From the IMG/VR virus record IMGVR_UViG_3300044948_000997, positions 62,001 through 126,000 of that record: a stretch of DNA of 64,000 nucleotides; one strand, written 5' to 3'. This document shows, in pieces, positions 1 through 64,000 of this stretch; within the stretch, counting starts at the first letter, position 1, and each line of letters begins with the position of its first letter. The notes beneath the pieces were generated by a model, which did not search any database, was not told where the DNA came from, and worked only from the letters and a program-made list of their open reading frames with translations. The stretch is from a virus. The translations under genes and the position numbers were made by a program.

Positions 1-84
1 GGGGTTTAAGGTCTTTGGGTGGGTTCAACCCCACTTACTTATTAAAAAAACGAAAAGGTAATCGACAAAGAGAACCTTCAAGAA

Positions 85-92
85 TATAAATA
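85..92 (-). promoter_or_regulatory. Orphan late-type motif at the left edge (minus strand)
   Basis: A minus-strand TATTTATA with no start codon in the 84 bp that remain to the window edge. It may serve a gene or RNA outside the window. Confidence 0.35.
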
Positions 93-116
93 TATATGTT
101 TTTACAAAAAAACAAA

Positions 117-2138
117 CTATTTATCAATCTTTTTCGTGATTATTAATTTTTGATCTTTGGATTTTAAAGTGATTTGTTCATTTTCAACAATGTTACCTTT
201 CAATATTTCTTCACTTAAAAAATCTTCACAAAGATTTTGGATAATTCTTTTAATAGGTCTCGCACCATATTCTTCTTGTGAATTTAATTCAAATACTCTT
301 AAGGTTACTGATTTGTCAAAAGTTACCTTGTAGTTTTTATCTTTTAAACGATTATTCAATTTACCAATTTCAATATTGATAATTTTCTTTAAGGTTTCAT
401 CATTTAATGAATTGAATAGAACAACATCGTCAATACGATTTAAAAATTCAGGATTAAATTGTTGTTTTAATGCCTTTTGAATCATTGTCTTTCTAACTTC
501 ATATTTTTGAACTTCAGAAGATGATGTTGAGAACCCAACTCCACCACCAAACTCTGAAACTTTTTTGGCTCCGATGTTTGATGTCATGATAATTAAACAA
601 TTCGTAAAATTAACTTTTCTACCAAATGAATCTGTTAAATGTCCTTCATCTAAAATTTGTAATAGTAAATTGAAAACATCCTTATGAGCCTTCTCAATTT
701 CATCAAATAAAATGACAGAGAATGGGTTATTTTTAACTTTCTCAGTTAATTGACCCCCTTCATCATAACCAACGAAACCTGGAGGAGAACCGATTAATTT
801 TGAAACGTTATGTCTATCCATATATTCGCTCATATCAATACGAATAATTTTTTCAGGGTCACCAAATAAAAATTCAGCTAATGTCTTCGCCAAATATGTT
901 TTACCAACACCGGTGGAACCTAAGAAAATAAACGAACCTATTGGTTTATTAGCGTCTTTTATTCCAACACGATTTCTTCGTATTGATTTAGATATTGTCA
1001 TTACAGCCTCTTCTTGACCAATTACTTTTTCCCCAAGTAATGTTTCAAAATTTAATAACTTTTGAGTTTCTTTAGAATCTAATTTTGAAATTGGTACTCC
1101 AGTCATTTCGGAAATAATCACATAAACGTCATCAACTGATACGGGTATTTTATTATCTTTTTGTTTTTCAGACCATTTTATTTTTTCGTCTTCAAGTTTA
1201 TCCATTATTTTTCGTTCATCATCTCTTAATTTGGCTGCTTGCTCATAATTTTGAGATTTCACTACTTGGATTTTTCTTTCTTTAATTTCGTCCGCCTGTT
1301 TCTTTAATTTTTCAATGGATTCAGGAATTCTAGTTGAAATCCTTTTTTCAGAACCAAGTTCATCTAAAACATCAATCGCTTTATCAGGAAATTGTCTATC
1401 AGTGATATAACGACCTGCAAGTTTAACGATAGTTTCAATCACTCCATCTTCATACGTTACTTTATGAAATTCTTGATATGAATTTTTTAGATTTTTTAAA
1501 ATCTCAATCGTTTCTAATGATGTGGGTTCTTTTAAAATAACTTTTTGAAAACGACGAACTAATGCCCCGTCTTTTTCAATGTGTTTTTTAAATTCATCAA
1601 AGGTCGTCGCACCAATACATTGTAATTCTCCACGAGCCAATGCTGGTTTAAGAATATTTGCGGCGTCCATTGCACCACTCGCATTACCCGCACCAACCAT
1701 AGTATGTAATTCATCAATGAATATGATAACATTTGGGGCTTCTTGTAATTCATTAATAATTGCTTTTATCCTTTCCTCAAACTGTCCACGATATTTAGTT
1801 CCAGCAACTAATGACGTTAAATCTAAAGACATAATTCGTTTATCCAATAAATTTGTTGGACAATCACCTTTAAGAATCATTAATGCTAGTTTTTCAACTA
1901 ATGCAGATTTACCCACACCAGGATCACCCACAATAACGGCGTTGTTTTTCTTTTTACGAGAAAGAATTTGAGCAATTCTTTTCACTTCCTTGTCCCTACC
2001 AACAACAGGGTCAATCTTACCTTCTTCTGCAAGTTTTATTAAATCTCGAGAAAAATTATCCAAAATCGGGGTATTCGAACCTTTCCTTACTTTCTTAGGG
2101 TTAACTGTTGGTCCATCTTCAAAAAAATCTACTGCCAT
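117..2138 (-). CDS. ClpC-like double AAA+ protein unfoldase
   Basis: A 673-residue Hsp100 unfoldase that should thread substrates in an ATP-driven hexamer. The first AAA+ domain has Walker A GDPGVGKS near residue 71 and Walker B IFIDELH. The second has GSTGVGKT near residue 405 and ILFDEIEKAH. The linker holds a UVR-like segment (YEQAAKLRDDER), typical of ClpC rather than ClpB. The N-terminal repeat domain of cellular ClpC is missing: the first AAA+ domain starts almost at once. A VGF tripeptide at residues 534-536 lies where ClpC carries its ClpP-docking loop, so pairing with host ClpP is possible (inference). A host-type promoter precedes it, suggesting early expression. The ATG at 2136-2138 gives the natural start. 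Confidence 0.93.
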   Translation of the reverse strand: MAVDFFEDGPTVNPKKVRKGSNTPILDNFSRDLIKLAEEGKIDPVVGRDKEVKRIAQILSRKKKNNAVIVGDPGVGKSALVEKLALMILKGDCPTNLLDKRIMSLDLTSLVAGTKYRGQFEERIKAIINELQEAPNVIIFIDELHTMVGAGNASGAMDAANILKPALARGELQCIGATTFDEFKKHIEKDGALVRRFQKVILKEPTSLETIEILKNLKNSYQEFHKVTYEDGVIETIVKLAGRYITDRQFPDKAIDVLDELGSEKRISTRIPESIEKLKKQADEIKERKIQVVKSQNYEQAAKLRDDERKIMDKLEDEKIKWSEKQKDNKIPVSVDDVYVIISEMTGVPISKLDSKETQKLLNFETLLGEKVIGQEEAVMTISKSIRRNRVGIKDANKPIGSFIFLGSTGVGKTYLAKTLAEFLFGDPEKIIRIDMSEYMDRHNVSKLIGSPPGFVGYDEGGQLTEKVKNNPFSVILFDEIEKAHKDVFNLLLQILDEGHLTDSFGRKVNFTNCLIIMTSNIGAKKVSEFGGGVGFSTSSSEVQKYEVRKTMIQKALKQQFNPEFLNRIDDVVLFNSLNDETLKKIINIEIGKLNNRLKDKNYKVTFDKSVTLRVFELNSQEEYGARPIKRIIQNLCEDFLSEEILKGNIVENEQITLKSKDQKLIITKKIDK

Positions 2139-2159
2139 ATTTAATAAGTTTTATGTATA

Positions 2160-2191
2160 CAAACATAACACATTCTATACAAAAAACCAAA
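2160..2191 (-). promoter_or_regulatory. Host-type (early) promoter for the ClpC-like gene
   Basis: On the minus strand the -33 element TTTG (plus-strand 2188-2191) is followed by exactly 20 nt and then TATGTTTG (2160-2167), matching the Bacteroidetes TAnnTTTG -7 element. The ATG is 21 nt downstream. Two other sites in the window have the identical 20-nt spacing. Confidence 0.75.
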
Positions 2192-2265
2192 TAATAGACA
2201 AAATGTCAAAAATTTTTTTTTATCGATTATTTTTTGTATTATTGTTAATATAAAACTATAAAATC

Positions 2266-2511
2266 ATGTCAATAAAAAAAGAAAAAATCAGTGGGGAAAT
2301 GATTGATGTAACAATCAAATCTTCAAGTCTTAAGTCAGCATCTTATGACTCATTATCAGAAAGATTAACAATTACATTCAATTCGGGGGCTTCTTACGAA
2401 TACCGTAAAATCCCAATGTTATTGTTTACTAAATTTAGACTGGCAAAGTCTCAAGGGACGTACTTTAACAAGTTCATCTCTAAAGAGTTTAAATTTAAAA
2501 AATTAGATTAA
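2266..2511 (+). CDS. KTSC-domain protein, first copy
   Basis: An 81-residue protein made almost entirely of a KTSC domain, the small module also found at the C-terminus of some lysyl-tRNA synthetases. Visible family features are the Ser-Ser start of the domain, an SYEYRKIP strand, and SQGTYFNKFI near the end. It is a clear paralogue of the next gene: SGEMIDVTIKSSS here corresponds to EGKMIHVIINSSN there. The molecular role of free-standing KTSC proteins is not known. It starts at ATG 2266 and is followed by a strong terminator, so it forms its own unit. No late-type motif is seen upstream. Confidence 0.85.
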   Translation: MSIKKEKISGEMIDVTIKSSSLKSASYDSLSERLTITFNSGASYEYRKIPMLLFTKFRLAKSQGTYFNKFISKEFKFKKLD

Positions 2512-2515
2512 AACG

Positions 2516-2544
2516 AAACCCCGAGAAATCGGGGTTTTCTTTTT
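2516..2544 (+). terminator. Rho-independent terminator after first KTSC gene
   Basis: A 9-bp stem AAACCCCGA/TCGGGGTTT closes on a GAAA tetraloop and runs into T-rich sequence. It lies directly after the stop codon at 2511. Confidence 0.85.
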
Positions 2545-2546
2545 GA

Positions 2547-2554
2547 TATTTATT
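2547..2554 (+). promoter_or_regulatory. Late-type promoter motif TATTTATT
   Basis: One-base variant of the recurring TATTTATA element, 15 nt before the ATG at 2570 and immediately downstream of a terminator. Confidence 0.55.
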
Positions 2555-2569
2555 ACATATATTAATGAT

Positions 2570-2815
2570 ATGGGAATAACATCAGAAAGAATCGAGGGTA
2601 AGATGATACACGTTATCATCAACTCATCAAATTTAAAAGAGGCATCTTATAACACAGAGAGCGAGGACTTAACTGTCACTTTTAATAATGGAACTATTTA
2701 TGAATACAATAAAGTTCCTTGGACAAAATTCACTAAGTTTAGACTTGCTGAATCACAAGGAAAACACTTTAACGAAAATATCGCTAAAGGACATAAGTAT
2801 AAAAAAATAGGATGA
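2570..2815 (+). CDS. KTSC-domain protein, second copy
   Basis: An 81-residue paralogue of the preceding gene, with the same KTSC pattern: IINSSN, TIYEYNKVP, FRLAESQGKHFN. An ATG nine codons upstream (2543) would lie inside the terminator and promoter, so the start at 2570 is preferred; it also matches the N-terminus of the paralogue. The last four bases overlap the ATG of the nucleotidyltransferase gene (ATGA), so the two are translationally coupled. Function unknown beyond the domain. Confidence 0.85.
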   Translation: MGITSERIEGKMIHVIINSSNLKEASYNTESEDLTVTFNNGTIYEYNKVPWTKFTKFRLAESQGKHFNENIAKGHKYKKIG

Positions 2816-3570
2816 GTTTATTTGAAGAATTAATTGAGGATAAGGTTGGGGATGAGAAAATCGTAAAGTCATTTAAGACTAAGGATTCATTATCTGACAA
2901 TATTTTTGAGGAATCAAAGGGTAAATTCACTATGCGTGACGACATCAGAAAGGCGTTAATTAAAATTTCTGAGGATTTCATATCAACCTTAGGTGTCGAA
3001 TTTTTCATACACGACATCGTATTAACAGGATCATTATCAAATTATAACTGGTCAAATTATTCAGACGTAGATTTACATATCATTATTGATTTTAAAGAAT
3101 CGAAATATAATTCAGATATTTTAAAAGAATTCTTTGACGCCAAGAAAAATGTGTGGAACGAAAAACACAACATCATTATTAAAGGATTTGACGTCGAATT
3201 ATATGTTCAAGATGTTAATGAAGAACATATATCTTCCGGTGTATATTCAATTTTAAACAATAAGTGGATTGTTTCACCAAAAAAAGACAATCCTAAGATT
3301 GACGATAAAATGATTTTACAAAAAGCTGAGGATTACATGAAGAAAATCGACCTAATTATTGATAAGAGTAAAAAAGGTGTTGATACTATTGATGAAATTG
3401 AAAACATGAGAAAAAAGTTAAAATCATTCAGACAGAGTGGATTAGATGAAGGAGGAGAGTATTCTTATGAGAACTTAACTTTCAAATTATTAAGAAGAAA
3501 TGGATACATTCATAAACTTTTAGACCTTAAAACTAAACTTACAGACAAGAAATTGTCGGTGACACAATAA
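2812..3570 (+). CDS. Predicted nucleotidyltransferase
   Basis: A 252-residue protein with the polymerase-beta-like nucleotidyltransferase signature: GS at residues 73-74, then SDVDLHI with Asp85 and Asp87, and a third acidic strand FDVELYV with Asp127. These would bind two metal ions and transfer a nucleotide to an unknown protein or RNA acceptor. The rest is helical and lysine-rich with no recognised domain. It overlaps the upstream KTSC gene by four bases. No HEPN partner is adjacent, so a HEPN/MNT toxin pair is not supported. It could modify a host component, but the substrate cannot be read from sequence. Confidence 0.75.
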   Translation: MSLFEELIEDKVGDEKIVKSFKTKDSLSDNIFEESKGKFTMRDDIRKALIKISEDFISTLGVEFFIHDIVLTGSLSNYNWSNYSDVDLHIIIDFKESKYNSDILKEFFDAKKNVWNEKHNIIIKGFDVELYVQDVNEEHISSGVYSILNNKWIVSPKKDNPKIDDKMILQKAEDYMKKIDLIIDKSKKGVDTIDEIENMRKKLKSFRQSGLDEGGEYSYENLTFKLLRRNGYIHKLLDLKTKLTDKKLSVTQ

Positions 3571-3598
3571 AGAACCTTATTTTTTCCCTATATGTATG

Positions 3599-3606
3599 TA
3601 TTTATA
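3599..3606 (+). promoter_or_regulatory. Late-type promoter motif TATTTATA
   Basis: Located 34 nt before the ATG at 3641. The leader is A-rich and ends in a run of A, as for other abundant structural genes here. Confidence 0.65.
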
Positions 3607-3640
3607 GGATAAGAATAAGTATATCTAACAATCAAAAAAA

Positions 3641-4693
3641 ATGGCAGAGATAAAACCCCTAGGCAGTGAAAAACTTAACACAGAAGACAAATTAAAAAGA
3701 ATTCTTGAGTTAACGTATTTCAACGAAAATAAAAAATCAAATTCATCTACTAAACCTGAACTGGTTAAAGAATCAAAAACAGGTGGAATATTTGGTATTG
3801 TCAAAGAAAAAGACGGTTACTACGTAAAAAGAGGTTTGAACGAATCATCATTGGATTACATTGGTGGTATGTTTATGAAAAACAAAAATAGATTTAATTC
3901 GTATGCTGACGCATATAAAAGATTAAATCTTTTAAACGGACAGGAAAATATACAGGAAGCAACAAAGTATGTTTTAAAACAAAACAAACCACAAGAAGAA
4001 GCTCCAATGGCTGAACCAGCAATGAACGCAGCACCTGCTCCAAGTATGGAACCTGCTCCAAGTATGGAACCTGCTCCAAGTATGGAACCTGCACCTGACG
4101 CATCGGCAGCACCATCTAGTGAATTTCCTCCAGCTGATGGTGTGGATATGACTGGATTAGAAGGTGGTGAATCTTCTAAACGTTCAGACTATATGGCTGA
4201 AGCTCAAAAATTTGCAGGAAAGTTAGGTCAAGAATTGAGAGATTTACATGATAGAATGGAAAGTGATGATATAAAGTATATTTTAAATATGATTATATCT
4301 GCGGTTGATTTAGACAAATTAGACGATGATGATATTGAAGACATCGCAAAGAAATTTGAACGTGAGGAGGAAGAAGGTGGGGAAATGGGTTCAGAAGAAC
4401 CAGCAATGGAACCATCACCTGAAGCTGCTGCAGAACCAACATCAGATGAAGATTTGGGAGAGAACACAATGTCAGCATTAGATGAGTTTATTAATAACCC
4501 AGCACCGGGAGAACAAATGGAAATATCTTTAGATGATTTTGTTGATGGTGGTGACGATTTATCAAAAAGTGCCGATTTAGAGATGGGAAATGATAAAAAA
4601 CAAACTGATGTTGAAAAGGAGATAGATTTGGATGAAATTAAAAATGAAATTCATAGAAGTATCGGTGAAACTTTAAGTAAATATTTCAACTAA
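3641..4693 (+). CDS. Acidic probable internal head protein with PAPSME repeats
   Basis: A 350-residue, strongly acidic protein. Residues about 50-105 form a compact domain (GGIFGIVKEKDGYYVKRG, then NRFNSYADAYKRLNLL). A Met-Glu-Pro-Ala linker follows with three perfect copies of an 18-bp repeat, then helical acidic segments and an amphipathic C-terminus (EIHRSIGETLSKYFN). Its place upstream of terminase and portal, its late promoter and its A-rich leader suggest an abundant virion or prohead-core protein. The function is inferred from context only; no enzymatic motif is visible. Confidence 0.6.
   Translation: MAEIKPLGSEKLNTEDKLKRILELTYFNENKKSNSSTKPELVKESKTGGIFGIVKEKDGYYVKRGLNESSLDYIGGMFMKNKNRFNSYADAYKRLNLLNGQENIQEATKYVLKQNKPQEEAPMAEPAMNAAPAPSMEPAPSMEPAPSMEPAPDASAAPSSEFPPADGVDMTGLEGGESSKRSDYMAEAQKFAGKLGQELRDLHDRMESDDIKYILNMIISAVDLDKLDDDDIEDIAKKFEREEEEGGEMGSEEPAMEPSPEAAAEPTSDEDLGENTMSALDEFINNPAPGEQMEISLDDFVDGGDDLSKSADLEMGNDKKQTDVEKEIDLDEIKNEIHRSIGETLSKYFN
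4036..4091 (+). repeat. 18-bp tandem repeat in coding sequence
   Basis: Three adjacent near-identical copies of an 18-bp unit encode repeated PAPSME. They lie in the low-complexity linker of the acidic protein and are likely to vary in copy number. Confidence 0.8.
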
Positions 4694-4694
4694 A

Positions 4695-5096
4695 ATGCAT
4701 CTAATATATGTCAATGAGATTGGTTCAGATTACAAAGGTCAAAAACAGTATGAATTTGTTTTTAGTGAAAGTACTGAGATTGATATGGGGGAGTGGTTTA
4801 TCATTCCTGCTTCGGCTAACCAACAATCTAAATCTCCTGACATCGAATATGTTGATGTAGTTGGGTTATTAAAGAACACAGATTTACAATTAGAACTTAT
4901 TCAAAACTCCGATTATTTCGGAGTTATTGATGCTGTAGATGGTGTTATATCGTTAGCTTGGGAAAAATTTGATTTTGATTCAGAAAATGAAAGATTATCA
5001 TTTAAATTTGCGGAATCTTTAGAAAATGTTACAAAAAAATTAAAACAAAGAGGTTATATTCTATTAAACGAAAACATTAAAATAAATAATATATGA
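4695..5096 (+). CDS. Conserved hypothetical protein
   Basis: 133 residues, not recognised. It begins one base after the stop of the acidic head protein and its stop overlaps the ATG of the next gene, so it is translated as part of this operon. The sequence looks like a folded alpha/beta protein: an N-terminal strand MHLIYVNEIG, a GEWFIIPAS segment and a C-terminal helix-strand (LKQRGYILLNE). There are no cysteine clusters, membrane segments or catalytic motifs. The neighbours suggest a head-assembly role. Confidence 0.6.
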   Translation: MHLIYVNEIGSDYKGQKQYEFVFSESTEIDMGEWFIIPASANQQSKSPDIEYVDVVGLLKNTDLQLELIQNSDYFGVIDAVDGVISLAWEKFDFDSENERLSFKFAESLENVTKKLKQRGYILLNENIKINNI

Positions 5097-6046
5097 AAAG
5101 AGACGTAATTGTTGGACAACTAGTTAAAGAAGGGTTTTCTCAAAAAACATTGGTTAATTTCAATGATAAACAACTTTCTGATTTACATGAAAGAATTGTC
5201 GTTGATGCCGATAAATTAAAAACAGACCCAAAATTACAGGCGTTAGCTAAAGACCCAAATACTGAGGTTGAGGTTAAAGAAGAATTGAAAGGTGGACAAA
5301 AGAAATTAGATAAGAACCACAACGGAAAAATTGATGGTCAAAAGAAAGACGTTAATGAAGTGGATATGGGATTAACTGTAAAAGGTTCAAAATCAAGTGG
5401 TTCAAATTTGTTTGGCAGTAAATCTACAACACCTAAAAAGAAAACTACACCTAAGAAAAAAGAAGAAGGTGAAACTGAAGAGGGAGAAGTGGACGAATCA
5501 ATACATGGTATTGTGATAGGAGCAACAAAAGAAAAATTAAAAAAAGATTTAGGTAGAGATCCTGAAGACCATGAGGTTGAAAGTGAACTTACTAAATTTT
5601 ATAATATTTGGAAAAAAGATAAAGAAGATAAAGAAGGTAATGAACCAAAAGAAAAAAAGAAAAAAGGATTCGTAGTAGGGAAACAACCTTCACCAAATTT
5701 TAACGGTCACAAAAAGAAAGAGGAAGATGTTAAAGAATGGGTTGAGGCGTTAGCTGAAAATAATTTTCATAGTTTTACATCAAAAAATGAAATTATGGAA
5801 CTTATTAAAAGTAAACTTACCGAATCTGAGGTTATGGAACCACAACACGGTGCTAATGTAAAAAAAGGACACAATGGTATTCCTGAATTTATGACTTATG
5901 ATGCTATTACATCTTCAGCACCAGCAGTTGCTCCGAGTAAACCAAAAGTTGTTCCCGGAACTAAACCGGCTAGACCAAAAAGAGACCCATTTAATCCAGG
6001 TCCAAAACCAAGTCCAAGACCTAAGGCGTTACAGGAAAAAAAATAA
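5093..6046 (+). CDS. Lysine-rich virion-associated protein with EF-hand-like loop
   Basis: 317 residues, very rich in Lys and Glu, with Pro-rich ends. Near residue 72 it has DKNHNGKIDGQ, which fits the calcium-loop pattern D-x-N-x-x-G-x-I-D. A single such loop may be structural only. The middle holds TTPKKK repeats and the C-terminus is basic and proline-rich (GPKPSPRPKALQEKK), suited to contact DNA or the acidic core. A helix EIMELIKSKLTES resembles the terminal tags of other proteins in this genome. Coupled to the upstream gene by an ATGA overlap. Possibly an internal head protein (inference). Confidence 0.55.
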   Translation: MKRDVIVGQLVKEGFSQKTLVNFNDKQLSDLHERIVVDADKLKTDPKLQALAKDPNTEVEVKEELKGGQKKLDKNHNGKIDGQKKDVNEVDMGLTVKGSKSSGSNLFGSKSTTPKKKTTPKKKEEGETEEGEVDESIHGIVIGATKEKLKKDLGRDPEDHEVESELTKFYNIWKKDKEDKEGNEPKEKKKKGFVVGKQPSPNFNGHKKKEEDVKEWVEALAENNFHSFTSKNEIMELIKSKLTESEVMEPQHGANVKKGHNGIPEFMTYDAITSSAPAVAPSKPKVVPGTKPARPKRDPFNPGPKPSPRPKALQEKK

Positions 6047-6057
6047 TTTATAAAATT

Positions 6058-7599
6058 ATGAAATTATCTAAGAAAAAATTGTTATCTTTAATCAAAGAAA
6101 ATTTGAACGAAATGGCAATGACATTTGATGGTGAAGATAGACCAGATCAATCTATACAACAAAAATTAGCAACAGGTGATACCCCACTTAAAAAGGTACC
6201 TTTTCCAAAAACGGGAAATCCAAATCAAAATTTTCAAGAATTATTAGCGTCGGAGAGATATAGAGATGTGGTTGCTAAAGTAAGAGAATTTTCAAATTTT
6301 AGTGGTAACATACAAGATGCATCTTTATCCGGTATTATGTTGGATGCATTGAGGAAGACGACAACGATTGAATCTCAATATAAAAGAGAATTAGAACAAC
6401 TTGCAATTCAAATTGTTTTGAAAGAGTATTCAGTACCTGAAGGTAAACTTAACATAACCGCCACCATCACAGGGGGAATTAGTTCTACTGAAGGGATGCA
6501 ACAACAAAGAGGTCCAGAAGTAAATGAACCTGAAGTTGATGTTGATTCAGATGACAATGAAGATGGTGATGAATCACAACCACAACAACCAGAAGATAAT
6601 GACTTTATACATGATGAGACATTATTAGCTAAAGCATTACAAGATTTAAATTTAGAAAAAGCTAAAAGACGATTAACAAACGCGTTAATACAAGGTGCAT
6701 CAAAAGAGGGTCATTGGTTACACACTGGATCAATAAAAACAGGTGAAGGTGAATTGGATTTTACTCGTGTTTCTACTTTAATTAAACAAATAGTGGGTAA
6801 CGCTAATGGAGAAGAACTTATTAGATGTTACGGATTGATGATGTCAATAAATGATAGTTTTTATTGGCAAATGAGTAATGATGCAATTAAAAATCTTAGT
6901 AGTAGTGTTGCTGGTAGAGTTCAAGTTATATTTCAAAGTCCAGAATCGGAAGGTGGTGATGAAGAACAACCTGGCATGGATGGTGAAGATGAGGGAGGTG
7001 AAGATGAGGGAGGTGAAGAAGATAATAAAGTAAAAATTATTGCTGAAGGTATAAATTTTGTAGTATTAGTACATGAACTTACTAAAGGTATATTTGAAGT
7101 AATCGCAGGTGCTGGTATACCTGATGATCAAGAAACTTGGAATAAAATTGACGAAACTGAAGATATTTTACAAAAAGAAGTTTGGGATTTAAGATTAGGT
7201 CCAGCAATTTGGAATAGATTGAGGTCTCAAATACCTGACAAATATAGTGAAGAGGATTCAAAAAGTATTAAGAATTTCTTATTAGAGGAAATATTTAAAT
7301 TACCAGCTAAACAATTTTTAGTATTTTTAAGAGAGGTAATTTCAGGTTCACAAAGGGGAGCTCAATTAATTCAAAAAGTAATTGATAGTATTGTAAAAGA
7401 TTTAAATGACGAAGAATATGAAGATGCGATGAATCAATTTGACGTTGAATTAGAGAATTTATCTGATGAAACTCCTGATAATAATTTGAAAGATTGGATA
7501 ATGACTATTCCGGGTATTTCGTTATCCAATGACGACGACGACGATGAAGATGATGATGACATTTATAAAGAATTAGGATTAGACAGACCTAAAAGATAA
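6058..7599 (+). CDS. Large acidic head-associated protein with N-terminal tag
   Basis: 513 residues, no recognised catalytic domain. It begins MKLSKKKLLSLIKENLNE, a basic amphipathic tag of the kind T4 uses to target internal proteins to the prohead; LNE at residues 16-18 fits the (L/I)-x-E cleavage rule of gp21 proteases. Two helical regions are separated by acidic low-complexity stretches (EDEGGEDEGGEED), and the C-terminus is an Asp run. A terminator follows at once, ending the operon that starts at 3641. A virion or prohead-core role is inferred from position and composition. Confidence 0.6.
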   Translation: MKLSKKKLLSLIKENLNEMAMTFDGEDRPDQSIQQKLATGDTPLKKVPFPKTGNPNQNFQELLASERYRDVVAKVREFSNFSGNIQDASLSGIMLDALRKTTTIESQYKRELEQLAIQIVLKEYSVPEGKLNITATITGGISSTEGMQQQRGPEVNEPEVDVDSDDNEDGDESQPQQPEDNDFIHDETLLAKALQDLNLEKAKRRLTNALIQGASKEGHWLHTGSIKTGEGELDFTRVSTLIKQIVGNANGEELIRCYGLMMSINDSFYWQMSNDAIKNLSSSVAGRVQVIFQSPESEGGDEEQPGMDGEDEGGEDEGGEEDNKVKIIAEGINFVVLVHELTKGIFEVIAGAGIPDDQETWNKIDETEDILQKEVWDLRLGPAIWNRLRSQIPDKYSEEDSKSIKNFLLEEIFKLPAKQFLVFLREVISGSQRGAQLIQKVIDSIVKDLNDEEYEDAMNQFDVELENLSDETPDNNLKDWIMTIPGISLSNDDDDDEDDDDIYKELGLDRPKR

Positions 7600-7602
7600 T
7601 AC

Positions 7603-7628
7603 AAGGGAGGTTTAACCTCCCTTTTTTT
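7603..7628 (+). terminator. Rho-independent terminator
   Basis: A GGGAGGT/ACCTCCC stem, extended by flanking A-T pairs, with a 3-nt loop, is followed by a T tract. The T tract runs straight into the late-type promoter of the terminase gene. Confidence 0.85.
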
Positions 7629-7629
7629 G

Positions 7630-7637
7630 TATTTATA
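7630..7637 (+). promoter_or_regulatory. Late-type promoter motif TATTTATA (terminase)
   Basis: Only 3 nt separate the motif from the ATG at 7641. A sigma-55-type -10 element at this distance would start transcription at or next to the start codon. Confidence 0.7.
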
Positions 7638-7640
7638 TAT

Positions 7641-9416
7641 ATGAATTCCAAATTAGAACAATTAAAAGAATATGCAAAGATTATTAAAGATGCCCCATAT
7701 GCGTTAAAAACATATCTGCAGACTTATGATAATACTCAAAAAAAATATGTTCCATTAGAGTTATTTCCTGACCAAATTCAATTAATTCAGGATTATGAAA
7801 ATTATAATGAAAACATCACTAGAAAATATAGACAGGCAGGTGTAACAACAGTAACCGCAGCTTGGATTTCAAAAAAATTACAAACAGCAAAAGAAAGTGA
7901 ACCTGAAAGAGTTCTTCTTATTGCAAACAAAAGAGACACCGCAGTGGAGATGGCTAATAAGGTTAGACACTTTATTGAACAATGGCCTGAATGGATTAAT
8001 GTTGGGTTTTCACCCGATAAAAACTCAGAAAGTAGATTTAGATTAAACAATGGTTGTGAGGTTAAGGCGGTAGCAACATCTGCGGATGCGTTACGTGGTT
8101 ATACACCAACGATACTTGTATTTGATGAGGCAGCATACATTGAAGCGGGTGATGATTTTTGGGCGGCATCTATGGCGTCCCTATCAACGGGTGGTAAGAT
8201 TATTCTTATCTCCACACCAAATGGTTATGACCCCATCTATTACGGTGTTTACGACCAAGCGTTACGTGGAATCAATGATTTCCATATAACCGATTTAAGG
8301 TGGTTTAAAGACCCACGTTACACTAAAGACTTATCTTGGGTAAAATGTTCTGACATATGTCATTACATGTTAAATAGAGAACAATATGACGACAATGAAG
8401 TTGTTTTACATGACTTTGATATTGAAAAATACCAAGAACTGGTGGAACAAGGATATAAACCATTTTCATCTTGGTTTGAATCTATGTCTAAGAAATTTAA
8501 ATATGATAGACGTAAGATTGCACAGGAATTGGAATGTGACTTCTTAGGTTCAGGAGATGGAGTTATTCCTGGTGATATTCAAGAGAATATCGCTAAGAAT
8601 ATGATACGAGTTCCTAAAGAAAAGTATATGCAAGGAACGTTTTGGCAGTGGAAAGAGCCGGTTGAAGGTCATAGGTATATTATGGGTGTCGATGTTAGTA
8701 GAGGAGATAGTGAGGATTTTTCTTCAATTAATATTGTTGATTTTGACGATAGAGAACAAGTTGTTGAATACATAGGAAAAATACCACCAGATGATTTGGC
8801 TAATATTGCATACAAATGGGGTATATTATACGATTGTTTTATTGTGATTGATATTACTGGTGGTATGGGTGTTGCAACATCAAGAAAGTTACAAGAAATG
8901 AATTACAAAAACCTTTTCATTGATGGGATTAACACTCAGAATATTTGGGAATATAATAGAAAGGCTTTAGATAAAATTCCTGGTATAAATTTTAACAATA
9001 AAAGAACTCAAATTGTTGCAGCATTTGAAGAACAACTTAGAAAAGGATTTTTAGTTAGGTCAAGTCGACTATTAAATGAATTAAACACTTTTGTTTATAT
9101 GAATGGAAGACCTGACCACATGAAGGGGGCTCATGACGACTCAATTATGAGTATGTCGATGGCTCTTTATGCTGGTGATATGTGTTTCAATCAATTACAA
9201 AGGAACGATTCTAAAAATAAGGCGGTAATTGAATCATGGGCATTATCCGAAAGAACTTATGAACCCTCTAAAACACATTACTCATATGGTTCATCTTTTG
9301 ACCAAATAGGTGCAATGGGTATGGATACTAACAATATTTACCATAAAGATAATCCAACAAACATACCTAAAGACGTTTATAGAGAACATATGTGGTTATT
9401 TGGGAAATCTAAATAA
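7641..9416 (+). CDS. 17: Terminase large subunit (gp17-like)
   Basis: 591 residues; the ATPase-nuclease motor that packages DNA into proheads. The ATPase half has a non-canonical Walker A, RQAGVTT (residues 64-70), in which the usual Lys is absent as in many phage terminases, Walker B ILVFDEA (Asp162, Glu163), and the coupling motif STPNG (191-195). The RNase H-like nuclease half has Asp351 in GVDVSRGD, Asp404 in VIDITGG and Asp499/Asp500 in HDDSIMS. Length is close to T4 gp17 (610). No small terminase gene is recognisable nearby. Portal follows directly. Confidence 0.96.
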   Translation: MNSKLEQLKEYAKIIKDAPYALKTYLQTYDNTQKKYVPLELFPDQIQLIQDYENYNENITRKYRQAGVTTVTAAWISKKLQTAKESEPERVLLIANKRDTAVEMANKVRHFIEQWPEWINVGFSPDKNSESRFRLNNGCEVKAVATSADALRGYTPTILVFDEAAYIEAGDDFWAASMASLSTGGKIILISTPNGYDPIYYGVYDQALRGINDFHITDLRWFKDPRYTKDLSWVKCSDICHYMLNREQYDDNEVVLHDFDIEKYQELVEQGYKPFSSWFESMSKKFKYDRRKIAQELECDFLGSGDGVIPGDIQENIAKNMIRVPKEKYMQGTFWQWKEPVEGHRYIMGVDVSRGDSEDFSSINIVDFDDREQVVEYIGKIPPDDLANIAYKWGILYDCFIVIDITGGMGVATSRKLQEMNYKNLFIDGINTQNIWEYNRKALDKIPGINFNNKRTQIVAAFEEQLRKGFLVRSSRLLNELNTFVYMNGRPDHMKGAHDDSIMSMSMALYAGDMCFNQLQRNDSKNKAVIESWALSERTYEPSKTHYSYGSSFDQIGAMGMDTNNIYHKDNPTNIPKDVYREHMWLFGKSK

Positions 9417-9458
9417 TCTTCCTATTATCAAAATTATAGTTTATATTATAAAGAAAAG

Positions 9459-9466
9459 TATTTATA
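9459..9466 (+). promoter_or_regulatory. Late-type promoter motif TATTTATA (portal)
   Basis: 4 nt before the ATG at 9471, predicting a leaderless or nearly leaderless portal mRNA. Confidence 0.7.
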
Positions 9467-9470
9467 TAGA

Positions 9471-11288
9471 ATGGCAAATCAAAACTCCACCGTATTTCAG
9501 AAGTTAACTAGAATGTTTGGTTTCCCTGGTCAACAGGCTCAACAAACACCATCTTTTAATTTTAACAAAGACGAATTATTAAAAACAGATAGTAGAGAAG
9601 ACTACGAGAAAGCAATGTTACAGGCTCAACAGAGTCAATATATTGCAGACAAATGGTCAAAATTGGACCAATCATTATACAACCAATCGGTTTACTATGA
9701 ACCAACAAGAATGGCTGCGTATTATGATTATGAATCAATGGAATTTACTCCTGAGGTATCCGCAGCATTAGACATATACGCTGAGGAATCTACCACTATG
9801 TCAGAAAAGGGTGAAATATTAACAATATACTCGGAATCAGATAGAATTAAAACAATACTTGAGGATTTATTTCAAAACAAATTGGACATTAACACAAACC
9901 TACAAATGTGGGCTAGAGGTATGGCGAAATATGGTGATGATTTTGTTTATTTAAAAATTGATCCAGAAAAAGGTATTATTGGTGTACAACAATTACCAAA
10001 TATTGAAATTGAAAGAATTGAAGGTGCGTCAACTAAGAAAGCAATTAATACAGATAGTAAAGTACCATCAAGAGAATTAAGATTTCAATGGAAAAATAAA
10101 GATTTAGAATTTCAAGCTTGGGAAGTTGCACATTTTAGATTGTTAGGTGACGATAGAAAGTTACCATATGGTACTTCAATGTTAGATAAGATTAGAAGAA
10201 TTTGGAAACAACTTTTACTTGCTGAAGATGCAATGTTAATTTACAGAACATCTAGAGCACCTGAAAGACGTGTATTTAAAATATTTGTGGGTAACATGGA
10301 CGATAAAGATATCGAACCATATGTACAAAAAGTTGCAAATAAATTTAAACGTCAACCAGTGTCTGACCCTCGTAATGGTCAAGTTGATATGAGATATAAT
10401 CAAATGGCTGTAGACCAAGATTATTTTGTACCTGTTCGTGATCCAGGTCAAACTATGCCGATTGAAACATTACCAGGGGCACAAAATTTAGGTGAAATTG
10501 CCGACATTGAATATATTCAAAAGAAAATGTTGGCAGCACTTCGTATTCCTAAAGCATTTTTAGGTTTTGAAGAAGTTGTTGGTGACGGAAAAAATCTTGC
10601 ATTAATGGATATACGTTTTGCAAGAACAATTAATAAAATACAAAAATCATTAATACAAGAATTAAATAAAGTTGCTTTAATCCATCTATATCTTTTAGGT
10701 ATGGAGGATGAATTAAATAATTTTACACTTTCATTAACTAATCCATCATCTCAATCCGATTTATTAAAAATTGAAATGTGGAAAGAGAAGATAACACTTT
10801 ATAAAGATGCAACATCAGACCAATCACAAATTGGTATATTACCTGTATCTCACACATGGGCTAAGAAAAATATTCTTGGATTTAGTGATAATGAAGTTGT
10901 TTTAGATTTACAACAACAACGTCTTGAAAGAGCAATGGGATTTGAATTAAACAATACACAGAATGTAATTAAACGTTCAGGTGTGTTTGATGATGTGGAT
11001 GCAAAGTATGGTATTTCGGAAGAAGATAGAGAAAAGGCGATGGATGCTGCAGGTGGTGAAGCACCGGGTGGTGGTGATATGTTAGGTGGAGGAATGCCAT
11101 CAACGCCAGAACCACCAGCGGCTGGAGGAGACGCACCACTAAGTGAATCTACTAAATCAAAGAAATCAAAAATATTAGGTATGCTAGGTGAAGAAAAAGA
11201 AGATTTCAACTCTTTATTTGATATGAAAAGAGCACAACAGAATATTTATGAAATAGAAACTAAATTGAACGATATTTTAAACGATTAA
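9471..11288 (+). CDS. 20: Portal protein (gp20-like)
   Basis: 605 residues; forms the dodecameric vertex through which DNA enters and leaves and on which the prohead is nucleated. The family core is visible: AYYDYESMEFTPEVSAALDI near residue 84, WKQLLLAEDAMLIYRTSRAP with ERRVF, and GKNLALMDIRFARTINKIQ in the stem/crown region. The C-terminal 100 residues are a Gly/Pro-rich linker and a helical tail (MKRAQQNIYEIETKLND). T4 gp20 is 524 residues, so this one is longer mainly at the C-terminus. It lies between terminase and the prohead genes as in T4. Confidence 0.94.
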   Translation: MANQNSTVFQKLTRMFGFPGQQAQQTPSFNFNKDELLKTDSREDYEKAMLQAQQSQYIADKWSKLDQSLYNQSVYYEPTRMAAYYDYESMEFTPEVSAALDIYAEESTTMSEKGEILTIYSESDRIKTILEDLFQNKLDINTNLQMWARGMAKYGDDFVYLKIDPEKGIIGVQQLPNIEIERIEGASTKKAINTDSKVPSRELRFQWKNKDLEFQAWEVAHFRLLGDDRKLPYGTSMLDKIRRIWKQLLLAEDAMLIYRTSRAPERRVFKIFVGNMDDKDIEPYVQKVANKFKRQPVSDPRNGQVDMRYNQMAVDQDYFVPVRDPGQTMPIETLPGAQNLGEIADIEYIQKKMLAALRIPKAFLGFEEVVGDGKNLALMDIRFARTINKIQKSLIQELNKVALIHLYLLGMEDELNNFTLSLTNPSSQSDLLKIEMWKEKITLYKDATSDQSQIGILPVSHTWAKKNILGFSDNEVVLDLQQQRLERAMGFELNNTQNVIKRSGVFDDVDAKYGISEEDREKAMDAAGGEAPGGGDMLGGGMPSTPEPPAAGGDAPLSESTKSKKSKILGMLGEEKEDFNSLFDMKRAQQNIYEIETKLNDILND

Positions 11289-11290
11289 AA

Positions 11291-12037
11291 ATGAACAAAT
11301 TCGGAACGATAAAATCAAAAATGTTAACTAAAATAACTGAATCTTATTCTAAACAAAATAAGAATGAAGTTAAAGATATGTTAAACACAATTAAAGAAAA
11401 CAAAGCATTTAAAGAAATGTATTTGTTTTATGAAGAAATTGAGAATAAATATTTCGAGGATAAAGAGATTGCAAAATTATATGTTGAGGGATTAAATACA
11501 TATTTTGGTCAACCAATGGGTAATTGGAATGATTTAAATGTATTTTGTGAATCTCTACATGATAAATTGGGTAATATTGAAATTGAAACAAATGAATTAT
11601 ATGAGTCTTTAGATATATTATCCGAAAAAGATTCATTATCAAATATTGAAAAAAAGGTTATTGCAAAAAAGAAATTAGTAGAACATTTAACAACTAAAAA
11701 AGAAATTAACGAGTCTCAAGAGACTAAATTTGTCGCAAACGAAAATTTATTACACGCTGTTTTAGCAAACAATTTTAATGTACTTTATACTAACACACTT
11801 TCTGAAGAACAAAAAGTTGAATTAAAAACAATACTTGATTTATCAAGTGAAGATTTAGAAAACAAAACGTCTGAATTAAAAGAATCAATTTTAAATCAAA
11901 TTGGTAATATTATAAATGAATCTAAAGATTCTGAAATGGTAACCAAATTATCTAAAGTAAAAGATGAGGTACTAAAAAAGGAAACCTCCAAAATTAATTA
12001 TTACAGATTAACTGAATTAAAAAATGGTCTTAACTAA
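11291..12037 (+). CDS. Hypothetical prohead-core candidate
   Basis: 248 residues, not recognised by sequence. It starts three bases after the portal stop, in the position where T4 has the small core genes 67 and 68. It is almost entirely helical, Lys/Glu-rich and free of cysteine-rich or membrane segments, which suits a core component. Residues 11-17 (MLTKITE) give a basic N-terminal tag ending in I-T-E, a possible gp21-type cleavage site. The last codons lie inside a bidirectional terminator shared with the convergent bS21 gene. Role inferred from position. Confidence 0.6.
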   Translation: MNKFGTIKSKMLTKITESYSKQNKNEVKDMLNTIKENKAFKEMYLFYEEIENKYFEDKEIAKLYVEGLNTYFGQPMGNWNDLNVFCESLHDKLGNIEIETNELYESLDILSEKDSLSNIEKKVIAKKKLVEHLTTKKEINESQETKFVANENLLHAVLANNFNVLYTNTLSEEQKVELKTILDLSSEDLENKTSELKESILNQIGNIINESKDSEMVTKLSKVKDEVLKKETSKINYYRLTELKNGLN

Positions 12038-12048
12038 GACCATTTTTC
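12019..12048. terminator. Bidirectional terminator between core gene and bS21
   Basis: AAAATGGTCTT pairs with AAGACCATTTT around a 4-nt loop, with A and T tracts on the outside, so it can act in both directions. It overlaps the final codons and stops of both convergent genes. Confidence 0.8.
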
Positions 12049-12221
12049 TTTTGTTGGACATATATCGCCTTCAAAACCTCTTTTCTTTTATTCACTGAAG
12101 GTTTAACAAACTCCTGTCTTGCTCTTAATTTTTGAACTTGTTTAATTTTTTGAACTTTTTGTTTGTAAGTTCTTAAAGCACTTTCGAGGCTTTTTTCTTT
12201 TGTTACGTCAATTATTATCAT
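12030..12221 (-). CDS. rpsU: Phage-encoded ribosomal protein bS21
   Basis: 63 residues with the bS21 pattern throughout: MIIIDVTKE start, SALRTYKQK, then LRARQEFVKPSVNKRKE and a final basic helix. The RQEFVKPS stretch resembles Bacteroidetes bS21 more than the longer proteobacterial protein. bS21 sits on the 30S platform by the 3' end of 16S rRNA; in Bacteroidetes it helps to hide the anti-Shine-Dalgarno tail. The phage copy could replace or supplement the host protein on ribosomes (inference). There is no Shine-Dalgarno upstream. A TATATTTG element lies 18 nt before the ATG (12240-12247) but lacks a -33 TTTG. It stands alone, opposite in direction to the surrounding head genes. Confidence 0.9.
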   Translation of the reverse strand: MIIIDVTKEKSLESALRTYKQKVQKIKQVQKLRARQEFVKPSVNKRKEVLKAIYVQQKKNGLS

Positions 12222-12325
12222 ATTAATATAAGTATATCACAAATATATGAAAATATTTTTGGAATTGTAAGATATTTTCTTTATAATTTATTAACACCAT
12301 AAATAATATATAATGAAAAACCTTA

Positions 12326-12751
12326 ATGAAAATTGGAAAATACATCCCACTAGGGGCGTACAACGACGTGAAAATCGGTTATGGTACCGTAGATTTTAAA
12401 AATCTTAAAACCATTTATTTAAAATTAAATTCGTGGACACAACCAGAAAATGAAACTGACGACTTTAATAATACAATTAATAAAACAAGAAGAAAAATAA
12501 AAGAAATAGTATACAATCTCAAGTGTCCAAATTTTAAACAACAATCAATAGTTGATTTAGACATTAGAACTAAAGGTATAAAACTTGAAAAGAGGTCTTT
12601 TATGAATTTAGAAATCACATTATACGTTGACACTCAATTCGATGTTAAATCTAAAGAGATTAAAAAGACCATTAAAGAATTGTTAGAAAATATCATAGAT
12701 AATGGTTTATCTGATAAAAAATTATTCAATTTCAACGTAAATAAGAAATAA
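12326..12751 (+). CDS. Hypothetical protein upstream of prohead protease
   Basis: 141 residues, not recognised. Its start MKIGKYIPLG, mixed strands and a C-terminal amphipathic helix (KEIKKTIKELLENIID) suggest a small folded alpha/beta protein. It lies between the core candidate and the prohead protease, so a head-assembly role is plausible. ATG 12326 is chosen because it gives the long frame; an out-of-frame ATG at 12313 opens a 28-codon frame that overlaps this start. No late-type motif is present upstream. Confidence 0.6.
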   Translation: MKIGKYIPLGAYNDVKIGYGTVDFKNLKTIYLKLNSWTQPENETDDFNNTINKTRRKIKEIVYNLKCPNFKQQSIVDLDIRTKGIKLEKRSFMNLEITLYVDTQFDVKSKEIKKTIKELLENIIDNGLSDKKLFNFNVNKK

Positions 12752-12765
12752 GTAAGATATTGATG

Positions 12766-12773
12766 TATTTATA
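12766..12773 (+). promoter_or_regulatory. Late-type promoter motif TATTTATA (prohead protease)
   Basis: 16 nt before the ATG at 12790. It overlaps the left arm of a 9-bp inverted repeat that reaches into the start codon. Confidence 0.65.
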
Positions 12774-12790
12774 GTTATAAAAACTATAAA
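12768..12790 (+). promoter_or_regulatory. Inverted repeat at the start of the prohead protease gene
   Basis: TTTATAGTT and AACTATAAA form perfect 9-bp arms around a 5-nt loop; the last base is the A of the ATG. As RNA it could fold over the start; as DNA it could be an operator. A similar repeat stands at 49765. Confidence 0.5.
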
Positions 12791-13473
12791 TGAAGGTATT
12801 AGGACCAAAAGAAACCGGTAGAGGAATTTTAATTGAGTATGACGCCGGTCACGTATCTCCTGAAGATAATAAAAAAATAATTTCAGAAATGAAGAACATG
12901 GACTTTTCACAAGACCTTGTTCTTTATGCTGTTTTGCAAAAATACGATACCCCAAACAAAAACGGGAGAATCTATCCCGAAGCAATTCTCAAAAGAGAAA
13001 ACGAAAAATATCAAACTCTTATTAAAAAAGGTGGAGCTCTAAATGAGTTAAATCACCCTTCATCCTCACTTATCGATTTAGATAGAGTATCACACTCTAT
13101 TGTTGAAACTTGGTGGGATGGTAGAATGTTAATGGGAAAAATTAAATTATTCACATCACCAGGATGGAAGAAAATGGGTATTGTCTCCACTAAAGGAGAC
13201 CAAGCGGCCATGTTAATAATGAATGGTGCAGTTTTAGGTATTTCATCTAGAGGGGTGGGGTCACTTAAAAATGTTAAAGGGGATAATATAGTCCAAGAAG
13301 ATTTTGAATTGGTGTGTTTTGATTTGGTGTCATCACCGTCAACACCTGGAGCTTACATATTTTCAGATCCATCTGAAAGAGATCAATATCAAGAATCAAT
13401 AGAAGAAAAACCAATAGTTGACGATAAAATGAAAAGATTGATGGGTAAATTAGATACTTTTTTATCTAAATAA
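12790..13473 (+). CDS. 21: Prohead maturation protease (gp21-like)
   Basis: 227 residues; the serine protease that trims scaffold and capsid proteins after prohead assembly, cleaving after (L/I)-x-E in T4. The herpesvirus-assemblin/U9 family residues are visible: His89 in ELNHP, the Ser152-Ser153 pair in LGISSRG, and a conserved Asp178 in CFDLVSSPS. Length is close to T4 gp21 (212). It is followed by scaffold and major capsid protein in T4 order. Confidence 0.93.
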   Translation: MKVLGPKETGRGILIEYDAGHVSPEDNKKIISEMKNMDFSQDLVLYAVLQKYDTPNKNGRIYPEAILKRENEKYQTLIKKGGALNELNHPSSSLIDLDRVSHSIVETWWDGRMLMGKIKLFTSPGWKKMGIVSTKGDQAAMLIMNGAVLGISSRGVGSLKNVKGDNIVQEDFELVCFDLVSSPSTPGAYIFSDPSERDQYQESIEEKPIVDDKMKRLMGKLDTFLSK

Positions 13474-13527
13474 TCAATTTTATAGGTGCAGTTATATTAA
13501 AAAATAGAATTTTTCATAAAACTACAC

Positions 13528-13535
13528 TATTTATA
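13528..13535 (+). promoter_or_regulatory. Late-type promoter motif TATTTATA (scaffold and capsid)
   Basis: 24 nt before the ATG at 13560, with an A-rich leader. No separate motif precedes the capsid gene, so scaffold and capsid are probably co-transcribed from here. Confidence 0.7.
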
Positions 13536-13559
13536 AGATAATAAAAACAAAATTTCAAA

Positions 13560-14780
13560 ATGACTGAGAAATCAATTTTAGAACAAGCGTTACTTCAAGT
13601 GCAAAATCTTGAAGAAGCTGTTAAGCAAAATGCAAAAGGTATACTTGCTTCAACCATGAAACAAGAACTAAGCGACTTGCTTAAAGAATCATTAGAAGAA
13701 GAGGAAAAGATGGATCCAATGGACGAACAACCTGAGGACGAACCTAAACCTGATGAAGAGGACGACGATATGTCAGACGATGACGCAACTGCAGATGATG
13801 CAGAAGCTGATGACGCTGAAAATGATACTGACCTCGATAACGAACCAAGTAAAGGAATCGATGATTTAGATTCTGACGCAATGGGTGACGATTCATCAAT
13901 TGATGAGCCTGAACTTGAATTACCTGCGGCAGGAGAAGGTATCGATGACGAAGATGTTATGGACATGACAGGTGCTTCAGATGATGAGGTACTTAAAGTT
14001 TTCAAAGCTATGAAACCAGAAGATGGTATTGTAGTTAAGAAAGATGGTAATAACGTTGAATTTGGTGACGGAGAAAACGAATACATTATCAAACTTGATG
14101 GTGATGGTGACGATTCAATGGGTGCTGTACCGGAAATGGAACCAGAAATGGAACCAGAAATGGAACCAGAAATGGAACCAGAAATGGGAGCAGAATCTGA
14201 TATGGATGAAGAACCAATTTACGAAATCGAGTTTTCTGAGGAAGATGAAACTTCTGAAGAAGGTGATGTAAAAGAAGTTGAAGCTACTGAAGCGGCAAGA
14301 ACTCAAGGAAACGATGTTAGAGGTGAAGGACCACGTCAAGGTAAAAAATACAAGGCGGGTCGTCATGAAATGAATGAAAATGTTAAATCTTTAAATGAAG
14401 AGATTGAAACATTGAAAAAGCAAAACGGTGAATACAAGAAGGCTTTAGTTCTTTTCAAAGACAAACTTAACGAAGTTGCCGTGTTTAATGCAAACTTAGC
14501 TTACGCTACACGTTTATTCACTGAACATTCTACAACAAAACAAGAGAAAATGAATATTCTTAAGAGATTTGATTCAGTTTCTTCATTAAATGAGTCTAAG
14601 GGCTTATATAATACAATTAAAACTGAACTTGGTGTAAAAACAACAGTTACCGAGTCAGTGGTTGAAAAAATCTCTAACACTCCATCATCATCTACATCAA
14701 CTGAAGTATTGGCGGAAGCGAAAGCTTACGAAAATCCACAATTCAGAAGAATGAAAGATTTGATGGGAAAAATAAAATAA
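13560..14780 (+). CDS. 22: Prohead core scaffolding protein (gp22-like)
   Basis: 406 residues, extremely acidic, with coiled-coil ends; fills the prohead and is degraded by the protease during maturation. The N-terminal helix carries (L/I)-x-E sites (for example ILE and LKE). Residues about 55-240 are Asp/Glu-rich with a tandem EPEM repeat, and the C-terminal part (NVKSLNEEIETLKKQNGEYK) is a coiled coil typical of gp22 proteins. Identity is inferred from composition plus its place between gp21 and gp23. It is longer than T4 gp22 (269) because of the acidic insert. Confidence 0.82.
   Translation: MTEKSILEQALLQVQNLEEAVKQNAKGILASTMKQELSDLLKESLEEEEKMDPMDEQPEDEPKPDEEDDDMSDDDATADDAEADDAENDTDLDNEPSKGIDDLDSDAMGDDSSIDEPELELPAAGEGIDDEDVMDMTGASDDEVLKVFKAMKPEDGIVVKKDGNNVEFGDGENEYIIKLDGDGDDSMGAVPEMEPEMEPEMEPEMEPEMGAESDMDEEPIYEIEFSEEDETSEEGDVKEVEATEAARTQGNDVRGEGPRQGKKYKAGRHEMNENVKSLNEEIETLKKQNGEYKKALVLFKDKLNEVAVFNANLAYATRLFTEHSTTKQEKMNILKRFDSVSSLNESKGLYNTIKTELGVKTTVTESVVEKISNTPSSSTSTEVLAEAKAYENPQFRRMKDLMGKIK
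14133..14188 (+). repeat. 12-bp tandem repeat encoding EPEM
   Basis: Four to five perfect adjacent copies of a 12-bp unit (GAACCAGAAATG) within the scaffold gene. Confidence 0.85.
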
Positions 14781-14807
14781 TAAATTAAAAAACAAAATAC
14801 TCAAAAC

Positions 14808-16559
14808 ATGGGAGCATTATTAGATTCAGGTATGGTAGGTAACATCGGGTTAAAACACCTTAGAGTTATCAAAGAAGATACCATCAAAAAATGGGATGAC
14901 TTAGGATTCTTAGAAGGTCTTAACGGTCACCAAAAAGATAACATCGCACAATTATATGAAAACCAAGCGTCTTATTTAATCAACGAAGCTGCAATTGCAG
15001 ATGCGTCTGGTTCTTTCGAGACTGTAGTTTTCCCTATCATTCGTCGTGTATTCTCAAAATTATTAGCTAACGACATCGTGTCTGTACAAGCTATGAACTT
15101 ACCAATCGGTAAATTATTCTATTTCGTACCAAAAATTCAAGAAAGAAATGATACCGCACATTATAAACCATACGGTTATCCTGATGCTGCTTCAGCTCCT
15201 TCTGCAACTGCTGGTTATCCTGCAACTGCGAAACCTCTTTACGATCGTTTCTACGAAAACAGTGATGCTGCAGACCAAGGTCTTTTTGATTACTCAAAGG
15301 GTTCTTTCACAGTAGCTTCTTTAACAGGTACATCTATTGTAACTTTCTCAAATGGTGTTGAAAGTTCTCCAGTAACTATCGCTACAGGAGCAACTCAAAC
15401 ATACGATTCAGTTATCTTAAAGTTAACAGGATTTTCTAAATTAGGTCAAGGTAAATTAGCTGGTCCAGACGGTAACGAAATGGATACAGAAGAGTTCTTA
15501 GCTTCATTAACAGTAACTGCACCTCGTTCACAATCGTTAAGTGGTTCAACTTACTTACCGTTCAACGTTGTAACTCAAAAATATGGTAAAGGTATCGTAT
15601 CTTACGGACAAAAGTCTTCAGGTACTAACGGTAACTTATTTAGAGACATTTGTGATGAAGATGGTACAATTTACTTAAGTGTTGATTTACAATCATATTC
15701 AGCAACTTCTGGTTTTGCTGGAGCAATAATCACAGGTTCTACATTAGATGGTACTGACTTCACAGCCACTTACCGTCAATATGCAACTTTAGAGTTTGAA
15801 GATGAAATCGGTGAAGTATCTTTTGATTTAGAGTCAGTAACAGTTTCTGTGACTGAAAGAAAATTAAGAGCTAGCTGGTCTCCTGAATTGGCTCAAGACG
15901 TTAGTGCATTCCACAACATCGATGCTGAGGCAGAATTGACTGCATTGTTATCTGAGCAAATCGCTGCTGAGGTTGACCGTGAAATCTTACGTGACTTACG
16001 TAAAGGTGCTGCTTGGACCGCTAAATGGGATTACAATGGTTGGAAATACGGTGGAACTGGTGGAGCAACTCTACAAGGTTACACTCAAAAAGATTGGAAC
16101 CAAACTTTGGTTACAAAAATCAACCAAATTTCAGCTCAAATCCATAAGACTACTTTAAGAGGTGGTGCTAACTGGGTTGTTGTTTCTTCTGAAGTTTCTG
16201 CAGTATTTGATGATTTGGAATATTTCCACGTATCAAACGCAGAACCTGAGCAAGATCAATACAACATGGGTATCGAGAAAATCGGTTCAGTAGCAGGTCG
16301 TTACCAAGTGTATCGTGACCCTTACTTCCCAGCTGGAAAAATCTTGATTGGTCATAAAGGAAAATCATTATTGGACGCAGGATATGTATACGCACCATAC
16401 GTGCCATTACAATTAACTCCAACAATGTACAATCCATTTACAATGACTCCTATCAAAGGAATCATGACACGTTACGCAAAGAAAATGGTGAACAACCGTT
16501 ACTTCGGTGTAATCAATGTAAGTGGTATCCAAACATTTGACATGGATAGTTTAAGATAA
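14808..16559 (+). CDS. 23: Major capsid protein (gp23-like)
   Basis: 583 residues; builds the capsid hexamers. The N-terminal 60 residues look like the removable delta piece of T4 gp23, and LINE (57-60) followed by AAIADASGSF matches the T4 cleavage context. FPIIRRVFSKLLANDIVSVQAMNLPIGK-type sequence follows, as in gp23, and the C-terminus has the family pattern of P-domain and A-domain strands. It is about 60 residues longer than T4 gp23, with a Ser/Thr/Gly-rich insert near residues 160-300. The leader is A-rich. A strong terminator follows. Confidence 0.95.
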   Translation: MGALLDSGMVGNIGLKHLRVIKEDTIKKWDDLGFLEGLNGHQKDNIAQLYENQASYLINEAAIADASGSFETVVFPIIRRVFSKLLANDIVSVQAMNLPIGKLFYFVPKIQERNDTAHYKPYGYPDAASAPSATAGYPATAKPLYDRFYENSDAADQGLFDYSKGSFTVASLTGTSIVTFSNGVESSPVTIATGATQTYDSVILKLTGFSKLGQGKLAGPDGNEMDTEEFLASLTVTAPRSQSLSGSTYLPFNVVTQKYGKGIVSYGQKSSGTNGNLFRDICDEDGTIYLSVDLQSYSATSGFAGAIITGSTLDGTDFTATYRQYATLEFEDEIGEVSFDLESVTVSVTERKLRASWSPELAQDVSAFHNIDAEAELTALLSEQIAAEVDREILRDLRKGAAWTAKWDYNGWKYGGTGGATLQGYTQKDWNQTLVTKINQISAQIHKTTLRGGANWVVVSSEVSAVFDDLEYFHVSNAEPEQDQYNMGIEKIGSVAGRYQVYRDPYFPAGKILIGHKGKSLLDAGYVYAPYVPLQLTPTMYNPFTMTPIKGIMTRYAKKMVNNRYFGVINVSGIQTFDMDSLR

Positions 16560-16578
16560 TCTTAGGATTTATCATATT

Positions 16579-16612
16579 AAAAAACCCCCTCAGAAATGTG
16601 GGGGTTTTTTAT
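16579..16612 (+). terminator. Rho-independent terminator after major capsid gene
   Basis: AAAAACCCCC pairs with GGGGGTTTTT around a 10-nt loop and runs into a T tract. It insulates the late head operon from the early promoter that follows. Confidence 0.85.
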
Positions 16613-16614
16613 TT

Positions 16615-16646
16615 TTTGGTATATTCCAGAATATTACGTATATTTG
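16615..16646 (+). promoter_or_regulatory. Host-type (early) promoter for SAP-like protein and dCMP deaminase
   Basis: TTTG at 16615-16618, 20 nt, then TATATTTG at 16639-16646. The ATG is only 4 nt further on, so the transcript is probably leaderless or nearly so. Confidence 0.78.
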
Positions 16647-16650
16647 CTTT

Positions 16651-16965
16651 ATGTCCGAAGTAGATTACAATAAATTAAGATTAGACGTCTTAGAGAAATT
16701 AATCCAATCAAGAGGTATTGATTGTAAGTTGAATAAAACTGAAATGATTAGAACATTGAAGCTAGACGATGAGGGGAAATATCAAACACCAATGGTTAAT
16801 ACCACATATGAAAAATCGGAAAGTGGTTTTAATGTGGGAATAGATATAAAAAATCATTCGGACTTAGTACAGATTGGTAAATTAGTGGAAAAAAAAGACG
16901 CAAAATCATTATATAGGTATTCAGATAATAGAGTGTGGTTTTGGTCAAAACAAAGATTAATATAA
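16651..16965 (+). CDS. Small protein with SAP-like N-terminus
   Basis: 104 residues. The first 40 (YNKLRLDVLEKLIQSRGI, then LNKTEMIRTL) resemble the helix-turn-helix of a SAP DNA-binding motif: leucine-rich helix, glycine turn, then a Lys-containing second helix. The C-terminal half is unassigned and ends in an aromatic VWFWSKQR segment. It shares an early promoter with the dCMP deaminase and overlaps it by one base. DNA binding is an inference from the motif. Confidence 0.65.
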   Translation: MSEVDYNKLRLDVLEKLIQSRGIDCKLNKTEMIRTLKLDDEGKYQTPMVNTTYEKSESGFNVGIDIKNHSDLVQIGKLVEKKDAKSLYRYSDNRVWFWSKQRLI

Positions 16966-17405
16966 TGAATTGGGTAGAGTATTTTTTACAGATTGCTGAG
17001 GTGGTAAAACTCAAATCTAAGGACCAATCTACACAGATAGGTGCCGTCGTAGTCGGTGAGGGTAATAACGTCCTTTCTACGGGTTATAATTCGTTTCCAA
17101 GGGGTTTGGACGATTCATTAGAAGAACGTCAAGAGAGACCTGAGAAATACTTCTGGATGGAACATGCAGAACGTAACGCAATATACAATGCCGCATTAGA
17201 AGGGGTGTCCCTTAAAAACTCAACAATTTATTTAACATCGGGACTACCTTGTATGGATTGTGCCAGAGGAATTGTTAATTCGGGTATAAAGACGGTGTAT
17301 TGTAAAGAAGTCTGTACCACTAAAAATAAAGAAAAGTGGGATGAGTCCCAAAGTAAGGCTAAACAACTTTTAAGTGAGTGTGGGGTTAATATTATTTATT
17401 ATTGA
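16965..17405 (+). CDS. cd: dCMP deaminase
   Basis: 146 residues; deaminates dCMP to dUMP, feeding dTTP synthesis during phage replication. The zinc site is complete: HAE at 67-69 (His67 ligand, Glu69 proton shuttle) and PCMDC at 95-99 (two Cys ligands). The start MNWVEYFLQIAE is chosen over an ATG ten codons upstream because it overlaps the previous stop (TAATG) and is the usual family start. It works together with the dUTPase at 29319 in pyrimidine supply. The 3' end overlaps the convergent flavodoxin-like gene by 7 bases. Confidence 0.93.
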   Translation: MNWVEYFLQIAEVVKLKSKDQSTQIGAVVVGEGNNVLSTGYNSFPRGLDDSLEERQERPEKYFWMEHAERNAIYNAALEGVSLKNSTIYLTSGLPCMDCARGIVNSGIKTVYCKEVCTTKNKEKWDESQSKAKQLLSECGVNIIYY

Positions 17406-18172
17406 GTATCAGGTATTTTAGTATCCTTTATAAATTTTATATGTGAATTTTTATATGATTTTAATGATTCATCATTTACATCTTTAGTATATTGCCAATT
17501 CCAATACAAATCATCATTTATTTTAAAACCATAAAATTCATGAACTTTCTTTTGTAAATCATTAACATTTACACCATTAAAGTTTTGTCCCGTACAAATA
17601 AATCCAGTTTCAATATCTTTAACTAAATTAGATTCACCTAACGCTGTGTGTCTATTTTCTATCCAAGTTAGACGTTCGATTAGATTTTGATAAAACATAT
17701 TTGTTTGTCCCCATCTAACGGAACTGAGAAATATCACAGCGTCAGATTCAAACAACTCCTTACTTATTTTCCAAAGTTCATCTTTGGGATTGTTAATACT
17801 AGCCCAACATCTGTGATGACCGGTCGGATTTTTGTCTTTATCCTTAAGTTTTGCTTTTAATAAACCACAACTGTTACCGTCTTTCCTTGATACATTACCT
17901 TCACAAGGAACTATATTTAGTTCTGATACATCTATTAATGTTGATTTTTTACCTAATTCTTCATTAAGATACATTGCAATCATTTTTGATTTTGGTATAT
18001 CAATATCATTCTTGTCCCAATTATGTCTATTAGAACAACTTAATAGTAAAACTTTTTTCTTATTTTCAAGAACACCCAACGTTTTCTTAATTGACTTCCA
18101 AGCATCAGATTGTACCATCTCCTCAGAAATCATCATTTGTCTAATCCTTTGTATATTCTCTTGTAAGTTCAT
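17399..18172 (-). CDS. Flavodoxin-like / NAD(P)H-dependent FMN reductase-like protein with tag
   Basis: 257 residues. A flavodoxin-like fold begins near residue 39 with a strand and phosphate-binding loop (VLLLSCSNR), continues with FESDAVIFLSSVRWGQTNMFYQNLIERL, in which SSVRWGQ fits the second FMN loop, and ends with FICTGQNFNGVN. This resembles the flavin reductase/WrbA superfamily, although substrate and partner are unknown. The first 17 residues, MNLQENIQRIRQMMISE, are an added amphipathic tag also seen at the ends of unrelated proteins here. It is the last gene of the long minus-strand block. Confidence 0.72.
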   Translation of the reverse strand: MNLQENIQRIRQMMISEEMVQSDAWKSIKKTLGVLENKKKVLLLSCSNRHNWDKNDIDIPKSKMIAMYLNEELGKKSTLIDVSELNIVPCEGNVSRKDGNSCGLLKAKLKDKDKNPTGHHRCWASINNPKDELWKISKELFESDAVIFLSSVRWGQTNMFYQNLIERLTWIENRHTALGESNLVKDIETGFICTGQNFNGVNVNDLQKKVHEFYGFKINDDLYWNWQYTKDVNDESLKSYKNSHIKFIKDTKIPDTQ

Positions 18173-18181
18173 ATTAAATTT

Positions 18182-18931
18182 TTACCAGGTACGACAAGCC
18201 CAATAACGTGGTTTCCATCTTGGACCTGGATTATCACAATTCATACGTGCTCTAAACGATTTACGTCTTGCAGGATTATTCTTTTTAATTACCATTCTTT
18301 TACCTTTAGCGGATTTACCACCAAAACCAAAGTTTACTTTAACAACTTTACCTTGACCATTCTTAACGTAAACTTTAAACTTTTTAATATCACCTTGCAT
18401 AATTTTACCAAGTTGTACTTTACGACCTTGGTATTCAGCCTCGTTTAACAGATTGGTAGATTCTAAGTTTGTCTTTTCTATTGAACCAAACTCATCTTCA
18501 TATATTAAAACTGGTGTTTCTTCATTAAATTCAAACAATCTTTCAAATTGTTCTTCACTAATTTGTATAATTAATTTTTTTTCCATTGACTCATCAAATT
18601 TTGTCATTGTAGGTTTATTACCCTTACCAACTTTAGGGTCTTTCTTTTCCGCTCGTCTTTTTTGAGACGTCATCGATTTTTTATCTTCCTTACTATAAGA
18701 GGACGCAACTTTTGGGGTTTCTTTAGATACTTTTTTAGATGGTCTACATTTTGGATAGGACTTTCCGTCGGCGTCTTTTCTACCACATGGTGGGTGTTTT
18801 CCGTCAACCTTTTTACTTACGTCAACCCACTTTTCTTTAAACCATCTTCTAAGGTCTTCTTGTAAGACCTCACCTGATTTTAAACATTCTTCTATATATT
18901 CTTTATCTTCTTTAGATACTATGAATTTCAT
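18182..18931 (-). CDS. Basic Cys-containing phage protein (DUF5872-like)
   Basis: 249 residues from the ATG at 18931, chosen because upstream Met codons lie in the previous gene. The N-terminal part has KWVDVSKKVDG, HPPCGRKDADGKSYPKCRPS and a lysine-rich tail, which I recognise as the DUF5872 type; two Cys may bind metal. A tag-like helix (KLIIQISEEQFERLF) lies in the middle. The C-terminal 50 residues (ARRKSFRARMNCDNPGP, ending RYWACRTW) form a second module that is frequent in phage structural proteins. It probably binds nucleic acid or the capsid interior, but this is inference. It starts one base after the upstream stop. Confidence 0.6.
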   Translation of the reverse strand: MKFIVSKEDKEYIEECLKSGEVLQEDLRRWFKEKWVDVSKKVDGKHPPCGRKDADGKSYPKCRPSKKVSKETPKVASSYSKEDKKSMTSQKRRAEKKDPKVGKGNKPTMTKFDESMEKKLIIQISEEQFERLFEFNEETPVLIYEDEFGSIEKTNLESTNLLNEAEYQGRKVQLGKIMQGDIKKFKVYVKNGQGKVVKVNFGFGGKSAKGKRMVIKKNNPARRKSFRARMNCDNPGPRWKPRYWACRTW

Positions 18932-18932
18932 A

Positions 18933-19580
18933 TTATTTTTTACATTTTTTCCATCCACCACCTTTAGCCTTATAATCTTTAGCTGCGAAGCCATTTGCGT
19001 AGGCAGAAGGGTATACGTCAAATTTAGATTTAGCTTTAGCCTTAGATGCTGCCCATTTTGCGGGGTCTGTTGGACAGTTTTTACTTTCGTCTATTTCCAT
19101 CGCCTCATACATTTCCTTTTCTGATAGATTTTTAGGTTCAACACCTTTTTTCTTCATATTAATAGCAATTGCCGCTTGTTGTGCAGGACTACTCGCTTCA
19201 TTGACTGGTACACAATTTGGTACCGTTTTTCCATTTTTTTTCTTACTACCAATTCGTTTGTACCCATCCCAACATTTTTCAGATAAATCTTTTTTTGATT
19301 CAGATAGGTTTTTTTGTTCAAAGTAACCTTCCATAAAATTTGCAACTTCTTCAATGTCGTCTTTAGATGTTGTGATATGGTCACCAGCCCAAGCGTGTTC
19401 CCCTGTTACTAATTTAGGGAAATCTGGCATATGTTTAAAGTTTAATATCTTTTCAATATCATTTTTCATTTGAATTAGGTTACTTAAAACCATATATGTT
19501 CCATCTTGTGAAATGTGATTTTCTGATTCCATTTGTATTATCTTTTTGAGTTGGGACTCGGTTAGAATGATTTTTTTCAT
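18933..19580 (-). CDS. Tagged small-module phage protein
   Basis: 215 residues from ATG 19580, which lies 3 nt after a late-type motif; an earlier Met would place the promoter inside the gene. It starts MKKIILTESQLKKIIQ, a common T4-like accessory-protein tag with LTE as a possible protease site. Three short modules follow: a helical domain; CWDGYKRIGSKKKNGKTVPNC, here split by a basic loop with paired Cys; and a C-terminal KAKSKFDVYPSAYANGFA segment ending in GGGWKKCKK. These recur in many phage proteins of unknown role. A capsid-internal location is inferred from the tag. Confidence 0.6.
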   Translation of the reverse strand: MKKIILTESQLKKIIQMESENHISQDGTYMVLSNLIQMKNDIEKILNFKHMPDFPKLVTGEHAWAGDHITTSKDDIEEVANFMEGYFEQKNLSESKKDLSEKCWDGYKRIGSKKKNGKTVPNCVPVNEASSPAQQAAIAINMKKKGVEPKNLSEKEMYEAMEIDESKNCPTDPAKWAASKAKAKSKFDVYPSAYANGFAAKDYKAKGGGWKKCKK

Positions 19581-19583
19581 ATA

Positions 19584-19591
19584 TATAAATA
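19584..19591 (-). promoter_or_regulatory. Late-type promoter motif TATTTATA (minus strand)
   Basis: On the minus strand the motif ends 3 nt before the ATG at 19580, the same tight spacing as for terminase on the plus strand. Confidence 0.7.
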
Positions 19592-19593
19592 GT

Positions 19594-20964
19594 TTACTTT
19601 TCAGACACAATCTCAAATTTTATTTTATCCTTATAAAAAATTTCCTCTGAGAATGTTTTACCTTTTATCTCTAAAGTATATTCACGAGGAATAAGGTATG
19701 ATGTGTTTAAAACAAATGAATTTTCGTTTGTTTTATCAACTTTAGTCCAATCATGAACGTTAACCTGAACAAGTCCTTCGTTTATATAAATTCGATAATG
19801 TACCTCGTCTAATAATACACTTTTTGGGGTGTTAATTGATCTAAATGTTATTACAATTTTTCTTTCTTCACCTCTTTTTATTTTTTCGTTTTGATTAACT
19901 CCAAAATATTGTATTGAATAACGTTCTAAATCAGTTTGATTTACCCCAATAGAAAATCCTGAAGAAAGTGGTTTTGGTATGAATTTTTGTACGGTATTAT
20001 CAAATTGGACACCTTCAATGAATATGTTTTTCCAAACATCACTAAAGAATTTTTTACCATCACAATTAATACCAGATATTCCAAAAGTAACTTTATAAAC
20101 ACCTTTTCTTACTAATGTTGATGTAATTCCTGTTAATCCACTAATTGGTGTATTAGTTGAGTTTAAAATATCAACAGTAGGAACTGAATCTAAATTTATA
20201 TAATTTCCATTTTTTGTGACATACAAATATAGATTTTGTTGTAAATCTTCAATAAAATCAAATCTATCATCATCTATTCTATCTTCAAACACTGATTCAA
20301 CATATGGTTCAAAAAAGGTTTGTGTGTATTTTGTGAAAAATGAGACAGATTGGTCAACTGGTTGAGGAACTAATTGATATGGTACACTAAAGGCCACACC
20401 TAAACCATGGTCTGTGGCACCCGTTAAAACACCATTAACATAGTTTGTAATGTCAACATCTAAGTTTTCATTACCATTATCAAAATGTGCGGTAGTAACG
20501 ATGGTTGGAGATGCGTTATAAATACCGTTTATCGTCCAAGCACTTAATGTAGTTCTATTATACCAGTTAGAAGGTCGTTGGTCAAATGTATTGTTATCTT
20601 CATTAAAATCATAAACTTGGTCATAATCAAAACCATATCCCTCATCCCAAAATTCAGGTATTTTAAAAACAATTAAATCAAATGAAGTTGCTCTTAATCT
20701 ACCACTATAACCATTTTGACCAATTAATGCTTCATCACCAAAAATGGTGTTTGTCATTTTAAGGTAATGTTTAGTTGTATTTAAATTTAGAACCAAATCA
20801 TCATTATCTGTTTTAGTTTTTAAATCAGAAAAATCAACTTTAAAGATATATTTAGAAAAACCAGAACCGAAAAATATGTCGGTATTAGGGTTTTTAGACG
20901 TATTTGTCTGAGAATCCTTTACAATAGTATTGTTTTTTTCAAAATATGAACGGAAATATGACAT
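19594..20964 (-). CDS. Probable baseplate or tail structural protein
   Basis: 456 residues, not matched to a named family. It is rich in beta-strand-type sequence with Asn, Thr, Tyr and Phe. An N-terminal domain around LRATSFDLIVFKIPEFWDEG resembles carbohydrate-binding or DNRLRE-type modules, and the C-terminal 200 residues contain Ig-like strands (ISGLTGITSTLVRKGVYKVT). It has its own late-type promoter and lies next to the OB-fold spike gene, so an outward-facing baseplate role is likely. No enzymatic motif is visible. Confidence 0.5.
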   Translation of the reverse strand: MSYFRSYFEKNNTIVKDSQTNTSKNPNTDIFFGSGFSKYIFKVDFSDLKTKTDNDDLVLNLNTTKHYLKMTNTIFGDEALIGQNGYSGRLRATSFDLIVFKIPEFWDEGYGFDYDQVYDFNEDNNTFDQRPSNWYNRTTLSAWTINGIYNASPTIVTTAHFDNGNENLDVDITNYVNGVLTGATDHGLGVAFSVPYQLVPQPVDQSVSFFTKYTQTFFEPYVESVFEDRIDDDRFDFIEDLQQNLYLYVTKNGNYINLDSVPTVDILNSTNTPISGLTGITSTLVRKGVYKVTFGISGINCDGKKFFSDVWKNIFIEGVQFDNTVQKFIPKPLSSGFSIGVNQTDLERYSIQYFGVNQNEKIKRGEERKIVITFRSINTPKSVLLDEVHYRIYINEGLVQVNVHDWTKVDKTNENSFVLNTSYLIPREYTLEIKGKTFSEEIFYKDKIKFEIVSEK

Positions 20965-20974
20965 CTTTTTTATT

Positions 20975-20982
20975 TATAAATA
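20975..20982 (-). promoter_or_regulatory. Late-type promoter motif TATTTATA (minus strand)
   Basis: 10 nt upstream of the ATG at 20964. The site is part of the symmetrical TATTTATAAATA, so the motif reads on both strands here. Confidence 0.6.
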
Positions 20983-20987
20983 TCCAA

Positions 20988-22559
20988 TTAATTAATCTTA
21001 ATTGAACTATTCAACATGTCACCTTCTAAATTTGAAATTTTAGTCTGTAAATCGATATAATTGGGGTCATCTTGTAATAATGGTTTTTCCATATGATGGA
21101 TATGACTAGCAAAAAGATTGGCCATACTATACAATACCTGTAATAATACCTCACCTCTAACAAGTGAAAATGTGTTTGGTTCAATCGATTCCAAATATTC
21201 TTCTTGTTTAATTTCGTATTTGTTTAACTTCTCAAAAGAAATTGGTTTTTTATTCTCAAAATTGGGGGATTTTGCCTCAGTGGATAACATGTAAATTTTA
21301 TCAGTTATTAATGCTGAAAAAGATTGTTCCAACCCATCAGGACCTTTCTTAAGATATGTGTTTTTTACCCTTTTATTTTTACCTGGAATTGTATAACTAC
21401 CAACTGAAAAAACTAAACCATTTTGTGGGCCAACACTTGTGGCTAAAATTACTTTACTAAATTTTGTAATTCGATTGGCAGTTTCACCAGATGATAGTTG
21501 TTTTTCTTTACAATCTTTTGTTGGTCTGAAATAAAACGGATGTAAATCAACATCACTTATTGGTAAGGTTCCTCCAGTTAATTCTTTTTTATATGAATTA
21601 TAAACTTCACTTAATGTTCCTTTCGAGTGAATTGTTTTAAACACATCCCTTATTAACACTTCAGGGGGACGTTCATCACTTGAATCTAATGAAAATGTCA
21701 CACCTGATGTACTACCATCAAAACTATTTAATTTAGTTAACCCCGAAAGAATTAAAACGTCAGCTAAATTGGTATTATCGGTTTTATAAACGTTTTTACC
21801 ATAAAAAGTTTTACCCGATGAAATGGCTTCGTTTATTGTGTAAACATAAAAATCTACGGTTGTTGAATCTCCTGAAAAACTTTTAATATCATATTCAATA
21901 ATTGATTTTAGAGGTTTTGATTCAATTTCAAAAGTATCAATTGTATCTGTAACTTGTTGTAAATTCTTATCAAATTTTTTAAGATATAATGAAGAATTTT
22001 TATTCGCTAAAAGAGGTTGTGAAACCAATTCAGTTTTTTGTTTTATAGTGGCACCTTTTTTTGATATTAATTTACCACCTCGTATCATTAAACCGTTTTC
22101 GGTGAATATAATATCGGAACCATATTTTCCATAAACACCATAGTCGGTATGTCTGGCAAACGCACCATCATTTTTAATTAATTCATCTGTATCTTTTTTT
22201 GCAATATTTGGACCGTGTTTTGAGGCAATACCATAAGTGGTATTTTCAACTTGAGCTGAGTGTGTTTGAGAATTATAATCGTGCATTGTTGTAAACGGAC
22301 CCGCAACATACTCTACGTTGGCTAATTCTTTTTCTGTGTTATATGATAATAATTTTACAGTTTGACCAATTTCAGGAATAAAATTAATATTAGTTGGTAA
22401 AAATGGATTTGCTGTAAATAAATCTTTATCATCCCACGCACTATAATCCAACGCCTTTTCTAGTTCTCCTGTATATGAACTATATTTAATACATCTAATT
22501 CGACCTAAGTGTTTTGGGTCTAAATTATCAATACAAACACCAATATCAATTATTTTCAT
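20988..22559 (-). CDS. 5: Baseplate central spike/hub protein with gp5-type OB fold
   Basis: 523 residues. The N-terminal 110 residues match the gp5/VgrG-type OB fold: DIGVCIDNLDPKHLGRIRCI, then EIGQTVKLLSYN and ANVEYVAGP. Such proteins form the trimeric spike that pierces the outer membrane. No lysozyme active site like that of T4 gp5 can be seen, so cell-wall cleavage must be elsewhere or lost. The C-terminal region has a helical segment (LLQVLYSMANLFASHIHHM). The gene overlaps the upstream small gene by four bases, in a run of baseplate genes. Confidence 0.75.
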   Translation of the reverse strand: MKIIDIGVCIDNLDPKHLGRIRCIKYSSYTGELEKALDYSAWDDKDLFTANPFLPTNINFIPEIGQTVKLLSYNTEKELANVEYVAGPFTTMHDYNSQTHSAQVENTTYGIASKHGPNIAKKDTDELIKNDGAFARHTDYGVYGKYGSDIIFTENGLMIRGGKLISKKGATIKQKTELVSQPLLANKNSSLYLKKFDKNLQQVTDTIDTFEIESKPLKSIIEYDIKSFSGDSTTVDFYVYTINEAISSGKTFYGKNVYKTDNTNLADVLILSGLTKLNSFDGSTSGVTFSLDSSDERPPEVLIRDVFKTIHSKGTLSEVYNSYKKELTGGTLPISDVDLHPFYFRPTKDCKEKQLSSGETANRITKFSKVILATSVGPQNGLVFSVGSYTIPGKNKRVKNTYLKKGPDGLEQSFSALITDKIYMLSTEAKSPNFENKKPISFEKLNKYEIKQEEYLESIEPNTFSLVRGEVLLQVLYSMANLFASHIHHMEKPLLQDDPNYIDLQTKISNLEGDMLNSSIKIN

Positions 22560-22756
22560 TTCGATTGTCTTTTACCTATTTCCGTATTTACGTTATTATA
22601 TAGTTCACTAATACTTTCCATATGTCTAGTTAAATCAACAATTAAAGTTTTAGTTTTTTCAAATTCCACATATAACTCTTTTTCCGCCAAAAATAAATCA
22701 CTGTTTGATTTGTTCTTAACGTCAGTTGATATGTCTATTAATTTTTCTTTTTCCAT
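22556..22756 (-). CDS. Small coiled-coil protein in the spike operon
   Basis: 66 residues from ATG 22756, which follows the previous stop by one base; a longer frame upstream would overlap that gene and is rejected. The sequence is almost wholly helical (FLAEKELYVEFEKTKTLIVD) and charged, so a coiled-coil adapter or assembly factor is plausible. The stop overlaps the ATG of the spike gene (ATGA), indicating translational coupling. Function unknown. Confidence 0.6.
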   Translation of the reverse strand: MEKEKLIDISTDVKNKSNSDLFLAEKELYVEFEKTKTLIVDLTRHMESISELYNNVNTEIGKRQSK

Positions 22757-22757
22757 T

Positions 22758-24647
22758 TTAATGTGTAATACCAAAAGAAGGTCCCGCCAACGGATTTGCA
22801 CCAAATACCGAAACCTTAGAGTTAGTGTCATGTTCTTTAGTATGACCATCTATTATACCTTTTACAAAATCGCCAATTTGACTTGGTACACCAAATTTAT
22901 CACCTGTATCAATACCAGCTCCGTTTAAATTTTCCATTGCATTCATGTATGCTCTGTCGGCACTATAACCATCCCTAAGTGCGCTTGTTAAAAGTAATAT
23001 TGGAGGAATTTGTATTAAGCTTAAACCACCCATCAACGCACCATTAATTGTCGCATTAATTAATGCATATAATGTTTCACAATTTGTTAAATCAGTTTCT
23101 AATAATTTTGTTAACAAAGCAATTAACGAACTTATTATTAGTACATATTTTTTTGATTTGTTTAATAAAATTTTAGCAGCAAAAATAGCTAAGAATTCAA
23201 TTAAATCTTTTTTAACACGAGACCAAAATTCCGCCAAAAATTTCCAAAAAAGTTGGTTAATAATATAATCAAAAAGTTTATGTAATTTTTTCATCATAGC
23301 TTTAACATCGTTAACCGTATTACCACCTTCAGAAACTAATTGTTTATAAACGATAACAATAGGTAAAAAATATTTTGGTGATAATACCGTAGCAATTAAT
23401 GCTTTAGGTAGATTTAATATAAATGAACTTAACAAATTAATATGGAAATTATCCACGGGTATCGTATCATTAGTTTGATTGTGAGCATCTGCAGCTGCAT
23501 TATATAATGTTTTAGAAACAACATCGTTTAAATTTTTATTTGATAGGTAAACAAAATCTTCAAAATGGGTAGAACTAATTTGAGTTGTAAAGTCGTTACA
23601 ATCTCTAAATTTTAAAACTCGATTACGTCTATTTGCCTCGTCATCTAAATCAATTCCTTCAACATCATCAAAATCAAAATAAAATTCTGAATCTTGGTCG
23701 TTCTCGTTAAATTGAGTTGTAGCGTTTTGTTTTAATCCAGGGTCAGGAGCACCACAATTTGCACAAATTTTCTTTAGTAATCTTGTTAAATTATCAAGAC
23801 CAATATTAAATAAAGGTGGTTCACTACCATCGGCATTTATTGTCATTAACACCGCCATTTTGGTAACTCCAGACATATCGATGTTTTCAATGTTACTATA
23901 GTAGTCATTAAAAAACCCTTGGATTGTTGCTCCTGTAACTGCGTTTGTTGGATTAAGAGTTAATCCTGAAATATTATATTTTTGATTGTTTTGATCCCAA
24001 GAAAAACTAAATAAATCTTCGTTATTTTGTGTTGTAAATTTTTGTGGTGTAAGTCCACCACTAAAACTATTGAATAACATTCTATTCATTTGTATAAGAC
24101 CTGTTCCAGATGATGATGGTTCATAAACTATTTTTCCCGTACTTGAAGTTGGGTCCATAGTTAAAACGTTCATAAAATCAAATTCAGTAGGGCTTAATGT
24201 AACAGTACTTCCTGTAAATGATTTTTGTGTTCCACAAATACCGTCACCGGCAAATAAGATTTTTTGAACCCCATCCATTACAATCGTCTTTGAACTTTTT
24301 ATAGTTTCGTGTGCCGATTCTTGTGTTATTTGTTTTAATCTTTGTTTTGAAAATGCCCTATCCGAATAGTCCACTGTGGGATTTTTGGGTGCAGTACCTA
24401 AAAACCCTTCAACGGTGTCAATTAGGTCTTGAAATATATCAGTCTGACTTTCTTTTTTTTTAGCCTTCTTGGGAATTAAATCACTTAAATTTTTTCCATT
24501 TAAATTTGGAATTTTTGATGCCAATTTATCTGGAATAGACCCAACAAAAGCTTTACCCGAATCAACAGCTTGTTTTGCGTCGTCGTTGATTTTTTTAACG
24601 GCATTAATCTTAGATTTAATCTTAGCTTTTTGTTCTTTAATTGACAT
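22758..24647 (-). CDS. Large baseplate-region protein with hydrophobic C-terminal segments
   Basis: 629 residues, no named family recognised. Residues 1-75 are lysine-rich and helical. The middle is a Thr/Gly-rich beta region ending in a Cys pair (CANCGAPDPG). The C-terminal third has several hydrophobic stretches (for example YVLIISSLIALLTKLL and ALMGGLSLIQIPPILLL), unusual for a soluble baseplate protein. It overlaps the upstream gene by one base and leads the spike gene. Possible roles are a hub-associated membrane-penetrating component or an assembly factor; both are inference. Confidence 0.5.
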   Translation of the reverse strand: MSIKEQKAKIKSKINAVKKINDDAKQAVDSGKAFVGSIPDKLASKIPNLNGKNLSDLIPKKAKKKESQTDIFQDLIDTVEGFLGTAPKNPTVDYSDRAFSKQRLKQITQESAHETIKSSKTIVMDGVQKILFAGDGICGTQKSFTGSTVTLSPTEFDFMNVLTMDPTSSTGKIVYEPSSSGTGLIQMNRMLFNSFSGGLTPQKFTTQNNEDLFSFSWDQNNQKYNISGLTLNPTNAVTGATIQGFFNDYYSNIENIDMSGVTKMAVLMTINADGSEPPLFNIGLDNLTRLLKKICANCGAPDPGLKQNATTQFNENDQDSEFYFDFDDVEGIDLDDEANRRNRVLKFRDCNDFTTQISSTHFEDFVYLSNKNLNDVVSKTLYNAAADAHNQTNDTIPVDNFHINLLSSFILNLPKALIATVLSPKYFLPIVIVYKQLVSEGGNTVNDVKAMMKKLHKLFDYIINQLFWKFLAEFWSRVKKDLIEFLAIFAAKILLNKSKKYVLIISSLIALLTKLLETDLTNCETLYALINATINGALMGGLSLIQIPPILLLTSALRDGYSADRAYMNAMENLNGAGIDTGDKFGVPSQIGDFVKGIIDGHTKEHDTNSKVSVFGANPLAGPSFGITH

Positions 24648-25024
24648 TATAATGAATACTTATCGGATTTCTTATCTTCGTCAGTGTTAACGAGTCTGTC
24701 TAATATTTCTCTATCTTCATCTGATAATGTTAACTTACCCATAGGTCCTCCACCAGAACCACCACCTGAAGTTTGTTTAAGTAAAACACTCTGTAATTTA
24801 ACTAATGAGATTTTCTTCTCTGTACAGTCGTTTAAGATTTTTTGTTGTTCCTTAATAACAGGACCAATAACACTCATATCTTCAGCATCTTTCATAAAAC
24901 TCATCATTTTTCTCATGATGGTAGATGCGGTGTTTCTATTTTCTACAACGTCATTATATATCTCCTGCATCAAAGCCATTGCGGAATCAATATCTAAAGT
25001 AATATTGTTTTTTCTTTCTCTCAT
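24647..25024 (-). CDS. Hypothetical helical protein of the baseplate operon
   Basis: 125 residues, not recognised. It is helical and acidic with a Gly-rich spacer (SGGGSGGGPMGK) before a final helix (DEDREILDRLVN). A variant late-type motif ends 3 nt before its ATG and it overlaps the next gene by one base, so it heads the spike operon. A baseplate assembly role is inferred from position only. Confidence 0.6.
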   Translation of the reverse strand: MRERKNNITLDIDSAMALMQEIYNDVVENRNTASTIMRKMMSFMKDAEDMSVIGPVIKEQQKILNDCTEKKISLVKLQSVLLKQTSGGGSGGGPMGKLTLSDEDREILDRLVNTDEDKKSDKYSL

Positions 25025-25027
25025 AAC

Positions 25028-25035
25028 AATAAATA
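25028..25035 (-). promoter_or_regulatory. Late-type promoter motif TATTTATT (minus strand)
   Basis: Ends 3 nt before the ATG at 25024 on the minus strand; one base differs from the main form. Confidence 0.55.
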
Positions 25036-25038
25036 GAT

Positions 25039-25737
25039 TTATTCTAAAAACCCAACTAAAATACCATCATAAATCTTTTTAAAACGTTTCATAGCTATTC
25101 TAATCTCTTTAGTTGATAATGAGGTCATTTCTCTTAAAGAGAGTAAAATGAGGTTCTTATTGAACTTATTACCGTCACCTACTTGGAAAATTTTATCAAA
25201 ATTGCTAAATATTTCAAGTAAAGCGTAACCTAATTTTTGTTCGTTTTCGTTTAAATTTTGACTTTCTACAAATTCTTCTAAATTTGACGCTAGTTTAATT
25301 ATAATTGATTGATAATCAATAACATGTTCATCAATCACATATGACAAATCGGACCTATCTTCAATATCTGAAGATATGTCATCATAAGATACTTGTCTAT
25401 TCTGTTCTTTAGTGTCTTTCTGTATTGCACCCATGAGGTAATTTTTACAGATTGTACCAAAATAGGAATAAGCTTTAGTATTTTTAGTATGGTCAAATTT
25501 ATTAATTTTTGTAATTAAAAAAGACATGGTATCGGTATGAATTTCATTGAAATCCATATCTTTTCTATATAATTTATAACGTCTAATGATACTTTCTACC
25601 ATTATGATTAAGGGTTCTCTTAAATATTCATTGAATATCTTGTTCTTTTCTGTTTCGTCAGTACTTTCAAGGTAATTGACTACCGCCTTTTCTTGATCCT
25701 CACCAAAGTAAATTTTTTGGGTTCTAGGTCTTGGCAT
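25039..25737 (-). CDS. 55: Late-transcription sigma factor (gp55-like)
   Basis: 232 residues. A sigma-70 region 2-like core is visible: REPLIIMVESIIRRYKLYR, FNEIHTDTMSFLITKINKF, then the aromatic promoter-melting segment NTKAYSYFGTICKNYLMGAI. Region 4 is not recognisable, as in T4 gp55, which relies on gp33 and the sliding clamp. T4 gp55 is 185 residues; the extra length is at the C-terminus. It is the best candidate to read the recurrent TATTTATA elements. It overlaps the glycosyltransferase gene upstream by one base. Confidence 0.82.
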   Translation of the reverse strand: MPRPRTQKIYFGEDQEKAVVNYLESTDETEKNKIFNEYLREPLIIMVESIIRRYKLYRKDMDFNEIHTDTMSFLITKINKFDHTKNTKAYSYFGTICKNYLMGAIQKDTKEQNRQVSYDDISSDIEDRSDLSYVIDEHVIDYQSIIIKLASNLEEFVESQNLNENEQKLGYALLEIFSNFDKIFQVGDGNKFNKNLILLSLREMTSLSTKEIRIAMKRFKKIYDGILVGFLE

Positions 25738-26516
25738 TAAGTGGTTATATAGTTTACTTCTCGTTTATTTTTGAAGAAAAATTCTTTTTTTGCGGTGTCT
25801 AACCAAAATTTAACTTCATTTTCTTGTAATTTATTTTCTTCATTATTTCTATAATTCCAAAATAAAGAATCCTCTCTCATATTAACATGTTGATATCCAA
25901 TACGTGGTACTGTCATAATTCTAACACCATTGTGTGTTAATCTTAATAAAAATTCATAACTAAATGATAGTTTAATATTTTCTTTAAGACTACCGTTATC
26001 TTTAATAACTTGTGTTCTATATAAACCACCACTTGTTTGATAATTTTGGAATTCTAATAAGACTTCATTATCTATAAATCCTTGTAATTCAGTAAATCCG
26101 TATGCCCAAGCAGACTCGTTTGTGAAATTAACAAAAGTACCCTCTTGGTTTATATCTCTAATGATTGGTAAGAATACGTCAACATCAGAATATATGTTTA
26201 GATATTCATTCATTGATTTCAACCAAATTGGTCTATACTCATCATCGATTTCAAAAATTGAAAACCATTCAGTTTCACATTTTTCAATACCTAAATTTAT
26301 TTGTGAACAAAAATCTGTATTACCTTTATTTTCAATAAATGTAATTTCTAATTTGTTTGAAAGATTTGTAAGTTCTTCTTTAATTTTGGTTGGACAAACA
26401 ATAGATAATACTACGTCATTATGAAAATCCTCAATAGAGGAAATCGCGTTAGTTAACATTTCTTTGTAGTCACCATCAATTTTATGGATTGGTAATATAA
26501 TTGTTATTTTTTTCAT
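25737..26516 (-). CDS. Glycosyltransferase family 2-like (GT-A fold)
   Basis: 259 residues. It opens with the GT2 nucleotide-binding pattern (KKITIILPIHKIDGD) and has NKGNTDFCSQINLGIEKCET, then an acidic metal site in IFEIDDEYRP, in the position of the DxD motif. It would transfer a sugar from a nucleotide donor to an unknown acceptor, either a virion protein or a host surface molecule. It overlaps the GT-B gene upstream by four bases, forming a two-enzyme unit. There is no signal peptide or membrane anchor. Confidence 0.8.
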   Translation of the reverse strand: MKKITIILPIHKIDGDYKEMLTNAISSIEDFHNDVVLSIVCPTKIKEELTNLSNKLEITFIENKGNTDFCSQINLGIEKCETEWFSIFEIDDEYRPIWLKSMNEYLNIYSDVDVFLPIIRDINQEGTFVNFTNESAWAYGFTELQGFIDNEVLLEFQNYQTSGGLYRTQVIKDNGSLKENIKLSFSYEFLLRLTHNGVRIMTVPRIGYQHVNMREDSLFWNYRNNEENKLQENEVKFWLDTAKKEFFFKNKREVNYITT

Positions 26517-27580
26517 ACAGTTTCTTCTTGTTTTAATTTTTCTAATGCAGTTTCGATTGACTCCACTCTTTTATTTTTTAAAGAATTAAAAATTGATTTA
26601 ATACTTGTTTTAGTTATTGATGTGTCATAAGGTAATAATGTTTCTTTCATTTTTTCTTTAACTTCTTCAGTTAATTCAACACCATCAATCCAAGCCAAAA
26701 TATATGACCCCAAAACATCTACAATTTTATTACTATCGTAAGTCCACATTCCATTTTCACTTAACCAAGATGGTTCTAAATTTGGAATTTTACCAACAAC
26801 AGGTACACCACATTTCATAGATTCTAATGGGAAGGTACCAAAGGTAGATTCATCATCAATCCACAATGAAACCATGCATTCTTTTAAATTCATTGCAAAT
26901 TCATCATATGTCATTTGAACCATATCTCTAAATGTAATCCATCTAAGTTGTGGGAATTTTATGTAAAATTCTGAAATTAACTTTCTATGTTTTGATCTAT
27001 CTCGACAACTAATAGCCACATATGGTTTTAATGGTAATTCAATAGGTGAAAATTGGTCACCAATAATTGGTGGAATAACATGAACTAAACTCTCAGGGAA
27101 ATATTCCATGATATATTGTTTAGTTTCTTCTGTTGTTGTGATTACTTTATCAAAACCAAAATCACTAAATCTACTACCGATTGGTAATGTTTCAAACATG
27201 TAATCTTTTTCTTGAATTAACATCACTTTTACACATTTGATGTTTGATAATTGTTGTAACGCATTTCCATAATATTCAGGAACAACAACAATGTCATCTA
27301 TTTTTAATTCAACTTTATCATCTTTAATACTTACGATATCTAAAGATGAGTATGTCTCACCTAACCAAGATTTAACACCAACATATGATTTATCTTCAAC
27401 TAAAATTTTAGCTTCAATACCATCTTCTTTTAATGTTAGTGCCAAATCGTAAATATATTTTACGGATGCCCTTGCGTTATTTTTAGAGTCGTATGTTAAA
27501 AAATATACAATACTCTCTTTTGTTTTTAATCTACCTAAAGCAGATTCTAATTTTTCTATGTTTTCGTTTTTATTACTCAT
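26513..27580 (-). CDS. Glycosyltransferase, GT-B fold
   Basis: 355 residues with the two-Rossmann architecture of GT4-like enzymes. The N-terminal half has DLALTLKEDGIEAKILVED and DIVVVPEYYGN. The C-terminal half has the donor-binding segment STFGTFPLESMKCGVPVVG, where the Glu and the GVPVV strand match the E-x7-E region of the family. The acceptor is unknown. Flanked by overlaps with the GT2 gene and the small 100-residue gene, so all three are translated together. Confidence 0.82.
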   Translation of the reverse strand: MSNKNENIEKLESALGRLKTKESIVYFLTYDSKNNARASVKYIYDLALTLKEDGIEAKILVEDKSYVGVKSWLGETYSSLDIVSIKDDKVELKIDDIVVVPEYYGNALQQLSNIKCVKVMLIQEKDYMFETLPIGSRFSDFGFDKVITTTEETKQYIMEYFPESLVHVIPPIIGDQFSPIELPLKPYVAISCRDRSKHRKLISEFYIKFPQLRWITFRDMVQMTYDEFAMNLKECMVSLWIDDESTFGTFPLESMKCGVPVVGKIPNLEPSWLSENGMWTYDSNKIVDVLGSYILAWIDGVELTEEVKEKMKETLLPYDTSITKTSIKSIFNSLKNKRVESIETALEKLKQEETV

Positions 27581-27875
27581 CGTCTTCGATTAATATTTGG
27601 TTTTTTATTAAAGTGTTAAATGCAATTTTAAATGATACTGACGTTCCTTCTTGTCCAAATTTTCCGAGACCTTCGTCTACTTCATCAATTTCACCTAATA
27701 TTCTTTCTAAACACATTTTTATTAGTTCATACTTAAAAATGTTGATGTGAGTTGATTCATCTTCTTCTTCAACAACAACAACACTGTTTTTTTTACTTAC
27801 TGGTGGTTCGGTTCTACATTTATCTGTGATTCCGTCGATATTAATGTAGTAGTTTTTTCCAAAGAGTTCAACCAT
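27573..27875 (-). CDS. Small hypothetical protein overlapping the HAD-like gene
   Basis: 100 residues. It begins MVELFGKNYYINIDGITDKC, then an acidic linker and a C-terminal helical domain (YELIKMCLERILGEIDEVDE). The first 26 codons overlap the end of the upstream HAD-like gene in another frame, yet both frames look coding. It overlaps the downstream glycosyltransferase by 8 bases. Not recognised; possibly a small regulator or adapter. Confidence 0.6.
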   Translation of the reverse strand: MVELFGKNYYINIDGITDKCRTEPPVSKKNSVVVVEEEDESTHINIFKYELIKMCLERILGEIDEVDEGLGKFGQEGTSVSFKIAFNTLIKNQILIEDDE

Positions 27876-28447
27876 AATTCTTGTATTTCAGTTAATTTAG
27901 ATATTTCTTTTTTATTTGTAAAGTGTTGATTATAAATTGTATTGAATTTGATTACCTCTTTATCTTCAGGACATAAATCCAAAATATTTTTATTATCGGT
28001 AATCCAAACATCACATTTACTCCAATTATTTTTAATTTCATCACTTTTAATGAATTGAATGTTATTACCTAAAAATCCATTTTTAGATAAAAAGAATAAT
28101 GTCGCAGGTTTAGCTTTACCCAATTCATCTAATCCAATCAATGTAAAATTATGATTTGGGTTTTCGTAAATTATTTTATGTAAATCACTAAATGTTGTTG
28201 AATAACTTAATCCTGCATGACCAAAAATTTCAATCGGATATTCTATAAAAAGAAAATAATCCGATTCTTCTTTAGATTCAAATTTATATGAGTTTAATAA
28301 GTTATCATTCTGAATTGGTTCAATTACCCCATATTCAAAATTACTTTCTAACTTAACATCATCTGCTAAGTAAGCGTCATTATAGTGATAGTCAAATTTT
28401 TGTATTGTGTTTCTTATTACTCCGTCTATACTAATGAATATTTCCAT
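27797..28447 (-). CDS. HAD-like phosphatase candidate
   Basis: 216 residues from ATG 28447. The N-terminus MEIFISIDGVIRNT resembles HAD motif I, though the usual DxD is reduced to one clear Asp (Asp8). TLIGLDELGKAKPATLFFLS and CDVWITDNKNIL match the layout of motifs II/III (Lys, then Asp). The substrate could be a nucleotide or sugar phosphate given the neighbouring glycosyltransferases. The incomplete motif I lowers confidence in activity. The 3' end overlaps the next gene by 79 nt. Confidence 0.55.
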   Translation of the reverse strand: MEIFISIDGVIRNTIQKFDYHYNDAYLADDVKLESNFEYGVIEPIQNDNLLNSYKFESKEESDYFLFIEYPIEIFGHAGLSYSTTFSDLHKIIYENPNHNFTLIGLDELGKAKPATLFFLSKNGFLGNNIQFIKSDEIKNNWSKCDVWITDNKNILDLCPEDKEVIKFNTIYNQHFTNKKEISKLTEIQELWLNSLEKTTTLISTESQINVEPNHQ

Positions 28448-28483
28448 AGTAGAAATATACAAGTAAAAAATACATAAGTAAAC

Positions 28484-28523
28484 AATAAACCCACACCATT
28501 ATGTTAAACGATGTGGGTTTATT
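28484..28523 (-). terminator. Terminator downstream of phoH
   Basis: A perfect 12-bp inverted repeat (AATAAACCCACA/TGTGGGTTTATT) with a 16-nt loop. On the minus strand it follows the PhoH stop and is succeeded by T-rich sequence. Confidence 0.7.
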
Positions 28524-28543
28524 AATTGAAATTAACTTTATTG

Positions 28544-29275
28544 TTAATCGTATCTATTTAAAATTTCACCAATAATTGGATTTCGTACAATGTCTTGCAT
28601 TCCAAATTCAAAAATTCCAATTCCTTTAACATCTTGTAATCTCATTTTAGCATCGTAAAGACCTGATTTTGTTTTATCACGATATTTGTCTGATTGTTCA
28701 AGGTCTCCTGAAATGAAGAATTTTGAATTGTATCCTATACGAGTTAATAATAATTTAATCTGTGATGGCGTAGCATTTTGTGCTTCTTCAAAAACAAGGA
28801 TTGTATTATCTACGTTCCAACCTCTCATGTAAGCGAGAGCGGCAACTTCAATATATCCTTGGTCTTTTAGTTCTTCTCTCGCTTCTTTACCGATAATCTT
28901 ATTTAAAAGATAATATGATGGATAAATGTATGGGTCTAATTTCTCTTCTAAACCACCTGGAAGTGACCCTAATTTCTCTTCAGCTTCAACTGCTGGTCTA
29001 ACTATGATTATCTTCTCATACTTGTTAGAATCGTCATATAATAGGTCTATTGCACGTTTCATTGCTATGTAAGACTTACCTACACCTGCGGGACCGAAAC
29101 ATAATGTTATTTGATTTTCTCCAAGAATGTTCCAATAGGTTTCTTGGTTTTTGGTTAGGAACTTTTCTTTAGGACGTTTGATGATTTGTCTTATCCTATC
29201 TTTATGAGATATTTTTTTCTCTTCTATTAATACGGGTGGTTGGTTGGTGGTTTTAGTTCTTGTTTTATAAGCCAA
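28544..29275 (-). CDS. phoH: PhoH-like ATPase
   Basis: 243 residues with the PhoH P-loop core: Walker A GPAGVGKS (61-68), the family segment EEKLGSLPGGLEEKLDPYIYP, Walker B-type ILVFEEAQNAT, and FISGDLEQSD. PhoH proteins are common in T4-like phages; related proteins act as RNA helicases or PhoH-PIN nucleases, but the phage role is unproven. No ATG fits; the frame opens between a stop at 29300 and TTG at 29273-29275, so a TTG start is assigned. Co-directional with dUTPase. Confidence 0.9.
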   Translation of the reverse strand: MAYKTRTKTTNQPPVLIEEKKISHKDRIRQIIKRPKEKFLTKNQETYWNILGENQITLCFGPAGVGKSYIAMKRAIDLLYDDSNKYEKIIIVRPAVEAEEKLGSLPGGLEEKLDPYIYPSYYLLNKIIGKEAREELKDQGYIEVAALAYMRGWNVDNTILVFEEAQNATPSQIKLLLTRIGYNSKFFISGDLEQSDKYRDKTKSGLYDAKMRLQDVKGIGIFEFGMQDIVRNPIIGEILNRYD

Positions 29276-29318
29276 AGTGGATAGTTTTAAAAATTCTGTT
29301 TATTGTTAATAAATATCA

Positions 29319-29948
29319 TCACTTTCCTGTTGAGCCGAACCCACCCGTACCTCTATCTGAATCAGATAATTCAGGAACCTCAGTCATATATATGGTAGGA
29401 TAAGGTAATATGATGATTTGAGCACCTCTTTCACCAACTTTATATTTAATTGAATCCAACCCTTGGGTTTTCTTAAATGTTGCTTGTAATTCACCTCTGT
29501 AACCACTATCAATAACACCAACACAATTTGATAATATTAAATCTTGATTACGTACTGAAGAACGAGGAAATATTAACCCAACAAATCCTTTCGGAATTTC
29601 CATTGCAATACCAAAACCATAAGAAACACTAAATGATGTATTTTCAATTTCTCTTGTTATTGTTAAATCCATACCAGCATCACCAACTTTAGAATATGAT
29701 GGGATTACCGCATTTGAATCTAATTTTTTAACCTTAACTAAAGTACCACCACCCGTCATTGTTGGTTGAGTGTTAATTATGCTTTGTCCCATGGGTTGTG
29801 TTGGTCCTGTTGGCATTTCTTTATGAAGTGAACTCAATACATTATCAATTTCATTCATAAAATTAACATCAACATTTCCTTCAGAACCTAATGTTTCTTC
29901 AATATCTTTTAATTTTTTAAGATATTCTTCAATAGCGTTTTTATCCAT
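29319..29948 (-). CDS. dut: dUTPase (dUTP diphosphatase)
   Basis: 209 residues; hydrolyses dUTP to dUMP and pyrophosphate, keeping uracil out of phage DNA. All five trimeric dUTPase motifs are visible: DAGMDL (90-95), PRSS (128-131), GVIDSGYRGE (144-153), GERGAQ (172-177) and the P-loop-like RGTGGFGSTG (199-208). A 65-residue N-terminal extension (helix then Pro/Thr linker) is not part of the enzyme and may mediate a partner contact. It overlaps the upstream small gene by 8 bases. Confidence 0.95.
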   Translation of the reverse strand: MDKNAIEEYLKKLKDIEETLGSEGNVDVNFMNEIDNVLSSLHKEMPTGPTQPMGQSIINTQPTMTGGGTLVKVKKLDSNAVIPSYSKVGDAGMDLTITREIENTSFSVSYGFGIAMEIPKGFVGLIFPRSSVRNQDLILSNCVGVIDSGYRGELQATFKKTQGLDSIKYKVGERGAQIIILPYPTIYMTEVPELSDSDRGTGGFGSTGK

Positions 29949-30162
29949 TTTTTTCTTTTTTATCTAAAATCCATTTATCTAACTTCTTAACTCGTTCTTT
30001 TAAGTCATTATCTTGTGGTCTTAAACAACACTCAACAAAAACATCGGTTACTCGTTGTAATTCCTCAAATGTAACTTGAACACCAACTGTACTGAGGTAT
30101 TCTAAAGCCATTTTACTTTGCGATTGACGCATTATCTGTATATCTCTGCCGTAAAAATCCAT
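29941..30162 (-). CDS. Small hypothetical protein
   Basis: 73 residues, helical, with two adjacent Cys (FVECCLRPQ) and a basic C-terminus (KKLDKWILDKKEKN). Not recognised. Its end overlaps the dUTPase start by 8 bases, so the two are co-translated; a link to nucleotide metabolism is only suggested by this. Confidence 0.6.
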   Translation of the reverse strand: MDFYGRDIQIMRQSQSKMALEYLSTVGVQVTFEELQRVTDVFVECCLRPQDNDLKERVKKLDKWILDKKEKNG

Positions 30163-30183
30163 AGTTCAGTTGGTGTTGTTAAA

Positions 30184-30420
30184 TTACTTTGTTTTGTAAT
30201 ATTCAGGTGTGTTCTTGTCATCAATAATACAATCGATTTTTAATTTCTTAACATCGATAATTTGACTTGAACGAATATCGCCCGCTAAAAATTTTGAAGC
30301 GGTGATGTTTGCCTCAGCATTTGATTCTGCTTGAACGATAATGTTTGATTTTGTTAAACGTGGGTTACCCTCTCTGTCTAATTGTTCGGATTCATATCCT
30401 ACTGTTACTGTGTAATGCAT
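30184..30420 (-). CDS. Small conserved hypothetical protein
   Basis: 78 residues, a compact alpha/beta pattern: MHYTVTVGYESEQLDREG, a strand-helix (NIIVQAESNAEANITASKFL) and a C-terminal strand pair ending in basic residues. No motif of known function. It lies between the third glycosyltransferase and the dUTPase group, with short gaps on both sides. Confidence 0.6.
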   Translation of the reverse strand: MHYTVTVGYESEQLDREGNPRLTKSNIIVQAESNAEANITASKFLAGDIRSSQIIDVKKLKIDCIIDDKNTPEYYKTK

Positions 30421-30432
30421 AATTGTTTTTTT

Positions 30433-31659
30433 TTATTTATTTATAATTGATTTGAAAAATTCTACTCTATCTTGACAAACTTTTTTAAGTGAATATTTGT
30501 CTTTTACTGTTTCATATAAACGTTCACCTAAATCTTCAATCATATTTGGGTTTTCAATTAAACGTTTCATGTTCTTCGCCCAATCTTTATGATTTCTTTT
30601 TGGATTAACCAATAGTGAGTTCCCGTTTTTATTGAAAACACCGTTATCAACCGCTGAAATTAAGTCTATTGTATATGGGTCAGTCTCACTTGCAATTATT
30701 GCCTTTTTATGAAATCCTGCCTCAATAACTTTTAGTTGTGATTTATTTCCATTAAATAACGATTCAACAAGTGGAGCTAAAGATACATCAAATGTATTAT
30801 AGTTAGTCGCATAACTATTAATTTCTTTTGTCCACCTTCTTCTATATGGTTCATTAACATCATCATAAGGTGTGTCTGTAAATGAATTTAAATATGTTTT
30901 ATATTCATCGTTCAACACACTATAGTTGTCTGTGAAAATTTTCTCATACTTATACCAAACGGTTTCGTTAGGTTTTATTGGTCTATTTCTTTGTTGATTT
31001 GTTTGACTATCAATTTCAGTCACAGTACCTCGTAAATCAAATCCACATAATACAAATTGAATCTTATCCTTATACAAATTAAATGTTGTTGAAATTCCTT
31101 GAGCCATTAAATCAATGTCGTGTAAATGTGAAGAACCACCTAACCAACCAAATCTAATTTTATCTGATTTAGTTTTATTGATTTTATATTGAGGTTCTTC
31201 TTCATTAACTGCGTTTGGAAAAACCTCAACATTTTTTACTTTTAATCTATCTTTAATTGTATTTGCAAAAATTGGTGTTGTGGTTGTAACATAATCAACT
31301 AATTTTAACATTTCAATTTTCATTTCACCAATTTTAGATGCTTTAACTTGGTGATACATTGGGTGTCTTTGATCAACAAACCATAAATCATCAATATCCA
31401 TGATAACTTTAATTCCTTTTGATTTTAACCAATTAATTCTTTTAATATTATCATCGTGATTTGTTTGATGAATAAATGTATGAAAAACAACGATATCGTA
31501 GTTTAAGAAAAATTCATCATTATTATCTGCATTATATGATATATCGACATGTACATCATTTGAATGATTATCACCAATATATTTATAGGGGTCCATAACC
31601 CTGAATTTACCAACACCGTGTTTGTCCGATGGGATTGCTAAGATTTTAATTTTTGACAT
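30433..31659 (-). CDS. Glycosyltransferase, GT-B fold (second)
   Basis: 408 residues. The start KILAIPSDKHGVGKFRV is a Gly-rich loop of GT4-like enzymes; VIMDIDDLWFVDQ and TTTPIFANTIKDRL follow as in phage glycosyltransferases. The C-terminal Rossmann domain shows IRFGWLGGSSHLHD, then LKVIEAGFHKKAIIAS, with the family Glu. With the enzymes at 25737 and 26513 this makes three glycosyltransferases within 6 kb. The acceptor is unknown; the Thr-rich fibre stalk at 34817 is one candidate (inference). Confidence 0.82.
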   Translation of the reverse strand: MSKIKILAIPSDKHGVGKFRVMDPYKYIGDNHSNDVHVDISYNADNNDEFFLNYDIVVFHTFIHQTNHDDNIKRINWLKSKGIKVIMDIDDLWFVDQRHPMYHQVKASKIGEMKIEMLKLVDYVTTTTPIFANTIKDRLKVKNVEVFPNAVNEEEPQYKINKTKSDKIRFGWLGGSSHLHDIDLMAQGISTTFNLYKDKIQFVLCGFDLRGTVTEIDSQTNQQRNRPIKPNETVWYKYEKIFTDNYSVLNDEYKTYLNSFTDTPYDDVNEPYRRRWTKEINSYATNYNTFDVSLAPLVESLFNGNKSQLKVIEAGFHKKAIIASETDPYTIDLISAVDNGVFNKNGNSLLVNPKRNHKDWAKNMKRLIENPNMIEDLGERLYETVKDKYSLKKVCQDRVEFFKSIINK

Positions 31660-31696
31660 ATAATAAAATATATCAAAAATTATTGAAAAAACAAAA

Positions 31697-32281
31697 TTAC
31701 TTTGCTTTATTTACTCCGGTAATTTTACCTTTGAATATGGAGTCACCTACTTTTAATACTAAATTTTCATTTATAGATGATGTTGTGGATGCTGTGAGTA
31801 TTTGATTTAATTTTTCATCCATTACTTTACGAATGGTATTTTCAATTAAAATTGAAATTGCATTCATATCAATATTAGATGTTTGTTGTGAATTGTTTTG
31901 TTTTGATTGAGGTTGTTTTTTACCTAAACCCTCTTGTTCCATTAAACGTTTAGCCCCTTTAACAAAATCCATATCTAAAGTATCGTTTAATGATATTTGG
32001 TCCATTTGTTGAATTGGATTTTCAATCATCGCCCTTTTAATTGCTTCAGGTAATTTAGATTGATTAATTTTATCAACCGACGGTACACCCATAGGTCTTG
32101 TTGGTTGTTTTGTAGGTTGATATTCTTCATTGTTTACAACATCTTCCGGTGCTGACCTTAGTAAACTTTCATCCACATTACCTCTTTCGTAATTTCCTGA
32201 ATCAACTTTGTTCATAACCTTTTTAGCTTGAACTAACTTATGCATTAAATCGTTTTGTGATATTGAACCTTGTTGTGACAT
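31697..32281 (-). CDS. Conserved hypothetical virion-type protein
   Basis: 194 residues, Gln/Asn/Pro-rich and largely disordered, with two helical stretches and a C-terminal strand pair (NENLVLKVGDSIFKGKITGV). The last 25 residues look like a small beta module. Not recognised; the composition and the neighbouring tagged proteins suggest a structural role. Confidence 0.55.
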   Translation of the reverse strand: MSQQGSISQNDLMHKLVQAKKVMNKVDSGNYERGNVDESLLRSAPEDVVNNEEYQPTKQPTRPMGVPSVDKINQSKLPEAIKRAMIENPIQQMDQISLNDTLDMDFVKGAKRLMEQEGLGKKQPQSKQNNSQQTSNIDMNAISILIENTIRKVMDEKLNQILTASTTSSINENLVLKVGDSIFKGKITGVNKAK

Positions 32282-32317
32282 AATATTAAATATTTTCTAT
32301 TTTAATTATAAACTATT

Positions 32318-33085
32318 TTATGAAAACATTAAATGTTTTATTTTCCTAATACTTTCATTTAATAATTCATCTTCATCTTTTTCTTCTGGATTTTGTATTG
32401 GTGGTTCAGATTGTTTTGGTTGTGGTAATTCGTCTGGTTGTTTTGGTTCTTCCGGCTGTGGTTCCGGTTGTGGTTCCAGTTGTGGTTCCAGTTGTGGTTC
32501 CGGTTTAGGAACCTCAGGTGTTTTACTTGGTTTACTTTGTGGTGTAGGTTGAGGTAATTCTTCTGGTTTTTTAGGTTCAACAGGTGTTGGTTCCGTTGGT
32601 TTAACAATCGGTTCAACTTTAGTTGGTTTTCCTTTAATTAGAGTTGGTTTTTCAATCGGTTTAGTTTTAGGTGTTTTTGTCCAATCAGAGGTTACATACG
32701 TAACACTCATAGAACGATCATCACCTTCCTTATATTGTGGTCTTTTAGTGTCAAAAGTTTCATCACTCATTACCTGAACACTTTTCATTCTACCAACCAT
32801 GAAAGTTCTCCAACCATGTTCACTAAAACCTTTTTTTGATACTGATGGTGGTTGAACCCAAGCTCTTAATATTAAATAACCCTTTTTACTTAAACCTAAC
32901 GCAACCGCCTCAGCTTTAACTCTATTACCAGCCCTAACACTATCTTTCTTAGGTTTTCTTGGACCTGAATAATAGAAAGATATTGGATATCTATTTTTAA
33001 TAGCATCCACAATCGGTTTTGTTTTTGTGGTCTTTAGGATATTTTCTTCCTCAAGTATTAAAAAGAATAATTTATTAAAGTTCAT
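32318..33085 (-). CDS. WYL-like domain protein with Pro-rich linker and C-terminal tag
   Basis: 255 residues. Residues about 22-120 follow the WYL pattern: IVDAIKNRYPISFYYSG, a lysine/arginine-rich strand, GYLILRAWVQ, then GWRTFMVGRMKSVQV and ETFD. WYL domains bind nucleic acids or small ligands in bacterial regulators and defence proteins. A long Pro/Glu/Gln linker with EPQL/EPQP repeats leads to the C-terminal tag LLNESIRKIKHLMFS, the same kind as at the N-terminus of the flavodoxin-like protein. No DNA-binding HTH is attached. It overlaps the downstream-acting neighbour by one base. Confidence 0.6.
   Translation of the reverse strand: MNFNKLFFLILEEENILKTTKTKPIVDAIKNRYPISFYYSGPRKPKKDSVRAGNRVKAEAVALGLSKKGYLILRAWVQPPSVSKKGFSEHGWRTFMVGRMKSVQVMSDETFDTKRPQYKEGDDRSMSVTYVTSDWTKTPKTKPIEKPTLIKGKPTKVEPIVKPTEPTPVEPKKPEELPQPTPQSKPSKTPEVPKPEPQLEPQLEPQPEPQPEEPKQPDELPQPKQSEPPIQNPEEKDEDELLNESIRKIKHLMFS
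32459..32507 (-). repeat. 12-bp repeats encoding EPQL/EPQP
   Basis: Four near-identical 12-bp units in the proline-rich linker of the WYL-like protein. Confidence 0.75.
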
Positions 33086-33480
33086 TATTGAAAATCAGGG
33101 TATTTGTTATTTTCACCAAACGCATTTTTAGTTACAGTTGCAATTCTTGTTTGAATGTCGGTCATAGAACCAACCTCACCATTATCACCTTTTTGACCTT
33201 TACCAAATTCATCTCCATCGGAAATTGCGTTAGGGTTTGTAACACCATAACCATTATTTGCACCATATTTATTGGTTGATACGATATCAGTTCTTGTGTT
33301 TATATCTGTTAATGAACCTACTTGTCCATTTTGGTTTTGACCTTTACCTAATTCATCACCATCAGAAATTGCGTTAGGGTTTGTAACACCATAACCATTA
33401 TTTAATGAGTATCGGTTAATAGCCAATTCAATTGGTCTAAATTGATTAGCTAAGGCTTCTAATTGTGTTATTTTTGCCAT
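33085..33480 (-). CDS. Repeat protein with 48-residue unit
   Basis: 131 residues with two copies of a 48-residue unit (starting at Asn27 and Asn75): NNGYGVTNPNAISDGDE, GKGQ, G-x-VGS-x-TDI-x-TR. A short third start appears near residue 123. The unit is Gly/Asn/Asp-rich, like a surface or decoration repeat. Not recognised. It lies between two tagged proteins with one-base spacing, so it is probably co-expressed with them. Confidence 0.65.
   Translation of the reverse strand: MAKITQLEALANQFRPIELAINRYSLNNGYGVTNPNAISDGDELGKGQNQNGQVGSLTDINTRTDIVSTNKYGANNGYGVTNPNAISDGDEFGKGQKGDNGEVGSMTDIQTRIATVTKNAFGENNKYPDFQ
33212..33405 (-). repeat. 144-bp direct repeat
   Basis: Two direct copies of a stretch with identical DNA over about 34 bases, spaced 144 bp apart, within the repeat-protein gene. 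The near-identity at DNA level indicates a recent duplication or gene conversion. Confidence 0.8.
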
Positions 33481-33481
33481 A

Positions 33482-33979
33482 TTAGTATAATATTAATTTT
33501 TTTATTTTGTTAATTTCCTCAAATAAACCTAACGATGTGATTGGTGAAATTGATGATTTATGTGAATTACTTTTAATTAAATTTAATGGGGGTAACATAC
33601 TTGGTTTCTTCTTGTGTTTCTTTAAAAAACTATTTTTTCTTTCTCCGGTCATTGCACTCATTTCATCCGCATCTTTTCTACCTTCTTTTCTATTGACAAT
33701 CATATCTCTTTCACCATCTAAGAATTGTTTTCCCCAGTTATTCATTAAATCACCACCAGCCAAGTCATACTTAATTTTATCACCAATTTTATCAATATTT
33801 TGTAAGTCATGAATAATTCGTTTTAATTGACCGTATTTAACTTTTTTATCCGTTAATAATTTTTTAGCTCTTTGTAACCCATGTGCGTGAGACCCATTAA
33901 GTCCCATGACGGCATGATTTACATTATCTAAAATATTTTGTGGGATATCAAATATCCTCTTTTTTAATTCACTATTCAT
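33482..33979 (-). CDS. Basic helical protein with C-terminal tag
   Basis: 165 residues, lysine-rich. The first 100 residues are helical with LNGSHAHGLQRAKKLL and LKRIIHDLQNIDKIG. The C-terminus ends LFEEINKIKKLILY, another instance of the E-x-I-x-K-I-K tag. It overlaps the next upstream gene by 8 bases. Possibly a DNA-contacting internal head protein (inference). Confidence 0.6.
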   Translation of the reverse strand: MNSELKKRIFDIPQNILDNVNHAVMGLNGSHAHGLQRAKKLLTDKKVKYGQLKRIIHDLQNIDKIGDKIKYDLAGGDLMNNWGKQFLDGERDMIVNRKEGRKDADEMSAMTGERKNSFLKKHKKKPSMLPPLNLIKSNSHKSSISPITSLGLFEEINKIKKLILY

Positions 33980-34763
33980 TATCCTTTTTCAAATGTTTGA
34001 TAATATCATCTGCAGTTAATCCATTACTTTCTAAAGAATCTCTTAATGAATCTATTTGTCTTTTTATTATTGGGTTTATTTCTTTCTCTTCGTCTTGTTC
34101 CCCAACTTTAGAAACTAAATCGTTATCTTTTCTTTTTTTAACAACACTTTCAATATACTCCTCCATGAATTTTTTAGGATTCTCGATTAGTCTTACTTTA
34201 TCGGTTCCTTTTAATTTAGGGTCATATCCCATTGCTTCTAATCTTTCCATAGTTTCTTCGTGAGATAAACCTAATTCTTTTGTGAAATGGTTATAAGCTT
34301 CTTTAAAACTTTCATCACCACCCATGGTATCATCATAACCTAAAGCGTCACCCATTGCAATTTCTATAAGTTTTTCTTTACTTATTTCTTTACCCTCACC
34401 CCAATACCTTGTATAGTTTTGAATACCCAACGTACCATAATTACCTGACATACCTCTACCTGTTTTAACAACCTTATCCGTGATTGAATTTGATGTTACA
34501 CCTTTGGTATTTAAATCACCCGGTTTTTTACCACGAGCAATATTTCCGTTTTTATCTACAATTTCGTCAACCTCTTCTTCTTTTTCCACTTTATCAGGAA
34601 TTTTGGAATAATCGGTATCATCTGAATTTTCTTTCGCCCATTTCCCCCATTTACTCTTCTCTTTCTTAGGTTTACCCTTTTCATTTGCTTTCGCATAGAA
34701 GAATCTTTGTTGTGCTTTTGACGCAAATTTCTCTTCAATTACCTGTTTTATAAAATTATTCAT
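33972..34763 (-). CDS. Tagged phage protein with FASKAQQRFFYAK motif
   Basis: 263 residues. It begins MNNFIKQVIEEK, a short tag with IEE as a possible cleavage site, followed by FASKAQQRFFYAKANEKG and KWGKWAKENSD, a module seen in many phage proteins of unknown function. A helical domain follows (KELGLSHEETMERLEAMGYD). A late-type motif stands 15 nt upstream, so it heads this late minus-strand group. A virion-internal location is suggested by the tag. Confidence 0.6.
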   Translation of the reverse strand: MNNFIKQVIEEKFASKAQQRFFYAKANEKGKPKKEKSKWGKWAKENSDDTDYSKIPDKVEKEEEVDEIVDKNGNIARGKKPGDLNTKGVTSNSITDKVVKTGRGMSGNYGTLGIQNYTRYWGEGKEISKEKLIEIAMGDALGYDDTMGGDESFKEAYNHFTKELGLSHEETMERLEAMGYDPKLKGTDKVRLIENPKKFMEEYIESVVKKRKDNDLVSKVGEQDEEKEINPIIKRQIDSLRDSLESNGLTADDIIKHLKKDNE

Positions 34764-34778
34764 CTATTTGGACTTTTA

Positions 34779-34786
34779 TATAAATA
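34779..34786 (-). promoter_or_regulatory. Late-type promoter motif TATTTATA (minus strand)
   Basis: 15 nt before the ATG at 34763. Back to back with the plus-strand motif at 34804, so both divergent late transcripts start inside 53 bp. Confidence 0.7.
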
Positions 34787-34803
34787 TCAAATGTTATGAA
34801 AGA

Positions 34804-34811
34804 TATTTATA
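34804..34811 (+). promoter_or_regulatory. Late-type promoter motif TATTTATA (fibre)
   Basis: 5 nt before the ATG at 34817. This spacing decides the start: the ATG at 34796 lies upstream of the motif and is not used. Confidence 0.7.
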
Positions 34812-34816
34812 TAATA

Positions 34817-37009
34817 ATGAATAGACAGAATATTTTAAACTTTTACGGGTCTAAATTTAATTTGAAATTAGATTCGTCCGAATTATACGATTTTGAACTT
34901 GGGAAAACGACCATAGATTATAATACCGATGTGTTGGATTTAACAAACGAAATCACCTATACAGGACTAACAATCGACTCTTCTTGCTATTCAGGGTTTA
35001 CAACCCCTTGGGTATTACCAATCAATGAGTTATACACAGGACACACTTGTGATTTCACAATTAAAAGAAGAACTGAAAAGGGTTGGACATTAGATTTTGT
35101 TTTTGATAGAAACAATATTGAATGGTCTGGTGGAACGACTTTTTATTATTGGGGGATTAGCGGGGAAACCAATCAATCATATTATGCTGATAATAATCTT
35201 TCTTTTAAATTTACCAATGATGGTAGAATTAAATGGGATTCCTACAGATATTCAGGTAATTGTGATGCAACTTCAGGATATACCGAATCATATTATATCT
35301 CATCAGGACAGACACCTGTTTTATGTTCAGGAGGTACGTCATCTGATTTTAACGTAACAATAACTTTTGATAGATATAAACATTATCAAGATTGTGATAT
35401 TGAAAATGAGGGCGGGTGGAACGATTTAATTCGTGGACCACACCCAATTAGTTCTACCGGTAATACGGGTTCTACAACCACTCAAATTACCACAGGATAT
35501 ACGATTATTAACAATTACACCGATTGGATTACGGGCGCAACAGGAACAACTGAGTTTATTGAGGTTTTAAATAAAAAATGGTTTAATGAAAGACAAAAAA
35601 GGTTAGGTGTCTTAAAAATATATCTAAACGGTAAAAGAATTTATAAATTAGATGATTGGGAAGAGGTTATTCCATCTCTTAGGAAATCTGAAAATGACAT
35701 AATTCAAAAATGGGGTGGAGGTACAACCGCGTATAATACAATACACACGGGAACAACTCTTTTTGAAATTAAACAAGTAAAGTATTTTGAGGAACCTTTA
35801 GATTTCATTCATGTTAATCATCATTATTTAACATCAATTAAACCAAATTATTCAATAAATGAATGTGCGGATGATTGTGTTGACACTATTATTGGTTTAA
35901 TAACGCCAACTCCAACACCAACTCAAACTATAACACCAAGTGTTACACCAACACTTACCGTAACATCATCCGTTACTCCAACTCGTACAGTTACACCAAC
36001 ACCAAGTGTGACCCCAACTTATACCGTAACACCTACAAATACGGTAACACCAACACCAAGTGTAACTCCAACTATCACTCCAACCGAAACTGTTACACCA
36101 ACGGTAACTGTAACACCAACCAATACCGTGACACCTACGGTGACAGAAACTGTTACGCCAACAGTAACAGAAACTGTTACACCAACTGTAACTGTAACTC
36201 CGTCGATTACGCCAACTAACACAGTAACACCATCTTTTACACCAACAAACACGGTGACACCAACTAATACAGTAACACCATCTGCAACACCATTACCTAA
36301 AATAATTCAAGACGGATTGGTAATCAATGTTAACGGGAACCCATCGTCATATATTGGAACGGGAACTACTTGGACAAGTATTGCGACTGGTACAACATAT
36401 AATGGTGATTTAATAAATGGACCAACTTGGAATACCGGTAATGGTGGTTATTTTTCATTCGATGGAGTAAATGATTATTGTTATTTTGGCGATAATTCGA
36501 AAGGTTTGGATTATGTGTCTAAAACTTTTGGTGGATGGGTTAAAACAACAACATCAAACACAGATAAGGTGTTTTTTTTAAGAGGAGAAGAGGGTTATGA
36601 ATATGGTGGTAGTTTAGGTATATATAAAGAAAATAGTACTAATAAATTTAAATTATTTGCAAGAACCGGACAACCTGGTCCAAATGGGTATGATAAAAGA
36701 ATTGAAAGTAGCACAACACTTATAGATGATACTTGGTATTATGTTATTGGGGTTTATAAATATGAATATAATTCTAATCAAAATTTTATAAGTTTATATA
36801 TAAATGGAATTCAAGAATCCATATCGAATAATAACATATCACCACTATTGTCATTAAACTCATCTTCAAGAGGTTGGGAAATTGCCAGATATGAGGGACC
36901 AACATATAGAGATGTGTCAGTAGGTAGTTTTGAATTATATGAAAGAGATTTATCTGACTCTGAAATTCTTGATAATTTTAATAGAAGAAAATCAATTTAT
37001 GGTTATTAA
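34817..37009 (+). CDS. Lectin-like tail fibre/adhesin with Thr-Pro stalk
   Basis: 730 residues. The N-terminal 350 residues are beta-rich with a lectin-like look (Cys-containing, GWTLDFVFDRNN). A 130-residue stalk of VTPT-type repeats follows, then a LamG/concanavalin-like jelly roll (IIQDGLVINVNG, YFSFDGVNDYCYFGD, SLYINGIQES, ELYERDLSDSEI). This layout fits a virion surface protein that binds glycans on the host. The start is set by the late promoter 5 nt upstream. The Thr-rich stalk is a possible target of the phage glycosyltransferases (inference). Confidence 0.75.
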   Translation: MNRQNILNFYGSKFNLKLDSSELYDFELGKTTIDYNTDVLDLTNEITYTGLTIDSSCYSGFTTPWVLPINELYTGHTCDFTIKRRTEKGWTLDFVFDRNNIEWSGGTTFYYWGISGETNQSYYADNNLSFKFTNDGRIKWDSYRYSGNCDATSGYTESYYISSGQTPVLCSGGTSSDFNVTITFDRYKHYQDCDIENEGGWNDLIRGPHPISSTGNTGSTTTQITTGYTIINNYTDWITGATGTTEFIEVLNKKWFNERQKRLGVLKIYLNGKRIYKLDDWEEVIPSLRKSENDIIQKWGGGTTAYNTIHTGTTLFEIKQVKYFEEPLDFIHVNHHYLTSIKPNYSINECADDCVDTIIGLITPTPTPTQTITPSVTPTLTVTSSVTPTRTVTPTPSVTPTYTVTPTNTVTPTPSVTPTITPTETVTPTVTVTPTNTVTPTVTETVTPTVTETVTPTVTVTPSITPTNTVTPSFTPTNTVTPTNTVTPSATPLPKIIQDGLVINVNGNPSSYIGTGTTWTSIATGTTYNGDLINGPTWNTGNGGYFSFDGVNDYCYFGDNSKGLDYVSKTFGGWVKTTTSNTDKVFFLRGEEGYEYGGSLGIYKENSTNKFKLFARTGQPGPNGYDKRIESSTTLIDDTWYYVIGVYKYEYNSNQNFISLYINGIQESISNNNISPLLSLNSSSRGWEIARYEGPTYRDVSVGSFELYERDLSDSEILDNFNRRKSIYGY
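35903..36298 (+). repeat. Degenerate Thr-Pro repeat region
   Basis: About 130 codons of TPT/VTPT/TVTP units in irregular 6- to 12-residue periods. Codon choice varies between units, so the repeat is older than the exact 12- and 18-bp repeats elsewhere. Confidence 0.85.
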
Positions 37010-37024
37010 TCAAATAAAAAACAA

Positions 37025-37032
37025 TATTTATA
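37025..37032 (+). promoter_or_regulatory. Late-type promoter motif TATTTATA
   Basis: 4 nt before the ATG at 37037. Confidence 0.68.
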
Positions 37033-37036
37033 ACAT

Positions 37037-37405
37037 ATGGAATTTTTTATAAGACAAGGGGCATCTGACCCAATTTTAAAAATGAGGTTGATTGATGATG
37101 GTAAAAACGACAAATCATCATTTAATGATTTATTGGAAAATGCAACAATCTCATTTGATATGTATGATACAAAAACAGACCTACCGGTTATTTTAAATCA
37201 ACCTTGTCTATTAACAACAAGAACAAAGTTATATAATCAAACAACAGACGAATATTACATCACATATCGATTTACAGAAAGTCAAACATCTGAGGTGGGT
37301 AAATTTGAAGGTAAAATAACCGTACAATTTGATGATGGGTTGGGGAATAACACAACTAAGTTAATTTTACCGATTAAGGAGAAATTATTCATTAATATCT
37401 CATAA
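37037..37405 (+). CDS. Small probable baseplate/fibre attachment protein
   Basis: 122 residues: MEFFIRQGASDPILKMRLIDDG, then ISFDMYDTKTDLPV and an Ig-like ending (GKFEGKITVQFDDG). The layout resembles the N-terminal module of BppU-type upper baseplate proteins, which anchor receptor-binding proteins. It follows the fibre gene and has its own late promoter. Identity is tentative. Confidence 0.5.
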   Translation: MEFFIRQGASDPILKMRLIDDGKNDKSSFNDLLENATISFDMYDTKTDLPVILNQPCLLTTRTKLYNQTTDEYYITYRFTESQTSEVGKFEGKITVQFDDGLGNNTTKLILPIKEKLFINIS

Positions 37406-37458
37406 CTTTTTTATTACCGATTTTTTTTCTTATACTTATTAATGTAAACAAGGCAAAC

Positions 37459-37473
37459 TGTGATTTAATCACA
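37459..37473 (+). promoter_or_regulatory. Palindrome upstream of DNA polymerase
   Basis: TGTGATT-T-AATCACA is a perfect 7-bp inverted repeat around one base, ending 32 nt before the polymerase ATG. It could be a protein-binding operator or, as RNA, a 5-bp stem with a 5-nt loop. Confidence 0.5.
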
Positions 37474-37505
37474 AGCTAATACGTCACATTTAAAAAAATT
37501 ATAAG

Positions 37506-40403
37506 ATGAAAGAGGTTATCTCTCAGGAAGTTATTGAAAACTTTCTTAATGGGGGTGACGATGAGAAATACATCGTAGGTGTCGAATATGACTACCCCAC
37601 AAATTCAATATCCAAAATTATTCAAGACCCAGTTAAGGGTAAAATCGTAAAAACAGACTCATTTGTTCCGTTTTTGTGGGTTGGAGATTTAAGTAATTTA
37701 AATTTCTATGGTAATTCCAAAGCCACACAAAAAAAGATGATGGGTAAGTATGGGATTATCATTGATAAACTTGAAACTCAAGGAAATGAACGACTTGAAT
37801 TGGGAATGAAGTTTTTAGTAAAGAGTATTAAAAGTTATACCGACTTAATTAATTTCTTTAAAACAGGTGGACTTGACCCTTGGGGTGAAGATGTTAGAAA
37901 ACATTTTACAATTCTATCACCCGTTGAACAATATCTTGTTCAAACAAAAAAAAGATTATTCAAAGGGATTGACGATTACGGTGGAGTTAATCGATTTGTA
38001 TTTGATATTGAAACTACAGGTCTTGACCCCGAAACTTGTCATATCATATTAATTGGGGTTAAAGATAATCGTGGTTTAAATGAAACTATTAGCGCATTTG
38101 GTGAAGATGGTGAAAAGAAATGTATTGAAAGATTTTTTAAATATATTAGTGATTTAAAACCAACTATTGTTGCTGGATATAACTCCGCATTCTTTGACTG
38201 GCCGTTTATATTAAAACGTGCACAAATATTAGGTGTTGATATAAATGCGTTAACACAAATATTGACGGGTACGGGGATGAAAGAAAAGAAGGGGGTTTTA
38301 AAACTTGCAAATGAAATTGAAGATTACACACAACATGTAATTTGGGGATTTAATATTATTGATATTGCACATTCGGTTCGTAGAGCACAAGCAATTAATT
38401 CTGAGATTAAATCTTGGGGTTTGAAATATATTACCAAATATTTGGAGAAAGAGAAAGAGAATCGTGTGTACGTTGAAGGTAATCAAATATCAAAAATTTA
38501 TTTGGATAACGAAAGTTATTATGTAAATCCAAAGACAGGTGGTTATAAAAAAATTGGAGAACCCGGTACAGAAAATTTATTAGATAGGTTCCCTGGTAAG
38601 TTTGAGATATGGCCAGGTAGAAAAATTGTAGAACAATATCTTGACGATGACTTGTTTGAAACTATGGTTGTTGACGATTCATTTAGTCAATCTACTTTTT
38701 TGATTTCTAAATTGGTACCAACAACTTATGAAAGAGTTGCCACAATGGGTACTGCAACATTATGGAAAATTATAATGTTAGCATGGTCATATGAAAATGG
38801 TTTAGCAATTCCAGCAAAAGATGAAAAACGTGCATTCACAGGTGGACTATCAAGATTATTAAATGTTGGTTACTCCAAGAACATTGTTAAGTTTGACTAC
38901 TCATCACTTTATCCATCAATTCAACTTGTTTATGATATATTTCCCGAGTGTGATGTAATGGGTGTACAAAAATCAATGTTAAAATATTTCCGTAACATTC
39001 GTATTAAGTACAAACAACTTGCCGGTGAATTAAAAGATACTGACCCTGTACAATCGGAGATGTATGACCGTAAACAATTACCAATTAAGATTTTTATTAA
39101 CGCATACTTCGGTAGTTTATCTGCTCCACACGTATTTCCTTGGGGTGAAATGGATTCAGGTGAAACCATTACCTGTATTGGTCGTCAGTGTTTACGTATG
39201 ATGATTATGTTTTACATGAAGAAAGGATATAAACCTCTTGTAATGGATACTGATGGTGTGAACTTTGAAACACCTGAGACCGCTAAGGATACTGTTTATA
39301 TTGGTAAAGGATTAAATGAATTGGTTATTGAAGGTAAAGAATATCGTGGGATTGAAGCGGACACCGCAGAATTTAATGATATCTTCATGAGAAATGAAAT
39401 GGGTCTTGACATTGATTATACGGCACCCGCTTGTATTAATATTTCACGTAAAAATTATATCATTAAGTTAGTAAAGAAAGGTAAAGAAAAAATAAAACTA
39501 ACGGGTAATACGATTAAGTCTAAAAAGATGCAGACATATGTTACTGAATTTTTAGATGAGGGTTTAAAGTTTTTATTAAATGGTGACGGATTATCTTTTG
39601 TTGAATTATATTATGAATATGTGAATAAAATTTATAATAAAGAAATTCCATTATCAAAGATTGCAAACAAAGCACGTGTTAAACAATCCATTAAAGATTA
39701 TAAGAAACATGTTCAAAAAGTTACCAAATCAGGTTCTTTAATGTCACGTCAAGCACATATGGAATTGATAATGAATAGTGACTATCCCGCAGGATTAGGT
39801 GACACAATTTATTATGTTAATAATGGAAGTAAAAAATCTTCTGGTGATGTTCAAAAAATTACCAAACCAACTAAAAAACAGAATGAAGATTATATGGCTA
39901 AATTTGGTGTGTTAATGCCTGAAAATTTTATTGAGGTTAACTGTTATATGATTGATGAAAAGGAAATTCTAAATAATCCAAATTTAACTGGTGACTATAA
40001 TGTACCTCGTTATTTAAATAATTTTAATAAAAGAGTTGAACCATTATTAGTTGTTTTTAATCCATCAATAAGAGAAGATATATTAGTTGAAAGTCCTGAA
40101 GAAAGACAATATTTTACTAAAACACAGTGTGAATTGGTTAATGGGTTTCCGTTAAAGGAAACAGGTCAAGATAAATTTGATGAGGTTATGACCTTATCAG
40201 ATAGTGAGGTTGTGTTTTGGAATAAAGTTGGACGTGATCCATTCTTTATGTATGTAGAAAATAGTTTAGAATTAGCTGACCCATATTGGGTAAATCTTAA
40301 TAGAGAAGTTGTTGCGTCCCAAGTGGGGTCTACTGTGAGTAATGAAGACGAAATTATCGGTAACGATAATGGTGATTTAATACTACACGTAACTGAAGTT
40401 TAG
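37506..40403 (+). CDS. 43: Family B DNA polymerase (gp43-like)
   Basis: 965 residues; the replicative polymerase with 3'-5' exonuclease. Exo I is FDIETTGLDP (Asp167, Glu169) and Exo II is NSAFFDWPF (Asp231). Polymerase motif A is FDYSSLYPSI (Asp464), motif B KIFINAYFGS (about 528-537), motif C VMDTDGVN (Asp581, Asp583), in which Gly replaces the usual Ser as in T4. T4 gp43 is 898 residues. It has neither a late-type motif nor a complete host-type promoter upstream, so it may use a middle-type signal. The 3' end overlaps the convergent neck gene by four bases. Confidence 0.96.
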   Translation: MKEVISQEVIENFLNGGDDEKYIVGVEYDYPTNSISKIIQDPVKGKIVKTDSFVPFLWVGDLSNLNFYGNSKATQKKMMGKYGIIIDKLETQGNERLELGMKFLVKSIKSYTDLINFFKTGGLDPWGEDVRKHFTILSPVEQYLVQTKKRLFKGIDDYGGVNRFVFDIETTGLDPETCHIILIGVKDNRGLNETISAFGEDGEKKCIERFFKYISDLKPTIVAGYNSAFFDWPFILKRAQILGVDINALTQILTGTGMKEKKGVLKLANEIEDYTQHVIWGFNIIDIAHSVRRAQAINSEIKSWGLKYITKYLEKEKENRVYVEGNQISKIYLDNESYYVNPKTGGYKKIGEPGTENLLDRFPGKFEIWPGRKIVEQYLDDDLFETMVVDDSFSQSTFLISKLVPTTYERVATMGTATLWKIIMLAWSYENGLAIPAKDEKRAFTGGLSRLLNVGYSKNIVKFDYSSLYPSIQLVYDIFPECDVMGVQKSMLKYFRNIRIKYKQLAGELKDTDPVQSEMYDRKQLPIKIFINAYFGSLSAPHVFPWGEMDSGETITCIGRQCLRMMIMFYMKKGYKPLVMDTDGVNFETPETAKDTVYIGKGLNELVIEGKEYRGIEADTAEFNDIFMRNEMGLDIDYTAPACINISRKNYIIKLVKKGKEKIKLTGNTIKSKKMQTYVTEFLDEGLKFLLNGDGLSFVELYYEYVNKIYNKEIPLSKIANKARVKQSIKDYKKHVQKVTKSGSLMSRQAHMELIMNSDYPAGLGDTIYYVNNGSKKSSGDVQKITKPTKKQNEDYMAKFGVLMPENFIEVNCYMIDEKEILNNPNLTGDYNVPRYLNNFNKRVEPLLVVFNPSIREDILVESPEERQYFTKTQCELVNGFPLKETGQDKFDEVMTLSDSEVVFWNKVGRDPFFMYVENSLELADPYWVNLNREVVASQVGSTVSNEDEIIGNDNGDLILHVTEV

Positions 40404-41515
40404 ATGATATTGATTGGAGCTGGCATTGCTCTGAACTTGAGTGACTTATTAAGGTTCTCAGCTTCGCCAGCTTTTCTTTCAAGAATTTTGTCAGGACGAA
40501 GTCTTTCAAGTCGAGCCATAAGTTCTTCAACTAATTTAGATTTTTCATCCTTACCCTCAGTAATTAATGAAGTGTAATCTAATTTAATTGTACTATCAGG
40601 AACTTGTAAATCTCCTGAGAATTTACCCCAAATACGACCTAAACCTTCTTTAGAATAACCAATTAGATATTTTCTAACCCAATTCTGAGAAGGTTTATTT
40701 AAACTATCCCATGTTAATTCTTCGGTCATCACATCTGACGGTAATTTAATAACGTCTTTGTTTTTCTTTATACAAGTGTCTCTATCGTCGGTATCATAAT
40801 ACCAATACCATACATAATAATTTTTTGTTGAAATAGAACCGAAATCAAATCGACCACCAGGAACATTAAATAAATGTATTAATTTTTTTCCTTCAGGACC
40901 CGCAGTTATTTTATATGTTAAGTCACCACCGATAAGTCTATTCTTAATATTCCTATCACCCATTCTAAGTAATAAGTCAAAACCTGGTGTCATTAGATAT
41001 GAACCTGTTGACCCAACTTGAGCAAATCCACCCATACCTCCAAAACCATTACCACCTAATCCACCAAAACCCGCAGATATTGGGTCAACTATGGTATCTG
41101 TTAAAGTCGCTCGTGTAAACCATAATAGTTCATTAATCTCACGACCAGCAGGTACTTCATATATTTGTTCACCATGAGTTAATTCAATAAAATCTTTTTT
41201 AAGTTCATTATCCCCACCAGCCTGTAAACCCACTATTTTAGAGTAGGAATGGGTATATTGGGTTTCATAATCCAAACTTCTTGTTGTAAAAGCTCTCGAT
41301 AAGGATTGAGTATCTAAATTAAGTCCCGCCAATGCAGACCATTGAGACTCAATTAACCAATCACTAACATATTGTTCATATTCAGATAGAGATAACTCCA
41401 AAAACGTGTCCATTTGTTCTTGAGTTAATTCAATACCACGAACAGGCATACCTAATAGATGGAATACTTGGGTATATAATTTTTCTTTTTCTTGTTCTGA
41501 AATGATTGTCGCCAT
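40400..41515 (-). CDS. 13: Neck/head completion protein (gp13-like)
   Basis: 371 residues. The N-terminal helix bundle (LLGMPVRGIELTQEQMDTFL, then LSEYEQYVSDWLIESQW) resembles head-tail connector proteins of T4-like phages. The C-terminal WVRKYLIGYSKEGLGRIWGK, then SLITEGKDEKSKLVEEL, matches the gp13-type ending. A Gly/Phe-rich insert (FGGLGGNGFGGMGGF) lies in the middle. gp13 binds the portal together with gp14 after packaging. It has a late promoter 15 nt upstream and is separated from gp14 by two non-structural genes, unlike T4. Confidence 0.75.
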   Translation of the reverse strand: MATIISEQEKEKLYTQVFHLLGMPVRGIELTQEQMDTFLELSLSEYEQYVSDWLIESQWSALAGLNLDTQSLSRAFTTRSLDYETQYTHSYSKIVGLQAGGDNELKKDFIELTHGEQIYEVPAGREINELLWFTRATLTDTIVDPISAGFGGLGGNGFGGMGGFAQVGSTGSYLMTPGFDLLLRMGDRNIKNRLIGGDLTYKITAGPEGKKLIHLFNVPGGRFDFGSISTKNYYVWYWYYDTDDRDTCIKKNKDVIKLPSDVMTEELTWDSLNKPSQNWVRKYLIGYSKEGLGRIWGKFSGDLQVPDSTIKLDYTSLITEGKDEKSKLVEELMARLERLRPDKILERKAGEAENLNKSLKFRAMPAPINII

Positions 41516-41517
41516 AA

Positions 41518-41549
41518 TTTGGTATATTCTTATAAATATCTTAATTTTG
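41518..41549 (+). promoter_or_regulatory. Host-type (early) promoter for the nuclease gene
   Basis: TTTG at 41518-41521, 20 nt, TAATTTTG at 41542-41549, then 4 nt to the ATG at 41554. It overlaps the divergent late-type motif of the neck gene. Confidence 0.75.
41531..41538 (-). promoter_or_regulatory. Late-type promoter motif TATTTATA (minus strand, neck gene)
   Basis: 15 nt before the ATG at 41515. It lies inside the spacer of the host-type promoter on the other strand, so the two cannot be occupied together. Confidence 0.68.
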
Positions 41550-41553
41550 TATT

Positions 41554-42573
41554 ATGAATGAAATATATCCACAGAGTATTATAAATTTAGGTTATCATTA
41601 TTTTCATGGCCTTTTTCAGAATGGTACATTTAAGTCATATTATGTTAAAAAGTGTAATGATGTGTTTAAAAGGAATGGTGAAAGACTTGGAATATATGGG
41701 TTTTGGTGGAGGGGGACCTATGGAATTTTAAATGAATATTTAATTTGGTGTTGGAGAAATACAGTTAACACTCACCCATATTGTACATTAGACCTTTTTT
41801 ATTTGTATAAACATTTTAAAGGCGAAACTTTAAATTACGATAATCAAGAAACTTTGTATGAAAATATTGATAAATTATTTGATTTTGTGGATGAAAATTT
41901 TGATTTATTTTTTACACCTAATATTGAAGAAAAATATTTTAAAAGTTTTTGGCGTCGATGTAATAAATCTTGGGGAAAAGGTCAAATAACAACCATTGCT
42001 GTTATGTATAAATTAAGGGAAATATTTCCCGATTGTAAAATAACTAAAATGGATTTTAGTATTATGAGAGGTGATGGAGAAGATTTTAAAGGAATTGATA
42101 TTATATTTTATAATGATTGTAACGAAAAAATAACAATACAAGTTAAATCGGGGAAAATTATTGAAACAAATGAAATTGGGTATGTTATTCAAAGTTCAGT
42201 TAACGATTTAAAATCGGAAGCAGATTATTATTGTTTTGTCGATATTACGGATAATAATATAAAAATTGTTACATTTCAAAATTTAAAACCTTACATAATA
42301 AGAGGAAACCCAAACCACACCTTTCGTAAAGAAATTTTACAACCGATACAAATTGATGAACATATGAAAACACCAGAAACTTTACAAAAAATAGCAGAAT
42401 TTGTTTACACTAAACCAGATTTAATATTTGAATTACAATACGTTAAAAGTGATACAAATTTAATGGAAATAAAAGATAAGGTTATTAATGTAATTATAGG
42501 TAATTTCTTAGATGAAAATTTACCAAATCAATTATCTGAGTTTTTAAATGAATTAGAACAAAGATTTCAATAA
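41554..42573 (+). CDS. Orphan PD-(D/E)XK nuclease-like protein
   Basis: 339 residues. The catalytic pattern of restriction-endonuclease-like nucleases is visible near the middle: FKGIDIIFYND (Asp182), then ITIQVKSGKI with Gln196-Val-Lys198. The N-terminal 130 residues are rich in Trp, Tyr and Phe and unassigned; the C-terminus is helical. It has a host-type promoter, so it is probably made early, although it lies among late neck genes. The last 21 bases overlap the end of the SNF2 gene on the other strand. The target is unknown; host DNA or competing phage DNA are possibilities. Confidence 0.65.
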   Translation: MNEIYPQSIINLGYHYFHGLFQNGTFKSYYVKKCNDVFKRNGERLGIYGFWWRGTYGILNEYLIWCWRNTVNTHPYCTLDLFYLYKHFKGETLNYDNQETLYENIDKLFDFVDENFDLFFTPNIEEKYFKSFWRRCNKSWGKGQITTIAVMYKLREIFPDCKITKMDFSIMRGDGEDFKGIDIIFYNDCNEKITIQVKSGKIIETNEIGYVIQSSVNDLKSEADYYCFVDITDNNIKIVTFQNLKPYIIRGNPNHTFRKEILQPIQIDEHMKTPETLQKIAEFVYTKPDLIFELQYVKSDTNLMEIKDKVINVIIGNFLDENLPNQLSEFLNELEQRFQ

Positions 42574-44304
42574 ATCTTTACTAAAAGATTCTGAATATTC
42601 ACCGTCTCCCATTACTTGGTCAATCACTCCTTTCTTTTTCTGTAATATATTATAGATAATTTTCTCAACCGTATTCTCAAAAACGGGATAATATACTAAC
42701 ACACTATTTTTTTGTCCATATCTATATGCTCGGTCTTCACCTTGAGCGTGGTCGGCGGGTACAAAAGATAAGTCATTCATAATAACAACTTCCGCAGCAG
42801 TTAAGGTAATCCCAACACCCGCAGCTTTAATATTACCAATAAAGACTTTTATTTTATCGTCTGTTTGAAATCTGTCAACGTTTTCTTGTCGTTTATCTTT
42901 ATTCATACGACCATCAAGAGTTACTGATATTTTTTTATACTTGTCATGTAACATATCTAATGACATTGTAAAATTGGTAAACACAATTACCTTTTTACCT
43001 TGTTCAACAAATTTGTCAATCAATTCACAAGTGTATGGTATTTTTTCATAAGCGATAAGTTGTCTAATTTTCATTAAACGATTTAACGTAACTGTAATTG
43101 TTTCGTCATTTTTCTTATCGGTACTAATACGTGTAAACTCTTCCAATTCCTCATCATACATTTTACTACTCAATTCAACAAAAACAGGTGTAACAATTTT
43201 TTCAGGTAAATCAAGAATATCATTCTTCATTCTTCTTAATACAACGTGTTTTGTTCTTTCACGAAGTTCATCTAAATTACTTGCACCACTTGTGTTCCAC
43301 ACTTTACGATTACCAACTCTAAATTGATATCCTTTACAATAACGACGAACATAAGATTGCCAATTTAAAGTTAATGGAGAATCAACAATCTTCAATAAGT
43401 TAAAATAATTAATTGGTCTTGAGGTCATTGGTGTTCCTGTTAATAACCAAACTTTGGGTATGGTTTCAAGAACATCGTTTAATAATCGAGTTCTGTTTGC
43501 GGTTGCATTTGAAATGTAGTGAGCCTCATCTACGATTGCCAAGTCAAAATTGGCATTAACCAAAAGTTTATAATCGTCGCTATCCTCACTCTTGTCTGTG
43601 GTGTGGTAGTTCTTAATAATATCATAATTAATAATGTAGAAATCAAAAGTAGAACCCCATTTACGTCCTTCGACAATTAAAACTTTTCTATCTGAATAGT
43701 TTTTTATTTCCCTCTCCCAATTTATTTTTAAAGATGCGGGACAAACAATAAGTATCTTCCTTGCTTTACTTTCCATCGATGCAATAACTGCGGATGTTGT
43801 TTTACCTAAACCCATGTCATCAGCTAAAATAAATTTATCGTTTGCCAATAGTTTCTCAATGGCGATTTTTTGATGTTCCATTGGTGGTCTAACGTCGTAC
43901 TTACTATAATCTATAATTCGATTAAGTTTTTTCTCTTCTTGCATTACCGCAGCTTTTGGTAACCACATTGCACTATTTTGTTCAGTTTCTAAAATTTTAC
44001 CCCATATATGGAACGCCTTGTCAGATTCACACAATAGTTTCTCACACCAAATTTGTTCAGGTGCTGTCGGTAATAATCTTTCTTCTTGAATTTTCTCACC
44101 AAAAGTTGAAACAATTTTAATATATTTTCTTGCAACCTTTGGAGTTATCTGATGATATTTTTGTACATACTCAGATTGAGGTCTTGTTAACTTAAAATTC
44201 TTAACTTCCACAAATTTTCTTTTCCAATCTAATAGTTGATTGTTAGAACCTTCATAGGTTAATAATATATTTCTCGCCTCAATTTCGGGAATCTTAGTTT
44301 CCAT
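42553..44304 (-). CDS. SNF2-family DEAH helicase/translocase
   Basis: 583 residues from ATG 44304; an earlier Met would run into the divergent promoter. Helicase superfamily 2 motifs are complete: I DMGLGKTT (163-170), II DEAH (259-262), III LTGTPMTSRP, V-VI with GVGITLTAAEVV and GEDRAYRYGQ. The N-terminal 135 residues are helical and may bind DNA. Such proteins remodel protein-DNA complexes or forks; T4 uses UvsW, a different subfamily, for fork work. A TATATTTT/TATTTATG cluster lies upstream but fits neither promoter class well. Confidence 0.9.
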   Translation of the reverse strand: METKIPEIEARNILLTYEGSNNQLLDWKRKFVEVKNFKLTRPQSEYVQKYHQITPKVARKYIKIVSTFGEKIQEERLLPTAPEQIWCEKLLCESDKAFHIWGKILETEQNSAMWLPKAAVMQEEKKLNRIIDYSKYDVRPPMEHQKIAIEKLLANDKFILADDMGLGKTTSAVIASMESKARKILIVCPASLKINWEREIKNYSDRKVLIVEGRKWGSTFDFYIINYDIIKNYHTTDKSEDSDDYKLLVNANFDLAIVDEAHYISNATANRTRLLNDVLETIPKVWLLTGTPMTSRPINYFNLLKIVDSPLTLNWQSYVRRYCKGYQFRVGNRKVWNTSGASNLDELRERTKHVVLRRMKNDILDLPEKIVTPVFVELSSKMYDEELEEFTRISTDKKNDETITVTLNRLMKIRQLIAYEKIPYTCELIDKFVEQGKKVIVFTNFTMSLDMLHDKYKKISVTLDGRMNKDKRQENVDRFQTDDKIKVFIGNIKAAGVGITLTAAEVVIMNDLSFVPADHAQGEDRAYRYGQKNSVLVYYPVFENTVEKIIYNILQKKKGVIDQVMGDGEYSESFSKDLLKSLF

Positions 44305-44339
44305 ATTAAAATATACATAAATAGAATGTAACATTAAAC

Positions 44340-44347
44340 TATTTATT
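44340..44347 (+). promoter_or_regulatory. Late-type promoter motif TATTTATT (neck/tail completion)
   Basis: 5 nt before the ATG at 44353; variant last base. Confidence 0.58.
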
Positions 44348-44352
44348 AGAAT

Positions 44353-44865
44353 ATGAACAATAAACTACCTATCACCAGAATGTCTAAATTCCTATCTCAG
44401 GATGACTTCGATTTGAATATTCAAATGGGTGAGGAGTATCTTCATGGGGATTTAAACATGAAATTGGTGTTGTATCGAGTGGACAGACAAAAGACTGAAA
44501 ATGACGATGTATATGCTGAAGTGGGTACCGATGAGATAAAATATTTCCCACCAATAGAATTTAATGGTTTAGTTAAAATAGAGGAACCAAAAAATAATGC
44601 TTATAAAACAGGTTTACTTAGATATTTGGAACCAGGAAATATGACATTATCTGTTTACATTAAACATTTAGAAGAATTAAAGATTGATATTAGATACGGT
44701 GATTATATTGGATATCCTGAATCCGAAACAAGAACAAGGTTTTATACCGTTACAAATGACGGAAAAGTAACGTCGGATAATAAACATAATATGTTTGGAT
44801 ATAAACCATATTATCGAACAATAACGTGTACACCAGTACAAGATTCATCATTTAGAGGAGTATAA
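44353..44865 (+). CDS. 14: Neck protein (gp14-like)
   Basis: 170 residues. KLVLYRVDRQKTENDDVYAE, then a beta-rich part with IDIRYGDYIGYPES, which aligns in layout with the GDLIYFP segment of T4 gp14. It precedes the gp15-like gene by one base, as 14 precedes 15 in T4. It should help close the filled head and accept the tail. Shorter than T4 gp14 (256). Confidence 0.65.
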   Translation: MNNKLPITRMSKFLSQDDFDLNIQMGEEYLHGDLNMKLVLYRVDRQKTENDDVYAEVGTDEIKYFPPIEFNGLVKIEEPKNNAYKTGLLRYLEPGNMTLSVYIKHLEELKIDIRYGDYIGYPESETRTRFYTVTNDGKVTSDNKHNMFGYKPYYRTITCTPVQDSSFRGV

Positions 44866-44866
44866 C

Positions 44867-46099
44867 ATGGGAATACCGAAAAGAAAACTTAATGTAAACC
44901 TATATCCTGAAAAAATATTAGGGGAAAGAAGACAAGAATTGTTAGAAAAAATAACTAAATCTGACACATATCTTCCTGAAACTATATTACATGATGATAT
45001 GGATATGGGATTTTTGGAATATGTAAATAAGAATTTTAAAGTAGTATCAAATAATATTCAAATACCAATTATTAATAAAATATTAACCATTCAAAGATGG
45101 GGTGAATTTACACAAAATTGGAGTTTTAGTAATGAGGATGGAAATATGGAACTTCCGTTTGTTGCAATTATAAGAAAGCCAGACGTTCAATATGGTACCA
45201 ATCCATCAGTACAAAGAACAATACCTGATAGATATCAATTTCATTATGCTACCGTACCTACTTGGAATGGAACAACTATGGGTGCCGATATCTATAAAAT
45301 CCCACAACCAATTCCGGTTGATATTTCATATGAGGTTACTATTATTTGTAATCGTTTTAGGGATTTGAATAAGTTTAATAAAAAAGTATTACAAGGGTTT
45401 CCATCAAGACAAGATTACACAAGAGTAAAAGGTCATTACATTCCGATTGTTTTAGATGGTATTGATGATACAAGTCCGATGGAAGCATTAGATGGGCGTA
45501 GATTTTATATGCAAAATTATAAATTTACAATGTTGGGGTTCTTAATAGATAGTGAGGAGTTTGAAGTTAGTCCCGCTGTTAGTAGACTATTTATTATGAG
45601 TGAATTTACAAATGAAAACGCAAATATGAGAAAATATCAAAATAAGTCTCTTAGTTTAACTAACGTTAACTTTACGGGAAATGGAACACAAACATTATAT
45701 AGTGTGGGTGAAAGTATCGGTACGTTATTTGGTGTATCAGTTAATGGAGTTTTACAAGAAAAAGGTAATGATTTTTATCACATTACATATACCCATAAAA
45801 TAACATTTGTTACACCTCCACCAGCAAATGCTTTAATATTAATAACTTATTATAAGGGTAGAAACAACGTTATATTAGATACATACGGTAAGGTTATTCA
45901 AGTTGATAAACAAGTCTTCACATATGACGGGTCTTCAATTACGTTTACCTTATCAAATCCAATTAGTAGTGTCATTACATTAGATATTAACGGATTGGTT
46001 GAAGATGAGGGATCAAGTTATACTGTTGGTGAACAATCTGTTACTTTATTAGGAACCCCTGTTGTTGGTTCTGTTATTACCGTTTCTTACTTATATTAA
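44867..46099 (+). CDS. 15: Tail completion/sheath terminator (gp15-like) with C-terminal Ig-like repeats
   Basis: 410 residues. The first 260 residues have the look of gp15 (QRWGEFTQNWSFSNEDGN, PVDISYEVTIICNRFRDL, SPMEALDGRRFYMQNYKFTM). The last 145 contain two tandem beta modules of about 70 residues: NFTGNGTQTLYSV with VSVNGVLQEKGNDFYHITY, and FTYDGSSITFTL with LDINGLVEDEGSSYTV. Such modules are common decorations in phage structural proteins. It stabilises the sheath top in T4. Convergent with the small gene downstream (4-base overlap). Confidence 0.65.
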   Translation: MGIPKRKLNVNLYPEKILGERRQELLEKITKSDTYLPETILHDDMDMGFLEYVNKNFKVVSNNIQIPIINKILTIQRWGEFTQNWSFSNEDGNMELPFVAIIRKPDVQYGTNPSVQRTIPDRYQFHYATVPTWNGTTMGADIYKIPQPIPVDISYEVTIICNRFRDLNKFNKKVLQGFPSRQDYTRVKGHYIPIVLDGIDDTSPMEALDGRRFYMQNYKFTMLGFLIDSEEFEVSPAVSRLFIMSEFTNENANMRKYQNKSLSLTNVNFTGNGTQTLYSVGESIGTLFGVSVNGVLQEKGNDFYHITYTHKITFVTPPPANALILITYYKGRNNVILDTYGKVIQVDKQVFTYDGSSITFTLSNPISSVITLDINGLVEDEGSSYTVGEQSVTLLGTPVVGSVITVSYLY

Positions 46100-46251
46100 G
46101 ACTCCCCATATATGTCTTTTTTAGGTTTACATAGGTCTTCTATGAACTTTTCCAACAATTTATAAATTTTTAATCCATTTTTTTCACAATGGGTTTTAAG
46201 TAGTTGGTGATGTTTTTCACTGATTTTGACGTTTTTTGTTTTGTTTTCCAT
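46096..46251 (-). CDS. 51-residue ribbon-helix-helix-like protein
   Basis: Starts at ATG 46249-46251; the longer upstream frame runs into the sheath gene and is rejected. The sequence (NVKISEKHHQLLKTHCEKNG, then IYKLLEKFIED) is typical of a small ribbon-helix-helix protein: a short beta strand followed by two helices. It ends CKPKKDIYGES. It lies antisense between two late operons and could be a DNA-binding repressor (inference). Confidence 0.65.
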   Translation of the reverse strand: MENKTKNVKISEKHHQLLKTHCEKNGLKIYKLLEKFIEDLCKPKKDIYGES

Positions 46252-46322
46252 AATTAAAGATATAAAAAGATAAATAACTATCCTTTTATTAAAAGTATCG
46301 AAATCTTTGATAAAAACAAAGA

Positions 46323-46330
46323 TATTTATT
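46323..46330 (+). promoter_or_regulatory. Late-type promoter motif TATTTATT (tail sheath)
   Basis: 37 nt before the ATG at 46368, with an A-rich leader, the same distance as for the tail tube gene. Confidence 0.62.
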
Positions 46331-46367
46331 AGATAACTAATAAAAACATTTAACCAAAAACAAATCG

Positions 46368-48854
46368 ATGGCAAATTCAAACAGAGTATTCGTTTCTCCA
46401 GGTGTATATACATCTGAGAAGGATCTAACATTCGTAGCGCAAAGCGTCGGAGTAACAACATTGGGTTTAGTGGGTGAAACCTTAAAGGGTCCCGCATTTG
46501 AACCTATTTTAATTGGAAACTTCGATGAATATAAAACATACTTCGGACCAACTTCACCTGAAAAATATGGTGACGGTAACCCAAAATACGAATTAGGGTA
46601 TGTTGCAAAATCATATTTACAAGAATCCAACCAATTATTCGTAACAAGAGTATTGGGATTAACAGGATATAAAGCAGGAAAAACATTCGGAATTAAAACT
46701 TTAGGTATTACGGGTAACACTTATGGAAACATTGTGGTTGCTGCGTTAAGATCAAGAGGACGTTATTCAGGTGAAACTTTAATATATGAAGTTACAGGTA
46801 ACACCTCATTTGAAATTGCTTCAGGTACAACTTTAGAATCAAATCCATTAGCCGAATTTACAATTAATGTAACGGGTGTAACTGGAGGTGCAAAATCATT
46901 CACTTGTAGTTTAGATACAACATCTCCAAAATTTATAACTAAAGTATTAGGAACTGCACCGTTTGATAAGGCTTATGGTGATGTACCACTTTACGTACAT
47001 GAAGTTTATCCAAATTTAAATTTAAACCTTTACCGCAAGGGTTCAATTAGTGGACTAAGTTTAACTGAGGTATATAACGCTGAAGGTAATAATTTTGCTG
47101 ACGGGTATAGTGCAGATGATTTATCTAAATTAGCTGCTATTTCACCAACTGTAGTTTCAGAAGTAAGAGGTGGTAAAGTTGACGAATTATTTGATGTCAT
47201 TACAATTTCAGACGGGGATACCGCAAATATTGAGGTTAAAATAACGATACAAAATATTAATTTAGATACTGGAGAATTTGATTTATTAGTTCGTGATTTT
47301 AATGACTCTGATGAAAATATGGTTGCGTTAGAGAAGTTTACAAGATGTAGTATGAATCCAGATGTTGCAGGTTATATCGCAAGAAAAATTGGAACATCTG
47401 ATGGTGAATATTCATTAAATTCAAAATATATCATGTTATCAATGAGTGATAATGCGCCTGTCGATGCATTTCCAGCAGGATTTAAAGGATTTGCAGGAGC
47501 AACAATCTCAGGGGCTACGTTAGGTAGTGTTTTATATAAAACTGAATTTTTTGATGCTGGAGATACAATATATACAGGAGCCACTCTTTCAGGTTATACA
47601 GGATTAACAAGTAGTGGTGACAAATATAGAAAAACGTCATTAGGTTTATCTTCTGATGGTTATTATAATTTTGATAGTGATTTATTTAAATATAAAGGTA
47701 CGGGTTCTACTATGAATTATACCAATGGATTCCATTTGTCAACAAACGCATCTTCAATCACAGGAACAACATATCAATGTACTCCATATGATTTAGAGGG
47801 TCAAAGTGGTGGAGATGGAAATAAATTAACATCTATTAACTATCGTAAATTCACATTTGCTGCTTGTGGTGGTCATGATGGTTGGGATATCTATAGACAA
47901 ACAAGAACAAACACAGACGCATATGTCTTTGGAAAAAATACATATACATCAGGTAATACAACTAATGGAGGGTTATTTGGAACAGCATTTGGTACCGCTA
48001 ACTCAGATTTATACTCTTATTTAAAGGGTATTGAAACATTTGCCAATCCTGAGGCTGTTAATATTAACGTATTTGCAACTCCAGGTATCAATTTCTTTGA
48101 CCACTCATCTTTAGTTACACAAGCTATTGATATGGTTGAAAATGATAGAGCGGATTCAATCTATATTATTGGTTCTCCTAATGAATCGGCTTCAGCAAAT
48201 GTTATTTCAGATTTAGAAGAACAAGGAATTGATTCTAACTATTCTGCAACATATTGGCCTTGGATTCAAGTAAGAGACACAGATAACGCAACTCAACTAT
48301 ATATCCCACCAACAGGTGAGGTTGTTAGAAACATTGCGTTGACAGATAACGTTTCTTATCCTTGGTTCGCGGTGGCAGGTTATTCAAGAGGTTTGGTAAA
48401 TGCAATTAAAGCAACCAAAAAATTAACTCTTGATGAAAGAGATGAATTATACAAGAACAGAATTAACCCAATCGCAACATTCTCTGATACAGGTACTATT
48501 ATTTGGGGTAACAAAACGTTACAAGTTAGAGAATCTGCTTTAGATAGAATTAACGTAAGAAGATTACTATTGAGAGCAAGAAAGTTAATATCAGCTGTAG
48601 CTGTTAGATTGTTGTTTGAACAAAACGACGACCAAGTAAGACAAGAATTCTTAAGATTGGTAAATCCAATTTTGGAAGCAATTAAGAAAGAGAGAGGTCT
48701 TTATGATTTCCGTGTAAGTGTATCAAATTCTCCTGAAGATATTGATGCTAACACATTGAGAGGTAAGATTTACATCAAACCAACTCGTTCTCTTGAATTT
48801 ATTGATTTGGAATTCATTATTACTCCAACAGGAGCTTCATTTGAAAATATCTAA
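46368..48854 (+). CDS. 18: Tail sheath protein (gp18-like)
   Basis: 828 residues; the contractile sheath subunit. The N-terminus SNRVFVSPGVYTSEKDLTF matches the gp18 start, and the C-terminus has the family core: INVRRLLLRARKLISAVAVR, VNPILEAIKKERGLYDF, then LEFIDLEFIITPTGASFEN. The middle carries extra surface domains (residues about 150-560) with Thr/Gly/Ser-rich loops, explaining the length over T4 (659). The gene has a late promoter with a 37-nt A-rich leader and ends at a strong terminator. Confidence 0.95.
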   Translation: MANSNRVFVSPGVYTSEKDLTFVAQSVGVTTLGLVGETLKGPAFEPILIGNFDEYKTYFGPTSPEKYGDGNPKYELGYVAKSYLQESNQLFVTRVLGLTGYKAGKTFGIKTLGITGNTYGNIVVAALRSRGRYSGETLIYEVTGNTSFEIASGTTLESNPLAEFTINVTGVTGGAKSFTCSLDTTSPKFITKVLGTAPFDKAYGDVPLYVHEVYPNLNLNLYRKGSISGLSLTEVYNAEGNNFADGYSADDLSKLAAISPTVVSEVRGGKVDELFDVITISDGDTANIEVKITIQNINLDTGEFDLLVRDFNDSDENMVALEKFTRCSMNPDVAGYIARKIGTSDGEYSLNSKYIMLSMSDNAPVDAFPAGFKGFAGATISGATLGSVLYKTEFFDAGDTIYTGATLSGYTGLTSSGDKYRKTSLGLSSDGYYNFDSDLFKYKGTGSTMNYTNGFHLSTNASSITGTTYQCTPYDLEGQSGGDGNKLTSINYRKFTFAACGGHDGWDIYRQTRTNTDAYVFGKNTYTSGNTTNGGLFGTAFGTANSDLYSYLKGIETFANPEAVNINVFATPGINFFDHSSLVTQAIDMVENDRADSIYIIGSPNESASANVISDLEEQGIDSNYSATYWPWIQVRDTDNATQLYIPPTGEVVRNIALTDNVSYPWFAVAGYSRGLVNAIKATKKLTLDERDELYKNRINPIATFSDTGTIIWGNKTLQVRESALDRINVRRLLLRARKLISAVAVRLLFEQNDDQVRQEFLRLVNPILEAIKKERGLYDFRVSVSNSPEDIDANTLRGKIYIKPTRSLEFIDLEFIITPTGASFENI

Positions 48855-48877
48855 TCTAAAAGGAGATATAAATAAGA

Positions 48878-48903
48878 AGGGGGTCGAAAGACCTCCTTTT
48901 TTG
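48878..48903 (+). terminator. Rho-independent terminator after tail sheath
   Basis: An 8-bp stem (AGGGGGTC/GACCTCCT, one G-T pair) closes on a GAAA tetraloop and runs into six T. Confidence 0.88.
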
Positions 48904-48912
48904 TTTGTGGAA

Positions 48913-48928
48913 TGCTCCACGTGGAACG
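48913..48928. promoter_or_regulatory. parS-like palindrome
   Basis: TGCTCCACGTGGAACG differs at two positions (third and last) from the symmetric parS form TGTTCCACGTGGAACA. The CCACGTGG core is perfect. It lies 10 bp after the sheath terminator in non-coding DNA. Confidence 0.5.
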
Positions 48929-48960
48929 TTTTACGAGAAAAATAAATGTATACTCGGCCC

Positions 48961-49000
48961 AGTATATACTAGTATATACTAGTATATTCTAGAACTAGTT
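48961..49000. repeat. Tandem array of 10-bp palindromes
   Basis: Two perfect copies of AGTATATACT, itself a palindrome, are followed by AGTATATTCT and a degenerate AGAACTAGTT. The 10-bp period puts successive units on the same face of the helix, as in binding-site arrays or iterons. Confidence 0.8.
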
Positions 49001-49007
49001 ATTTAAG

Positions 49008-49015
49008 TATTTATA
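49008..49015 (+). promoter_or_regulatory. Orphan late-type promoter motif TATTTATA
   Basis: 176 nt upstream of the tube ATG and just after the palindrome array. A transcript from here would carry a long leader or be a short RNA. Confidence 0.5.
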
Positions 49016-49145
49016 TTTAATAAAGAGATATAAGAGTTTATACTGGAACTAGATACTGGAGCCTGTAAAAAACTACGAAAAATAATTGACATTATCAAGT
49101 ACTTTAATAAAAATAGTAAAAATAAATTATTTTCCAATATAGATA

Positions 49146-49153
49146 TATTTATA
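49146..49153 (+). promoter_or_regulatory. Late-type promoter motif TATTTATA (tail tube)
   Basis: 37 nt before the ATG at 49191, with an A-rich leader resembling that of the sheath gene. Confidence 0.68.
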
Positions 49154-49190
49154 AGAAGTATAAAATAACAAAAAATTTAACAAATACAAA

Positions 49191-49679
49191 ATGGCAGATT
49201 TACTAATGAAAATGCCGGTTCCATATGAACCGAAAAGAACAAACCGATTTATCTTAAGATTTCCATCTTCATTGGGGATTAATGAATGGTACGTGTTCTC
49301 AACATCTAGACCAAAAGCAAAAATAAAATCAGTAGAGATACCATTCTTGAATACTTCAACATACGTGGCGGGTAGATTTGAGTGGGAGGAAATGTCTGTA
49401 ACGTTTAAAGACCCAATTGGTCCTTCTGCATCACAAGCGTTAATGGAATGGTTCCGTTTACATGCTGAATCAGTTACAGGTCGTATGGGTTATGCTGCTG
49501 GTTATAAAAAAGACATTGAACTTGAGATGTTAGACCCAACAGGTGTTGTGGTTGAAAAATGGATTTTACAAGGTACTTTCTTAACAGGATTGAACTTTGG
49601 AGATTTGGACTACTCAAGAGACGATATTGCAACTATTCAAGCTTCTTTAAGAATGGATAGATGTATTCAAGTTTATTAA
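49191..49679 (+). CDS. 19: Tail tube protein (gp19-like)
   Basis: 162 residues, the same size as T4 gp19 (163). NRFILRFPSSLGINEWYVFS, VEIPFLNTSTYVAGRFEWEE, MSVTFKDPIGPSASQALMEW and LQGTFLTGLNFGDLDYSRDD are typical of the tube family. It stacks as hexamers inside the sheath to form the DNA channel. It is followed by a terminator and the tail chaperone gene. Confidence 0.95.
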   Translation: MADLLMKMPVPYEPKRTNRFILRFPSSLGINEWYVFSTSRPKAKIKSVEIPFLNTSTYVAGRFEWEEMSVTFKDPIGPSASQALMEWFRLHAESVTGRMGYAAGYKKDIELEMLDPTGVVVEKWILQGTFLTGLNFGDLDYSRDDIATIQASLRMDRCIQVY

Positions 49680-49703
49680 TATTACATTTTTTTCATACAT
49701 AAG

Positions 49704-49737
49704 ACCGATAACTCAGAAATGGGATATCGGTTTTTTT
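49704..49737 (+). terminator. Rho-independent terminator after tail tube
   Basis: ACCGATA pairs with TATCGGT around a 14-nt loop and runs into seven T; the T tract overlaps the next late-type motif. Confidence 0.72.
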
Positions 49738-49744
49738 ATTTATA
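49737..49744 (+). promoter_or_regulatory. Late-type promoter motif TATTTATA (tail chaperone)
   Basis: 38 nt before the ATG at 49783. Confidence 0.66.
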
Positions 49745-49764
49745 AACTTTACTTTCTCGTAGTT

Positions 49765-49784
49765 ATAGTATAAACTTATACTAT
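49765..49784 (+). promoter_or_regulatory. Inverted repeat over the tail chaperone start codon
   Basis: ATAGTATAA and TTATACTAT form perfect 9-bp arms around a 2-nt centre, and the right arm includes the AT of the ATG at 49783. It could act as an operator or fold the start codon into a hairpin. Confidence 0.55.
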
Positions 49785-50532
49785 GGAAGAATATAAAATT
49801 GACCCAACAATCGCATATGACGTTGTAGAATTACCTAGTCGAGGAATTTACTACGCCAACAACAAGAAATCACTCAAAATTTCTTATTTAACCGCTGCGG
49901 ATGAAAACATATTGGCAGCACCAAATTTAATACAGACAAATCAAATTGTTACAGAACTTTTAAAAAGAAAAGTTTTAGACAAAGATATGAATGTAGATGA
50001 TTTAATTGAAGAGGATAAACAAGCGATTTTAATATTTTTACGAAACACAGCATTTGGCACGGAATATAAGTTGACATTAACTGACCCAAAAACGGATAAG
50101 ACATTTGACATTGAGGTTGATTTAAGTTCATTGGATTTTAAACCATTTGATTTGGTTCCTGATGCAAATGGGGAATATTCATATTTTATGGAAAAAAGTA
50201 AAATTGATGTTACATTTAAATTTTTAACACAAAAACAAGAATTAGAAATAAAAGAAATTCAAAAGAGTTGGAATGGTAACGGGGTTGCACCAATTATCAC
50301 AAAACAACTTGAATTTATGATTAAATCAATTAAGGGTAACAGAGATATTATGAATATCAGAAACCTAATTGAAAATTTACCAATAAGAGATTCCCAAAGT
50401 TTCAGGAAATTTATCAACGATAAAAAACCTGGAATCAATTTAAACAAAAAAACAACGACCCCTTCAGGAGAAGAAATCCAATTTGAAATTGGGTTTGGGG
50501 TAGAGTTTTTTCGCCCTTTCTACGGATTATAA
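49783..50532 (+). CDS. Tail assembly chaperone/gp26-like baseplate protein (zero-frame product)
   Basis: 249 residues. ELPSRGIYYANNKKSLKISY, then NLIQTNQIVTELLKRKV, resembles the T4 gp26/baseplate-hub assembly family, and the position between tube and tape measure is that of tail assembly chaperones. A T6 run before a CGC codon near the end (50506-50514) would allow a +1 shift into a 49-codon frame. The shifted product would be 292 residues. The zero-frame product ends six codons after the slip site. Confidence 0.75.
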   Translation: MEEYKIDPTIAYDVVELPSRGIYYANNKKSLKISYLTAADENILAAPNLIQTNQIVTELLKRKVLDKDMNVDDLIEEDKQAILIFLRNTAFGTEYKLTLTDPKTDKTFDIEVDLSSLDFKPFDLVPDANGEYSYFMEKSKIDVTFKFLTQKQELEIKEIQKSWNGNGVAPIITKQLEFMIKSIKGNRDIMNIRNLIENLPIRDSQSFRKFINDKKPGINLNKKTTTPSGEEIQFEIGFGVEFFRPFYGL

Positions 50533-50662
50533 GCGAAATCAATTAACGGAGATACTATTTTTAGTGAAAAGAGGGTTTTCATATGGGGATATTATGTCAA
50601 TGCCAGTCTATGTTAGAAAATATTTTATTTCATTCATGATGGAATTAGAAAACTCTAACTAA
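50513..50662 (+). CDS. Frameshift extension of the tail assembly chaperone
   Basis: An open frame in the +1 register relative to 49783-50532, with no suitable start codon of its own. It encodes 49 residues with strong coding character: DYKRNQLTEILFLVKRGFSY, then DIMSMPVYVRKYFISFMMEL. The MPVY-x-R-x-YF pattern is typical of chaperone/baseplate assembly endings in T4-like phages. It stops 2 nt before the late promoter of the tape measure gene. It is read only by frameshifting at GAG TTT TTT CGC, or else reflects a one-base sequencing error in the T run. Confidence 0.72.
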   Translation, partial: ALSTDYKRNQLTEILFLVKRGFSYGDIMSMPVYVRKYFISFMMELENSN

Positions 50663-50664
50663 TC

Positions 50665-50672
50665 TATTTATA
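50665..50672 (+). promoter_or_regulatory. Late-type promoter motif TATTTATA (tape measure)
   Basis: 3 nt before the ATG at 50676 and 2 nt after the stop of the frameshift extension. Confidence 0.7.
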
Positions 50673-50675
50673 TGT

Positions 50676-52562
50676 ATGGCAACAATTAATTGGGAAGAGG
50701 CGGGTAAAACATCAAAATCATTAAGACATGATGATAAACAATCCCGAGAATATGCAAAAAAGTTAAATAATGGTAACGATTTAACAATGGCAGAAACCGC
50801 GTCGTTTGCTAAGGGATATGTTGGTACCGGTAAAGAGACGTCACAAGTGTCTACTAACGTATTTAAAGGAGTTTTAGGTTCATTAAAATCACAAGAGGCT
50901 GGAGGTTCATATGGTGATAGTAAGGGGATTATGGGTGTTGACAAAATGGCCGAATTGGCATTTGATACCGAAGGTTCTTTTTTAAAAATAGATAAAATAA
51001 TCGGTAATATTGCAAAATATGGTTTAGAACAAGTAAATCAAGAATGGGCTAATCAAGCAACATTACTAACAGATGTTAATACTAAAACTGGTTTAACAGG
51101 TAAATTATCAAAAGATTATAGAGAAGAAGTTTCGGCAGCATATCCTGCATTAGCAAGGTTAGGTATTGAATATTCTGAATTAGCAAACGCAGCAGTTTCA
51201 TTAGTTCAACAATCTGGAAAGTTTAATTTAATAAATCAAGAGACGTTTGAGTCTATGGGTTTAGCAGCTAAAGCCTATGTTGGTAGTTTGGCTGAAGTTG
51301 TTGAAATGATACCTGGATTTGAAAGGGTTGGTATTGGTGCAACGGGAGTTGTTAAATCGGTGTCAGAAGCTGGTGCAAGATCATTAACTCTTGGTTTAAA
51401 TTCACAAAAAATCACAAAAGAATTGGGTCAAAATATTGGATTATTGAATTCATACGGTTTTCAAAATGGTGTTCAAGGACTTGAAAGAATGGTTCAAAAA
51501 GCAACCGAGTTTAGAATTAGTATTGCTGAGGTTTCTAAATTGGCGGATAATGTGTTCACACCTGAAAAGGCCATTGATTTGGCTGCAAATTTACAAGTGT
51601 TAGGTGGAGCAATAGGGGATTTTAACGACCCACTTAAATTAATGTATATGGCCACGAATAATGTGGAAGGTTTACAAGATGCGTTAATTGGTGCTGCCGG
51701 TTCATTAGCAACATATAATCAAGAACAAGGAAGATTTGAAGTAACAGGACTTAACTTAAGAAAGGCAAGAGAAATGGCTCAAGCGTTAGGTGTTGATTAT
51801 AAGGAACTAACCAATGCTGCGGTTGCGGCACAAGAAAGGTTAACAGCGGGAGAATCTTTATCAGGACTTAGTATAAAAGCGGAAGATAAGGAATTCTTAA
51901 CAAATATTGCACAGATGAAAGACGGTAAAATGACCGTCGCATTACAATCTAAAGAATTACAAGACTATTTTGGTAAAACGTCTGTAGCGTTGGAAGATTT
52001 ATCATCATCACAAGCTGATAAGTTATTGGATTATAAAAAAGAATTTGAAAAATTACCACCAGAAGAAATTGTTAGAAAACAAGCCACTGATATTGAAAAT
52101 ATTAGAAGAGATTTAACTTTCTTAGTTGCATCTGCAAGACTTGAGGGTACTAAATTAATAAAGGCGGTTGCGGATAGTACTGGATTATCATTAGAAAAAG
52201 CTGCGAAATATGTAAAAGATATGACAGGTTCAAGTGAGTCCGAAGTTAAAAAACAATTAGCACAATTAACTGCTGAACAGAAAAAAGATAATGATAAAAA
52301 GGCTCAAAAAGTTAATGTAAATGCCCCAAAATCAAACGAAAATATAACCGCAGAACAAGTTAAGAATGCTGCCGATAAAAAAGTTGCAGACGCAGGAAAC
52401 TCAACACGAAATGTAAACATGAATATTAAAACTGAAGTTCAAGTTCCTGCGGTTATGGACGCACTTCAAAGAGAAATTGTAAAAGACCAAAGTTTATTCT
52501 CAAGTTGGGGTGCAAAAATAGATTCGGAGTTAACAACACCTTCAGTTGCTAAAGGAAGATAA
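50676..52562 (+). CDS. Tape measure protein
   Basis: 628 residues, helical, close in length to T4 gp29 (590), so the tail should be of similar length. It has a minor-tail/tape-measure look: Ala/Gly-rich helices (EYSELANAAVSLVQQSG, LNLRKAREMAQALGVDYKEL) and a central hydrophobic region (GLAAKAYVGSLAEVVEMI). The last 100 residues are Lys/Asn-rich and probably contact the tube end. Position directly after the tail chaperone supports the call. Confidence 0.82.
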   Translation: MATINWEEAGKTSKSLRHDDKQSREYAKKLNNGNDLTMAETASFAKGYVGTGKETSQVSTNVFKGVLGSLKSQEAGGSYGDSKGIMGVDKMAELAFDTEGSFLKIDKIIGNIAKYGLEQVNQEWANQATLLTDVNTKTGLTGKLSKDYREEVSAAYPALARLGIEYSELANAAVSLVQQSGKFNLINQETFESMGLAAKAYVGSLAEVVEMIPGFERVGIGATGVVKSVSEAGARSLTLGLNSQKITKELGQNIGLLNSYGFQNGVQGLERMVQKATEFRISIAEVSKLADNVFTPEKAIDLAANLQVLGGAIGDFNDPLKLMYMATNNVEGLQDALIGAAGSLATYNQEQGRFEVTGLNLRKAREMAQALGVDYKELTNAAVAAQERLTAGESLSGLSIKAEDKEFLTNIAQMKDGKMTVALQSKELQDYFGKTSVALEDLSSSQADKLLDYKKEFEKLPPEEIVRKQATDIENIRRDLTFLVASARLEGTKLIKAVADSTGLSLEKAAKYVKDMTGSSESEVKKQLAQLTAEQKKDNDKKAQKVNVNAPKSNENITAEQVKNAADKKVADAGNSTRNVNMNIKTEVQVPAVMDALQREIVKDQSLFSSWGAKIDSELTTPSVAKGR

Positions 52563-52574
52563 TTAGTTTATACC

Positions 52575-52582
52575 TATTTATA
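52575..52582 (+). promoter_or_regulatory. Late-type promoter motif TATTTATA (baseplate operon)
   Basis: 13 nt before the ATG at 52596. The following genes to 63413 overlap one another and have no motif of their own, so it probably drives about 10.8 kb. Confidence 0.67.
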
Positions 52583-52595
52583 TTAAAACAGAATA

Positions 52596-55500
52596 ATGCC
52601 AAGTTACTTAGATTTTGATTCAACCAAAAGTTTTAGGGATAAAATATTAGGTAAAACGTTAAATAAACCAAATGGTCCACAAACGTTTACCAATACAGAC
52701 TATAGTGTACAAAATTTAAGTGATACTGCCAATAAAGATTTAGACAACGTTGACACTAATAGAGGTAAAGATTTATTAATACCACAGAATTCCAATACAT
52801 TTAAACCTGAAATTTACACAATTAAAGAGGATTTAAATACATTACCAAGAAGGTCTAATTTAAACCTATACCCATATTTTCCAACTAACGGACAATCATA
52901 TAATTTGATTGGAATAATGAATACAGACCGATATGATACTGAGTCTGAATTATTCAAATTTGCGGCTAATAACATTAAAAATAACACAGATGGTCCTGTA
53001 TATTCAAGAATTGCTCAAAATGTTGCAAAAAACACTTTAGGTAGAGTTAGAATTCTTGATGCGTTAAATGGTAATACAACCACCGCGGTAAACATTATCA
53101 CAGGTAGGGAACCCTTAATTGAATCAAATTATAAAATTACGGTTGATAATACATTAAGTATTCCGGGTCAAGCTGCAAATTTTTTGGAGATTGTATCTGG
53201 CATCCAATTACCGTTCTCAACAATACCTGGAGATTACCTTAGTAATCCATCAAATCCAATCAATTACAGACCTGTGGCTTCCACGGAGTTAGGTAAACTA
53301 TATCAAGATGTAACTGGCGCTTTAGGTTCCTTAATTGGAATAAAAAGACGTCCTAAATTAGATAGAAAACCTTCTGACCTATTGATTGAACATATGGGTC
53401 AAGGACAGAAAAATAGATTATTTGATTTGTTGTCATTTTCAAAATATTCACCAAATTACACAACAACCGCTAGATCACAAAACACATCAAAAATATTTAG
53501 TTATGTTGATAAAGCAGCACAAGGTGTTAAAAATTTATTAGGGTTAGAGGCACCAAAAGGTATTGCATATATTGGTGACGATAGAGGAGAGGATGTGAAA
53601 TATGCGATGAATGATTTTAATGATAGACCTGTTAGAAGTAGTTACTATTTAACACTATTATTTGATGAGGTGTCAGCAAATTTATTTCACTCAACTAAAA
53701 ATTATACAGAAGGTGGTTCAGTTGGTGGTAAATTATCATGGATTAGTAAAAACTCTAAAAATGAGTTAGGAGCTAATAACCAACAATATACTGATAGTGC
53801 TTCAGCATTAACAGAATCCTTATCAACAAAATACGGTTTTAGGTCGGATTCTATATTAGGAATTACACAAGAAATATTGGATTCAATGCCATCAGATGGT
53901 GGGGCCGCTCGTTCACATGTTGCAAATGTCATTGACCAAACAAGTAGAATATTCCAAGACGGTGATATTAAAATATCACGAGGTTCAGCAATTAAGTATA
54001 CCGATAAGTACGGTGGTGAAAAGGGTGTTGAGTATTGTAGAGTTTGGACAAAAGATAGACCATATTCACATCTTTCAGATACAATGAAAAGAACGTCAAT
54101 TATTAGAAAATATGACGGTAGTGTTATGGGTGGAGGAAGTCGTCCTTGGAATTTGAATATTGGACCGATGTCAAATGGTAGAAAATCATTTGATAATTCA
54201 ACCAACATCAAAGATGGACAAGCTAAAAAGTATATGTTTTCTTTTGAAAATTTGGCATGGAAATCGTCAAATAGAGATGGATTTAGAGTTTCAGACTTAC
54301 CTGTTTGTGAAAGAGGTCCAAATGGTGGTCGTGTTATGTGGTTTCCACCTTATGATTTAAAGGTAAGTGAACAAAACGCGGCAAGATGGGAAGAAAATTC
54401 ATTTTTAGGAAGACCTGAACCAATATACACATATCAAAACACAGCAAGAAGTGGACAAGTTTCATTTAAAGTTGTTGTTGATCATCCAAGTATTTTAAAT
54501 CTTTTAGTGAGAGAACATTTTGGTGGAATGAGTGATGAAGAATCTGAAAATTATATTAACGCATTTTTTGCTGGATGTAAAGATGAGGATTTTTATAGTT
54601 TAATTCAAAAATACACACAATTAGATCAGAATGATGTAAACAATATTAAGGCGTATTTGAATGCGGGTTCACCTAAAGAGATTATTAAAAAATTCAAATA
54701 TACATCAGAGGATGTTAAAATATCAAAACCAGATACGAATTCAGAAAAAACTAATCAACCGGCACCATTTGAAAAACAATTCTATTTTGATAATGATTTT
54801 CCAAAAGTTGGTAGTGACGATGAAAAATCAAGTCAAACATATTCACAATTATTTGCCGCTTATTCAGGAAAAAGCGGAACTTTTGTTACCGATTTAGATG
54901 GTGATTTAAAAAAATTATTTACAGGAACCACCACAAATTATATATCAGATATTAAAACGTTATTTGGTGACACTACGGTTACAGGTTCAACAATTAGTGC
55001 AACCACAATAAATAACCAAACAACTAAAATAACAAACGCATTTAGTGAATTAACTAACACATATAATTCATATATTGGTAAGATTAATGAAATTAAAACG
55101 GGTTTAGAAAAAAATAATATTAAAGAAGTTAATTTTAGAATTTTTACATCAACATCAGAAGTTGCTGACGACACGTATAATTTTTATTTAGGTGTAAGAA
55201 GAATTCACAGTATAATTCTTGATATTTTTGATAAAATTAAAAAAGACAAAACACCAAATTTAAAGTGGCCGTCCAAAAAAGAGTTTTCAAATTTCCAAAA
55301 AAAGGGGTTTCCACTTTCACAATTTCCATTTGGTTATACATTTGAAGATTTTGGTTATGTTGGTAATAAAGGTGTTATAACTTTTGTACATAAAACCGAG
55401 GGTGAAAGTGCTGTGTTATCAAACGGTGGAGGTGAAAAAAATCTTGATTGTAAGACAAAATTAAATACAACATTTGGTTTAAAAACAACTGCACCTGTTG

Positions 55501-57326
55501 CATTCTTTTGTAGACAGGCTAATGTTAGTATTGAAGTTAGTACAAACCCAACAGAAACAAAAGAACCTACTACAATTACAATACCTAAGATTAAAATTGA
55601 AGATGACGAACCACAAACAATATATAATTCAAAACCATCAATAGATGTGATGAAAAGAATCATCATGAAAACTTTATCTGAATGTTTTTATTTTAAACAA
55701 TTAGAGGAGAAATCACCGGTGGCATTTACATCACTAAAAGAAAAATTAAAATATTTCCATCCAGGATTTCACTCAACAACACCAGAAGGTTTGAATAGTA
55801 GATTAACATTTTTATTACAATGTGTTAGACCTGGCGATACCATCCCAATTAAGGGTACCTCAGATAATGCGGATTTAAATGCAAGAAACACTTCATTTGG
55901 TCCACCACCTGTTTGTGTTATGAGAATTGGTGATTTTTATCATTCTAAAATTATCATTCGTGATATTAATATTAGTTATGACGATAGTCCATGGGATATG
56001 AATCCAGAGGGTATTGGATATCAACCAATGATTGCAACAGTTCAATTACAAGTTAGTTTTATTGGTGGTCAAGGTTTAGAAAAACCTGTGGAAAGATTAC
56101 AAAATGCATTATCATCTAATTTCTTTGCAAACACTGAAATGTATGATGAAAGGTCTGATTCAACCACAACTACAATGGGTGGTAAAAAGACTGATGAGTT
56201 TACTAAAGAATTTTTGGAAGAATTAACAAAGAAACCAGAATTCCAATTAGATAAAATGAAAGAAGATAATAAAACCGAGGTAACCGAAGGAACATATATT
56301 GGGACATTATCTGGAACAAAATTAAACTATGATACTTTAGTTAATTCGGTATATAGTACTGTTGGTCAATATACAAACACATATCAATCAGCATACACAC
56401 ATATTGTTAAAACATATGGTAAAAAAATTGGTGATGTTTTATTATCACCAACATATAGAACAATTAATACAATAACGGGATCTACCATAGACTTTCCAAT
56501 TTCAATATTAGGAGAATATCCAACAGGACTTTTTAATGATTTAGAATCAATAGTTTTAAACATAAAAAGTGCAATGAATTCGGCAATTACACTAATTCCA
56601 TTAAGTTCTTCGGTCTTTGATTTACTTGAGTTTGCTGACCCTAAAGTTGATTCATATGATCAAATTTTTAAAGATGAAATTACTTTTATTGTTAATCAGT
56701 CTCTCGATTCTTTAGTTGAAAATAAACAAATTAAGGATGTTGAAAATGCAAGAAATGAGGTAATATCAGTTATAGATAAAATTAATTTTATTATTGAATA
56801 TGAACATGATATTCAAATTTCGGGATTAACATATACTAAATCAAATTTAACAGGTTTTGACGGCAACGCTTTTTATCTTCAATGGAGACCAGCAATAATG
56901 TATTTAAAATCGGCAAGTGAACAAAATGTTTTGGAGTTGGAACCGACAAATCCTAATTTTACTGAATTGACATTAAGTTTTAATTCTGAAGATTTAAAAA
57001 GTATTTTATCAATATTATTAATTGGTAAAAAAGATACGATAGTACAACAATTTGCTAGAAACCCTTTAATGTCTGCAGACGATATTGGAAATGTTAGTAC
57101 TATGTTAGATAGTTTTATTTATAAAGAACCTACTTCAACATTAGGTGAAGAGAATCGACTTAACATTATATTAGGTCCATTTCCAGTTAGACCAAATGAT
57201 AAACCAATAGAATTTGAAATTTCAAGTACAGAAGAAATGACAGATGATGATGAAGGATTGGTTGCTAATAATATTTTCATAAATAAAAATAAATTGGGGA
57301 CCACATTAAATTTTTATAAACCATGA
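52596..57326 (+). CDS. Giant baseplate structural protein
   Basis: 1576 residues, not assigned to a single T4 protein. Two regions look conserved in tail hub or tube-initiator proteins: WFPPYDLKVSEQNAARWEEN, then GRPEPIYTYQNTARSGQVSF near residue 600, and IIIRDINISYDDSPWDMNPE, then VERLQNALSSNFFANTEMYD near residues 1120-1190. Long Asn/Lys/Thr-rich stretches separate them. Its start overlaps no gene and follows a late promoter; its end overlaps the gp53-like gene by four bases. Probably a baseplate component linked to the tube. Confidence 0.65.
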   Translation: MPSYLDFDSTKSFRDKILGKTLNKPNGPQTFTNTDYSVQNLSDTANKDLDNVDTNRGKDLLIPQNSNTFKPEIYTIKEDLNTLPRRSNLNLYPYFPTNGQSYNLIGIMNTDRYDTESELFKFAANNIKNNTDGPVYSRIAQNVAKNTLGRVRILDALNGNTTTAVNIITGREPLIESNYKITVDNTLSIPGQAANFLEIVSGIQLPFSTIPGDYLSNPSNPINYRPVASTELGKLYQDVTGALGSLIGIKRRPKLDRKPSDLLIEHMGQGQKNRLFDLLSFSKYSPNYTTTARSQNTSKIFSYVDKAAQGVKNLLGLEAPKGIAYIGDDRGEDVKYAMNDFNDRPVRSSYYLTLLFDEVSANLFHSTKNYTEGGSVGGKLSWISKNSKNELGANNQQYTDSASALTESLSTKYGFRSDSILGITQEILDSMPSDGGAARSHVANVIDQTSRIFQDGDIKISRGSAIKYTDKYGGEKGVEYCRVWTKDRPYSHLSDTMKRTSIIRKYDGSVMGGGSRPWNLNIGPMSNGRKSFDNSTNIKDGQAKKYMFSFENLAWKSSNRDGFRVSDLPVCERGPNGGRVMWFPPYDLKVSEQNAARWEENSFLGRPEPIYTYQNTARSGQVSFKVVVDHPSILNLLVREHFGGMSDEESENYINAFFAGCKDEDFYSLIQKYTQLDQNDVNNIKAYLNAGSPKEIIKKFKYTSEDVKISKPDTNSEKTNQPAPFEKQFYFDNDFPKVGSDDEKSSQTYSQLFAAYSGKSGTFVTDLDGDLKKLFTGTTTNYISDIKTLFGDTTVTGSTISATTINNQTTKITNAFSELTNTYNSYIGKINEIKTGLEKNNIKEVNFRIFTSTSEVADDTYNFYLGVRRIHSIILDIFDKIKKDKTPNLKWPSKKEFSNFQKKGFPLSQFPFGYTFEDFGYVGNKGVITFVHKTEGESAVLSNGGGEKNLDCKTKLNTTFGLKTTAPVAFFCRQANVSIEVSTNPTETKEPTTITIPKIKIEDDEPQTIYNSKPSIDVMKRIIMKTLSECFYFKQLEEKSPVAFTSLKEKLKYFHPGFHSTTPEGLNSRLTFLLQCVRPGDTIPIKGTSDNADLNARNTSFGPPPVCVMRIGDFYHSKIIIRDINISYDDSPWDMNPEGIGYQPMIATVQLQVSFIGGQGLEKPVERLQNALSSNFFANTEMYDERSDSTTTTMGGKKTDEFTKEFLEELTKKPEFQLDKMKEDNKTEVTEGTYIGTLSGTKLNYDTLVNSVYSTVGQYTNTYQSAYTHIVKTYGKKIGDVLLSPTYRTINTITGSTIDFPISILGEYPTGLFNDLESIVLNIKSAMNSAITLIPLSSSVFDLLEFADPKVDSYDQIFKDEITFIVNQSLDSLVENKQIKDVENARNEVISVIDKINFIIEYEHDIQISGLTYTKSNLTGFDGNAFYLQWRPAIMYLKSASEQNVLELEPTNPNFTELTLSFNSEDLKSILSILLIGKKDTIVQQFARNPLMSADDIGNVSTMLDSFIYKEPTSTLGEENRLNIILGPFPVRPNDKPIEFEISSTEEMTDDDEGLVANNIFINKNKLGTTLNFYKP

Positions 57327-57649
57327 GTAGACAATATTTCGATAGGTACCAATATTTTGTAAAAGATGGAAATTTTAGAATAATTCCTGGAATTGAAATA
57401 CCAATTAAAGGTAGTGACAAATATATTCAATATAAAAGCGGTAAAGATAGATTAGATAAATTATCACAAGAATATTATAACACCCCATTATATGGGTGGT
57501 TAATCTTGTTAGCCAATCCTTTGGCTGGTAGTATTGAATTTACAATACCAGATAATTTCTACATGAGAGTACCATTTCCTTTACTTGACACTTTACAAGA
57601 TTACAAAAGTGCCGTAGAATTGTATAACTTATATTATGGCGAACAATAA
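57323..57649 (+). CDS. 53: Baseplate wedge protein (gp53-like)
   Basis: 108 residues with a LysM-like core: DRLDKLSQEYYNTPLYGWLI, LLANP, then EFTIPDNFYMRVPFPL. This matches the gp53-type wedge protein, though T4 gp53 is longer (196). gp53 joins wedges into the hexameric baseplate. Overlaps both neighbours (4 and 14 bases), so it is co-translated with the two giant proteins. Confidence 0.78.
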   Translation: MSRQYFDRYQYFVKDGNFRIIPGIEIPIKGSDKYIQYKSGKDRLDKLSQEYYNTPLYGWLILLANPLAGSIEFTIPDNFYMRVPFPLLDTLQDYKSAVELYNLYYGEQ

Positions 57650-60600
57650 TTTAAATAGTGGTGAAAACATATTGGTTAAAGTTGACCAAAACAATGTAAT
57701 TTTAATTGACCCAAATAGCGTTTCAAACGGTCCAAATGTGGAAATGAGAAATGTGAAACAGGAAAATTTGGTTATGTATGTTAATTTGGAAGCTGACTTA
57801 GTTCCGAGAACAACACTTGCGGCGTCAGGAGATGGTTCAGCTCAAAGTACATTATTGACTGTGGCTAAAGGAAATCTTAGTTTTTTGAGAGCACAAGATG
57901 GACAAGATTTAAACACAGGTTGGACAGATTCATTTTTTAATTCGACAGAAAAAACACAAACAGTAACAGATAAGAATGGTAAGAAAACACCGGTAGGGAC
58001 TGGTGAGTTTTTTCAAGCCGATTCTTCAGGTCAATCATTTGGTATTGAAAGTATTAACATAAATGTTAAAGGTTCAAATTTCATTCCACAGGTAAATATA
58101 AATTTTGTGGACGTTAGAGGTAAGACATTATTTGAATCACCAAACAACACCCCATATAAAGCATTCTTTCATTTACCGTGGCCAATTTTTTATCTAACAG
58201 TAAAAGGATATTATGGTAAAGCAATTAGATATCGATTACATTTAACAAAATTCACATCAAAGTATAATGGTTCTAATGGTAATTTCGATATATCAACAAC
58301 ATTTGTTGGATCAACTTATGCATTTTTAAATGATATACCATTAGAGGGTATATTGAATGCTCCATATATGTACATGATTGAAAATGACGGAAAGAACTCA
58401 ACATTTAACACAAATACAGGTACGTATCAAAAGAAAATATCAAAATCAAGTAGAGGGTATACTTTACTAAGAACAATTTATAGTGAATATAAACAGAAAG
58501 GACTTTTACCAAAAAACTTTCCCGTCAAGACATTAAGAGAAGTTATTACCATTGCCAAATCACTTGATAACATATTAGAAAGAGAAATATTTGACCAAAA
58601 GGTTGATATGAAAATTTTTAATGGTATTAAAGAATTTGAAAAAATTGTACAAGATTTTGAGTCTGCTGTGGTTCAATGGGGTAAAAAATATTTAAGTAAC
58701 GACAGTTATACTGATGCGACATCAAAAATAAAATATTATTATTTATCTGGTCAAAATAATGGTAAGTTAGATAACATTACAAATGCAACCGATAATAAAA
58801 CTTTAGAATTTATTTTAACCAATAAAGTAAAAGAACTTCGTAAAACTGCCGATTTCTCATCAAGTTATATTAACAAATCGGGGATTGATTTTAAACAACA
58901 AACATTTAATTTTTTAAATAAAATTAAAGACATTTCTAAGTACTATCAACCAAAAGAAGGAAAATATTCGATAGCATATGATTTATTGTTAAGTGACATA
59001 TATGAAATACAAAAATCATTTTTAGCCCAAAGAGATAAATTACAAAAGTATGTTGAGGAGGTAATGAACCAAGTTATTAAAGACCCGTTAAAAGGTATTG
59101 GGTTCAAACCTACAATACGTAATATATTTGGTGTAATCATGGCTAATGCCGATGTATACATTAGATTATTAAAAGATGTACATACAAAATCGTTTGAGGC
59201 GTCATCAAAAAGAAAAGACTTAGTTAACAACTATAGTAATGAATCTGAAGGTGATAACATTTATCCTTGGCCTGAAATTAGAAAAATTACATCAAACAAA
59301 CAAAGTGTTATTGCATATCCTGGTGATTCAGATTTAAGGGCAATATTACGTGCTGATGATAAAACAATGTGGCCTGAAGTTGATTTTATTGAAAACTATC
59401 AATCTGTTGCAACAAAAAGAACTGACCCATTAGCGGAAAAAGAGGGTGGAGTGGGTGCAATTAATTATGTATTTGAAAGTAATTCACCCGATATTAATTT
59501 AAATAAAACAGCCACATTATTTCAAATTGAAAGTAGTCAACCATACATGGATAAATCTATGGCAGGATTACTTTATGAGATATTTGAAAGAGCAAGATAT
59601 TCCACATTATTGGATTCATATAATAGTCAAACCATAATTGAGTTGGCAAATAATGAATTTGATAATTTACAAAAAATATTAGAAGAAGATTTTGATATTG
59701 TTGATATAATGAAAACCATCAACAGTGCATCAACATTGACTGATTATATGTTATCATTTTCACCATTTGATAGATATCCGTATTTCCAAGATAAATTACC
59801 AACAATACCATATATAAAAAATTTGGAGGAGTTTCCGTTTAAAATATCTCAATATAATATTGATTCAAATCCGTCAAGAAATGAAAATTATACTAAATTA
59901 ATTGAAGAATTAAAAAACTATCAACCTGAGAGTTATAGAAAAAATATATATCCATTTAATTCTAGTCTTTATTTAAATTATTTAAATAAAACAGACTATA
60001 ATTTAGACGATTTAAATTTAAGAAATATTACTAATGTTGATACAACAGAAGGTTTAGTTAGTACCGCACGCGATTCTAAAATGTGGGTTAAGTCTGAATA
60101 TACTAAGAATTTATTTTTACAAAATTTTAATATTGTACAAAGTAATGGTAAAACTAACATTCTAAACACACCATATTTTCACAAACAACTTTATACGGAT
60201 TTTAAAAAAAGTAGTCCATTAGGAAAATATTCGGGTTCGGCATATCTTTTATTAAATTCTTTACCATTTAAAGATTTAGAAGATAAAGTACTTCAGGATC
60301 AAACAAGAATGTCGAGTTTATTTAAAGAAATTGGGGCATCTCATTATGTGCCATATCATTTAATGTTAAAGTGGGGTGCAATTTATCATAGATATAAAAA
60401 GAAAATTTTAGAAGACGTTGATATACTATCAGGTTTTTTAACAAACAATATTACACAACCAATTAGTGGAAGTACTCTTTTTGATTTTGGAGTTGGAAGT
60501 ACGTATACTATAAATTCAGAATCAATTACTCACTCATCTAGTAAACATATTGGATTACATCCTTTTTATGATTCAATATTTCATCAAATAGTAAATAATT

Positions 60601-63413
60601 ACGCTATATCTGATACGGGTTCTACTATTTTTAATGCAAATGTAACCGGCGGTACAATAAATGCTAAAACAGAAACTTATGGTGACGGTATAAAGTACCA
60701 CACCACATTTGTTAATAATTCAAAAACAGATCCCGACCTTTACAAATTTTATACCTTATTACCTTCAGTAGGTGGTAACCCAAAAGAAAGTGCACCTTAT
60801 AGTGTTTCGGGATATGAGTCAAAAATACAATCAAGTTTTAGAGTTGTGTGGGTTGACGATGATATTAAAACAATAGATTATAGTGGAGCAACTTTTCCAA
60901 GTTATAATCAATATGTTAAATCATATGTTAGTGAAACTATTAAAACAGATGATAACAAATTTGGGTTAGGTTCGGACTATAGAAAAGTGATGGATTTAAT
61001 TGGAACTTTTAGTCCATCAATATTAGATGAATTTGAATCTTGTTTTATTGAATTTTCAACAGAGAAAGTTAATGAAGAAATACCTTATCACAAATTTCCA
61101 CCGTATACAGGAACAACAAAGGAAGTTTACACATTAAAATATGATAAGTTTCAAGATTTATTAAAAGAAATTGTTACTGTACCAATAGACACCCAAACCG
61201 ACCCGGCCGATTCTGGTGAGTTAATTAAAAGTTTAAAAACTAAACAATTAACTAAATTAGAATTAATAACCGCAGAAATGTTAAAGGCTGATAATTTAAT
61301 CAAATTAACTATGGGTAATCCAAAAGAGATTAACCCTAATGTTTGGTATGGTTTGGCTAAATTTGATAATGTTAACACATTTAATTATGGAACATATAAT
61401 TTAACAACACAATCGGGAGATACAAAATATGTGGAATTATATGTTGGACCATATGTAAGCGGAACCTCTATTAATAACGAGTACTTAAATTTTTTCAAAG
61501 ATTTAAATATTGAACTTAGTGAAAGTAATGTTCTTCAATTTAGACCATTAATACTAATATATGCTGGTTATATTAAAAATGGAGGTACAAATACGTTAAC
61601 CGCATTTAGAACATATCTTACAGATAATGTACTAACCAAAGCGTCGGATAGATTGTCAATTTATTTAGTACAGTTAATTGGAAAATTTAGTTCATTAAAA
61701 ACCAAAGAAAATAAAAATCAATTAACTGTTTTTAGTGGATTTAATGATCAAATCCTAAAACTTGAAGAATATAATTATTTTAAAACATTTAATGATAAAT
61801 GGGTTTCAGGTAATTCATTAGGTAGTAGGTCATTAATGGAAGAATTTTTATTCTTTGATAAGGCCAATAAAGATATTGGTGACGTTGCATATATTAGTTT
61901 AGAAAAATTATTACCATTAGATGACCGTAAAAATGATAAGGCTAATTTATATAGTGTAATATCTATGTTAATCCAAGGAACTGGTTTTGATATGAGAGCA
62001 TTACCAGCATATGTTAATTTTTATGGAACTAATGTTAATGGTAAATCTAAAACAACATCTTCTAAAAAAGTCGCAGAAAATTTGTTCGGAACATTTTTAG
62101 ATGTTGATTACCAAGAATCCTCACCAAAAATTATTATTCAATATACAGGACCCACATCAAAAAGATTGGAGTTGTCTGACATTGAGGCAAAGGAAAATAA
62201 ATTTAAAAACGATAGTGGTAACTTATTTGCAAACGCACAAAGTCCACTTGTTGTAACAATAGATGCTGGTAACCAAGTCGGTGATTTATATAAATCAAAT
62301 AAGGTGGTTGCTTTTGAAGTAAGTGTTGGAGATGAAAATCAAGCGTTATTTAAAGGAGTTCAACTTGACCAATCCTCACAAAGAGAAACAACTGAATCAA
62401 TGGCAGCAACCGAAAACTTAGGTCGTTCAGAATCGGGTGCTGGTGTTTATCAATTAGACACAAGTTTGTTTGATATCTATAGATTGAGGTCATATACTTG
62501 TGAGGTAACAATGATGGGTAATGTAATGATACAACCAACAATGTATTTCTACTTGAAGAACATACCAATGTTTAGAGGTTCATATTGGATAACCGAAGTT
62601 TCACATAATATAAAACCTGGTAATATTTCAACCGTATTTAAAGGAACAAGAATACCATATACTTCTTTACCCGACCCAAAAGATTCTTTTTTATCAAGTT
62701 ACAGAGTGTTATTTGATAAAATAACTAAGGCGGCACAAAATAGAGTTAAGGAAGAAAATTTAGTATTATCAGGAGATACAAAAACTGAAAAAATACTTAA
62801 CACGAATAACGGAGCACTAATCATTGATATGGGTGACCCTAAAGTTGCACCTAAAGGAGAAAAATTACAATCCACATCAGGAGTTAATGAATTTGGAGTT
62901 AATTGGGGAGGTAGAAATGGTGAAAAATATATTCAAGAAGTTGAATATAATGGTATCAAATATCTTAGAGCAATTGCTTGTGTTATGGGAGGTAAAAATT
63001 ATACACCCGATAACGATATTGAAATGTCAATTATAAATCGTGTTACAACTAAAACAATATCAGGTACTACAATTTTAAATAAAATGACCTATCAAGATAT
63101 TAAGGATAATAAAACAAATCAATTCTATTCAATGAAGTTTGATTTATCATCTTCTTTTCCAAGTTTAATTATAAGTGCTAAAACAACATTTGTAAATCCA
63201 AATGGGACAAAACCCAAAACGGTTATAGTTAAACCACTTCAAATTGAAAAACCAACCGACAATAGTGTAATTAGGCCGGACAATATATGGGGTCCAATTC
63301 ATAGAGGACCAAATGTCTCGGGTTTTGGAGTTGCATTATCCAAGAAATTAATGACTGATTTAGGATTAACTGACGGACAAGTTGTTTATTTTACAATGGA
63401 GAAGGGATATTAA
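57636..63413 (+). CDS. Giant baseplate hub-type protein
   Basis: 1925 residues, the largest gene in the window. The N-terminal 250 residues (NINVKGSNFIPQVNINFVDV, then LPWPIFYLTVKGYYGKAIRY) and the region near 1620-1670 (LRSYTCEVTMMGNVMIQPTM, then ITEVSHNIKPGNISTVFKGT) look like the two beta-barrel parts of a gp27/gpD-type hub, split by over 1300 residues of insert. It would sit around the spike trimer. The C-terminus has a small separate domain ending in VYFTMEKGY. No peptidase or lysozyme motif was recognised. Confidence 0.65.
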   Translation: MANNNLNSGENILVKVDQNNVILIDPNSVSNGPNVEMRNVKQENLVMYVNLEADLVPRTTLAASGDGSAQSTLLTVAKGNLSFLRAQDGQDLNTGWTDSFFNSTEKTQTVTDKNGKKTPVGTGEFFQADSSGQSFGIESININVKGSNFIPQVNINFVDVRGKTLFESPNNTPYKAFFHLPWPIFYLTVKGYYGKAIRYRLHLTKFTSKYNGSNGNFDISTTFVGSTYAFLNDIPLEGILNAPYMYMIENDGKNSTFNTNTGTYQKKISKSSRGYTLLRTIYSEYKQKGLLPKNFPVKTLREVITIAKSLDNILEREIFDQKVDMKIFNGIKEFEKIVQDFESAVVQWGKKYLSNDSYTDATSKIKYYYLSGQNNGKLDNITNATDNKTLEFILTNKVKELRKTADFSSSYINKSGIDFKQQTFNFLNKIKDISKYYQPKEGKYSIAYDLLLSDIYEIQKSFLAQRDKLQKYVEEVMNQVIKDPLKGIGFKPTIRNIFGVIMANADVYIRLLKDVHTKSFEASSKRKDLVNNYSNESEGDNIYPWPEIRKITSNKQSVIAYPGDSDLRAILRADDKTMWPEVDFIENYQSVATKRTDPLAEKEGGVGAINYVFESNSPDINLNKTATLFQIESSQPYMDKSMAGLLYEIFERARYSTLLDSYNSQTIIELANNEFDNLQKILEEDFDIVDIMKTINSASTLTDYMLSFSPFDRYPYFQDKLPTIPYIKNLEEFPFKISQYNIDSNPSRNENYTKLIEELKNYQPESYRKNIYPFNSSLYLNYLNKTDYNLDDLNLRNITNVDTTEGLVSTARDSKMWVKSEYTKNLFLQNFNIVQSNGKTNILNTPYFHKQLYTDFKKSSPLGKYSGSAYLLLNSLPFKDLEDKVLQDQTRMSSLFKEIGASHYVPYHLMLKWGAIYHRYKKKILEDVDILSGFLTNNITQPISGSTLFDFGVGSTYTINSESITHSSSKHIGLHPFYDSIFHQIVNNYAISDTGSTIFNANVTGGTINAKTETYGDGIKYHTTFVNNSKTDPDLYKFYTLLPSVGGNPKESAPYSVSGYESKIQSSFRVVWVDDDIKTIDYSGATFPSYNQYVKSYVSETIKTDDNKFGLGSDYRKVMDLIGTFSPSILDEFESCFIEFSTEKVNEEIPYHKFPPYTGTTKEVYTLKYDKFQDLLKEIVTVPIDTQTDPADSGELIKSLKTKQLTKLELITAEMLKADNLIKLTMGNPKEINPNVWYGLAKFDNVNTFNYGTYNLTTQSGDTKYVELYVGPYVSGTSINNEYLNFFKDLNIELSESNVLQFRPLILIYAGYIKNGGTNTLTAFRTYLTDNVLTKASDRLSIYLVQLIGKFSSLKTKENKNQLTVFSGFNDQILKLEEYNYFKTFNDKWVSGNSLGSRSLMEEFLFFDKANKDIGDVAYISLEKLLPLDDRKNDKANLYSVISMLIQGTGFDMRALPAYVNFYGTNVNGKSKTTSSKKVAENLFGTFLDVDYQESSPKIIIQYTGPTSKRLELSDIEAKENKFKNDSGNLFANAQSPLVVTIDAGNQVGDLYKSNKVVAFEVSVGDENQALFKGVQLDQSSQRETTESMAATENLGRSESGAGVYQLDTSLFDIYRLRSYTCEVTMMGNVMIQPTMYFYLKNIPMFRGSYWITEVSHNIKPGNISTVFKGTRIPYTSLPDPKDSFLSSYRVLFDKITKAAQNRVKEENLVLSGDTKTEKILNTNNGALIIDMGDPKVAPKGEKLQSTSGVNEFGVNWGGRNGEKYIQEVEYNGIKYLRAIACVMGGKNYTPDNDIEMSIINRVTTKTISGTTILNKMTYQDIKDNKTNQFYSMKFDLSSSFPSLIISAKTTFVNPNGTKPKTVIVKPLQIEKPTDNSVIRPDNIWGPIHRGPNVSGFGVALSKKLMTDLGLTDGQVVYFTMEKGY

Positions 63414-63425
63414 TAATAATTGAGA

Positions 63426-63433
63426 TATTTATA
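63426..63433 (+). promoter_or_regulatory. Late-type promoter motif TATTTATA
   Basis: 5 nt before the ATG at 63439; the in-frame ATG at 63433 overlaps the motif and is therefore unlikely to be used. Confidence 0.65.
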
Positions 63434-63438
63434 TGAAT

Positions 63439-63639
63439 ATGAGAAATAACTTAGATAACACAATAGACCAATTCTTAAGTCCTAAACAGACTAAAATAAC
63501 ATCAAATGATGGTATGGAAAGAGAAGAATGTGATATGTTAACAGGAGAATGTTACACTATCAGAGAAAAAGACGGAATCGTTGAAAGAATAAATAAAAGA
63601 TATATTACCGATGACGGTAGACAATTATTACAAGATTAA
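63439..63639 (+). CDS. Small hypothetical protein
   Basis: 66 residues: MRNNLDNTIDQFLSPKQ, then EREECDMLTGECYTIREKDG, with a Cys pair, and a charged end. The start is set by promoter spacing, two codons inside the longest frame. Not recognised. It is followed three bases later by the partial structural gene. Confidence 0.6.
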   Translation: MRNNLDNTIDQFLSPKQTKITSNDGMEREECDMLTGECYTIREKDGIVERINKRYITDDGRQLLQD

Positions 63640-63642
63640 GCC

Positions 63643-64000
63643 ATGTTAGAACAAAAACTACAAGAAGAATTAAATCGTTACAAAGCCATCAATAGATATG
63701 GTAAAACGATGATAATGGAACAAGATGCTCTTGGTGGTGAATTACCTCCACCTGCTGACCCTGCGGCAGCACCTGCTGACCCTGCGGCATTACCTACGGA
63801 TGTTCCACCTGCAGACCCTGCAATGGACCCTATGGCTGACGCGGGAGCGGCACCAGCATTACCTGAAGGTGATACTACAGAGGAAATTGATATTACTGAT
63901 TTAGTTGATATGACTAAGAGTATTAAAAAAGACATTGAAACTAATAAACAAGACCATGGTGCTGTTGTAAGTAAAATGGACGACGTGTTCACTAAATTAG
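63643..64000 (+). CDS. Ala/Pro-rich virion-type protein (partial, runs off the window)
   Basis: 119 codons are visible and there is no stop before the window end. An N-terminal helix (MLEQKLQEELNRYKAINRYG) carries an LQE site near residue 6, followed by an Ala/Pro/Asp linker with PADPAA repeats and the start of a coiled coil (DLVDMTKSIKKDIETN). The composition resembles the acidic linker proteins near the head genes. It is read together with the small gene upstream. Confidence 0.7.
   Translation, partial: MLEQKLQEELNRYKAINRYGKTMIMEQDALGGELPPPADPAAAPADPAALPTDVPPADPAMDPMADAGAAPALPEGDTTEEIDITDLVDMTKSIKKDIETNKQDHGAVVSKMDDVFTKL

Follow-up and report, generated by a model that had tools for sequence, protein, structure and literature searches.

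Does a single tail assembly chaperone gene in this viral genome give rise to two products through a +1 ribosomal frameshift? The gene lies in a 64,000-nucleotide window, the whole stretch of DNA that was analysed, which covers positions 62001–126000 of a 129,722-base viral contig. Its sequence very probably specifies two tail chaperones, a short form read in the zero frame and a long form made by a minority of ribosomes that slip into the +1 frame. The locus contains the following features, numbered from the start of the window.

49783–50532, plus strand: zero-frame short chaperone (TAC-N, 'G'), 249 residues; PF12322 and phrog_150 matches, stop conserved in relatives
50497–50500, plus strand: GGGG 5′ of the slip site, possible stimulator; GGG codon conserved in close relatives
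50509–50512, plus strand: putative slip site TTT_C, where the P-site Phe codon TTT would re-pair on TTC after a +1 step; conserved slip codon
50512–50514, plus strand: CGC, the zero-frame codon that would wait in the A site; rare codon, no contig tRNA found for CGN
50513–50662, plus strand: +1 extension (T-like domain), 49 codons plus stop; codon-position differences, predicted helices and gp51 profile match
50530–50532, plus strand: zero-frame stop TAA, by direct reading

The zero-frame open reading frame (49783–50532, plus strand) encodes 249 residues and ends at 50503–50532 with the codons GAG TTT TTT CGC CCT TTC TAC GGA TTA TAA. Two adjacent Phe codons (50506–50511) are followed by CGC at 50512–50514, and six sense codons, from CGC to TTA, precede the TAA. 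If TTTC is decoded as a single Phe step, reading continues for 49 codons past the slip to a stop at 50660–50662 and yields a product of 292 residues. The first-pass annotation had proposed a +1 shift in a tail assembly chaperone gene. Its zero-frame codons and its stop six codons past the slip site agree with direct reading, and the coordinates and lengths of its 49-codon continuation and 292-residue product are also right.

The zero-frame protein matches PF12322 (T4_baseplate; E 1e-8, 35.6 bits against a curated cutoff of 24.5) and phrog_150 (E 1.6e-11). Judged from this homology, the gene at 49783–50532 is a T4 gp26/gp51-type tail assembly chaperone gene. It is located 3′ of the sheath and tube genes, among the following neighbours.

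46368–48854, plus strand: tail sheath gene; phrog_23 (E 3.4e-68) and Pfam sheath domains
49191–49679, plus strand: tail tube gene, gp19-like; phrog_4542 (E 1.9e-23), 36% identity to its Flavobacterium phage immuto counterpart
50676–52562, plus strand: 628-residue open reading frame, a tape measure candidate by position alone

The identity of the tube gene is certain. The 628-residue reading frame matches no PHROG or Pfam family and shows no similarity to the immuto tape measure protein by BLASTP; in the immuto record, a tape measure gene is annotated at the matching position. The chaperone gene is placed between a tube gene upstream and, downstream, a putative tape measure gene suggested by its position. 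Homology and gene order together uphold the chaperone assignment that had been made from the sequence of the window.

The two-frame arrangement is conserved across related loci. All 80 relatives found in a first round (66–100% identical) keep the 249-residue zero frame and the +1 extension, barring contig ends. Three wider scans extended the set to 279 loci in which the end of the zero frame can be read; 274 of them have enough sequence past it. In 270 of these 274 loci the +1 frame stays open for 100 nt or more beyond the zero-frame stop, far more often than chance would allow, and the other four have a −1 extension. Among 218 distinct anchored sequences, 214 carry TTT or CTT at the slip codon with T or C as the next base. 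The four exceptions are L085, in which TTT_C sits one codon earlier; L204, which is misanchored and contains TTT TTT CGT; and L232 and L233, both −1 loci. At the slip codon L231 is counted as canonical, yet its extension is in the −1 frame. Clustering at 60% identity gives 35 clusters, of which 34 are canonical throughout; at 80% identity the canonical slip site is retained in 149 of 150 clusters, which come from many samples. TTC never occupies the slip codon in the anchored +1 sequences, although it does occur at the first Phe codon. Background usage (CTT, 416 of 2651 Leu codons; CGN, 299 of 1211 Arg codons) does not account for the codon choice at the slip site. The +1 frame in relatives, on which the earlier reading had been made to depend, is therefore present, and the conservation of the frame and the slip codon, together with selection on the extension (see below), supports the +1 shift that had been claimed.

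Several departures from the common pattern were also observed. L218, L221, L223 and L227 keep the +1 extension and have lost the slip motif; TTY AAT CCC AGT is found there, which suggests a CCC_A slip instead. A Bacteroidaceae metagenome-assembled genome (L406) contains CTT TTT CGT near the stop, with no recognisable extension. Bacterial genome bins contain more cases of the +1 arrangement, including a WOR-3 chromosome (L405).

Cultured phages carry the +1 arrangement as well, at TTT CTT TGG in Flavobacterium phage immuto, TTT TTT TGG in Microcystis phage Mel-JY01 and Rhodothermus phage RM378, TTC TTT CGT in phage GXN1 and TTT TTT CAC in Bacillus phage SP-15. An internal fragment of the +1 reading frame is annotated as a separate hypothetical gene in immuto (L082:4354-4464), SP-15 (L089:3812-3931) and RM378 (L088:3701-3877), and the +1 part of the GXN1 record is without any annotation. 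The +1 reading corrects such annotations: in several phages the C-terminal piece had been treated as a small gene in its own right.

The extension behaves as a coding sequence. Past the zero-frame stop, the differences per site at positions 1, 2 and 3 of the +1 codons are 0.29, 0.19 and 0.49, and by this pattern the +1 frame is under purifying selection. Direct searches of PHROG and Pfam gave no match to the extension; no direct phrog_634 match was found in the seven records that lie outside the cyanophage-like and T4 group, and an HMM of the fused family searched directly against T4 gp51 gave only a weak match. Profile–profile comparison was used in place of that direct search. The extension profiles of groups A, B and C match one another (98, 97 and 90%, with A–B at 98% and A–C at 97%). 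The cyanophage gp51 profile is matched by group C at 93% and by group A at 70%, and T4 gp51 by the cyanophage profile at 96% and by group A at 64% (E 6e-5), with column-shuffled controls below 2%. The match to T4 gp51 falls at its C-terminus. From these profiles, the extension appears to be remotely related to the part of T4 gp51 that gp26 lacks. The zero-frame protein and the +1 extension were modelled separately with AlphaFold2. The zero-frame model has a pLDDT of 88.5, and the extension is predicted to form three helices (pLDDT 91.7). Among the Foldseek matches listed, only the HK97 tail assembly chaperone structure 2ob9 reached an appreciable probability (0.63, E 0.53), a weak but fitting match. 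The other listed matches, actins among them, had low probability and were ignored.

The same two frames could be connected in other ways. A −2 shift on the T6 run, as in Mu, would enter the same frame and had been offered as an alternative by the first-pass annotation; the six T residues in the window do permit Phe-tRNA pairing at −2. In relatives, however, TTT CTT Y occurs in 21 distinct sequences and TTC TTT C in 11, and at these sites a P-site tRNA moved by −2 would face a mismatch, UUC for Leu or UCU for Phe, while re-pairing at +1 is preserved. RNA polymerase slippage on the run would produce mRNAs of other lengths. A homopolymer is present for it, although six T residues are short for known transcriptional slippage and the variants TTC TTT CGN and TTT CTT TGG, with only three consecutive T residues, retain the arrangement. 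Because these variants break the T6 run and keep the arrangement, both explanations are disfavoured: the −2 shift is unlikely, and polymerase slippage is even less probable.

Alternatively, the +1 reading frame could be a small gene of its own, with ribosomes re-initiating near the zero-frame stop. In immuto, SP-15 and RM378, short genes that share its stop are annotated, as is gp51 in cyanophages, and some ATG, GTG or TTG is available in 175 of 215 sequences. The remaining 40 of the 215, however, lack all three codons over the stretch between the preceding +1 stop and a point 20 codons after the slip, the conserved frame starts at the slip site itself, and T4 gp51 is a natural in-frame fusion of the two parts. 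A separate gene is accordingly a poor candidate, ranking between the −2 shift and polymerase slippage. Frameshifts next to homopolymers are common artefacts of sequencing and assembly, and a decayed gene could look alike, yet the canonical slip site recurs in nearly all of the 80% identity clusters. Since all 80 first-round relatives have the same arrangement and the T run varies (TTC TTT, TTT CTT) while the +1 arrangement persists, the T6 run is not a product of misassembly, and the probability of error or decay is negligible.

A +1 ribosomal frameshift remains by far the most probable explanation. The anatomy of the site, its conservation, the selection on the extension and the homology are direct results; that a shift occurs, its forward direction in the ribosome, its efficiency and the roles of the two products are inferred from them. 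Most ribosomes would stay in the zero frame and release the 249-residue short form. With the P-site tRNA-Phe on TTT (50509–50511) and CGC waiting, a minority would step one base forward, re-pair on TTC and read on in the +1 frame to make the 292-residue long form with its three-helix C-terminal domain. Across the +1 loci, a P-site tRNA on UUU or CUU would move to UUC or UUU during a pause at a slow A-site codon. By analogy with lambda gpG/gpGT, coating of the tape measure protein may fall to the short form and recruitment of tube subunits to the long form.

The codon that would wait is very rare in the window. In its long open reading frames CGC has a frequency of 0.17 per 1000 codons and is the second rarest sense codon; the tRNA-Arg found on the contig has the anticodon TCT, which reads AGA/AGG, and the contig tRNA search found none for CGN. 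In relatives the corresponding codon is CGT, CGA, CGG, TGG, TAC or CAC, so extreme rarity is no general requirement. The rarity of the waiting codon proposed earlier thus holds for this window and does not extend to the family. The contig carries four tRNA genes outside the window, for Met, Arg(TCT), Ser(TGA) and Asp(GTC) (L401:5743-6565), and a phage tmRNA gene, also outside the window (L400:13937-14333; contig 33937-34333, minus strand), with the tag ATSNVAVA and a score of 81 bits for Rfam RF00023.

Upstream of the slip codon, GGGG is placed at a distance of 8 nt and is a possible stimulator. Among 114 close relatives, 107 have a GGG codon here, against a background of 339 GGG among 1850 Gly codons in the chaperone genes; it occurs in 38 of 77 sequences in group B and is not among the common codons in group C. 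A Shine–Dalgarno (SD)-like upstream motif is present in just 1 of 36 long open reading frames. Downstream RNA structure is not convincing (mean z −0.4 in group A and −0.8 in group B), and an Rfam search at the frameshift site found nothing.

The T4 and cyanophage branches of the family appear to obtain short and long chaperones in other ways. T4 gp26 and gp51 both match PF12322 and phrog_150, and gp51 alone additionally matches phrog_634 over its C-terminal 100 residues, which makes them paralogs of which gp51 is the longer. They have been described as short and long chaperone genes, gp26 (TAC-N) and gp51 (TAC-NC) (Vladimirov, Gautam and Davidson 2022, as relayed in PMC10885494 and PMC12846349). 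T4 shares with the window phage the family and, as predicted for the latter, a short and a long form, the long one adding a C-terminal domain that appears to be related. T4, however, has two separate paralogous genes in place of one gene with a +1 shift, and its gp26 ends with TTC TTT GAG without an extension. The gp26/gp51 genes of Kyanoviridae cyanophages, HTVC008M and phiM12 likewise belong to the family and have Phe-Phe near the 3′ end and a homologous shifted-frame extension, but there the extension is in the −1 frame at U UUU UUC. In P-SSM2, syn9, HTVC008M and phiM12, the gp51 domain lies 3′ of gp26 in the −1 frame, and T TTT TTC with an open −1 frame was found in all 64 distinct relatives of P-SSM2. 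The cyanophages appear to slip the opposite way at matching codons. Neither this −1 solution nor the relation to T4 gp26/gp51 was visible to the first-pass annotation. For T4-like chaperone genes, −1 signals of the poly-T kind have already been noted (PMC12846349). The window does not have the arrangement of a canonical −1 heptamer, its extension being in the +1 frame, and a −1 extension is limited to 4 of the 274 loci.

In a tree of the zero-frame domain, a branch with 100/100 support divides the +1 group from the main −1 group, with which the T4 duplicates are placed. The exception is L084 (LR756511), a −1 member nested on the +1 side. This 595-kb phage has a −1 extension with an irregular-looking junction, and it may be erroneous or contain a site of another kind. 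A single family probably shifts in opposite directions at homologous Phe-Phe codons: forward (+1) at YUU_Y with sense codons in a large branch of phages with hosts from Flavobacterium to Bacillus, lacking the close SD and the stop codon of prfB; −1 at U UUU UUC in cyanophage-like members; and two genes in T4. The +1 branch at homologous codons appears to be new, no description of it having been found in the literature searched, which was largely without subscription papers.

Tail chaperone frameshifts, including that of lambda gpG/gpGT, have been reviewed (PMC5009743). As in the G/GT case, the window has one gene with a short product and a conserved shifted-frame extension near its 3′ end, located between a tube gene and the reading frame in the putative tape measure position; unlike lambda-type shifts, which are mostly −1, the shift here would be +1. 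A +1 shift in a tail chaperone has been suggested for haloarchaeal HSTV-2 (PMC5009743), and forward cases exist in SEA-PHAGES annotations (PMC10885494). Listeria phage PSA also uses +1 frameshifting within its structural operon, but at CCC in the capsid and tail shaft genes (PMC5009743). In prfB, the P-site tRNA steps forward on CTTT or TTTT, with an SD-like motif at a spacing of 3 nt (PMC12421855). The slip codons of the +1 loci, nearly all followed by T or C, permit the same +1 re-pairing, as in immuto TTT CTT TGG. They differ from prfB in having a sense codon (CGN, TGG, TAC or similar) rather than a stop codon in the A site and in lacking an SD-like AGGGGG 3 nt upstream; the GGGG at 8 nt is not universal. 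F. johnsoniae, a Flavobacterium in which SD sequences are seldom used, shows low prfB frameshifting (PMC12421855).

T4 was regarded in a 2016 review as the exception to the conserved tail chaperone frameshift (PMC5009743). The present survey suggests that T4's own chaperone family frameshifts in most of the branches seen, in two directions at matching codons, which makes it a natural system for asking what sets the direction of a frameshift. The family also suits the question of whether a short-to-long ratio can persist by different means. No general motif had been identified for +1 shifts at sense codons (PMC10885494); the family provides a large collection of such sites, and hundreds of related phages conserve the identical slip position.
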